Assembly (NCBI GenBank): GCA_029262835.1
Contig: JAJCYQ010000051.1
Span: 1 to 35,976, forward strand
DNA length: 35,976 nt
Reading direction: 5' to 3'
From: Bacteroidota bacterium
GTDB lineage: Bacteria; Bacteroidota; Rhodothermia; Rhodothermales; UBA10348
In this document: in pieces, positions 1 to 35,976 of the stretch
How positions within the stretch are numbered: position 1 is the first letter of the stretch
How the letters are laid out: each line of letters begins with the position of its first letter
Notes under the pieces: generated by a model
Databases searched by the model: none
Told to the model about the DNA's origin: nothing
Seen by the model: the letters and a program-made list of their open reading frames with translations, nothing else
Translations under genes and position numbers: made by a program

Positions 1-47
1 TAGATATCTTCTCCGGTGAAGTCGAGCTCTTGAGCTTGATCTTTCAT
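1..47 (-). CDS. 5' end of an unidentified gene (partial)
   Basis: An ATG at 47-45 on the minus strand opens a frame that runs off the left edge after 15 codons (MKDQAQELDFTGEDI). A GAGG Shine-Dalgarno-like core lies six bases upstream. The gene follows the CBS-domain protein on the same strand with a gap of about 50 bases, so it is probably the last visible member of the operon that begins with pspA. The fragment is too short to assign a family. Confidence 0.5.
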   Translation of the reverse strand, partial: MKDQAQELDFTGEDI

Positions 48-99
48 AGTAAGCCTCGTGGTGTAGGGAAGGGAATTGGATCGGTTAACCCAATTTACC

Positions 100-1395
100 T
101 TACCAGCATCTGAGGCTTACTTCTTTAGCATACCGTCTAATAATCCGTACCAGGTCAACCCGATTTGACGTCGCCGAGAGCACAATGAATCGGTAACCAG
201 CCAGTTCAAACTCGTCGCGCTGGGCTGGAATGGTGCCGAGTCGCGCCAGGATGAAGCCTGCAATGGTCTCGTATTCCCCGTCATCGGGTAGTGAAAAACC
301 TGCCCGGTCGCGGAGTTCATCGATATCCACGCGCCCACTCGCCACCACCGTATTCTCGTCGACCAGGCGCAGCAGATGATCTTCCTCGTCAAACTCATCC
401 TGGATGTCTCCGAAGAGCTCTTCAAGCACATCTTCGGTCGTCACCAGCCCCGCCGTTCCCCCGTATTCATCGATTACAACAGCTATCGAGGTACCCGCCG
501 CCAGGAAATCCCTTAAAAGATCCTTGGACAGCTTGGTCTCCGGAACGAACGTGGCTGGTCGCAGGATGTCTGCGATCGCTGCCGGCCTGTCGAACAGATC
601 GTACGCGAAGACGACGCCCACGATATTGTCGATGTTGTCACGGAATACAGGCAGCTTGGAGTGCCCCGATCGAACGAAGGTCTGCTGGAGTTCGGGGATT
701 GCGGTCGTTTCCTGTACGGCCACGATATCGGTTCGGGGTACCATGGATTCCTTGACGCGGACCGACCCAAGCGCGAACACGTTCGACAGCAGCGTGCTCT
801 CCTCTTCGTCCAGATCCAGTTCGCCGGACTGCTTGCTCTCCTCGATCATGAGTTCAAAATCACGCCGCATGAACTGGGAAAGCGTTGTTGTATCCGTTCG
901 GAACACCTTCATGAGCAGCGCGGCCGACCACCGCGAGAGCGCAATCATGGGCAGGAGCAACCAGTAGCAGACACGCAGTGGCAAGGCAAGCACAAACACC
1001 GCCCGGTTGGCGAACTCACGCATGACCGACTTCGGAATGATCTCCCCGAAGACAAGTACGACGAGTGAAGCAATAAAAGTCTGGGACGAGAGAACGAGCA
1101 CGATCGTGGTGGCCGTCCCGGCACCGGTAATCCCGGTATAGAATGACTGCAGTGGGGGCTCCAGGTAAAACGCTATGAGCGTGGAGTAGGCAACGAGTGC
1201 CAGGTTGTTGCCCACCAGGGTTGTTGTGAGCAGTGTCGCTGGATCATCCAGGAAACGCGATACGACAAGACCCGTCTTCCCCCCCTGCCGCGCCGATACC
1301 TCCACTCGTAGTCTGTTGGCCGCCACGAACGCAATTTCGGATCCGGAAAAAAAAGCGCTGAGCAGGAGCGTGAGGGCAACAAGTACAAGTTCCAT
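100..1395 (-). CDS. CorC/HlyC-type CNNM + CBS domain membrane protein (GldE/TlyC-like)
   Basis: 431 residues, the usual size for this family. Residues 1 to about 190 are a CNNM (DUF21) membrane domain with the SGSE motif at 17-20 and GEIIPKS at 118-124. A pair of CBS domains follows (about 213-335, with MVPRTDI at 218 and DEYGGTAGLVT at 309-319), then a C-terminal CorC_HlyC transporter-associated domain (about 345-425). Family members are linked to magnesium/cobalt efflux, and in Bacteroidota to gliding protein GldE. The substrate cannot be read from sequence. The gene starts 15 bases after the enoyl-CoA hydratase stop on the same strand, so co-transcription is likely. The domain call is firm; the GldE-versus-ion-transport role is open. 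Confidence 0.9.
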   Translation of the reverse strand: MELVLVALTLLLSAFFSGSEIAFVAANRLRVEVSARQGGKTGLVVSRFLDDPATLLTTTLVGNNLALVAYSTLIAFYLEPPLQSFYTGITGAGTATTIVLVLSSQTFIASLVVLVFGEIIPKSVMREFANRAVFVLALPLRVCYWLLLPMIALSRWSAALLMKVFRTDTTTLSQFMRRDFELMIEESKQSGELDLDEEESTLLSNVFALGSVRVKESMVPRTDIVAVQETTAIPELQQTFVRSGHSKLPVFRDNIDNIVGVVFAYDLFDRPAAIADILRPATFVPETKLSKDLLRDFLAAGTSIAVVIDEYGGTAGLVTTEDVLEELFGDIQDEFDEEDHLLRLVDENTVVASGRVDIDELRDRAGFSLPDDGEYETIAGFILARLGTIPAQRDEFELAGYRFIVLSATSNRVDLVRIIRRYAKEVSLRCW

Positions 1396-1410
1396 GGTGG
1401 ATTATCGGCC

Positions 1411-2190
1411 TCAGCGGCCCTTGAACTCCGCTTTGCGACGCGCCAGGAACGCATGGACTCCTTCATCGAAGTCCTCCGTGGCACAGGCCTGCCCGAACAG
1501 GGCGGCTTCGTGCTGGAGGCCCCGCTCCAACGGCAGGTCGCTGGCAGAGAGTGCCTCGAGCGTGAGGGCAATGGCGCGAGGCGCCTTCGTCAGCATACCG
1601 CGCAGCAGTTTCCGAGCGCCTTCCATCAGGTCGTCGGGAGCAAATACATGGTTGACGAGACCAATTTCATGGGCGCGATCGGCCGAAATCATTTCGCCGG
1701 TCAGAACAAGCTCCGTGGCCAGCCCTTTCCCCACGATCCGCGGCAGCCGCTGCGTACCACCATATCCGGGAATAATACCGAGGTTTACCTCGGGCTGCCC
1801 GAAACGGGCTGTGTTCGAGGCCACACGCATGTGGCACGCGAGGGCCAACTCCGACCCGCCGCCGAGCGCAAAACCATTCACCACAGCAATAACAGGCTTT
1901 GGCATCTGCTCAATCCGCGCGAACACGGCCTGCCCCCGCTCGGCAAAGGCCTTGCCTTCTTCCGGCCCCATTCCCTTGAACTGCTTGATATCAGCACCGG
2001 CCACAAAACTCTTGGGACCTGCCCCTGTGAGCAGTACACCCTGGACAGACGGCTCCAATGCAGCCCATGAAAAGCACGCATCCAGGTCATCCATGACCTG
2101 TCGGCTTAGGGCGTTGAGCGTTTCCTCCTGGTCTATGACTACGGTAGCTATGCCCTCGTCCACCGTTACCTTGAGCGTCTGGAATGTCAT
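1411..2190 (-). CDS. Enoyl-CoA hydratase/isomerase (crotonase family)
   Basis: 259 residues, standard length for a mitochondrial-type enoyl-CoA hydratase. The oxyanion-hole segment AGADIKQF is present. ALGGGSELALACHMRVAS carries the first catalytic glutamate, and QPEVNLGIIPGYGGTQRL carries the second. With both acid/base glutamates present, hydration of 2-enoyl-CoA (beta-oxidation or 3-hydroxybutyryl-CoA dehydration) is the likely reaction; the chain length is not predictable. The start codon overlaps the stop of the upstream coiled-coil gene by four bases (ATGA), so translation is coupled. A crotonase in a PspA operon is unusual and may reflect a lipid or membrane-homeostasis theme (inference). 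Confidence 0.93.
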   Translation of the reverse strand: MTFQTLKVTVDEGIATVVIDQEETLNALSRQVMDDLDACFSWAALEPSVQGVLLTGAGPKSFVAGADIKQFKGMGPEEGKAFAERGQAVFARIEQMPKPVIAVVNGFALGGGSELALACHMRVASNTARFGQPEVNLGIIPGYGGTQRLPRIVGKGLATELVLTGEMISADRAHEIGLVNHVFAPDDLMEGARKLLRGMLTKAPRAIALTLEALSASDLPLERGLQHEAALFGQACATEDFDEGVHAFLARRKAEFKGR

Positions 2191-3074
2191 GATGTCACCT
2201 TGGAATAGCCGTCCGTCGTGGACTCGTCGTCTGTTTCGTCTGCCTCGGCCGTCGGATCATCGAACGTATCGACCTCGGACAGCAGGTCCATCGGATTGGT
2301 AAACACTTCCTCCATCTCAATCACGGACGCCTGCGTCTCTTCCACCTCGGAGAGCAGCGTATCGAGCTGGAACGAAATCTCCTCCGGGTTGCGCAACGTG
2401 AGGGACTGTTCATCAATATATTTGATGACGTCTTCGATGGTCTCGAGCTGGGCTTCAATGATTTCGAGGTTTTCTGCCCCTTTTTCCGAGCGTTCCAACC
2501 GCTGCTTCAGGATCCGCAGGCGGCGCTCCTTGATGGCACGAACGCGCGGTGAGTCGTCCTTCATGTCTTCGGTCAGCGCAGCAATGGTCTCCTGCACTTC
2601 TTTTCCCGTGGTACCTGACCGCGTCGACTCGTAACGCTCCTTCTGGAAGAGCAGGTTCAGATAGGAGTCGAGCAGTCCGCTGATCTTGGCCAGGTGGCTG
2701 TCGAGCATACCCTGCGAGGCATAGCTGAGTTTGCGGTAATTCTGACGAATATCCGACTCCTGCTTCCGGACGTGCGCGTACCGGCGCTGATTGACCGGGT
2801 TGAGCTGCTTGAAGAGTTCCTTCTGGCTCGGCGGTCGCGCATGCACGGCCGCTTTTTTCGAGCGGATGACCCGCTTGAAGCGCTCGTTCTTTGGCATCGT
2901 CCCGAGGTAGACGAGTTCCAGGCCGAACGAGACCATGAGTGCCACATCCATGAGCCACGGCACATCCAGGAAGCTCACACCCAGCGCCATAGCCATGGCA
3001 CCGAGCAGAAACGTCAGATTCAGAGGAAGGAAGAAGGCCTCCCGTGTGTAGTTGATATCACTCTTCTCTTTCAC
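2187..3074 (-). CDS. Unknown protein: N-terminal membrane segments plus long coiled coil
   Basis: 295 residues, not recognised as a named family. Two hydrophobic stretches near the N-terminus (about 13-33 and 38-58) form a membrane hairpin. They are followed by a basic stretch and a long charged helical region (about 85-265) rich in Glu, Lys, Arg and Leu that looks like coiled coil. The C-terminal 30 residues are very acidic and probably disordered. The gene is coupled by ATGA overlaps to both neighbours: the small charged protein upstream and the crotonase downstream. Lying in a PspA operon, it is a candidate membrane anchor or partner for PspA (inference). No catalytic motif is visible. Confidence 0.85.
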   Translation of the reverse strand: MKEKSDINYTREAFFLPLNLTFLLGAMAMALGVSFLDVPWLMDVALMVSFGLELVYLGTMPKNERFKRVIRSKKAAVHARPPSQKELFKQLNPVNQRRYAHVRKQESDIRQNYRKLSYASQGMLDSHLAKISGLLDSYLNLLFQKERYESTRSGTTGKEVQETIAALTEDMKDDSPRVRAIKERRLRILKQRLERSEKGAENLEIIEAQLETIEDVIKYIDEQSLTLRNPEEISFQLDTLLSEVEETQASVIEMEEVFTNPMDLLSEVDTFDDPTAEADETDDESTTDGYSKVTS

Positions 3075-3466
3075 GAAGCACCTCGCATGCGGCCGATGGT
3101 TTTGTCCGGAAGTGGGGCTTCTGCCGCCGGGCGATTTGAAGCCTGTGCTCGCGCGCCGGCTGGACGGGACGCACCGTCATTCGATTCCGGTGCCCGTTGC
3201 TGCGGATCCATTTCTGAAAAGCGATCCCTGGTCGACTCAAGACCAACTTCCAATCGGGCTTCCTGGAGCGCTGCATCGTGCGTGAGCCGATCGGTCATTT
3301 CCCGGTGCTCATCCAACAATGATTCGAGAGAGGACACCATGTCGGATACGGCGCGGGACGATGCCCGCGTCCTTGCTGCCATATGCGCACGGCGCTTGAG
3401 ATGCTTCAGGGCACGCAAGTGCTCCTTTTCAGCTTCTTTGATCCGCTCGAATTCCTCGGGTGTCAT
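3071..3466 (-). CDS. Small charged helical protein of unknown function in the pspA operon
   Basis: 131 residues, unrecognised. The N-terminal 80 residues are helical and highly charged, starting MTPEEFERIKEAEKEHLRAL. The rest is Ala/Pro-rich and probably disordered, ending in DKTIGRMRGAS. The terminal KTIG-R-x-R segment resembles the C-terminus of the PspA protein encoded just upstream (KTIGKQR). There is no signal peptide or membrane segment. Four-base ATGA overlaps link it to pspA upstream and to the membrane/coiled-coil gene downstream, so the three are made as a unit and probably act together (inference). Confidence 0.8.
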   Translation of the reverse strand: MTPEEFERIKEAEKEHLRALKHLKRRAHMAARTRASSRAVSDMVSSLESLLDEHREMTDRLTHDAALQEARLEVGLESTRDRFSEMDPQQRAPESNDGASRPAGARAQASNRPAAEAPLPDKTIGRMRGAS

Positions 3467-4242
3467 CCGTTTTGGCTGCGTTGCTTGCCGATTGTTTTGC
3501 CGGAGCTGGTCTCCTCCTCGTCAGGGATCTCCATTTTTTCCGGCGCTTCACTGGCGGCCTCCTCCTCTGGCGCCCCCATGTTCATCTCGAGCTTGAACTG
3601 TTTGACCAGTTCGGCCGCGCGGATTTTCTGAGCATCTTCCTCAATGCGAAGGGAGTCAGAGTCCACGGAGTCGAGAGCCATTTCCATGCGCGCCTCGTTG
3701 CGGGCCGTTTCCTCCTGCAGACGCGACAGCATTTCGTCGTGCGTCTGGTCAATGCCGGTTATTTCAAACGACTCCAGTGTGTCGGCCACCTTTGACTGCC
3801 ACTGGGCGCGCTCGTGCGCACGCAGGGCATCCTTGGCCTCAGCGATTTTGCGCTCCTTCTCCCGCATGAACGCCTTCTTGACCTGGATGGCCTTTTCATA
3901 GGCGCTGGATGCAAACCCGAGTTGCTCCTGGGCCCGAGCCATGTTTTCCCTCACGGCCTCCAGTCGCATGGCGTACTTCTCCGCGATATCGTCGCGCCCC
4001 GCCTGTATCCCTGCCTTGATGTGGGAGGTCACTTCCGAAAGCTCTTTCTCGTACTTCTTGACCTCTTTCTGGAGCAACATCACGTTGGCCTTGACCGTCG
4101 CGATGTTCTCGTTCATCTTCGGGACCTGGTCGTTCAGCTCACGGATGTTCTGCTCCAGAATGAGCTTTGGATTTTCCAGTGACGAAATGGCGCCTCCAAA
4201 GATGGATTTGACGAATCGAGAGAACCGTGACCAGACAGACAT
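3463..4242 (-). CDS. pspA: PspA/IM30 (Vipp1-like) membrane-protection protein
   Basis: 259 residues. The N-terminus (MSVWSRFSRFVKSIFG) is the amphipathic helix typical of PspA/IM30, followed by the family segment LENPKLILEQNIRELNDQV and continuous coiled coil to about residue 220. These ESCRT-III-like proteins bind stressed inner membranes and polymerise to limit proton leakage. The C-terminus carries an acidic low-complexity extension (about 222-248) ending in KTIGKQRSQNG, longer than in E. coli PspA (222 residues). It is the first gene of a minus-strand operon. No sigma54-type regulator (pspF) or pspB/pspC-like gene is visible nearby. Confidence 0.92.
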   Translation of the reverse strand: MSVWSRFSRFVKSIFGGAISSLENPKLILEQNIRELNDQVPKMNENIATVKANVMLLQKEVKKYEKELSEVTSHIKAGIQAGRDDIAEKYAMRLEAVRENMARAQEQLGFASSAYEKAIQVKKAFMREKERKIAEAKDALRAHERAQWQSKVADTLESFEITGIDQTHDEMLSRLQEETARNEARMEMALDSVDSDSLRIEEDAQKIRAAELVKQFKLEMNMGAPEEEAASEAPEKMEIPDEEETSSGKTIGKQRSQNG

Positions 4243-4330
4243 GGCGGGAGTGGGTTATTGGATTACTGGAAGATACACTGAATTTCGAACAGACTCCGAA
4301 GAGTTCCTACGGAAACATGCGGCGCATGAT

Positions 4331-5668
4331 TCAAGATCGTTTCCAACCGGTCGCATCGAGCCGATCAACGATCAGCGGCGGCGCCTCGCCGGGCGCCTCT
4401 CCGAACGAGAACGCGGCCAGCAGATCGGCACCTGCCGACGCGACATGCTCCCCGGAAGACAAGGATGCATGGACGAGCGCCAACACCTCGCCCTCCTGCA
4501 CCACGCTACCGGGCTTCTTGAGGAGCGTGAACCCGGCTACCGGATCGACAGCATCCTCCTTGCGTCGACGGCCGGCGCCCAGTGCAACACTGGCCAGACC
4601 CACCGCCATGGCATCGATAGCCGTGACATATCCGCCGACGCCTTCCGGTACCCTGATCTCGGAGACGGCAGCGGACCCTGGTCTCCTGTCCGGATGGCGT
4701 ACCACGTCCACGTCTCCGCCCTGGGCGCGGACAAGCGCTTCGAAGCGGCGCATGGCTGCTCCCGATTCGACGACGCCACGCGCGAGGTGTTCTGCCTCTC
4801 GTACATCTGCAGCCTTGCCTCCAAGCACGATCATTTCGGCCGCCAGTGCAAGCGTCAAGGCGAGGACATCCGGCGGGCCGCCACCGCCAAGTACATCGAT
4901 CGATTCTGCCACTTCCACCCAGTTGCCCACGGCAGCGCCGAGCGGCGTATCCATCCGCGTCAGGAGCGCCACCGTCTTCGTGCCGAATGCTTCGCCGAGC
5001 CGGACCATGGTCTCGGCCAGGCGACGCGCATCCTGCTCCTGCTTCATGAACGCACCCGCACCGAATTTGACGTCCAGCACGAGGGCATCAATTCCCTCGG
5101 CCAGTTTCTTGCTCATGATGGATGCAGCAATGAACGGTATGAACTCAACCGTTGCCGTCACATCGCGCAGCGCGTAGATTTTTTTGTCGGCCGGCGCGAT
5201 ATCATCCGTCTGGCCAATCATGACGACTCCCAGATCCGCCAACTGGCTGCGATACGCCGGAATGTCCATGGAGGTCGAAAATCTGGGAATGGACTCCAGC
5301 TTGTCGAGCGTACCGCCTGTATGCCCGAGACCGCGCCCTGAAATCATGGGTACCGGCACCCCGCACGCCGAGACGATAGCGGCAAGAGGAATGGAGATCT
5401 TGTCGCCGACACCTCCCGTAGAGTGCTTGTCCACCTTGATGCCGGGCAGATCCGACAAGTCCAGCACCACACCGGAATGCAACATGGACCTCGTCAAAGC
5501 GACCATTTCGTGGGTTGTCATGCCCGATTTGAAGGCAGCCATGAGGAACGCCGCCATCTGGTAGTCGGGCACGTCGCCTGACGTGTAGGCCGATACCAGC
5601 GCGTCGATGTCTGCATCGGACAATTCCTGCCCATCCCGCTTCGACCGGATGATGTTGACGACATTCAT
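4331..5668 (-). CDS. deoA: Thymidine/pyrimidine-nucleoside phosphorylase
   Basis: 445 residues, close to E. coli DeoA (440). The phosphate and nucleoside-binding signatures are present: KVDKHSTGGVGDK near residue 80, and the family signature SGRGLGHTGGTLDKLESI near 110. The enzyme cleaves thymidine or uridine with phosphate to the free base and (deoxy)ribose-1-phosphate in nucleoside salvage. DeoA and the broader Pdp enzymes share these motifs, so specificity is not settled. The gene lies 88 bases downstream of the pspA start and 142 bases from rpmE, with a strong terminator in between. It is therefore probably transcribed separately from rpmE. Confidence 0.93.
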   Translation of the reverse strand: MNVVNIIRSKRDGQELSDADIDALVSAYTSGDVPDYQMAAFLMAAFKSGMTTHEMVALTRSMLHSGVVLDLSDLPGIKVDKHSTGGVGDKISIPLAAIVSACGVPVPMISGRGLGHTGGTLDKLESIPRFSTSMDIPAYRSQLADLGVVMIGQTDDIAPADKKIYALRDVTATVEFIPFIAASIMSKKLAEGIDALVLDVKFGAGAFMKQEQDARRLAETMVRLGEAFGTKTVALLTRMDTPLGAAVGNWVEVAESIDVLGGGGPPDVLALTLALAAEMIVLGGKAADVREAEHLARGVVESGAAMRRFEALVRAQGGDVDVVRHPDRRPGSAAVSEIRVPEGVGGYVTAIDAMAVGLASVALGAGRRRKEDAVDPVAGFTLLKKPGSVVQEGEVLALVHASLSSGEHVASAGADLLAAFSFGEAPGEAPPLIVDRLDATGWKRS

Positions 5669-5709
5669 TGCAGATACCTGATTCGCTTACGGTTGGCAGT
5701 TACCGGGAC

Positions 5710-5744
5710 AAAAATGGGGGCGCACCGGCCGGTGCGCCCCCATT
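5710..5744 (-). terminator. Strong Rho-independent terminator after rpmE
   Basis: Positions 5713-5744 are a perfect 32-base palindrome centred between 5728 and 5729 (GCACCGG/CCGGTGC core flanked by G5/C5 tracts). Read on the minus strand it ends in a run of five T (5714-5710). It lies between the bL31 stop (5811) and the deoA start (5668), both minus-strand, so it should terminate the bL31 transcript. The stem has no separate loop, so as RNA the central bases must open to a tetraloop. As DNA it could also extrude a cruciform or bind a dimeric protein. Confidence 0.75.
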
Positions 5745-5810
5745 CAAAATCACGTAGCCGGAGACCGGCCCGCTACTTATTCAACACGCTACTGGCGTTA
5801 CGGCAGTACC

Positions 5811-6026
5811 TTATTCGGCAGCCGGTTTGGCGTAACGACGTTTGAACTTCTCAACGCGACCCGCCGTGTCGACAAACTGACGCTTGCCTGTATAGAACGG
5901 GTGGTTCGTGGAGTCAATCTCCGAATTGTACACGTCGCCCTTCATCGTGGAGCGCATTTGTACGACGGAGCCGTCGGAGAGCTTCACTTCAATGAAGTCG
6001 TATTCGGGATGGATGTCTTTTTTCAT
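5811..6026 (-). CDS. rpmE: 50S ribosomal protein bL31 (cysteine-free form)
   Basis: 71 residues starting MKKDIHPEYDFIEVKLSDGS. An upstream in-frame ATG would add 30 unrelated residues, so the conserved MKKDIHP start is chosen. HPFYTGKRQFVDTAGRVEKFKRRY matches the conserved C-terminal half of bL31. The zinc-binding cysteines of the C+ form are all absent; those positions read VKLSDGSVVQ and EIDSTN. This is therefore a zinc-independent (C-) bL31, although the length is that of the short type. It sits 64 bases downstream of korB and is followed by a strong terminator. Confidence 0.93.
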   Translation of the reverse strand: MKKDIHPEYDFIEVKLSDGSVVQMRSTMKGDVYNSEIDSTNHPFYTGKRQFVDTAGRVEKFKRRYAKPAAE

Positions 6027-6090
6027 GGCGCTGATAGGCTTCGATCGAATAGCCTGCAAATATAGTAACTGGGGCTGTGACCTACAACCG

Positions 6091-7257
6091 TCACCCGACC
6101 GTCCATGTATCTCCACCGCTCAGCAGATCCTCCAATGATCCGGTGCCCGAGCGCTTCAGGACGTCGTCGACCTGGGCGTGGAGCATGTCCTCATAGGTCG
6201 GGCGCTCCTCCTGGTAGAACACGCCAAACGGTTGTGGCATATGGGGATCCCAGTGCATCCGGCTGATGATGGTAGCCAGTTCACGGGACGTTTCATCATA
6301 GACGAGACAGTCACTCGCCGAAAGGGATCCCGATTCCAGATCCACAGACTTCAAGCTAAATCCTTCGAGACGCAGCCCTCTGCTGCCACCTGCATACACG
6401 AGCGGCTTGCCATGCTCCACATACACGGTCCTGTCGGCACGCGAGTCCTTTTCGGTAAACTGGAAGAAGGCCCCGTCATTGAAAATGTTGCAGTTCTGAT
6501 AGACCTCGACGAACCCTGTTCCCCTGTGTGCGTGTGACCGCGTGAACATTTCTTTCATGTGCTTCGGGTCACGATCCATCGTTCTGGCGACGAACGTGGC
6601 ATCGGCACCGAGGACAACGGCCGACGGATTGAACGGATGATCAATGGAGCCGAACGGAGTCGACTTCGTGACTTTGCCCGCCTCGGATGTCGGCGAATAC
6701 TGTCCCTTCGTCAGCCCGTAGATCTGGTTGTTGAACAGGATCATCTGGACATTCAGATTGCGCCGCATGATGTGGATAAGATGATTGCCACCAATGGACA
6801 GCCCATCACCGTCACCGGTCACAATCCACACATCCAGTTCCGGCCGACTCGCCTTGAGCCCGGTGGCGATTGTTGGCGCCCGGCCGTGGATGGAGTGCAT
6901 GCCGTAGGTCTCCATGTAGTACGGAAAGCGGCTCGAACACCCGATTCCCGAGATGAAAACCGTATTTTCCCGGGGTACTCCGAGTTCAGGCATGAGCCGC
7001 TGTACCGTCGCCAGAATGGCATAGTCGCCACACCCTGGACACCAGCGCACGTCCTGGTCAGAGGAAAAGTCGGCGCGCGTCAGCCCCGACGCCCCGTCCC
7101 CCTGGGCACCCGGCGGCATGGTCGGCTTCTTACCGCCTGCACCCGGCGGCATGGTTGGCTTCTTTGCCCCCATTCCCGGCGGCATGGTCGGTTTCTTTGC
7201 CCCCACTCCCGGCGGCAACGTCGGCTTACGTTTTTTGCTTTTGTCCTGGTCAGCCAT
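6091..7257 (-). CDS. korB: 2-oxoglutarate:ferredoxin oxidoreductase, beta subunit, with N-terminal repeat tail
   Basis: 388 residues. The core is a KorB-type thiamine-diphosphate subunit: iron-sulfur cysteines CPGCGDY at 73-79 and C107, the TPP/magnesium motif GDGDGLS at 148-154 with NN at 176-177, and NLNVQMILFNNQIYGLTKGQ. With KorA it oxidatively decarboxylates 2-oxoglutarate to succinyl-CoA and reduces ferredoxin, or runs in reverse. The first 53 residues are unusual: after a basic start come four 11-residue Pro/Lys repeats (KKPTMPPGMGA type). Ordinary KorB proteins are about 280-350 residues and lack this tail. The start overlaps the korA stop by eight bases, so translation is coupled. 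Confidence 0.93.
   Translation of the reverse strand: MADQDKSKKRKPTLPPGVGAKKPTMPPGMGAKKPTMPPGAGGKKPTMPPGAQGDGASGLTRADFSSDQDVRWCPGCGDYAILATVQRLMPELGVPRENTVFISGIGCSSRFPYYMETYGMHSIHGRAPTIATGLKASRPELDVWIVTGDGDGLSIGGNHLIHIMRRNLNVQMILFNNQIYGLTKGQYSPTSEAGKVTKSTPFGSIDHPFNPSAVVLGADATFVARTMDRDPKHMKEMFTRSHAHRGTGFVEVYQNCNIFNDGAFFQFTEKDSRADRTVYVEHGKPLVYAGGSRGLRLEGFSLKSVDLESGSLSASDCLVYDETSRELATIISRMHWDPHMPQPFGVFYQEERPTYEDMLHAQVDDVLKRSGTGSLEDLLSGGDTWTVG
7099..7230 (-). repeat. Four 33-bp tandem repeats in the 5' end of korB (11-residue KKPTMPPG units)
   Basis: The DNA encodes four consecutive units: RKPTLPPGVGA, KKPTMPPGMGA, KKPTMPPGAGG and KKPTMPPGAQG (residues 10-53 of KorB). The units are in frame and nearly identical at the DNA level in the middle copies, as expected for recent slippage or duplication. 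The peptide is basic, proline-rich and probably extended. Confidence 0.9.
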
Positions 7258-9106
7258 TGATCATGCCCATGACGTGTTGTTGGATTTCACTTGGCCCGTA
7301 AGGCCGTCCCTGGATCTTGTTCAGCGGTTCGAACGGCAGCAGGAACTCTGCACGCAGCATCCGGACAAGCTGCCCGTTGTTCAGCTCGGGCACCAGGTAG
7401 GCATTGTATCGGGTAAAAATATCCGACAGATCCGGGGGTAGCGGGTTCACCCAGCGAAGGTGAATGGATCCCACCGCCTGTCCGTCTTCACGAAGCCGCG
7501 CTACGGCCGCCTCGATAGCTCCCCGCGTCGAGCCCCAACCCACGATGAGCACATCCCCCTCCTCAGCCCCGAAGACCTCCGTCGGAGGTATTTCCTGTTG
7601 GATACGCGCCACTTTGGCTGCGCGCACATGGGTCATATGTTCGTGATTGGCAGGATCGTAGGAGACATTGCCCGTGATATCCGCCTTCTCCAGTCCACCC
7701 ACGCGATGCTCCAGGCCAGCCGTCCCCGGTCGCGCCCAGGGCCTGGCGAGTGTCCCGGAGTTGCGCTTGTACGGGTGATATGTCGGTGCGCCATCCTCTT
7801 CAGCATTCGGCTCCGCCGCGAACTCCACCTCGAAATCGGCCAGGTCATCGACCGACGGAATGAGCCACGGCTCTGATCCGTTGGCCAGGTAGCCGTCAGA
7901 AAGGAGGATGACTGGCGTCATGTACTTCACGGCCATGCGGCAGGCCTCATAGGCCGCCTCAAAACAGTCTCCTGGCGTACTGGCGGCAATGATCGGAAGC
8001 GGCGCATCGCCGTTGCGACCGTACATGGCCTGCATAAGGTCGGACTGCTCCGTCTTGGTGGGTAATCCCGTAGAGGGTCCGCCGCGCTGCACGTTCACAA
8101 CGACGAGCGGCAACTCCGTGATGTGCGCGAGACCCATCGCCTCCGTCTTGAGCGCTACTCCAGGCCCGGACGTACCGGTTACGCCCAGGGTACCTCCAAA
8201 ACTGGCGCCAATGGCCATGCCCACCGCGGCAATCTCGTCTTCAGCCTGCACGGTCATGATGCCATGGTTCTTGAACCTGCTCAGCGCATGCAGGATGTCG
8301 GATGCCGGCGTGATCGGGTACGACCCATAGAACACTTTCAGACCGCTCTTCTTCGCGGCCGCGACGATCCCCATGGCCAACGCATGCACGCCCTGAATGG
8401 CGCGATACCTGCCCGGAGGCAGTGTGGCCGGCGTGACCTCGTAGCGCGTCACGAAGAGCTCGGTGGTCTCCCCGAAATAGAACCCCTTGCGGAGCAGCTC
8501 CAGGTTCGCATCCAGAATATCCGGCTTCTTCGCGAACTTGCGCGATATCCACGATTCTGCGGGCTCGAGTGGGCGCGAATACAGCCACAGGGCCAGCCCG
8601 AGGGCAAACATGTTCTTGGAGCGGTCAATCTCCTTCTGGTTGAGCCCCGATTCCTTGAGCGTCTCCCGCGTTAGACGCGTGAGTTCGACCTGGATGACGC
8701 GGTATTTGTCAAGCGACGTATCCTCGAGGGGATTGGCGTCGTAGTGGGCCAGGTCCAGGCTCCGCTGGTCGAACGCATTGGAGTTGACCAGAATGGTCCC
8801 ACCAAGACGCACCCGGTCCAGATTGACTTTCAGTGCCGCGGGGTTCATCGCTACCAGAAGATCCACCTCGTCGCCCGGCGTCCGGATGTCCACACTGCCG
8901 AAATGCAGCTGGAATCCCGAGACTCCATAGGTGGTGCCCGCGGGCGCCCGGATCTCTGCCGGGAAATCCGGCAGCGTTGCCAGGTCGTTCATTGCGTACG
9001 CCGTAGCGAGCGTGAATTGCGACCCGGTCAGCTGCATGCCATCACCGGAATCCCCGGCGAACAGAATGGTTGCTTCGGGCAGGGTCTCGAGCGTCTTGTT
9101 GGCCAT
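7250..9106 (-). CDS. korA: 2-oxoglutarate:ferredoxin oxidoreductase, alpha (fused gamma-alpha) subunit
   Basis: 618 residues, matching the fused KorA form. The N-terminal gamma domain (about 10-190) starts with the FAGDSGDGMQLTGSQ motif. The alpha (PFOR N-terminal) domain starts near residue 215, with GSYPITPASDILHALSRF, QAEDEIAAVGMAIGASFGG and TSGPGVALKTEAMGL. A C-terminal transketolase-like domain contains VGWGSTRGAIEAA. Partner of KorB in ferredoxin-linked 2-oxoacid metabolism. It is first in a korA-korB operon and probably reads on towards rpmE. Indole-pyruvate or pyruvate specificity cannot be fully excluded, but the domain order fits KorAB. Confidence 0.93.
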   Translation of the reverse strand: MANKTLETLPEATILFAGDSGDGMQLTGSQFTLATAYAMNDLATLPDFPAEIRAPAGTTYGVSGFQLHFGSVDIRTPGDEVDLLVAMNPAALKVNLDRVRLGGTILVNSNAFDQRSLDLAHYDANPLEDTSLDKYRVIQVELTRLTRETLKESGLNQKEIDRSKNMFALGLALWLYSRPLEPAESWISRKFAKKPDILDANLELLRKGFYFGETTELFVTRYEVTPATLPPGRYRAIQGVHALAMGIVAAAKKSGLKVFYGSYPITPASDILHALSRFKNHGIMTVQAEDEIAAVGMAIGASFGGTLGVTGTSGPGVALKTEAMGLAHITELPLVVVNVQRGGPSTGLPTKTEQSDLMQAMYGRNGDAPLPIIAASTPGDCFEAAYEACRMAVKYMTPVILLSDGYLANGSEPWLIPSVDDLADFEVEFAAEPNAEEDGAPTYHPYKRNSGTLARPWARPGTAGLEHRVGGLEKADITGNVSYDPANHEHMTHVRAAKVARIQQEIPPTEVFGAEEGDVLIVGWGSTRGAIEAAVARLREDGQAVGSIHLRWVNPLPPDLSDIFTRYNAYLVPELNNGQLVRMLRAEFLLPFEPLNKIQGRPYGPSEIQQHVMGMING

Positions 9107-9233
9107 ATTGTCCCCGTCGGCTTTCTCGCCTGACAGTATACTTTACAGGTACGGTCAATGCGACACCCTTGACCCGGATTCGTTTCCGGGAAATGCGTAT
9201 TCCCGCGAACATTCAAACAAGAAAGGGGGTTCT

Positions 9234-9275
9234 ATGGCGCACCAGAGGGACGATCAACCCGAGCCGACATCATGA
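9234..9275 (+). CDS. Candidate 13-residue leader ORF coupled to apaG
   Basis: An ATG at 9234 has a strong Shine-Dalgarno sequence (AAAGGGGG) about five bases upstream and encodes MAHQRDDQPEPTS. Its stop overlaps the apaG start (ATGA at 9272-9275). The apaG ATG itself has no visible ribosome-binding site, so ribosomes may load at the leader and re-initiate. The peptide has no recognised attenuation signature such as a run of one amino acid. Confidence 0.4.
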   Translation: MAHQRDDQPEPTS

Positions 9276-9655
9276 TTCCGTATTCAACAGTATCCCACGA
9301 TATTCGCGTCACCGTGCGACCCGTGTATCTGGACGGCCAGTCCGACGTGCTCGGCAGACGGTTCGTTTTCGGTTACCACGTCCGCATTGGCAATGAAAGC
9401 CTTGACGATGTTCAGTTGCTGCGCCGGCACTGGGTCATTACCGATGCAACGGGGCGCGTCCAGGAAGTGGAGGGGGAGGGTGTCATTGGCAAACAGCCCG
9501 TCATTGCACCCGGCACCATCCATGAGTACAACTCCTACAGCGTGATCGAGACCTTCACTGGATCAATGGAGGGGTCGTACATCATGGAGCGGGGCCGGGG
9601 CGAACGTTTTCGCGTAGCCATCCCACGCTTCAACCTCCGGGCGGCGGCCAACTGA
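9272..9655 (+). CDS. apaG: ApaG protein
   Basis: 127 residues, near-standard for ApaG (E. coli 125). Family landmarks are RFVFGYHVRIGNES, the RRHWVITDATGRVQEVEGEGVIGKQPVIAPG block, and YIMERGRGERFRVAIPRFNL. The fold is a fibronectin III-like beta sandwich. Genetic data from other bacteria link it to Co/Mg resistance, but its biochemical role is unclear. The start at 9272 gives an N-terminus that aligns with the E. coli protein. It diverges from korA and converges on the small minus-strand ORF at 9698. Confidence 0.95.
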   Translation: MIPYSTVSHDIRVTVRPVYLDGQSDVLGRRFVFGYHVRIGNESLDDVQLLRRHWVITDATGRVQEVEGEGVIGKQPVIAPGTIHEYNSYSVIETFTGSMEGSYIMERGRGERFRVAIPRFNLRAAAN

Positions 9656-9697
9656 TCCAGACCAATGGACGCAGGCCAAATGACCCAGGCCATTACG

Positions 9698-9958
9698 TCA
9701 GATGATATCGATGTAGATCAGGCGCTCGGCGGTCTTCAGTTCGATGCTGCGGTGCTCATTGGCGAGTCCAAAGGATTGGATGGCACCCGGCAACATGTCC
9801 CTGGGTGTTTCCATTTTGAAAAGCGTGTCGGCCACGACGCCCCAGTCCTCAGCCGTAAGATGCACGGTCGCCTTCCCGTCCTCTTCAACGAGAGGCGCGT
9901 AGTTCAGCACTTTCTCCAGGTGGTTGATTCCCTGTTTCTGATGAAGGTTCGGATCCAT
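9698..9958 (-). CDS. Small protein of unknown function
   Basis: 86 residues, starting MDPNLHQKQGINHLEKVLNY, with a GGGAG ribosome-binding core nine bases upstream of the ATG. There is no membrane segment, signal peptide, cysteine pair or known motif, and the composition looks like a normal soluble alpha/beta protein. It lies between apaG (+) and thyA (+) on the opposite strand. An overlapping plus-strand frame at 9665-9997 exists, but it has no ribosome-binding site and poor composition. Confidence 0.6.
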   Translation of the reverse strand: MDPNLHQKQGINHLEKVLNYAPLVEEDGKATVHLTAEDWGVVADTLFKMETPRDMLPGAIQSFGLANEHRSIELKTAERLIYIDII

Positions 9959-10069
9959 TTTGCTCGTCTCCCGTGTGTAGTTTTAGAGGCCTACTGAAAA
10001 CCAACGCATGTGCTTCCAGACTCTTGTGATGATGCACCTGCCAATCCGTTCCCCTGCGGCCCGCCCACC

Positions 10070-10864
10070 ATGCAAACCTACCTGAATCTTCTTCGACATG
10101 TGCGCGACAACGGCCTCCGAAAGGAGGACCGGACCGGTACGGGCACGCTGTCTGTGTTCGGTCACCAGATGCGGTTCGATCTGGCCGACGGATTCCCGCT
10201 CGTCACCACGAAGAAGGTCTACTTCAAAGGGCTGGCCGTCGAAATGCTCTGGTTCCTGCGCGGCGGAACGAACACGGAGTACCTGGTCGAAAACAACGTC
10301 CACATCTGGGACGCATGGGCGGCCGCAGACGGTGACCTCGGACCCGTATACGGCAAGCAGTGGGTGTCCTGGACCGGCGCGAACGGCGAGCCGATCAACC
10401 AGATCGCGTCCGTCATCGATTCCATACGGAAAAACCCGGATTCCCGGCGCCATATCGTAAGCGCGTGGAACGTCGCTGACCTGCCGCGGATGGCGCTCCC
10501 GCCGTGTCACATGTTTTTCCAGTTCCATGTGGCACGTGGCCGGCTCTCTGCACAACTCTACGTCCGGTCCAATGACCTCTTCCTCGGGGCCCCGTTCAAT
10601 ATCGCGGAGTACGCCCTGCTCGTCCATATGGTGGCGCAGCAATGTGACCTCGAACCAGGTGAACTTATTTACACCATCGGCGATGCGCATATCTACCTGA
10701 ACCACCTCGATCAGGTAAACGAACAGCTGTCTCGCGAGCCGCTCCCCCTGCCGACGCTCCGCCTCGGCCGCCGCCCCACCTCCATTTTTGACTACACCTA
10801 CGACGACTTCGAACTCGTCGATTACCAGTATCACCCGGCCATCAAGGCGCCCGTAGCCGTCTGA
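10070..10864 (+). CDS. thyA: Thymidylate synthase
   Basis: Starting at the ATG at 10070 gives 264 residues, exactly the E. coli ThyA length. An upstream in-frame ATG at 10010 would add 20 unconserved residues. The nucleophile is Cys146 in [13 protein letters not shown], the same number as in E. coli. The N-terminal [11 protein letters not shown] motif and the FSNAPFN-like segment ([15 protein letters not shown]) are present. The enzyme methylates dUMP to dTMP using methylene-tetrahydrofolate, producing dihydrofolate. folA follows 33 bases downstream, so product recycling is encoded in the same operon. Confidence 0.97.
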
Positions 10865-10897
10865 TCACCCACCTGAAAAGCCTGTAGCACGCATCCC

Positions 10898-11392
10898 ATG
10901 GAAATTGTCATAATTGCCGCTGTTGCGAAAGAGAACCGGGTCATTGGCAAGGGCATGGACCTGCCGTGGCACATCCCGGAAGACCTGAAACGGTTCAAGT
11001 CTCTGACGTCGGGGTACCCTATCCTCATGGGGCGCAATACGTTCGAGTCGCTTGTCCACCAGTTTGGAGGCCCCCTGAAGGGCCGTCGCAACCTCGTTCT
11101 GTCGTCCGACGAATCCTGGCCTGAATATGATAATGTGGACGTTTTTTCTTCGGTAGATGCGGCGCTCCATGCCGCTCGCGGCGCCGAGCGCGTGTTCATA
11201 GGGGGCGGCGCCAGCGTCTACGAGACCTTTCTCGAGCGGGCTGACCGCCTGGAGCTTACGCTCGTGGATGGCGCCCCGGATGGCGACGTGCAGTTCCCAG
11301 AATGGGAGCACCTTGTCGGGTCGCTTTACCGGGAAACAGCCCGCGACGAGCGTGACGGCTACGCGTTCGTTACCTATCGCAGGGCCCGGTAG
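10898..11392 (+). CDS. folA: Dihydrofolate reductase
   Basis: 164 residues, standard DHFR size. Landmarks are IIAAVAKENRVIGKGMDLPW (Met20-loop region with the conserved Trp), the acidic catalytic residue at Asp29 in IPEDLKRFK, the NADPH-binding MGRNTFESL, and GGGASVYETFL. It reduces dihydrofolate, the by-product of ThyA, back to tetrahydrofolate. It follows thyA as in many bacteria. It converges on purB, with only nine bases between the two stop codons. Confidence 0.97.
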   Translation: MEIVIIAAVAKENRVIGKGMDLPWHIPEDLKRFKSLTSGYPILMGRNTFESLVHQFGGPLKGRRNLVLSSDESWPEYDNVDVFSSVDAALHAARGAERVFIGGGASVYETFLERADRLELTLVDGAPDGDVQFPEWEHLVGSLYRETARDERDGYAFVTYRRAR

Positions 11393-11401
11393 AACGTCCG
11401 G

Positions 11402-12703
11402 TCAGTCGTCGCCAAGCCCGAGCCGCTCGAAAACCTCATCGACGCGCCGCAGGTGGTAGTCATCGTTGAATACCGCCTCGATGTCCACTGCCGTCAGATG
11501 CTTCGCAATGCCGTCGTCCGCATCCACAATATCCCTGAAAGCCAGTCCTTCGTCCCAGGCCCGCGCCGTGAGTGGCTGCACCAGATCGTAGGCGGCTTCG
11601 CGCATGAGGCCTTTGTCAATGAGCGCATTGAGAAGCCGTTGGCTGTTGTAAAGCCCGTACGTGCGCTGCATGTTGCGCCGCATGTTGTCGGGGTAGACGA
11701 CGAGCGCATCTACAAGTCCCGCGAAACGCGTCAACGCGTAGTGCAGGATCGTCGTGGCGTCAGGAATAATGACCCGCTCGACCGACGAATGCGAAATGTC
11801 CCGCTCGTGCCAGAGCGGCACGTTTTCGTAGGCCGACACCATGTATCCACGGAGCAGGCGCGCGCAGCCGGTTATATTCTCACTTCCGATCGGATTGCGC
11901 TTGTGGGGCATGGACGATGAGCCCTTCTGTCCCTTGCGGAAGGCTTCTTCCACCTCACGCACCTCGGACTTTTGTAGGCCGCGGATTTCGACGGCCATTT
12001 TCTCGAGTGTCGCGCCAACGAGTGCCAACACGGACATATAGTGTGCGTGGCGGTCCCGCTGCAGGACCTGGGTCGAGATGGGCGCCGCTTCGAGCCCCAG
12101 CCGCTCGCACGTCAGGCGCTCAATATCGGTCGGTACGTGGGCAAACGTGCCCACGGACCCCGATACCTTGCCCACACGCATGTCTTCTGCCGCGCGCACG
12201 AACCGCTCCCGGTTGCGCTGAAGCTCGGCGTAGTAGAGGGCCATTTTCAGGCCAAACGTCGTCGGCTCGGCGTGGACGCCATGCGTACGCCCCATCATGA
12301 GCGTTTTCCGGTGCTCCCGGGCGCGCCGCGCTACGACGCGGATCAGCGTGTCGAGCGCATCCAGAATAAGAGTGTTCGCTTTCGCGATGCGTACCGACCA
12401 GGCCGTGTCCACAACATCGGAGGACGTGAGTCCATAGTGCACCCATTTGCGCTCCTCCCCGAGCGACTCGGACACGGCGCGCGTGAAAGCCACCACGTCG
12501 TGTCGCGTTTCTTCCTCGATCTCATGAATCCGGTCCACGTCGAACCGGGCGTTGGCGTAGAGCTTTTCAACGTCCTCCTTCGGGATGACGCCGATCTCCG
12601 ACCACGCCGCACAGGCCGCCAGTTCTACTTCGAGCCATGCGTCAAACTGGGCCTTTTCACTCCAGAGGGCCGTCATTTCCGGACGGGAATACCGATCAAT
12701 CAT
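11402..12703 (-). CDS. purB: Adenylosuccinate lyase
   Basis: 433 residues, the Bacillus/Thermotoga PurB length. The fumarase/aspartase superfamily signature [11 protein letters not shown] is intact, as are TSSDVVDTA and the catalytic-histidine segment [16 protein letters not shown]. The enzyme acts twice in purine synthesis, on SAICAR and on adenylosuccinate, releasing fumarate. It starts three bases after the stop of the ECF sigma factor gene on the same strand, so the two are very probably co-transcribed. Confidence 0.97.
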
Positions 12704-12706
12704 GGG

Positions 12707-13318
12707 TCACATCATATGGCGCTTCTCGCGCAGGTTCTTGTAGAGCAGGGCGCGCGCCCTGAATATGTGGGCCTTCACCGTGCCGAGCGGCAAGTCGAGC
12801 TCCCGGGCAATGTCCTCGTAGGAGAGCTCCTGTTGATGCCGCATGACGATCACCTTGTGGTACTTGGGCGGCAGGCTGTCAATAGCCTGCTGCACGAGCT
12901 CACGCCGCTGGTCGGCCACGATATGCCTGTCCGGCCGGTACGTCGTGTCGGGCAGTTCAAACTCGAGCTCCCCGTCTTTCGTCTGCACCGGGCGGTCAAT
13001 GGACGTCGTGGGCAGTTTTTTCTTGCGCAGGTAATCGATGGTGTGGTTCGTGGCAATCTTGTATAGCCACGTCGAGAAGGCGTATTCGGTCGAGTAGGAA
13101 CCGAGCGCCGAAAACGCCTTGATGAAACACTCCTGCACCAGGTCATCGACGTGGGCGCCGTCCCGCACCATGCGTTTCACATGCCTCGTAAGCGCCCCTC
13201 TGTATTTCTCCACCAACTCATTGTACGCCGATTGACGCCCTCCGAGCGCTTCGGCAACGAGCGCACGGTCCTGTTCACTCGAAAGTGAGGGTGAGGCGTC
13301 TTTGGGACTGTGTGGCAT
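12707..13318 (-). CDS. ECF-type RNA polymerase sigma factor
   Basis: 203 residues from the ATG at 13318. The frame is open for another 130 codons upstream, but that extension is not sigma-like. Region 2 spans about 34-100, with DDLVQECFIKAFSAL and FSTWLYKIATNHTIDYLRKK. Region 4 spans about 142-195, with the helix-turn-helix SYEDIARELDLPLGTVKAHIFRAR. It resembles the RpoE/SigW-like group common in Bacteroidota. No anti-sigma gene follows; purB comes directly instead. Its regulation and target promoters are unknown. Confidence 0.93.
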   Translation of the reverse strand: MPHSPKDASPSLSSEQDRALVAEALGGRQSAYNELVEKYRGALTRHVKRMVRDGAHVDDLVQECFIKAFSALGSYSTEYAFSTWLYKIATNHTIDYLRKKKLPTTSIDRPVQTKDGELEFELPDTTYRPDRHIVADQRRELVQQAIDSLPPKYHKVIVMRHQQELSYEDIARELDLPLGTVKAHIFRARALLYKNLREKRHMM

Positions 13319-13468
13319 AGTGGAGTTGGGGCGACTATCTGTAAGCCCAGTGGAGAACTGTAAAGATAGCCAACAAAACCAGACGCGAACACGCCAAACT
13401 TTGTTGCACGCCCTCAACAAAACAACGCGTCCGCCGTATGGGCCTGGGCACAGCCAACTCCCAGATCC

Positions 13469-13852
13469 ATGAGACCCTCTCTCGCCACCGTTCCGGCAGC
13501 GATCATCCTGTCCATCACGGGCATCGTCACGCTGTTCGCACCTGAAATCCTGCTCACGCAGGTTCTTGGTACGATAGATGCACCCCACCCGCTCGTATCC
13601 ATGCTCGGAGGACTCATGTTCGCATTCGGCTACATGAACTGGTTGGGACGCAACGCCATACTTGGTGGCATCTATGGTAAGCCCATGGTCATGGCCAACC
13701 TGGTGCACGGCCTCGTCGGTACGACGTCGCTGTGGGATGTTGTAACGCCGGAGGCCCCACTCCTGGCGTGGGGCCTCCTTGCGTTCTACGTCTGGTACAC
13801 CGTCAGTTACGGCATTCTGATGACGCGGCCGCCGTGGAAGGCGGCGGACTGA
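13469..13852 (+). CDS. Small integral membrane protein, unknown
   Basis: 127 residues with about four hydrophobic helices (roughly 8-28, 42-62, 70-88 and 97-118), starting MRPSLATVPAAIILSITGIV. No motif beyond the helices is recognised; size and layout recall small DoxX-like or DUF membrane proteins. The gene diverges from the sigma factor gene across about 150 bases and converges on glnN. A perfect 11-bp hairpin lies inside its coding region at 13750-13778. Confidence 0.75.
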   Translation: MRPSLATVPAAIILSITGIVTLFAPEILLTQVLGTIDAPHPLVSMLGGLMFAFGYMNWLGRNAILGGIYGKPMVMANLVHGLVGTTSLWDVVTPEAPLLAWGLLAFYVWYTVSYGILMTRPPWKAAD

Positions 13853-13879
13853 CAGTCGGGCGCGTCAACACGCTGAGCG

Positions 13880-16063
13880 CTATTTCACGAACAGCATGTC
13901 CCGGTACGTGGGCAGTCGCCACAGGTCGTGGTCGACCGTGCGCTCGAGCCTGTCGGCAGCATGACGCACGGCATCCATGGCAGGAATGATGTTTTCCACC
14001 ATGTGCCGGGCCTTGTCGTGTACCGTATCGCCTCCGAGGTTCTTGTTCTGGTCAATGAGCACACGAAGTGCTTCCTGCAGTTCGTCCACGTAGGCCGCTA
14101 CATGGCCTGCAACCGTGCGCACACCGTTCGATGAGACGCCCGTTTTCTCGCTGTCCCGAATGGTGCGAAGCAGCGAACGCAGGTATTTGGTTGCTGCTGG
14201 CATGACGTAGGTCCTGGCCAGTGTCTCAGTGAGCTCCCCTTCAATGTTGATCCGCAGGAAATACTGCTCCACCCAGACTTCTTCGCGGCTGCGGAGCTCC
14301 GATTCAGAAAGCACGTCGTACTTCTCAAAGAGGGCAATATTCTTGGCATCCAGAAGGCGGTCGAGCGCATCGACCGTGGTCTTGAGGTTGAGCAGTCCAC
14401 GGCGTTCTGCCTCCTCATGCCACTCCTGCGAGTAATTGTCTCCCCCGAAAATCACGTTCCGACTTTCTTTAATGGCGCTGCGGACCACTTTGCCTACGGC
14501 CGTCTCGAGCGACATGCCGTCGGCCAGCAGGGCCTCCAGTTCGGTCGACATCTCATCGACGGCTTCCGCCACGATCGTGTTCAGGACCGTATTCACGAAC
14601 GAGATGGTCTGGCTCGACCCCGGCGCGCGGAACTCGAACTTGTTGCCCGTGAAGGCAAACGGAGATGTCCGGTTGCGGTCTCCGGCGTGCCGGGACAGAT
14701 CGGGCAGCACCGGCGTACCGAGGCCGAGCAGACCCGCCTGTTTGGAGCTCGTAGCCGTTCCAGCTTCAATCTGCTCGAATACATCTTCGAGCTGATCTCC
14801 CAGAAACACAGAAATAATGGCGGGCGGGGCTTCATTTGCTCCCAGCCTGTGATCGTTCGCCGCCGATGCCACAGAGATCCGAAGAAGGTCCTGATGTCGC
14901 CACGCGGCTTTTACTACGGCCGTACAGAAAAACAGGAATTGCAGGTTATCGTGCGGGTTGTCGCCAGGCTCGAGCAGGTTCATGCCGCTGTCTGTTGCCA
15001 GCGACCAGTTATTGTGCTTGCCGGACCCGTTGACGCCCCGAAAAGGCTTCTCATGCAGGAGGCACACCAGGCCGTACTTCCGTGCCACGCGCTGCAGCGT
15101 AATCATCATCAGCTGCTGGTGATCGGCAGCCACGTTCGTGTTTTCGAATATGGGCGCAATTTCGTACTGGCTCGGCGCCACCTCATTGTGCCGGGTCTTG
15201 ACGGGAATGCCCAGCCGATACAACTCTTTTTCGGTCTCCAGCATGCAGGCCAGCACACGGTCCGGGATGGAGCCGAAGTAATGGTCATCCAGTTCCTGCC
15301 CCCGCGGCGGCTTGGTACCGAGCAGCGTGCGCCCGGTCGCCATCAGATCGGGACGGCGATAGAAAAACTCTTCGTCAATCAGGAAATACTCCTGTTCGCA
15401 GCCGACGGTCGAAACCACCTGCGCATCTTCCACGCCGAAGAGTGTCAAAGCGCGGGCTGCCTGCTCGTGAATGGTCTTCATGGACCTCAGAAGCGGCGTC
15501 TTGTGGTCGAGCGCTTCCCCGCTCCACGACGCAAACGCCGTCGGAATGGCCAGATAGGACCCGTTGTCATTCTCCACGATGAACGCCGGCGACGTCGGAT
15601 CCCAGGCGGTATAACCGCGCGCTTCGAACGTGGCACGAAGCCCACCGGACGGGAAGCTTGACGCATCGGGTTCTCCCTGGATCAATTCCTTTCCGGAAAA
15701 CTGGGCAATGGCTCCACCTCCCCGGTTCGGGGTAATGAACGAGTCGTGCTTTTCGGCTGTATTGCCGGTCAGCGGCTGGAACCAGTGTGTGTAGTGGGTG
15801 GCCCCGCGCTCGACGGCCCACTCCTTCATGGCCATGGCCACGGTATCGGCGATACGGGGATCCAGCAGCCGTCCCTGCTTGATAGTGGCCTTGAGGGACT
15901 TGTACGCATCCTTCGGAAGACGGGACTTCATTTCTTCGAGATCGAACGCGTTCTCGCCGAAAATATCCTCAATGTCCATCGGCGGTGTCACGGCATCGCC
16001 GTTCATGGTCGGCCGGTGTTTCTTGACAGCGAGAAGTGAATAGTCTGAATGGGTGTGGCTCAT
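13880..16063 (-). CDS. glnN: Glutamine synthetase type III
   Basis: 727 residues, the size of GSIII (about 700-730) rather than GSI (about 470). Active-site blocks are visible: [10 protein letters not shown] at 221-230, [15 protein letters not shown] from 293, [11 protein letters not shown] at 345-355, and FRAPGSSQ further on. GSIII is typical of Bacteroidota and some cyanobacteria. It makes glutamine from glutamate, ammonia and ATP in the cytoplasm. The Lrp/AsnC gene ends 18 bases upstream on the same strand, suggesting a regulator-enzyme operon. No GlnB/GlnK gene is nearby. Confidence 0.97.
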
Positions 16064-16081
16064 TGTCTGGTTGTGGTGCGG

Positions 16082-16558
16082 TTATGACGGGTTGATGACA
16101 TAGGGTTCTACGGGTACCGAACGCGTATCCTTGAATGACGACAGGACGATACTTGTGGATGTTCCATGGACGCCCGGCCAGGACTGGATGGCGCCCAGCA
16201 GTTGCTCAAGGGCCTGTGTATTGCGAACCAGAACGCGGAGGATATGCGATCCTTCTCCCGTGATGGAGTGGACCTCCTGCACCTCGTGGAGCGCCTCCGC
16301 CTTGGCGACAAACGCCGCGTAGTGCGTCGACTGATCTATCTGGACGCGGATGAACGCCGAAATGTCAAAGCCAACGCGACGGGGCGCCACAACAGCGTTA
16401 TAACCCTGGATGACACCACGCCCTTCCAGCTTGCGCATGCGGTCGCTGACCGCTGGGACTGAAAGACCAACAGCCTCGGCAATCCGGTTCCTCTTCATGC
16501 GCCCCTGGTCCTGCAGCAATTGCAGGATCTGGACGTCGATCGCGTCTACTCTTTCCAT
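16082..16558 (-). CDS. Lrp/AsnC family transcriptional regulator
   Basis: 158 residues. The N-terminal winged helix-turn-helix (about 6-55) reads VDAIDVQILQLLQDQGRMKR and RIAEAVGLSVPAVSDRMRKLEG. An AsnC/RAM ligand-binding domain follows (about 68-145), with the GEGSHILRVLVRNTQALEQLL segment. Such proteins form octameric discs that sense amino acids. Its position directly upstream of glnN suggests control of nitrogen assimilation by an amino acid such as glutamine or leucine (inference). An inverted repeat in its own upstream region could be an autoregulatory site. Confidence 0.95.
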   Translation of the reverse strand: MERVDAIDVQILQLLQDQGRMKRNRIAEAVGLSVPAVSDRMRKLEGRGVIQGYNAVVAPRRVGFDISAFIRVQIDQSTHYAAFVAKAEALHEVQEVHSITGEGSHILRVLVRNTQALEQLLGAIQSWPGVHGTSTSIVLSSFKDTRSVPVEPYVINPS

Positions 16559-16594
16559 TCAGGTCGTAACCAGGGTGTTCGGATTTATTTTATA

Positions 16595-16616
16595 AGGCTT
16601 GAATATACAAAAGCCT
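16595..16616. promoter_or_regulatory. Inverted repeat upstream of the Lrp-like gene (possible operator)
   Basis: AGGCTT at 16595-16600 and AAGCCT at 16611-16616 form a perfect 6-bp inverted repeat around an AT-rich 10-base spacer. It lies about 37 bases upstream of the regulator's start codon, in an otherwise AT-rich stretch. Lrp-family sites are often short, imperfect and AT-rich in the middle, so autoregulation is plausible. No footprint or second copy supports this. Confidence 0.3.
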
Positions 16617-16725
16617 GAAAAACAAATGCTCCAATGACAGCATTCTTAACATTCAGTTGACATACTTCACACCCGGCCAGCTTCCAGGAACTACGCCCAC
16701 ACCCGATTCGTTGTCCCGCGCTATC

Positions 16726-16798
16726 GGGCCCGTAGCTCAGTGGTTAGAGCTGCCGACTCATAATCGGTAGGTCGCAGGTTCAAATCCTGCCGGGCCCA
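16726..16798 (+). tRNA. tRNA with CAU anticodon, probably tRNA-Ile2 (alternatively elongator Met)
   Basis: A 73-base cloverleaf with discriminator A at 16798. The acceptor stem is GGGCCCG/CGGGCCC. The anticodon stem is GCCGA/TCGGT (one G-U pair), with loop CTCATAA and anticodon CAT at 16759-16761. The T-loop is TTCAAAT. CCA is not encoded. A CAU anticodon can be Met or lysidine-modified Ile2. The acceptor pairs C4-G69 and C5-G68 and the D-arm AGCTCAGTGGTTAGAGC resemble E. coli tRNA-Ile2 (ileX) more than elongator Met, so Ile2 is favoured. Confidence 0.93.
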
Positions 16799-16918
16799 CA
16801 CCCGATCTGCTCGTGGCAGGTTACGTGCTGCCTCCTCATGTGTTTATGTGATCCAGGGAGTGATGGATTGGCCATCGCCCCACCTGGAGAACACACAACC
16901 AAACATGGAGGAGAGAGA

Positions 16919-17809
16919 ATGAGGAAGTTGACATTACCCGTCGCAGCTGCCGTCGGCGCAGTCGTGCTGCTGTCGGCCTGCGACGCAAACAACCACCAGG
17001 CCGGAAGCGAAACCGGTACATCGGATCGAGAGGAAGTGGCCACGCGCATTTCTTCGGAAGAACTTGGAGCGCTCCATTACGACGCGCTCGTCCAGTTGCT
17101 GTCCGATGTCCAGAATGTCGAGCCGGGATCCGGTAAGACGCCCCTTGACGGACGAAACATCGCCAAAGAAAGCTGCAGGCGCTTTCTGAAAAGCCAGTCC
17201 TCCCCGCTATTCAATGAAGCGGACTGCGGAGAGAGCATGGACGCATTCCGTTCATTCACGGACCGTAATCTGAAAGGGGCGACCGGGTACGCAGGAGGCA
17301 TGATGAACGTCCTCGGAACATCCAGTGCGTACTCCCAAGGTCAACTCACTGCCATAGATGACGTGCTCAAAACCCTGGATTCAGCCAATTGGACGGAGGA
17401 TGAATATGCCTCCCAGAAGGTCTCGATCGAGTTGGACCGCATTCTGGAAGACAGCCGTAGTGTGCTGACCGAAGACGAGTTCGTGGCGGTCCATGACGTC
17501 ATCGCTGTCGCACGCGGGTCGGCGGCGTTCTGGTCCGAGTACACGGACGACCTTATCATGGCCTATGCGGACATGTATGGCGTCACGTTGGATATTGAGC
17601 TGGGAAAAGATGTCGTACTGGCGTGTAGTCTCGGCAAGATCCTTGGATTCAGCTGTGCGGGTGTAGCCTTGTCTGATGTCAGCGGAGCAGCCGGGGGAGC
17701 AGCCGTTGGTCTGATATTCGGTCCATCCGTACTGGCTGGTGCCGGTGGAGGTGCTGTAGCTGGCTCGGTGGAAAACGGCGTGTCCCAGATTCTGTCCATC
17801 TTCAATTGA
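16919..17809 (+). CDS. Predicted lipoprotein with glycine-rich C-terminus, unknown
   Basis: 296 residues from the ATG at 16919, chosen because GGAGGAGAG lies just upstream and the protein then starts with a clean lipoprotein signal (MRKLTLPVAAAVGAVVLLSAC, lipidation at Cys21). Residues 30-245 are soluble and acidic, with cysteines around 82, 93 and 239-250 (approximate). The last 60 residues (SGAAGGAAVGLIFGPSVLAG and onwards) are a glycine-zipper-like hydrophobic segment, as seen in membrane-inserting or pore-forming peptides. No family is recognised. It sits 120 bases after a tRNA and is followed by a small membrane protein, so it may belong to a small acquired islet. Confidence 0.8.
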   Translation: MRKLTLPVAAAVGAVVLLSACDANNHQAGSETGTSDREEVATRISSEELGALHYDALVQLLSDVQNVEPGSGKTPLDGRNIAKESCRRFLKSQSSPLFNEADCGESMDAFRSFTDRNLKGATGYAGGMMNVLGTSSAYSQGQLTAIDDVLKTLDSANWTEDEYASQKVSIELDRILEDSRSVLTEDEFVAVHDVIAVARGSAAFWSEYTDDLIMAYADMYGVTLDIELGKDVVLACSLGKILGFSCAGVALSDVSGAAGGAAVGLIFGPSVLAGAGGGAVAGSVENGVSQILSIFN

Positions 17810-17820
17810 ACGCAGACATC

Positions 17821-18039
17821 ATGTTGACCAAATCCTTTTTCGCTGGCCTTTTGGCTGCCACTGTTGCACTCACCTTCCATTATCTGCTGCTCGATGACTG
17901 GACCGAGGGCATCTCACCATCGATTGCTACGGGCGTGGCCCTGTTCGCGCTCGTGCTGTGGTCTGAGTGGAAGCGTGGACGCTCGCAGCCAGGTCAGCCT
18001 ACGCCGGAGGAGCGGGAGTCAGCAAAGCAAAGCGAATAG
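17821..18039 (+). CDS. Small membrane protein downstream of the glycine-zipper lipoprotein
   Basis: 72 residues from the ATG at 17821; a TTG at 17806 would add five residues and overlap the upstream stop. It has two hydrophobic helices (about 5-23 and 36-53), then a charged tail rich in Glu, Lys and Pro. No known family. The 11-base gap to the lipoprotein gene indicates one transcript, which could make it an accessory or protective partner (inference). A strong hairpin follows the stop. Confidence 0.6.
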   Translation: MLTKSFFAGLLAATVALTFHYLLLDDWTEGISPSIATGVALFALVLWSEWKRGRSQPGQPTPEERESAKQSE

Positions 18040-18043
18040 GATC

Positions 18044-18077
18044 GGGCCGGGGGCAAGTGATAGCGCGCCCCCGGCCC
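18044..18077. terminator. Hairpin between convergent genes, likely bidirectional terminator
   Basis: GGGCCGGGGGC at 18044-18054 pairs perfectly with GCCCCCGGCCC at 18067-18077 around a 12-base loop. It fills the gap between the small membrane protein stop (18039) and the rodA stop (18084). There is no T-tract on either side, so intrinsic termination may be inefficient or need a factor. Confidence 0.55.
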
Positions 18078-18083
18078 CCCCGT

Positions 18084-19343
18084 TCAGTACCCGTAGATCG
18101 AAAAGTCGTCGCGCCGCATGTAGAGCGAGACGACGATGGCAAGGAGTGCCGAGTTGGCCAGCAGCGCCGATCCTCCGTACGACACGAAAGGCAGCGGAAT
18201 GCCGATTACCGGCAACATGGACGTGGCCATGCCGATATTGACGAACATGTGGATCAGGTAAATACCCGCCGCACCGGCTGCCACCATGACACCGAAAGGG
18301 TGCTTCATGCGCGTTCCAAGCGTAACGAGACGTACCAGCAGGCCAAGGAACAGCGCCAACAACAGAACGGCGCCGACAAACCCGAACTCTTCCCCGATCA
18401 CCGAAAAAATGAAGTCCGTGGACTGCTCCGGGACATAGGCTCCCTGCGTCTGGGTGCCTTCCAGAAACCCCTTACCGGAAAATCCGCCCGAGCCAATGGC
18501 GGCCATGGATTGAAGCTGGTGAAAGCCCGCGTTATCCCGGAACTCAGCCGCTCCCGGGTTGGTGAACGACAAGACGCGTGCCAGCTGATAGGGCTGAAGG
18601 ACTTTGGCCATGGCGAACGAGGCGACCGCCGTGGTGCCGCCCGCAAACAGGGCCGCGACGCCTGCGACGCGCCTGTCTCGGGTCCGCCACCACATGAACG
18701 CCGTGAATACGAGAGCGAACACAATCGCCGATGGCGTGTGCACGACCGACAGATATCCAGCAACGGCGGGCGCCAGCATGAGCAGCAGAATATCGAACTC
18801 AAGGCCACTCCAGAACAGGGCAATGGGAATCAGGCCAAGGAAGACAAGGGCCGTTCCTGTATCGTTCTGTGCCAGGATGATCATGGCCGGCAACAGGGCA
18901 ATGCCGACGATGGAGAGTCCAACGCTCAGGCCCATGGTCTTTGGCCGCCGCATGCCCACGAGCTGCGCGAGCGCCAGAACCGTGCCCACCTTGGCAAATT
19001 CAGAGACCTGGAATTGCGCCGGGCCCACAGCGAGCCAGGCCTTGGCCCCGTTTATTTCCCGCCCGAACAGCAGCGCCGCCAGCAGAAACAGGATGGTGAG
19101 CGCATAGGCGGGGAACGCGGCCAGTTGAAGAAACCGGATGGGCAACATCAGGATGATCACAAAGCTGACCGCGCTGATGACGAACCACATCACCTGGCGA
19201 TCGAAGTTCTGGCGAGGCGTCGATGTGTAGAGCTCGGCTGCCGCGCCGTGCGTCGTGGAATAAATAGCCGCCAGGCCCGCCCCGATCAAGAGCAACCACA
19301 GAACCAGCGTGGCTGCATCGATTTTGCTGTACCAGGAGTTCAT
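18084..19343 (-). CDS. rodA: Rod-shape-determining protein RodA (SEDS glycosyltransferase)
   Basis: 419 residues, about ten membrane helices, SEDS family. Characteristic segments are GREINGAKAWLAVGPAQFQVSEFAKVG, AQNDTGTALVFLGL, the EEFGFVGA motif and the C-terminal GIPLPFVSYGGSALL signature. RodA polymerises lipid II glycan strands during lateral wall growth and works with PBP2. Its start overlaps the mrdA stop by four bases, so the two partners are co-translated. It converges on the lipoprotein islet. Confidence 0.96.
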   Translation of the reverse strand: MNSWYSKIDAATLVLWLLLIGAGLAAIYSTTHGAAAELYTSTPRQNFDRQVMWFVISAVSFVIILMLPIRFLQLAAFPAYALTILFLLAALLFGREINGAKAWLAVGPAQFQVSEFAKVGTVLALAQLVGMRRPKTMGLSVGLSIVGIALLPAMIILAQNDTGTALVFLGLIPIALFWSGLEFDILLLMLAPAVAGYLSVVHTPSAIVFALVFTAFMWWRTRDRRVAGVAALFAGGTTAVASFAMAKVLQPYQLARVLSFTNPGAAEFRDNAGFHQLQSMAAIGSGGFSGKGFLEGTQTQGAYVPEQSTDFIFSVIGEEFGFVGAVLLLALFLGLLVRLVTLGTRMKHPFGVMVAAGAAGIYLIHMFVNIGMATSMLPVIGIPLPFVSYGGSALLANSALLAIVVSLYMRRDDFSIYGY

Positions 19344-21175
19344 GGCGCCCCCGTGCCCGAAAGCAGCGGCTCACTTCGCCTGTCCAGAACCTGCTTCCAG
19401 AGGAACTGCCGGCCCTGCATGTCCACCGATCCCTTGAGGTACTGTTCCATCACGAACATGGCCAGAATACCCGCATTGCCCGATCCGGAGCCCCCGTTTT
19501 CGACCATGACCGCAATGGCTATCTGTGGATCATCGGCCGGCGCATAGCCGATGAACAGGGAGTCATCCTCCCCGCGCGGGTTCTGCGCGGTGCCGGTCTT
19601 GCCGGCTGACGTTACCCCGGGAATCTGCAGCCAGGTCGCTTTTTCCGACACAACCCGCTCCATGCCGTCACGCACCACCTCCAGGTACGCGGGGTTGACC
19701 GTCAGCGCCTCGGCTGCCGGCCGGTCCGGCATGCGACGCTCGTTCGTTTCTGGCTGAATCATGTAGTCAATCAGGTGAGGCGTCAGCAGCGTACCTCCGT
19801 TCGCAATCGCGGCCACGTATCGCACCATCTGGAGCGGTGTGACCAGAATCTCACCCTGGCCCACTCCGAGATTCATGGCGACGCCCTCGTTCCACCGCCC
19901 CTCACCAAGGCGTTCATTGTACCACGCTGAATCCGGTATGAGTCCTTCGGCCACCTCACGCTGGGACAGATCAATGTGCGCCTTTTCCTCGAACCCGAAA
20001 GTATGCCCCCATCGATCGAGCGTATTGACATCAATGCGCCGCATCATCTCAAAGAAGAACGTATTGCACGACTCCCGGAGCGCTTCAACAACATTCACGC
20101 TGCCGTGCGTATCGAGGCATTTGAAAATCCGGCCGTTGCCCCGCGGATGGTAGCCCGGGCAGTAGAAGCGGGTGTCGGGAGTAATTACTCCCTCCTGCAA
20201 TGCCATCAGTGCAATCAACGGTTTGAACGTGGAGCCAGGCATGAACGCGGCCTGCGTCACACGATTGAACATGGGCTTCTCGGGCGACGTCGTGAGGTAG
20301 CGCCACGCTTCGTCGTCGATCGTGCCCGTGAACAGGTCGAGCGTGTAGTCGGGCGCCGAATGAAACGCCAATACTCCCCCCGTTCTGGCATCCATGGCAA
20401 TGATTGCGCCCCGCTTGTCCGTGAAAAGAGACTCGGCCAGCGCCTGTGTTCTGGCATCGAGCGTAAGGTGTACGTCATAGCCACTGAAGGCCGGCGCATC
20501 TTCCTGGCCCTCCAGATAATCCTGCACCACCTGACCCCGGATGTTCACCATCTTGAACGCACTCCCCACCTGACCCCGGACATCCCGTTCGTACTGACGC
20601 TCCAGGCCCGCACTTCCAATATGATCTCCCGGCCGGTACCCCATGTCACGCATGGCCTGCAAGTCGGCGTCGCCGATTTCGCGGACATACCCCAGAACAT
20701 GGCTCATGTTGGCTTCCGACCGGTACCGCCGTTTCTGAAACAGTTCATACGAAATGCCCGGCAGACGATGGCGTTGTTCAAGCACCGTGGAGAGCACATC
20801 AAACGGAACATCTCCGTGTAGAATGCTCGGCCGAAAGGCGCTCCACTTCCGGGCCTCGGCCACGCGCTCTACAAGTACGCTGTCCGGAACACCCATCAGC
20901 TCGGCCAGCAACGCCGTCGACTCTGCATCGTAATACCGGGGCGTCACCAGCAGGTTATAGCCGGGCGTGTTGTCGACAAGCAGGCGTCCCGTCCGATCAA
21001 AGAACATGCCCCGCGCCGGCAGTACCCGCTGCTCTTTGACCGCATTGCTGCGGGACTCGCCACTGTGGTCGGAGTAATCCACAATTTGCAGCTGGGCCAG
21101 TCGCAGCACAAGCACCGCGACCAAAAGAGCCGTGAAGACCGAAAAAACGCGAAACCGAAGTCTGGTATCGTCCAT
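19340..21175 (-). CDS. mrdA: Penicillin-binding protein 2 (elongasome transpeptidase)
   Basis: 611 residues with one N-terminal membrane helix (about 11-30) and a PBP dimerisation domain starting near ARGMFFDRTGRLLVDNTPGYN. The transpeptidase domain carries all three active-site motifs: STFK at 315-318 (nucleophile Ser315), SCN at 369-371 and KTG at 526-528. It cross-links peptidoglycan with RodA. An AGGA ribosome-binding site lies five bases before the ATG. mreB/mreC/mreD, often just upstream, are not present; the next gene upstream is divergent. Confidence 0.96.
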   Translation of the reverse strand: MDDTRLRFRVFSVFTALLVAVLVLRLAQLQIVDYSDHSGESRSNAVKEQRVLPARGMFFDRTGRLLVDNTPGYNLLVTPRYYDAESTALLAELMGVPDSVLVERVAEARKWSAFRPSILHGDVPFDVLSTVLEQRHRLPGISYELFQKRRYRSEANMSHVLGYVREIGDADLQAMRDMGYRPGDHIGSAGLERQYERDVRGQVGSAFKMVNIRGQVVQDYLEGQEDAPAFSGYDVHLTLDARTQALAESLFTDKRGAIIAMDARTGGVLAFHSAPDYTLDLFTGTIDDEAWRYLTTSPEKPMFNRVTQAAFMPGSTFKPLIALMALQEGVITPDTRFYCPGYHPRGNGRIFKCLDTHGSVNVVEALRESCNTFFFEMMRRIDVNTLDRWGHTFGFEEKAHIDLSQREVAEGLIPDSAWYNERLGEGRWNEGVAMNLGVGQGEILVTPLQMVRYVAAIANGGTLLTPHLIDYMIQPETNERRMPDRPAAEALTVNPAYLEVVRDGMERVVSEKATWLQIPGVTSAGKTGTAQNPRGEDDSLFIGYAPADDPQIAIAVMVENGGSGSGNAGILAMFVMEQYLKGSVDMQGRQFLWKQVLDRRSEPLLSGTGAP

Positions 21176-21420
21176 GTGTTCCTATTGAGCGTGTGCACCC
21201 GGACAGGCTGCACCATTGATGCTGCAACCGGGCCCGGTGACAAGCGAATATCGACTATTCATCACTTGTCACTGTAATACTGGAGCTTTTGTTGCGACTC
21301 TATGTAGGCGAAACCGTTGGAAGACGCAAACCAACAGCCACTCCAGTCGTTGGTACCTCATGCAATACGGCCGGTTTCTCAGGATTTCGCCCGTCTTCAC
21401 TGTATCATATTCTGCGCTTC

Positions 21421-24400
21421 ATGGACACACGACTCATTTTCCGCTCCGGGTTCCTGCTGCTTGTCACCCTGGCGTTCGCACTGCCCTCCTCGGCCCAGTA
21501 TTTCGGCCGCAACAAGGTCCAGTACGACGACTTTGACTTCCGGTCATTCAAGACAGACCACTTCGAGATCTATTTCTATCCCGAAGAAAAGGAAGCCGTA
21601 TCCGATGCCGCGCGTATGGCCGAACGTTGGTACGAGCGACACTCCCGGACGTTCATGCGGGAATTCTACGAGCGCAAGCCCATCATCCTGTACGCCAACG
21701 ACGCAGATTTCCACCAGACGAATGCCATCAGTGGCTCTCTGGGTGAAGGCACGGGCGGTGTGACGGAATCGCTCAAGGAGCGCGTCATCATGCCGCTCAC
21801 TGGTTCCTACGCCGATACCGACCATGTGCTCGGACACGAACTCGTCCACTCGTTCCAGTACGACATTGCCCTGTCCCGGCAGGATTCATCCCGTTTCGCC
21901 TTCCAACTCGTACCCCTGTGGCTCGTCGAGGGAATGGCGGAATACTTTTCGGTGGGTCGCAGCGACACACATACGGCCATGTGGATGAGAGATGCGGCGC
22001 TTCGCGACGACCTTCCCTCCATCGCCACCATTACACGGGACATGAGTTACTTCCCGTACCGCTACGGCCAGGCCTATCTGGCGTACGTGGGAGGTAAGTA
22101 TGGAGACGCCGCCGTTGCCAACCTGTTCAAGTTGTCCGGACGCGTCGGTGTCGATTCCGCCTTTGTCTATACGCTTGGCATCACGGCCGACTCCCTCTCC
22201 ACGGAGTGGGCCCAGGCCGTCAAGGAAACCTATCTGCCCCTCACGGAAGGCCGTGACGATCCGGGAGACACTGGCCGCAAGGTCCTGGCCGAGGACATTG
22301 ACGGGGGCGAAATGAACATCGCTCCCGTGCTCAGTCCCGATGGACAGTACGTGGCGTTCCTCTCCGAGAAGGATATTTTCAACATCAATCTGTTCATTGC
22401 CGATGCCAATACCGGCGAGGTTGTGCGCCGACTGAAGTCCACGACCCGAAACAGTCATTTCGACAATATTCGGTTCATTTCATCGGCCGGGTCCTGGTCG
22501 CCGGATGGAAAGCAGTTTGCGTTCATCACATTTGTCGAGGGTGACAATGAAATTGCCATCATGGACTGGTCCAACGGTAAAATTGATCGCCGCGTATCGG
22601 TAGCAGGTGTCACGGCCATAACGAACCTCGCGTGGTCGCCCGACGGCCGCCAACTCGCCTTCTCAGGTATGGACGGTGGCATTTCCGATCTGTATCTGCT
22701 CGACCTGGAGACGTCCGAAGTACAGCAGCTCACAGACGACCGCTTCTCCGACCTCCAGCCCTCCTGGTCGCCGGACGGCATCCACCTGGCTTTCACGACG
22801 GACCGGGGCGAAGGGGGAACTGATTTCCAGAAGCTGTCCTACGGCAAGGAGCGCATCGGGGTAATCAATACCGAAACATTCGAGATCGAGACCATCCAGC
22901 CTTTTGATGGCATGCACCATAATGCCCAGTTCTCACCCGATGGCAGCAGCGTGTTTTTCATATCGGACCACGACGGTTTCAAGGACATCTACCGTTATGA
23001 GCTGGCTACCCAGGATGTGTACCGACTCACGAACGTAAAAACGGGCATCTCGGGAATCACCAAGATGTCCCCGGCCATGTCGGTCGCGGCACAGAGCGGC
23101 CGTATGATGTTCTCGGTGTTCAGTGACGGAGCCTATACGGTGTACGCCAAGGAGGCAGACGAAACCGAGGGTACGCTCTACGCCCCCGGAGACCCGGAAG
23201 CCTATCGGATGGCGGCTACGTTGCCTCCCGACATCGGCTACGATGACGGTCTCGTCGGTAACTACCTGAACGATCCACTCGGCGGACTGCCTCCCGATCA
23301 GGATTACGCCGAGGAGACCTACAGCCCGCGCCTGAAACTGGATTATGTAGCGCCTCCGACGGTAGGCGTAAATGTTGGTGGCGTGTATGGATCGGGCGTA
23401 TCGGGTGGAGTCGGCTTCTTTTTCAGCGACATGTTGGGCAATCAAAACCTGACTGTCGTGGCGCAGGCCAACGGAACATTCAAGGACATTGGAGCCCAGG
23501 TGGCCTACTTCAACCGGGCAAACCGAATCAACTGGGGTGGCCAGGCGGCGCATATTCCGCTCCTCTTCGGCACATCCCGCGTCGGCCCCAATGCGGTCGA
23601 TCCAGAGACGGGCGTCGTCTCCAGGACCATTGAGAACATCCGGCAGCGCATTTTCGTGGATCAGCTCCAGGGCGTGACGTCCTATCCGTTCTCGACGACG
23701 AGGCGCATTGAGCTCACGGGTGGAGCCACGCGGTACGGCTTCGATTACGAAGTAGATCGGTTCTTCTTCAATCAGTTTGGTGTCACGCGCGAGCGCTCCA
23801 GTCTCGACGAGCTCGAGCCCGATGCCATCTATTTCGGTCAGGTCGGCGCAGCGCTTGTCACAGATTATTCCGTGTTCGGGTTTACGTCACCGGTCCGAGG
23901 TGGGCGCAGCCGCTTTGCTGTAACCCCATTTGTCGGATCCCAGCAGTATGTCCGCCTCGAAGCCGACTACCGCCGTTATTTCAACCTTAATCCCGTGACG
24001 TTTGCCGTGCGAGGCCTGCACGTATCCAACCTTGGTGCGCAGACCGGAGACCAGAGTGACATTTTCACGCAGGAATACCTGGGGTATGCCAACAGCCTCG
24101 GGTTCGTTCGCGGTTATTCCTTCTCTTCGTTCGACAGTTTCGAAGAATGTACGCCGACATCAACCGGCCAGTGTGCCGAACAGGAGCGCCTCTTCGGGAC
24201 GCGGATGGGACTCGTCAGCGTGGAAACCCGCATTCCGCTTTTTGGAACGCCCGAGTTCGGCCTCATCAACTTCCCGTACCTGCCTACCGAAATTGCCCTG
24301 TTCGCGGATGGCGGCGTAACATGGACGGAAGACGACCTGCCGGTCTGGCGCTTCGATACGAGTTCCACATCGGACCGCGTACCGGTATTCTCGACGGGCG

Positions 24401-24516
24401 TCTCCACGCGCATGAATTTCTTCGGCTACACAGTCATAGAAATTTTTTACGCAAAGCCATGGCAGCGGCCGGGTAAGGGAGCACACTTCGGATTCCAGCT
24501 CATTCCTGGCTGGTAG
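21421..24516 (+). CDS. Secreted metalloprotease-like / PD40 propeller / beta-barrel outer-membrane protein
   Basis: 1031 residues from the ATG at 21421, chosen because it begins a clean signal peptide (about 1-25, ending SSAQ); an earlier in-frame start adds 44 unlikely residues. Residues 30-300 resemble a peptidase MA-like (gluzincin) domain, with HELVH at 139-143 and a possible third ligand Glu170 in WLVEGMAEYF. About 300-540 holds five PD40/TolB-type blades (WSPDGKQFAF, WSPDGRQLAF, WSPDGIHLAF and similar). From about 640 to the end, alternating hydrophobic strands with aromatic ends look like an outer-membrane barrel (surface-antigen type). Substrate unknown. Such fusions are typical of Bacteroidota-like genomes. 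Confidence 0.87.
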   Translation: MDTRLIFRSGFLLLVTLAFALPSSAQYFGRNKVQYDDFDFRSFKTDHFEIYFYPEEKEAVSDAARMAERWYERHSRTFMREFYERKPIILYANDADFHQTNAISGSLGEGTGGVTESLKERVIMPLTGSYADTDHVLGHELVHSFQYDIALSRQDSSRFAFQLVPLWLVEGMAEYFSVGRSDTHTAMWMRDAALRDDLPSIATITRDMSYFPYRYGQAYLAYVGGKYGDAAVANLFKLSGRVGVDSAFVYTLGITADSLSTEWAQAVKETYLPLTEGRDDPGDTGRKVLAEDIDGGEMNIAPVLSPDGQYVAFLSEKDIFNINLFIADANTGEVVRRLKSTTRNSHFDNIRFISSAGSWSPDGKQFAFITFVEGDNEIAIMDWSNGKIDRRVSVAGVTAITNLAWSPDGRQLAFSGMDGGISDLYLLDLETSEVQQLTDDRFSDLQPSWSPDGIHLAFTTDRGEGGTDFQKLSYGKERIGVINTETFEIETIQPFDGMHHNAQFSPDGSSVFFISDHDGFKDIYRYELATQDVYRLTNVKTGISGITKMSPAMSVAAQSGRMMFSVFSDGAYTVYAKEADETEGTLYAPGDPEAYRMAATLPPDIGYDDGLVGNYLNDPLGGLPPDQDYAEETYSPRLKLDYVAPPTVGVNVGGVYGSGVSGGVGFFFSDMLGNQNLTVVAQANGTFKDIGAQVAYFNRANRINWGGQAAHIPLLFGTSRVGPNAVDPETGVVSRTIENIRQRIFVDQLQGVTSYPFSTTRRIELTGGATRYGFDYEVDRFFFNQFGVTRERSSLDELEPDAIYFGQVGAALVTDYSVFGFTSPVRGGRSRFAVTPFVGSQQYVRLEADYRRYFNLNPVTFAVRGLHVSNLGAQTGDQSDIFTQEYLGYANSLGFVRGYSFSSFDSFEECTPTSTGQCAEQERLFGTRMGLVSVETRIPLFGTPEFGLINFPYLPTEIALFADGGVTWTEDDLPVWRFDTSSTSDRVPVFSTGVSTRMNFFGYTVIEIFYAKPWQRPGKGAHFGFQLIPGW

Positions 24517-24563
24517 CCAGGGCCTGGCACGCGAAAGGTGTGAAAGGCCGTATCTTGACGGCC

Positions 24564-25637
24564 ATGTACGCACGCATTCGTCCTCTTCTTTTCGCACTCG
24601 GACCCGAGCAGGCACACCTGCTTGCGTCGGCCAGCGCCCGCGCGGCGCAGAAAGCTGTGCCCTCTGCGCTGGAGCGCATGTTCGCCTTCTCTCACCCGGC
24701 GCTGTCGGTCCAGGTCCTGGGCCTCACGTTCACCAACCCGGTGGGCCTGGCGGCAGGATTTGACAAAAATGCGCACCTCGTGCCCTTTTTTCGGTTGCTG
24801 GGGGCCGGGTTCACAGAAGTAGGGTCGGTGACAGCTGAGCCCGGGCGCGGAAACAGGCGCCCCCGGCTGTTCCGCTTTCCGGAGGACGAGGCGCTCGTCA
24901 ACCGGATGGGGCTCGGCAACCATGGCTCGGAGCGCATTGCGCCCAGGCTGAAGCGCTTTGCCCACCAGCCCGCCTTTCCAATGGGCGTCAACATAGCCAA
25001 GACGCACAGCCCTGACATCCTCGGAAATGCTGCACTCGACGACTTTGCCGCCACATACGGGCGCGTTGCGGACCACGCCAGCTATATCACACTCAACGTG
25101 TCATGCCCCAATACGGCCGAGGGAAAGACGTTTGAAGACCCCGCCGCCCTCGACGCCCTGCTCTCGCAGTTGGATCGGCTCGTGGCAGAAAGGCGGCGCG
25201 AAGGCGCTGCCCGCACGCCCCCACTGCTCGTCAAACTTTCTCCGCCAGAGCGCGAGCGTTTCGTACTGGACAGCTTTTACGACGAAATCCTGGCTGTCTG
25301 CGCCGCGCACCGGGTAGACGGCTTTGTCGCGACCAATACCCTGCCCCACGATAAAGGCGGACTCAGCGGACCGCCCCTCGCCGCGCGCTCGACCGCCCTG
25401 GTCCGGTACCTGTACACGAAGACAGGCGGCGCAAAGCCCATCATCGGGGTCGGGGGGATCGACAGCGCCGAGGCCGCGTACGAACGCTTGGCAGCCGGGG
25501 CATCGCTCGTGCAACTATATACCGGTCTGGTGTATCATGGTCCCGGCCTCATCCGGTCCATAAAACAAGGCCTCGTACGTCTCTCCGAGGACGAGGGCCA
25601 CTCCTCGATTTCGCAGATCACCGGCAGCCGCGCCTAG
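24564..25637 (+). CDS. pyrD: Dihydroorotate dehydrogenase, class 2-like (quinone)
   Basis: 357 residues from the ATG at 24564; a GTG at 24540 would add eight. The N-terminal helical segment (about 1-45) and the AAGFDKNAHL, GSVTAEPGRGNRRPRLFR and NRMGLGNHG blocks are those of membrane-associated class 2 enzymes, which oxidise dihydroorotate to orotate with FMN and quinone. At the catalytic-base position the sequence reads NVSCPNTAEG, so Cys181 replaces the serine usual in class 2 (E. coli Ser175) and matches the class 1 cysteine. It follows the barrel protein by less than 50 bases. FMN/phosphate-binding motifs near the C-terminus (GVGGIDSAEAAYE, GASLVQLYTGLVY) are intact. Confidence 0.93.
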   Translation: MYARIRPLLFALGPEQAHLLASASARAAQKAVPSALERMFAFSHPALSVQVLGLTFTNPVGLAAGFDKNAHLVPFFRLLGAGFTEVGSVTAEPGRGNRRPRLFRFPEDEALVNRMGLGNHGSERIAPRLKRFAHQPAFPMGVNIAKTHSPDILGNAALDDFAATYGRVADHASYITLNVSCPNTAEGKTFEDPAALDALLSQLDRLVAERRREGAARTPPLLVKLSPPERERFVLDSFYDEILAVCAAHRVDGFVATNTLPHDKGGLSGPPLAARSTALVRYLYTKTGGAKPIIGVGGIDSAEAAYERLAAGASLVQLYTGLVYHGPGLIRSIKQGLVRLSEDEGHSSISQITGSRA

Positions 25638-25711
25638 CCCCGTGTCGAGCAGAGCCCCGGCACATTGTCCATAGCCATCCGCCCAGAGCCGAATCAAAGC
25701 CACCCACGCCC

Positions 25712-27601
25712 ATGGATACCCTCGTCCAGTTCGACACCATCCCGCAGCTGTTCAACCGCCTGTGGGAGCACCACAAAACCTCCGACGATACCGTCCTGCG
25801 GTACATGGACCGCGTCACGAAGCAGTGGACCGACATCCACTGGTCCGAATTTCGGCAGCGCGTGCACGCTATGGCCGGATACCTCTATGCCCAGGGCGTG
25901 CGTCCTGGCGACCGCGTTGCCATCCTGTCTGAAAATCGACCCGAGTGGGCCTACACGGACATGGCCACACAGCTGCTCGGCGCCGTAAACGTGTCGCTCT
26001 ACACCTCGCTTCCGCCGCGCGAGGTGTCCTACATCGTCCACGATTCAGGGTCGTCGGTGTTCATCGTATCGACCAGAATCCAGCTCAAGAAGGCGCTTGA
26101 CATCTACGATGCGTGCCCGGACCTGAAGCACATCGTGTCCATGACGGAGCTCGAGGACGATCCTCCAGAGTACACGAGTTTCTTCGATGCGGCGATGGAG
26201 GAAGGGCGGGCGCTTTACGAAGAATACAAGGACGCCATCCACGCGAATGAGGCGAGCGTGAAGCCCGACGACCTGGCCTGCCTCATCTACACGTCCGGCA
26301 CAACCGGACATCCAAAAGGCGTCATGCTCACGCACGGCAACTTCTCGTCAAACGTGCGCGATGCCATTGCCCGCATCCCGTTCCTGGAAGGGGACCGCCA
26401 TTTGTCATTCCTCCCCCTTTGTCACTCCTTCGAGCGCACGGCGGGCTATCTGGGAGCGCTTTCAGCTGGCGTTGTCATCACCTATGCCCAGAGCATCGAT
26501 ACCGTAACCCGCGATATTGTAGATGCGAAGCCCACGCTGCTCATGGCCGTTCCGCGCCTGTATGAGAAGATCTACAGCGCCGCGCTGAAATCGGTCGAAG
26601 AGGGTTCCGATGCCAAAAAGAAAGTATTCGCCTGGGCGCGCGACGTCGGATACCGGCACAATCTGGCTAAGGCCCGTGGCGCATTCGTCAACCCACTGCT
26701 TCGCGCGCAGTATGCTCTCGCCCAGAAGCTGGTCTTCTCCAAACTCAGGGAAAAGCTGGGCGGACACGTCCGGTTCGGCGTCTCCGGAGGGGCCGCCCTC
26801 CCGAAGAACATCGGCGAGTTCTTTTTCGCGGCGGGGATCCCCATCATCGAAGGCTACGGCCTCACCGAAACGGCGCCTGTCCTCACGGTGTCTCCCTTTG
26901 ACAACCCCCGCTACGGCGCCGTCGGCTACGTGATTGACAACATCATCGTTGCCATCGCAGATCTGGAATCGGGCCGTATCCTCGGGCAGATCACGGGCAC
27001 CGACTACCCGACCTCACTCTCTACCGAGGCGGGCGAAATCATTGCCAGGGGCCCCAATATCATGAAGGGTTACTGGAACAACGAGGAGGCCACGCAGGAG
27101 GCCATAGATGGGAACGGGTGGTACCACACAGGCGACGTGGGCCGTTTTGATGACGGGTTCCTGGTCATTACCGACCGGATCAAGCACATGATTGTGTCGG
27201 CCGGGGGGAAAAACATCTACCCGGGACCCATCGAGGAGAGCTTCAAGCATGAACCGTGGATTGACCAGATAAGCATTATTGGAGAGGCCCGGGAATTCCT
27301 GACAGCGCTTGTCGTACCCAATGAAGATGCCATCCGAGCCTTCGCCACGGAAGAGGGTCTCCCGGCAGACGACTACGAGGCGCTTCTTGCAAGCGACGAA
27401 ATACAACGTGTTTTCGGCCAGATTTTCAAGTCCTATTCGCGCTCGGCGGCCGCTCACGAGAAGGTCCGGGGATTCCGACTGCTCGCCGAACCCTTCACTA
27501 TCGAGAACGGCATGATGACGCCCACCATGAAGCTCAAACGGAACGTGATCGAGGAGCGGCTGGCCGACGTGATCGATTCCATGTACGTGGGTGTGCGGTA
27601 G
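25712..27601 (+). CDS. Long-chain fatty acid-CoA ligase (AMP-forming)
   Basis: 629 residues, the length of the eukaryotic-like/FadD15 long-chain acyl-CoA synthetases. The ATP/AMP-binding P-loop LIYTSGTTGHPKGVMLTHGN spans 191-210. YGLTETAPV, WYHTGDVGRFDDGFLVITDR and a C-terminal lysine-bearing segment (NGMMTPTMKLKRN) follow in the normal order. It activates fatty acids to acyl-CoA at the inner membrane for degradation or lipid synthesis. It starts 74 bases after pyrD and is followed by tRNA-Pro. Exact chain-length preference is not visible. Confidence 0.94.
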   Translation: MDTLVQFDTIPQLFNRLWEHHKTSDDTVLRYMDRVTKQWTDIHWSEFRQRVHAMAGYLYAQGVRPGDRVAILSENRPEWAYTDMATQLLGAVNVSLYTSLPPREVSYIVHDSGSSVFIVSTRIQLKKALDIYDACPDLKHIVSMTELEDDPPEYTSFFDAAMEEGRALYEEYKDAIHANEASVKPDDLACLIYTSGTTGHPKGVMLTHGNFSSNVRDAIARIPFLEGDRHLSFLPLCHSFERTAGYLGALSAGVVITYAQSIDTVTRDIVDAKPTLLMAVPRLYEKIYSAALKSVEEGSDAKKKVFAWARDVGYRHNLAKARGAFVNPLLRAQYALAQKLVFSKLREKLGGHVRFGVSGGAALPKNIGEFFFAAGIPIIEGYGLTETAPVLTVSPFDNPRYGAVGYVIDNIIVAIADLESGRILGQITGTDYPTSLSTEAGEIIARGPNIMKGYWNNEEATQEAIDGNGWYHTGDVGRFDDGFLVITDRIKHMIVSAGGKNIYPGPIEESFKHEPWIDQISIIGEAREFLTALVVPNEDAIRAFATEEGLPADDYEALLASDEIQRVFGQIFKSYSRSAAAHEKVRGFRLLAEPFTIENGMMTPTMKLKRNVIEERLADVIDSMYVGVR

Positions 27602-27700
27602 CTGCGGCGGAGCCGGGCGACCCCGATCGAAACTGGAACCTGCCTTGCGGGGCGGCATTTGAGACTGCTCGATAGGCAGGCCACTGCGGCCCGTCATCAA

Positions 27701-27774
27701 CGGGGTGTAGCGCAGCCCGGTAGCGCGCGTCGTTCGGGACGACGAGGTCGTGGGTTCAAATCCCGCCACCCCGA
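27701..27774 (+). tRNA. tRNA-Pro (anticodon CGG)
   Basis: A 74-base cloverleaf. The acceptor stem is CGGGGTG/CACCCCG with discriminator A at 27774. The anticodon stem is CGTCG/CGACG, with loop TTCGGGA and anticodon CGG at 27735-27737. The T-arm is GTGGG-TTCAAAT-CCCGC. CCA is not encoded. The last 18 bases of the stem region (27757-27774) recur at the ends of two downstream repeats. Confidence 0.96.
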
Positions 27775-27830
27775 CACTTTCGGGAGCATCTCGAAGTCTC
27801 GCATGGTGAACAGCCGCGGAGGCTTCCAAT

Positions 27831-27908
27831 GCGAGCGGGATTCACGAGCCACTCGGCGATAACAGTGGCTTGGCGCTCGGGTGATCGAGTAAATCCCGCC
27901 ACCCCGAC
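27831..27908 (+). repeat. tRNA-linked structured repeat, copy 1 (78 bp)
   Basis: 76 of 78 bases are identical to copy 2, which lies 133 bases downstream. The last 18 bases (AAATCCCGCCACCCCGAC) duplicate the 3' end of tRNA-Pro. The element folds: GCGGGATT (27835-27842) pairs with AATCCCGC (27892-27899), enclosing the hairpin AGCCACT (27847-27853)/AGTGGCT (27864-27870) with a 10-base loop. The layout resembles the E. coli tyrT (rtT) repeats, which also carry a copy of the tRNA 3' end. Confidence 0.85.
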
Positions 27909-27963
27909 TGGCATGGGAGCGGACCAGCGGCGAACCGTTGGCAAGCCACCAAGCGTTCAGATC

Positions 27964-28041
27964 GCGAGCGGGATTCACGAGCCACTCGGCGATAACAGTG
28001 GCTCGGCGCGCGGGTGATCGAGTAAATCCCGCCACCCCGAC
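27964..28041 (+). repeat. tRNA-linked structured repeat, copy 2 (78 bp)
   Basis: Second copy, ending ten bases before the permease stop codon. It has two differences from copy 1. One, T to C at the base of the inner hairpin, turns a possible G-U pair into G-C and so keeps the stem. It ends in the same 18 bases of the tRNA-Pro 3' end. Read on the minus strand, it could also serve as the 3' hairpin of the permease transcript. Confidence 0.85.
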
Positions 28042-28050
28042 ACCAACAAC

Positions 28051-29280
28051 CTATTCGTGCCGAATAGCATCGACGGGGCTGAGCCTCGACGCCCGCCACG
28101 CCGGGTACGTGCCGAAGAGAACGCCCGTCGCCGCCGCAACGGCCACCACGACGCTGAACGAGCCCCACGAGAACCCGGCCTGGAAGGGCACGTCCGTGAG
28201 CGCGCTGATAGCCGGTGTGACGGCGTAGACCGATACGAGCCCCACCAGCAGTCCCGCCATGCTTCCTGCCGCCGAGATGGCCACGGCTTCGACCATGAAC
28301 TGGAAGACGATGTCGCGCCGCCGGGCACCCGCTGCCTTTCTTACGCCAATTTCACGCGTGCGCTCAGAAACAGACATCATGAGCACATTCATGATACCCA
28401 CACCCCCAACAATCACCGAAATTCCGGTTATCAGGCCCATGATGACCTTGAAAAGGCGCACGGCCTTCTCGGCCTGCTCCACGCGGCCACGGTTAGTGGC
28501 CAGCGTGATCGCACCACGGCCCCGGTCGTAGCGCGTATCGGCCCACACGCCGATTTCTTCGACAAGCGCCGGGACCTCTTCCACCCGATCGGCCACGACA
28601 AGAATGGACGGATACGCCGCCGGTGCCACGGCGCGTGGCATCATATATGGAACAAGAACGCCCGTTCGCGCGCCCTCGGGAATGTCCACGACAGCCCGGA
28701 CTACCGCGCGCAGCGAATCGACCGTAATTTCCCGACCAATGATGTCCCGGATCTGACCGCCTCCGTCCGCATCCACCAGATTCCGGGCCACGTGCTCTGC
28801 AATGACGGTGACGGGGGCGCCGAATTCCAGTTCTTCCGGCGACGGCCACGCGCCAGCCCGGACGTCTACACTCAGTAGTGCGGCCATCTCGGGCGTAGCC
28901 GCGACCAGAAACGCCGCCGCCTCGTTGTCTGCGAACTCCACGCGTACACCGCGCCGTGCCGAGAGCACAACCTGTGCACGCCCGGATAATTGTGAGCCGA
29001 GCAGGCGCCAGTCTTCCAAACCTAAGCGAACGACATCTTCGCGAGGAACTGCCACACCATCCACAACATCCCGCGTGACCGAACTCATGGAAATCATGTT
29101 CAGGTCGGTCGTCGTCGCTATCTGCGCCCGGGCATAGTCTTCCATGCCGTCGGCGAGCGACAACACTCCAACCAGAGCGGCCACCCCGATCACGAGTCCC
29201 AGAATGGACATGAAGGTGTGCATGGGGTTCGACCGGAGCGTCTCGAACGCCGTGCGAGCCAGGGAGGACCGGATACTCAT
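28051..29280 (-). CDS. ABC transporter permease, MacB/FtsX type
   Basis: 409 residues. The first membrane helix (about 22-45) follows the family start RTAFETLRSNPMHTFMSILG. A periplasmic MacB_PCD domain spans about 50-270. The FtsX domain (about 280-400) contains GGVGIMNVLMMSVSERTREIGVRKAAGARRR and two further helices. Such permeases drive efflux or lipoprotein/periplasmic substrate release when paired with an ATPase. No ATPase gene is adjacent, so its partner must be encoded elsewhere or upstream of the visible pair. Its start overlaps the DoxX-like gene by four bases. Confidence 0.93.
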   Translation of the reverse strand: MSIRSSLARTAFETLRSNPMHTFMSILGLVIGVAALVGVLSLADGMEDYARAQIATTTDLNMISMSSVTRDVVDGVAVPREDVVRLGLEDWRLLGSQLSGRAQVVLSARRGVRVEFADNEAAAFLVAATPEMAALLSVDVRAGAWPSPEELEFGAPVTVIAEHVARNLVDADGGGQIRDIIGREITVDSLRAVVRAVVDIPEGARTGVLVPYMMPRAVAPAAYPSILVVADRVEEVPALVEEIGVWADTRYDRGRGAITLATNRGRVEQAEKAVRLFKVIMGLITGISVIVGGVGIMNVLMMSVSERTREIGVRKAAGARRRDIVFQFMVEAVAISAAGSMAGLLVGLVSVYAVTPAISALTDVPFQAGFSWGSFSVVVAVAAATGVLFGTYPAWRASRLSPVDAIRHE

Positions 29281-29927
29281 GCTGTAGACGACCTCTTACG
29301 GTATCCAACGTACACGCGTATCCACCCGGCCACCACCAATACCACAGCCACAACTCCCGCAAAAAACATGGGCTTGACAAGCGCGCTCGGCAGGAAGCTG
29401 CGTGTTGCCAGGAAGAGGGCAAGTCCCGCACCGCCACCGAGTACCCAACCAGCACGCTCCATCACGGTTACATTGGCCAGCAGGGGCGGTCCCTGCCGGC
29501 GCCCCAGTACAATTTTTGCTGCCGCCCATATTCTGTCCGCATCCCAGCACAGCAGATATATCACCGACACGAGCATACCGGTGGTTATCCATGCGGTCAG
29601 GCCGAACCCAACACCCCACGTGATGAGGACAATGCTCAGGATGATGGGCAAAAACAGCAGCGCCCCGAGCGTCGCTGTGGCCGGAATGACGATGAGCACG
29701 GCCGCGAGCATCTGCATGATGCCTATAAAATGCCAGTACGGCCCCGTCTGATACATGGCCTCGAAGAAAAAACCAATCGGGTTATCGACGGGCAGCACCG
29801 TAAAACGCTCGCCGGCGGCTTTTACGAGCCCCGTTGGAAGGAAGGCCATCAGCATGAGCAGTCGATTGGCCAGCGTAAACCGACGCAGCCATGCCTGATC
29901 ATGCATCCAGGAGTGAATTTTCAGCAT
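29277..29927 (-). CDS. DoxX-like integral membrane protein
   Basis: 216 residues with about six hydrophobic helices. The segment MLMAFLPTGLVKAAGERFTV, followed by IGFFFEAMYQTGPYWHFIGIMQMLAAVLI, resembles DoxX/SURF4-like quinone-oxidoreductase-associated membrane proteins, but no diagnostic motif makes this firm. It is the first gene of a two-gene minus operon, its stop overlapping the permease start (ATGA). It diverges from ablA. Confidence 0.75.
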   Translation of the reverse strand: MLKIHSWMHDQAWLRRFTLANRLLMLMAFLPTGLVKAAGERFTVLPVDNPIGFFFEAMYQTGPYWHFIGIMQMLAAVLIVIPATATLGALLFLPIILSIVLITWGVGFGLTAWITTGMLVSVIYLLCWDADRIWAAAKIVLGRRQGPPLLANVTVMERAGWVLGGGAGLALFLATRSFLPSALVKPMFFAGVVAVVLVVAGWIRVYVGYRKRSSTA

Positions 29928-30073
29928 ACCCCGGCTCTACGAGCCGCGACATGTCGGGTTGCGCACAACTCTCCGGGCAGGCGGAACCGCGCGTCAGAAA
30001 AGAACTCTCGACTAATAACCTGAGATTCCAACATATCACTTGAGATTGGCAGCCATGCTTTTAAGTTACGAGG

Positions 30074-30118
30074 ATGTCTGACCTTACCCCAACCAGAAAC
30101 CACCCGGCCTGTGCCTGA
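30074..30118 (+). CDS. Short ORF overlapping the ablA start (leader or displaced N-terminus)
   Basis: An ATG at 30074 with a nearby AGG encodes MSDLTPTRNHPACA and stops at 30118. It overlaps the GTG taken as the ablA start by eight bases in another frame. It could be a leader peptide, or the true ablA N-terminus displaced by a single-base indel or sequencing error. No other evidence distinguishes these. Confidence 0.25.
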   Translation: MSDLTPTRNHPACA

Positions 30119-31523
30119 ACAACGTCTCACCTTACCGGACAGAATTACAGAACTCGAAACCCCCGATCCACTCAAACCCGACCCCGACGCGGACATGTTT
30201 GCCCACCGCGATCTCCGGTCGGATGCTTTCTGGCAACATATTCCCCGCTTTGCCAATACGAGCGAGAGCGAATTCCTGGACTCGAAATTCCAGAATAAGA
30301 ACTCCGCGAAAACAGCGGAACAGCTCGAACGGCTCGTGGGCGAGTTGACGGGCGACGCCTTCATGAAAGACGTGAAAGAAGGTCTGCGGCAGGCACCCAT
30401 GCTGCTCCGGCTCTCGCCCTACCTGCTCTCGCTCATTGATTGGGAAAACCCTTACGACGACCCCATCCGCAGGCAGTTCATTCCCGTGGCGTCAAAACGC
30501 CTGCCGGACCACCCCATGCTGCAACTGGATTCGCTCCACGAACAGAAAGATTCGCCGACGAGCAGCCTGGTTCACCGCTACCCGGACAAAGTGCTCTTTC
30601 TGGCGCTCGATGTGTGTCCGGTCTACTGCCGGTTCTGCACACGCAGCTACGCCATTGGCGGAGATACTGAATCGGTCGACAAGGTCAGCTACAAGCCCAA
30701 GTCCTCCAACTGGGACGAGGCATTTGCCTATCTCCTGTCCCGCCGTGAGGTGGAAGATGTTGTTGTGTCGGGTGGCGATGCCTATTTCCTGCCGCCGAAC
30801 CGGCTCCGGGAAATCGGGGAAATACTCCTCGCCATTCCACATATCCGGCGTATCCGTTTCGCCACGAAAGGTCCCGCCGTCATGCCCATGCGAATTCTGA
30901 CGGACGACGAATGGACGGGCACACTCCTGGATCTGGCCGAACAGGGCCGGCAGTTCGACAAGGAGGTCTGCCTGCACACCCACTTCAACCACCCGGCGGA
31001 AATCACCGACATTACGCGGCGTGCCATGAGCCGCCTCTTCCAGGGCGGCCTCAAAGTACGCAATCAGAGCGTCCTCATCCGAGGCGTCAATGATGACGCG
31101 GACACCATGAATCTCCTCACGAAGCGGCTCTCCTGGGTCAACTTGCAGCCCTATTACGTGTACCAGCACGATATGGTAAAGGGCGTGGAAGACCTTCGTA
31201 CGACCGTCGGTCAAACACTTGAAATCGAACGCAACGTGCGCGGATTCACGGCTGGGTTCAATACGCCCACGTTCGTCAATGACGTCCCCGGCGGCGGAGG
31301 GAAAAGGGATGTCCACAGCTTTGACTACTATGACGAGACGACCGGAATCTCGGTCTACCGCAGCCCGAGCGTGGACGAAGACCGGGTGCATCTCTACTTC
31401 GACCCCATTCCACTGCTGCCAGACGAAGGACAGGCCCGGTGGGCCGACCGGCGCGAACACAGCCGCATGATAGACGAAACGCTCGCCGCTGCCGGATGTG
31501 AAGCGCTTGAACTGGCCAATTGA
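30111..31523 (+). CDS. ablA: Lysine 2,3-aminomutase (KamA/AblA family radical SAM)
   Basis: 470 residues from a GTG at 30111; an ATG at 30195 (residue 29) is an alternative start. The radical SAM cluster motif CX3CX2C is C169-C173-C176 (CPVYCRFC). The PLP lysine is K398 in VPGGGGKRD. Lysine-binding aspartates correspond to D354 (YQHD) and D391 (VND). The enzyme converts L-lysine to beta-lysine. The segment after the cluster (CTRSYAIGG) differs from classical CTRRRF-type aminomutases, so the substrate call leans on the adjacent ablB. The one-base overlap with ablB indicates coupling. Confidence 0.88.
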   Translation: MPEQRLTLPDRITELETPDPLKPDPDADMFAHRDLRSDAFWQHIPRFANTSESEFLDSKFQNKNSAKTAEQLERLVGELTGDAFMKDVKEGLRQAPMLLRLSPYLLSLIDWENPYDDPIRRQFIPVASKRLPDHPMLQLDSLHEQKDSPTSSLVHRYPDKVLFLALDVCPVYCRFCTRSYAIGGDTESVDKVSYKPKSSNWDEAFAYLLSRREVEDVVVSGGDAYFLPPNRLREIGEILLAIPHIRRIRFATKGPAVMPMRILTDDEWTGTLLDLAEQGRQFDKEVCLHTHFNHPAEITDITRRAMSRLFQGGLKVRNQSVLIRGVNDDADTMNLLTKRLSWVNLQPYYVYQHDMVKGVEDLRTTVGQTLEIERNVRGFTAGFNTPTFVNDVPGGGGKRDVHSFDYYDETTGISVYRSPSVDEDRVHLYFDPIPLLPDEGQARWADRREHSRMIDETLAAAGCEALELAN

Positions 31524-32365
31524 TGACTACCGATCTGAAAGACGTCCTGGATGTGCGCAACGCGCGCATAAAGCTGGTCGATGCGACGCTCTCCGACGTG
31601 AAGGCCGTCGCGCCCCTGGACACTCCCCGTGCGGATGCGAGCCGTGAGCCGACGTGGTCGAAACTCCTTGTCTACACGCGGAGTCCGGTAGCTGACGCAT
31701 CGCTCTGGATCGAGGCAGGGCTCACGCACGAGGCTACGATTGCCGGGTTTTTTGAGGATGATACGGACGCTGCCATCTGGTCGCTGTTCACGGATCCCGG
31801 GCGTGCGGCCGAGACCATGCGCGACGCACATGAACTCGCGCTGCGGCTAGCACAGTCCAAAGACCCGCTGCCAACGGACGAGCCCGCTGCTGTTCCGCCT
31901 GGCTTTTCCATGCGGCGCGCGTCGCCCGGCGACGCGCGCCGCATAGCAACGCTCATGAACACCGTGTTTGCCGCGTATCCGTCGGAATTGTCAGCGGAAA
32001 GACTCCACATGCTGATCGACAAGCAGCTCTCCATTTTTCGTCTCATCGAGGACGAGGCCGGGAAGCTCGTGGCCGTTGCATCGGCCGAAATAGACCACGA
32101 CAGGAAGAACGCCGAGCTGACCGACTGCACAACACATCCTGAATTCCGCGGCCTGGGACTGTCCAAGTGCCTGATCAGCGCCCTGCACGGTGACCTGGTC
32201 AGTGATTGGGGCATCCACCATGTCTATTCCATTGCCCGGGCACTTGAGACCGGAATGAACTGCGTGTTCAGTCAGCTCGGGTATGAGTACAGAGGACGGC
32301 TCGTCGCCAATTCGCGCATGCCCGAGGGCTGGGAATCCATGAATATCTGGTGCCGCACCCTGTGA
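31523..32365 (+). CDS. ablB: Beta-lysine N6-acetyltransferase (GNAT family)
   Basis: 280 residues from the ATG at 31523, which overlaps the ablA stop (TGATG). The C-terminal half (about 130-280) is a GNAT domain. NAELTDCTTHPEFRGLGLSK carries the acetyl-CoA-binding R-G-x-G-type turn. The AblB-type ending follows: VYSIARALETGMNCVFSQLG and GYEYRGRLVANSRM. With AblA it makes N-epsilon-acetyl-beta-lysine, a compatible solute known from methanogens and some bacteria. The N-terminal half is less conserved but of normal AblB length. Confidence 0.9.
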   Translation: MTTDLKDVLDVRNARIKLVDATLSDVKAVAPLDTPRADASREPTWSKLLVYTRSPVADASLWIEAGLTHEATIAGFFEDDTDAAIWSLFTDPGRAAETMRDAHELALRLAQSKDPLPTDEPAAVPPGFSMRRASPGDARRIATLMNTVFAAYPSELSAERLHMLIDKQLSIFRLIEDEAGKLVAVASAEIDHDRKNAELTDCTTHPEFRGLGLSKCLISALHGDLVSDWGIHHVYSIARALETGMNCVFSQLGYEYRGRLVANSRMPEGWESMNIWCRTL

Positions 32366-32367
32366 CC

Positions 32368-33789
32368 ATGCTGGACGTTATTGTTTTTGCAGCGTACATG
32401 CTCGGCGTTCTCGGCATCGGCCTGTACTTCTTCCGGAGCCAGGAGTCGGAAGAAGACTACTACCTGGCGGGACGGGACATGAACAGCTGGCACATCGGCC
32501 TGTCGGTTGTGGCAACCGATGTGGGCGGCGGCTTTTCCATCGGGCTGGGCGGTCTCGGATTCGCGATGGGACTGGCGGGCTCTTGGATGCTTTTTACAGG
32601 GCTCGTCGGCGCATGGCTGGCGGCTGTATTCCTGATTCCGCACGTCAAGCCCCTGTCGAATCAGTTCCGGTTTCTGACCTTTCCGGACCTCTTCAATGAA
32701 GCGTACGGCAGGCGGGCTGCCATCCTGGCGGGTGTCATCTCTGCTGTCGGCTACCTCGGATTCACGTCTTCCCAGATGCTGGCAGGCGCAAAACTGGCGG
32801 CCGCCGTACTCCCCGATGTCAGCCCGAACATGGCGCTCATCGGTATCGGCGCGCTCATCGTCATCTACACAACGATGGGCGGCCTCAAAGCTGTCGTCTA
32901 TACCGATACGGTGCAGTGGATCATCCTCATGGTCGGCCTCATCTTCGTTGGCATTCCGATTGCGTACGTCGCAGTGGGTGGCATGGAGGCCGTGCGCGAA
33001 GCCGTCCCACCTGCGCATCTTGACCTGTTTGCCATCGAGCCGGTGCAGTTCGTGAACTGGCTCGTAACCATCGTTCCCATCTGGTTCGTCGCCATGACGC
33101 TCTACCAGCGGATATACGCCAGTCGCAGCGTTCGCGAGGCGCGCCGGGCGTGGTACGTGGCAGGGCTCTTCGAGTGGCCCATCATGGCCTTCATGGGCGT
33201 CATTCTGGGACTCTTTGGCCGTGTCGCCGCCGAGCAGGGCATGTTTGCCTACGCCGGAATGGCAGGACCGGCCGGCATGGATCCGGAAATGGGGCTCCCC
33301 ATGCTGCTCCGCACTGTACTTCCCGCAGGCCTCATGGGACTGCTCGTAGCCGCGTACTTTTCAGCCATCATGTCGACGGCCGACAGCTGCCTGCTGGCCT
33401 CCTCCGGCAACGTGCTGTCCGACATCCTCTCAAAGCTCGGCCTCGTGGGACGTCACTCCGGATGGGCGCCCCGCGTGGTGACGCTCATCGTCGGCGCCGC
33501 CGCACTCGTCATTGCCGCCGCCATGACGAGCGTCCTCGACCTCATGCTCTATTCGTACGCCTTCATGGTCTCTGGTCTCCTGGTACCCGTTCTCGCGGTG
33601 CTCTCGCGGCGACGATTCCGCCCGGCTGCGGCCGTCGCCGCCATGATTGTGGGTGGCGGCACGACCGTCCTCCTCGCAAGCCTCGCGGCGGCAGGTACCC
33701 TTTCTCTTCCCCTCGGTCTGGATGCCAACGTCTTTGGCCTCTCAGCGAGCGCCGTCGTGTTCGCCATCGTGCAGCGGGCCGGCCGATAG
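32368..33789 (+). CDS. Sodium:solute symporter (SSF family)
   Basis: 473 residues from the ATG at 32368, two bases after the ablB stop; an upstream GTG at 32350 would overlap ablB. About 13 membrane helices. SSF marks include EEDYYLAGRDMNSWHIGLSV, ATDVGGGFSIGLGGLGFAMG, the TDTVQWIIL segment and a late AAYFSAIMSTADSCLLASS region containing the sodium-site serines. SSF members import proline, pantothenate, sugars or osmolytes. Coupling to ablAB suggests uptake of lysine or a compatible solute under salt stress (inference from context). Confidence 0.92.
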   Translation: MLDVIVFAAYMLGVLGIGLYFFRSQESEEDYYLAGRDMNSWHIGLSVVATDVGGGFSIGLGGLGFAMGLAGSWMLFTGLVGAWLAAVFLIPHVKPLSNQFRFLTFPDLFNEAYGRRAAILAGVISAVGYLGFTSSQMLAGAKLAAAVLPDVSPNMALIGIGALIVIYTTMGGLKAVVYTDTVQWIILMVGLIFVGIPIAYVAVGGMEAVREAVPPAHLDLFAIEPVQFVNWLVTIVPIWFVAMTLYQRIYASRSVREARRAWYVAGLFEWPIMAFMGVILGLFGRVAAEQGMFAYAGMAGPAGMDPEMGLPMLLRTVLPAGLMGLLVAAYFSAIMSTADSCLLASSGNVLSDILSKLGLVGRHSGWAPRVVTLIVGAAALVIAAAMTSVLDLMLYSYAFMVSGLLVPVLAVLSRRRFRPAAAVAAMIVGGGTTVLLASLAAAGTLSLPLGLDANVFGLSASAVVFAIVQRAGR

Positions 33790-33913
33790 AAGGTCGCTGA
33801 AGACGTATCGGGCTTCCAGAGTCGCGCGCCAGGTGTAACGCTATGCCCCCTCGGCACACTTACCTGTTACAACAACTTGTTGCGATGAACCAGAATCTGA
33901 TCAATACCTCTAT

Positions 33914-34468
33914 ATGAAGCGACTCGAAGTCCTTACACCCGACAACGCGCCCGAAAAATCCAAAGCCATCTTCGAACAGCTGAAATCGAAGTACGGCATG
34001 CTCCCCAACATTTACGCCGTAGCGGGCCATTCCGCTGCGGGCCTCGAGGGCAACCTCGCCTACCAGGAAAAACTGGCTGAAGGCGAGTTTTCAAACGAGG
34101 AAATCCAGACCATTTACCTGGCCGCCTCTGAAGCCAACCGCTGTGGATACTGCCTTTCGGCCCACACTGGCGCTCTCAAAATGGCCGGCAAATCCGACGA
34201 AGAAATCACCGAACTGCGCCGGGGCAACTCCGACAACTCCAGGCTGCAGGTGCTCTCTCGCCTCACACAGGCCATAGTCCACACGCGTGGCCTCCCTGAC
34301 GAGCATCTGGTCGATGCATTCTTCGGCGCCGGGTACCCCAAGGCCGCGCTCGTCGAGCTGCTGGGACTCGTGGCCGTCAAGACGTTCACGAACTACCTGA
34401 ACCATCTCTCGGGAACGCCAATCGACTTCCCCGAAGTCGAGCCAGCCGGCGAATACGAACTGGTCTGA
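33914..34468 (+). CDS. AhpD-like alkylhydroperoxidase / carboxymuconolactone decarboxylase family protein
   Basis: 184 residues. The redox motif CGYC (C77-C80), followed by His84 in NRCGYCLSAH, is that of AhpD-type peroxidase-related proteins. The flanking helices match the CMD fold, and the protein is probably cytoplasmic. Family members reduce organic peroxides with thiol partners. No ahpC gene is adjacent. A perfect 6+6 inverted repeat (CAACAA-C-TTGTTG, 33870-33882) lies about 30 bases upstream and could be a regulatory site. Confidence 0.9.
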   Translation: MKRLEVLTPDNAPEKSKAIFEQLKSKYGMLPNIYAVAGHSAAGLEGNLAYQEKLAEGEFSNEEIQTIYLAASEANRCGYCLSAHTGALKMAGKSDEEITELRRGNSDNSRLQVLSRLTQAIVHTRGLPDEHLVDAFFGAGYPKAALVELLGLVAVKTFTNYLNHLSGTPIDFPEVEPAGEYELV

Positions 34469-34477
34469 CGATCCACG

Positions 34478-35215
34478 CTATCGGTCCTTCACGCACCGGA
34501 ATCCGATACTTTCCGACCGAACATCCTGCAGCGTGCCGGCCCTTCGGGCTGTGCGCGCTGCAGGTGTGTTCTGGGCATAGCTTCCCCCGCGCAAAATGCG
34601 CATATCGAAGTTTTGCATATCGAACCATTCGGGCTCGGCGCCAGGTTCTGGATATTTCGGATAGTAGTCGGCAATCCACTCGGCTACGTTGCCGCCCATG
34701 TCATAGAGGCCGAATGCGTTCGGAAGTTTGCTGCCCACAATGAACGACTCGGCCAGGCTGTTGTCATGGGAGCGCACGTAGTCGCCGGCCTCTTCGCTGC
34801 TGTTCGTCCCAGGGTAGCGCTGCTTGAGCGCGCCGCCTGCTGCCAAAAACTCCCACTCCGGCTCCGTCGGCAGCCGGCCGCCGACGAACGCGCAGAAGGC
34901 TACCGCATCGGCCCACATTACGCTGTGGACGGCCCGCGCACCCCGGTCCACGTTCCCGGGCATATGACGCTCCCGGCCCGTCGTCGCCGTAAACCAGTCG
35001 TATTGGTCCCACGTGGTTTCGTACCGGGATGCCCACAGATCACCAACTTCGACGACATGAACGGGCGTAGCATCAGGATCCATGCCCGTTACCACATCTC
35101 CCATCGTAAACTGGCCGCCCTCAACAGCCACCCATTCCAATCCCGGCGCCTCCGGAATCCTGCTCGATGCACAACCCGCACCGAACAGCATGACTACAAT
35201 GCAAATCCGTTTCAT
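34478..35215 (-). CDS. Formylglycine-generating-enzyme (SUMF/FGE) domain lipoprotein
   Basis: 245 residues from the ATG at 35215; an ATG at 35230 adds five and is equally possible. A short lipoprotein-like signal MKRICIVVMLFGAGC precedes the FGE-sulfatase domain: EWVAVEGGQFTMGDVV, the TEPEWEFLAAGG block, YDMGGNVAEWIADYY, and the typical C-terminal RILRGGSY and GFRCVKD. Glycine at the -3 position makes the lipobox atypical. The domain often serves as a binding or C-lectin-like scaffold rather than as an enzyme. No sulfatase gene is adjacent, so catalysis on a sulfatase cysteine is not supported by context. Confidence 0.9.
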   Translation of the reverse strand: MKRICIVVMLFGAGCASSRIPEAPGLEWVAVEGGQFTMGDVVTGMDPDATPVHVVEVGDLWASRYETTWDQYDWFTATTGRERHMPGNVDRGARAVHSVMWADAVAFCAFVGGRLPTEPEWEFLAAGGALKQRYPGTNSSEEAGDYVRSHDNSLAESFIVGSKLPNAFGLYDMGGNVAEWIADYYPKYPEPGAEPEWFDMQNFDMRILRGGSYAQNTPAARTARRAGTLQDVRSESIGFRCVKDR

Positions 35216-35318
35216 TGTCCTGAATTCCATGGCCCCTCTATCAATTCGTTTCCGGTGAGACACGCTTGAAGCCGTTCGGTTGCTGCGCCCGCGCGTCTGG
35301 CGGGCCGCTTCCCGGCTG

Positions 35319-35484
35319 TTGAAACCTGAGCCTGTCGAATCCGAAACAGTTACACTTGCGCTCACACGCGGTGGACCAAAGAGACAGGCTCATCCTTCAG
35401 ACTTTGAAACCTGAGCCTGCTTCCTTGGTGGGGCGTGGCCGCACCGCGTATGTCACGTGATGGATTTTTGAAAGATGAGCCTGT
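35319..35484. repeat. Cluster of four 17-bp repeats (TTGAAAxxTGAGCCTGT type) in an intergenic region
   Basis: Three direct copies, at 35319-35335, 35404-35420 and 35468-35484, and one inverted copy at 35384-35400 share TGAGCCTG with a TTGAA-like 5' half. The inverted copy and the next direct copy form a hairpin with a 7-bp AGGCTCA/TGAGCCT core. The cluster fills most of the 473-base space upstream of the FGE lipoprotein start and of the last gene. The rest of that space (35485-35688) shows nothing recognisable except the ribosome-binding site of the last gene. Function unknown. Confidence 0.75.
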
Positions 35485-35688
35485 TTTCTGGGCAGGCAGG
35501 GCCAGGCCACTTCCGACAGCGGAGAGAACCACCCACGGAACACCACTGTTTCGACAACGGAACACTTTTGGGTCTGGCACACGGCCCAGAACCCCATAAA
35601 AGGAGCTTGGCACGCGGATTGTACCTGGAGGAAGTGTAAACCAAACACAACGGGCCACACGGCTCACAACCTCTACCAGGAACACACC

Positions 35689-35976
35689 ATGACGAACTTC
35701 AAAAACATCTTCGCTCTCGCCGCTCTTCTTATGCTTACCGCCTCGGTTTCGACCGCGCAGTCAAACAAGGCCACGCACAGCGTCTCTGTCAACGTCGCAG
35801 AAATCGCCGTCATCTCGGTAAGCGGCGACGTCAGTATGCGCATTGCAACCGCAACAGCGGGCCAGGCGCCCGACCCCGTATCGGCCAAGAGCAGCTACAA
35901 CGTGACGACCAACGGCAAGGACAAGAAAATCACGGCCGAGCTCGACAAGGACATGCCTGAAGGCCTTACGCTGAAC
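35689..35976 (+). CDS. Secreted protein, 5' part only, unknown
   Basis: The ATG at 35689, with AGGA eight bases upstream, opens a frame that runs off the right edge after 96 codons. The first 24 residues (MTNFKNIFALAALLMLTASV...TAQ) are a standard signal peptide. The visible mature part is Ala/Val/Ser/Thr-rich with alternating hydrophobic residues, as in a periplasmic or surface beta-sandwich protein. No family can be assigned from this fragment. Confidence 0.8.
   Translation, partial: MTNFKNIFALAALLMLTASVSTAQSNKATHSVSVNVAEIAVISVSGDVSMRIATATAGQAPDPVSAKSSYNVTTNGKDKKITAELDKDMPEGLTLN

What the first reader, a model, noticed from the sequence alone, without database searches (positions are those of the whole stretch)
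16726..18077. tRNA-adjacent islet: glycine-zipper lipoprotein plus small membrane protein
Two unrecognised genes lie between a tRNA and a hairpin. The lipoprotein ends in a glycine-zipper-like hydrophobic segment reminiscent of pore-forming peptides, and the 72-residue membrane protein follows at once, like an immunity or accessory partner. Its ribosome site is also stronger than most in the window. A contact-dependent or stress-related membrane-active pair is possible (inference).
Basis: partly seen in the sequence, partly recalled or inferred. Interest (0 to 1): 0.5.

Follow-up and report, generated by a model that had tools for sequence, protein, structure and literature searches.

The report
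Bacterial membrane toxin with likely antidote
Two small neighbouring genes beside a tRNA look like a membrane-attacking toxin on a lipid anchor and the antidote that protects its maker, part of a large and apparently unnamed family spread through the Bacteroidota.

Summary
In detail: a 296-aa lipoprotein gene (16919-17809) and a 72-aa membrane-protein gene (17821-18039) lie between a tRNA (16726-16799) and a hairpin (18044-18077). Near relatives differ: same-genus G001 has both genes after this tRNA, G003 has an empty site, G002 has other genes there. The lipoprotein fits no Pfam or NCBIfam family, but profile searches link it to a broad Bacteroidota family with G-x-x-H-[NY] and S-x-x-[YF]-W motifs and usually a glycine-rich end. 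Three findings in that family suggest toxin plus immunity. (1) A small gene with two or more predicted membrane segments directly follows the family gene in 10 of 30 clusters, against 2 of 197 control ORFs. (2) In G1011 and G1170, copies 96-99% identical in DNA up to one point then carry four different glycine-rich ends, each with a different membrane gene. (3) One pair is cargo of a 3.3-kb plasmid. Best reading: a polymorphic, lipid-anchored, membrane-active bacteriocin-like toxin with its immunity protein. Toxicity, immunity, surface display and contact dependence are untested; 20 of 30 clusters lack the partner by my criterion. Relatives beside lanthionine-synthesis genes hint that the conserved part is a general carrier.

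The parts
16726..16799 (+). tRNA with CAT anticodon, left border of the islet; the pair is transcribed in the same direction
   Evidence: ARAGORN, Rfam RF00005 77.1 bits; a CAT tRNA was found in 11 of the 13 fetched stretches around the Lrp-type gene in the family, those of G001, G002 and G003 among them
16907..16911 (+). GGAGG ribosome-binding site of the lipoprotein gene
   Evidence: among the best 3 of 25 listed starts in the window; GGAGG also precedes the G001 gene (alignment)
16919..17809 (+). lipoprotein gene, 296 aa: signal peptide and lipobox, helical domain with conserved motifs, glycine-zipper C-terminus; proposed toxin
   Evidence: homologue in G001 (67%), distant family; all-helix low-confidence model
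16919..16981 (+). signal peptide II with lipobox L-S-A-C (Cys21)
   Evidence: sequence; conserved in G001; read by eye, no signal-peptide program was run
17066..17080 (+). family motif G-x-x-H-[NY] (residues 50-54, GALHY)
   Evidence: G, H and N are invariant in 10 aligned Bacteroidia members; located in the window
17519..17533 (+). family motif S-x-x-[FY]-W (residues 201-205, SAAFW)
   Evidence: W invariant and S nearly invariant; inside the profile-profile match
17675..17794 (+). glycine-zipper, hydrophobic C-terminus (residues 253-292); proposed membrane-active part
   Evidence: corresponds to the end that switches in the G1011/G1170 arrays
17821..18039 (+). 72-aa membrane protein with two predicted membrane segments; proposed immunity protein
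   Evidence: conserved in G001 at 63%; no full-length relative among the 117 other genomes searched; small membrane genes at the same place in part of the wider family
18044..18077 (.). GC-rich hairpin ending the islet, probably shared with rodA (stop at 18084, other strand)
   Evidence: -31.6 kcal/mol, z -3.5; similar hairpins in G001 after the small gene and in G003 directly after the tRNA

Best explanation
The two genes are a toxin and immunity pair. The lipoprotein is exported, lipid-anchored in the envelope and probably shown at the cell surface. Its helical body (with the G-x-x-H-[NY] and S-x-x-[YF]-W motifs) carries a C-terminal glycine-zipper segment that inserts into the membrane of a competing cell and permeabilises it. 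The 72-aa two-helix protein sits in the producer's own inner membrane and blocks that segment. Shown here: gene structure, patchy presence at one tRNA site, family membership, the partner arrangement in part of the family, and C-terminal switching with different partners in related arrays. Inferred: toxicity, pore formation, immunity, surface display, and how the toxin reaches another cell.
For: Patchy presence: 2 of 100 relatives; present in G001, empty in G003 although G003 is slightly closer by Lrp (93% v 91%) and by RodA (94% v 88%). Family link: G379 protein at E=8e-6; profile-profile probability 97.8%, E 8e-13 against 10 Bacteroidia members. Partner: a 40-180-aa ORF with at least 2 predicted membrane segments starts within -45..+60 nt of the end of 16 of 51 family genes (the window pair being one) against 2 of 197 control ORFs (Fisher p 1.4e-10), or in 10 of 30 clusters (p 2e-8). 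Polymorphism: array copies in G1011/G1170 share 96-99% DNA identity over 93-391 bp up to about the codons for Trp-Trp and then lose similarity unless they carry the same end; four different intact ends are each followed by a different membrane protein of 93, 109, 155 or 171 aa. Domain shuffling: L153, L154, L155 and L158 carry the glycine-rich part before the HN...YW part, again with a small membrane gene 1-4 nt downstream (that of L158 is scored with one segment). Plasmid: the G379 gene and partner occupy a 3,377-bp contig with 77-bp identical ends and a Rep_3 initiator. Decay: the G248 gene has stops inside while its two-helix neighbour is open. Precedents: BcpT, a plasmid-borne Bacteroidales lipoprotein toxin (passages); CdzC/D, glycine-zipper killers with membrane immunity protein CdzI (passages); SitA, modular lipoprotein toxins (passages).
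Against: No activity is shown for any member. Twenty of 30 clusters (35 of 51 genes) lack the small membrane partner by the criterion used; some instead have a 180-230-aa secreted or barrel-like neighbour (judged by eye) or nothing near. The gene list was made by eye after the pattern was noticed, so the p-values are descriptive. Between the window and G001 the C-terminus is the most conserved part (86% v 58% for residues 1-195), unlike a fast-switching toxin tip. The array copies run to contig ends and only fragments were found, so no full-length gene heading an array was seen. The glycine periodicity is only modestly above shuffles. The structure model is poor (pLDDT 48.7). Cys21 is followed by Asp, which in E. 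coli favours inner-membrane retention (recalled), so surface display is uncertain.
Confidence: 0.6

Rival explanations
1. An envelope lipoprotein of the glycine-zipper sort (structural or stress-related), with a small membrane protein of related housekeeping function; no toxin.
For: The G001 copy shows weak similarity to the YMGG-like Gly-zipper family (E 0.035, 14.3 bits against a cut-off of 28.9); the lipoprotein is under purifying selection; 20 of 30 clusters lack a two-helix partner.
Against: No Pfam or NCBIfam match at threshold; patchy presence and empty site; in the wider family, C-terminal switching with changing partners, plasmid carriage, and a broken gene beside an open partner.
Confidence: 0.15
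2. The conserved HN...YW domain is a long leader or carrier whose C-terminus is cut off and matured, as for modified peptides; the window protein is an unmodified member of such precursors and the small protein is its immunity or export helper.
For: In G998 two family proteins lie beside S41 peptidase, LanC-like and lantibiotic dehydratase genes, one with a Cys/Ser-rich tail; in G1275 a family protein with a Cys-rich tail is followed by a LanC-like gene.
Against: None of the 10 window ORFs scanned around the pair (7253-27598) is of that kind; the members beside Lan genes lack a signal peptide, whereas the window protein is a lipoprotein; peptide cleavage not shown.
Confidence: 0.12
3. A maintenance or exclusion module of mobile DNA: the pair stabilises plasmids or islets by post-segregational killing, or blocks entry of rivals, rather than attacking neighbours.
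For: Cargo of a 3.3-kb Rep_3 plasmid in G379; the distantly related plasmid pFB1 carries a Phd/YoeB-type addiction pair; tRNA site with variable content; the 53-aa partner in G379 has a weak match to a PADLOC two-membrane-segment effector (E 0.021).
Against: A signal peptide and lipobox point outward; C-terminal switching fits rivalry between strains better than addiction (inference); no integrase or replication gene among the 10 window ORFs scanned; no PADLOC match for the window proteins.
Confidence: 0.08

Closest known systems
CdzC/CdzD with CdzI (Caulobacter; PMC5380434)
   Same: glycine-zipper proteins held at the producer's surface, kill on contact, small inner-membrane immunity protein (passages)
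   Different: CdzC/D are 86 and 84 aa and use a type I secretion system; CdzI has three predicted membrane segments; here a 296-aa lipoprotein with no secretion gene among the scanned neighbours; sequences not compared directly
SitA/SitI polymorphic lipoprotein toxins of myxobacteria (PMC8546572)
   Same: lipoprotein, conserved N-terminal escort domain, polymorphic C-terminal toxin, immunity gene in the same operon, often on mobile DNA (passages)
   Different: SitA C-termini are nucleases delivered by TraAB-mediated outer membrane exchange; here the end is glycine-rich and membrane-active by prediction; no TraA/B search was made
BcpT/BcpI of Phocaeicola (PMC9308784)
   Same: Bacteroidota lipoprotein toxin on a small plasmid, toxic C-terminal fragment, small immunity protein (passages)
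   Different: 499 aa, activated by C11 proteases at two LTR sites, immunity protein is itself a lipoprotein; sequence relationship to this family not tested
APD1/APD2 lipobox prodomains of Amoebophilus asiaticus (PMC3482391)
   Same: Bacteroidota proteins with a lipobox, a conserved N-terminal domain and very polymorphic C-termini (passage)
   Different: described there as effectors directed at the eukaryotic host, not as toxin and immunity pairs; sequence relationship not tested
CDI ionophore toxins and CdiI (PMC11630599)
   Same: polymorphic membrane-depolarising C-termini with highly variable immunity proteins (abstract)
   Different: C-terminal part of CdiA effectors, five-helix ionophore domain; sequences not compared directly
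Glycine-zipper lipoproteins (Pfam PF13441 and kin)
   Same: lipid anchor and glycine-zipper stretch
   Different: no match at threshold; not a core gene; changing partners in the wider family

Membership tests
Polymorphic toxin with immunity (general class) | conserved N-terminal part with C-terminal ends that switch | tested here: met
   met in relatives G1011/G1170, not seen for the window gene itself; window and G001 ends are alike
Polymorphic toxin with immunity (general class) | cognate immunity gene directly downstream | tested here: inconclusive
   a small membrane gene is directly downstream in the window and in all 16 of 51 family genes that pass, against 2 of 197 controls; 35 of 51 lack it by the criterion, L002, L158 and L162 of these having a small membrane ORF that the criterion misses; immunity function not shown
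Polymorphic toxin with immunity (general class) | toxic activity neutralised by the partner | not testable with these tools
   needs expression experiments
SitA lipoprotein toxins | signal peptide II and lipobox | tested here: met
   window Cys21, read by eye; a lipobox pattern in 28 of 51 rows, where the window row is missed only because an upstream start was used, and truncated or permitted signal-less members are among the rest
SitA lipoprotein toxins | nuclease C-terminal domain | tested here: not met
   glycine-rich end; no Pfam domain at E up to 1
SitA lipoprotein toxins | TraA/TraB-dependent transfer | not tested
   no search for TraA/B was made
Cdz system | glycine-zipper motif in the killer protein | tested here: met
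   G256-260-264-268 and G274-278-282, modestly above shuffles; killing not tested
Cdz system | type I secretion genes cdzA/cdzB beside the toxin | tested here: not met
   none among the 10 ORFs scanned between 7253 and 27598, which include the immediate neighbours Lrp/AsnC-type and FtsW/RodA-type
Gly-zipper lipoprotein, PF13441 | Pfam match at curated cut-off | tested here: not met
   no match for the window protein; 14.3 bits against a cut-off of 28.9 for the G001 protein
BcpT | sequence similarity and two LTR cleavage sites | not tested
   BcpT sequence was not fetched

The most novel reading that the evidence does not exclude
Bacteroidota own an unnamed carrier domain (G-x-x-H-N ... S-x-x-Y-W) that delivers interchangeable antibacterial C-termini: glycine-zipper membrane toxins on lipoproteins, with small membrane immunity proteins, and lanthionine-type peptides when LanB/LanC genes are near. 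The window pair would be a simple member in a lineage far from the Bacteroidia ones.
Probability: 0.3. Interest if true: 0.75.

Novelty: new variant of a known kind. Interest (0 to 1): 0.57.

Why it matters
If right, many uncharacterised lipoproteins in Bacteroidota are weapons, part of them with a matching antidote beside them (26 of 148 genomes of one large genus gave a match; three of those loci showed no family ORF on inspection). That would give a handle on strain rivalry in this phylum, new membrane-active antibacterial proteins, and a testable rule for spotting toxin and immunity pairs from glycine-zipper lipoproteins with small membrane neighbours.

Tried and rejected
Rejected or led nowhere: (a) phage or plasmid relatives of the window protein: no tblastn match in 72,556 plasmids or 50,697 phages, and none of 133 candidate stretches in viral contigs was confirmed. 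(b) Known families: Pfam, NCBIfam, PHROGs and PADLOC gave nothing convincing for the window proteins or the relatives scanned; the strongest weak ones were a PADLOC two-membrane-segment effector for the G379 partner (E 0.021) and DUF6861 for one of ten relatives (E 0.003). (c) Solved structures: best E 0.96 for the two-row profile and 0.38 for the ten-row profile. (d) Structure: pLDDT 48.7 from 2 sequences, so no fold search was run. (e) Site-specific integration: repeats in 16650-18150 were a 13-bp pair on either side of the tRNA and two imperfect pairs inside the lipoprotein and small-gene region; no copy of the tRNA end was found at the far border. (f) Orphan small membrane protein: 16 of 119 relatives matched at E up to 0.1; apart from G000 and G001 the matches have E 0.003-0.09, cover part of the query, 10 of 15 of them inside open frames of 181 aa or more, and were taken as chance. 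(g) The G261 match (E 0.004) lies in an acetate-kinase-like ORF (name recalled) and was dropped. (h) Other small plasmids with a related Rep_3 protein: 2 of 39 records inspected; one carries Phd/YoeB, the other an ORF6N protein. (i) No tblastn plasmid match for the G379 protein or for L140.

Rows left out of the 51-gene count, on my inspection: L071, L076, L091-L096, L099, L100, L104, L107, L111-L116, L156, L157, L159, L169 (not family, doubtful, or not resolved), L167 (contig end), a broken third copy in L117, and re-fetched copies of genes already counted. The list was made by eye after the pattern had been noticed, so the p-values are descriptive. An earlier, cruder count gave 7 of 165 ORFs, 4 of the 7 being family members.

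Full report
What is there. Between the tRNA at 16726-16799 and a hairpin at 18044-18077 lie two same-strand genes: a 296-aa lipoprotein (16919-17809) and a 72-aa protein with two predicted membrane segments (17821-18039), 11 nt apart. Left of the tRNA is an Lrp/AsnC-type regulator (16082-16558, minus strand), right of the hairpin an FtsW/RodA-type gene, called rodA here (18084-19343, minus strand). The hairpin is 6 nt from the rodA stop and may end transcription from both sides. No promoter-like or terminator-like pattern was called. As the tRNA and both genes point the same way, read-through from the tRNA promoter is possible (inference).

Is it an islet. Two of 100 relatives have the lipoprotein: the window genome and G001, same genus, 67% identity. 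G001 is the MAG of contig PCUY01000023.1, titled 'Bacteroidetes bacterium'. In G001 both genes follow the same tRNA and are followed by a similar hairpin; the contig then ends and rodA lies on another contig, so the right border is not seen there. G003 is closer to the window by both flanking proteins, slightly so for Lrp (93% v 91%) and more for RodA (94% v 88%), yet has only the tRNA, a hairpin and rodA: an empty site. G002 has about 4.8 kb between tRNA and rodA, with fasciclin, LytTR response regulator, histidine kinase and YdjM genes. Either G003 lost the pair or the site was filled more than once. The lipoprotein is less conserved at DNA level between window and G001 (66%) than Lrp (82%) or RodA (77%); dN/dS is about 0.04 with saturated dS, and 0.27 for the small gene. 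No integrase is among the 10 window ORFs scanned between 7253 and 27598, and the only exact repeat is a 13-bp copy on either side of the tRNA.

What family it belongs to. No Pfam, NCBIfam, PHROGs or PADLOC model fits the window proteins. A two-sequence profile searched against 394 genomes of the phylum gave four genomes: the two known, one spurious match, and G379 at E=8e-6. Searching on with the G379 protein and growing profiles gave 3 of 199 genomes in the family of G379, 3 of 395 in its order, 21 of 395 in its class, 26 of 148 in one large genus and 7 of 46 in another family. These tallies include the query genomes themselves and weak matches that I judged false or could not resolve (listed under Tried and rejected). 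Ten Bacteroidia members align with invariant G, H and N of a G-x-x-H-N motif, an invariant W of S-x-x-[YF]-W, and a glycine-rich end. The window has G50-x-x-H53-Y54, S201-x-x-F-W205 and D253 before the zipper. Profile against profile, window plus G001 match these ten at probability 97.8%, E 8e-13, over columns 143-293; the N-terminal motif lies outside that match. None of the ten has a convincing Pfam or NCBIfam family.

What points to toxin and immunity. First, the partner. Of 51 family genes listed by eye, the window's included, 16 are followed within -45..+60 nt by an ORF of 40-180 aa with at least two predicted membrane segments; of 197 other ORFs of 150 aa or more in the same and neighbouring fetched DNA, 2 are (Fisher p 1.4e-10). 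Grouping the 51 into 30 clusters, 10 clusters have it (p 2e-8). The criterion misses L002, L158 and L162, where a small membrane ORF can be seen. The 35 genes without it often have a secreted 180-230-aa protein next, or nothing close; this is the main weakness.

Second, switching ends. In G1011 and G1170 several truncated copies stand in a row. Pairs of copies share 96-99% DNA identity over 93-391 bp up to about the codons for Trp-Trp and then lose similarity. Two pairs go on beyond that point because they carry the same type of end: one at 99.7% over 700 bp, partner included, between the two genomes, and one with a broken copy at 93% over 143 bp. Four different intact glycine-rich ends are each followed by a different membrane protein of 93, 109, 155 or 171 aa. 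The contigs break within these repeats, so the full-length head gene is not seen; a targeted search of both genomes found only such fragments. This is the layout of spare toxin tips known from polymorphic toxin systems (general knowledge; the abstract of PMC3482391 as listed speaks of recombination with stand-alone toxin cassettes).

Third, mobility and decay. The G379 gene and its 53-aa two-helix partner (4 nt apart) sit on a 3,377-bp contig whose first and last 77 bases are identical, hence probably a 3.3-kb circle, with a Rep_3 initiator and a helix-turn-helix protein. A plasmid of similar size with a 40% identical Rep, pFB1, carries a Phd/YoeB-type pair. In G248 the family gene has stops inside but the two-helix gene is open, as expected if protection outlasts the weapon (inference).

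Fourth, shuffling. Four genes (L153, L154, L155, L158) have the glycine-rich part first and the HN...YW part last, still with a small membrane gene 1-4 nt downstream; that of L158 scores only one segment. In G998 two family proteins without signal peptides lie with S41 peptidase, LanC-like and lantibiotic dehydratase genes; one of them, and a relative in G1275 followed by a LanC-like gene, ends in a Cys-rich tail. So the conserved part may be a carrier for more than one kind of antibacterial end.

Mechanism proposed. Lipid-anchored export, probably surface display, insertion of the glycine-zipper end into a target membrane, and protection of the producer by the two-helix protein. Only architecture and distribution are shown. 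Toxicity, pore formation, immunity and contact are inferred from CdzC/D-CdzI (passages of PMC5380434), CDI ionophores (abstract of PMC11630599), SitA (passages of PMC8546572) and BcpT (passages of PMC9308784). Against: between window and G001 the C-terminus is more conserved (86%) than residues 1-195 (58%); the glycine spacing is only modestly above shuffles; the structure model is poor; Asp follows the lipidated Cys.

Novelty. Nine literature searches listed no paper whose title or abstract start describes this family. The listings were cut at 10-20 rows in some searches and subscription papers are mostly not held, so this is not proof. The pieces of the idea are known (lipoprotein toxins, glycine-zipper killers, polymorphic ends, and lipobox prodomains with polymorphic ends in Amoebophilus, passage of PMC3482391); this family and its combination of features appear undescribed: a new variant of a known kind.

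Searches replaced names given by eye; the identity range of the array copies, the repeat list, the lipobox count and the small-gene dN/dS were corrected or added.

Noticed in passing
window 16695-16707 and 16794-16806: A 13-bp exact repeat stands on either side of the tRNA, its second copy starting inside the tRNA 3' end; the upstream copy is not in G001 or G003 by the alignment.
   Followed up: partly
window 16726-16799: The CAT-anticodon tRNA is called Met by ARAGORN but could be tRNA-Ile2; not resolved.
   Followed up: no
L121 1105-9000 (G998): Two family proteins without signal peptide beside S41 peptidase, LanC-like and lantibiotic dehydratase genes, one with a Cys/Ser-rich tail.
   Followed up: partly
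L073 (G379 contig 46): Apparent 3.3-kb circular plasmid with Rep_3 initiator, HTH protein, family lipoprotein and a 53-aa two-helix protein.
   Followed up: yes
L153, L154, L155, L158: Family proteins with the glycine-rich and HN...YW parts in swapped order, each with a small membrane gene 1-4 nt downstream.
   Followed up: partly
L075 1981-2835 (G499): A CAAX-protease-type membrane gene (Pfam Rce1-like) directly before a truncated family gene; such proteases are linked to bacteriocin immunity elsewhere (recalled).
   Followed up: partly
L055 1350-6032 (G002): The same tRNA-rodA interval in G002 holds unrelated genes (fasciclin, LytTR regulator, histidine kinase, YdjM), so the site is variable in the genus.
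   Followed up: partly
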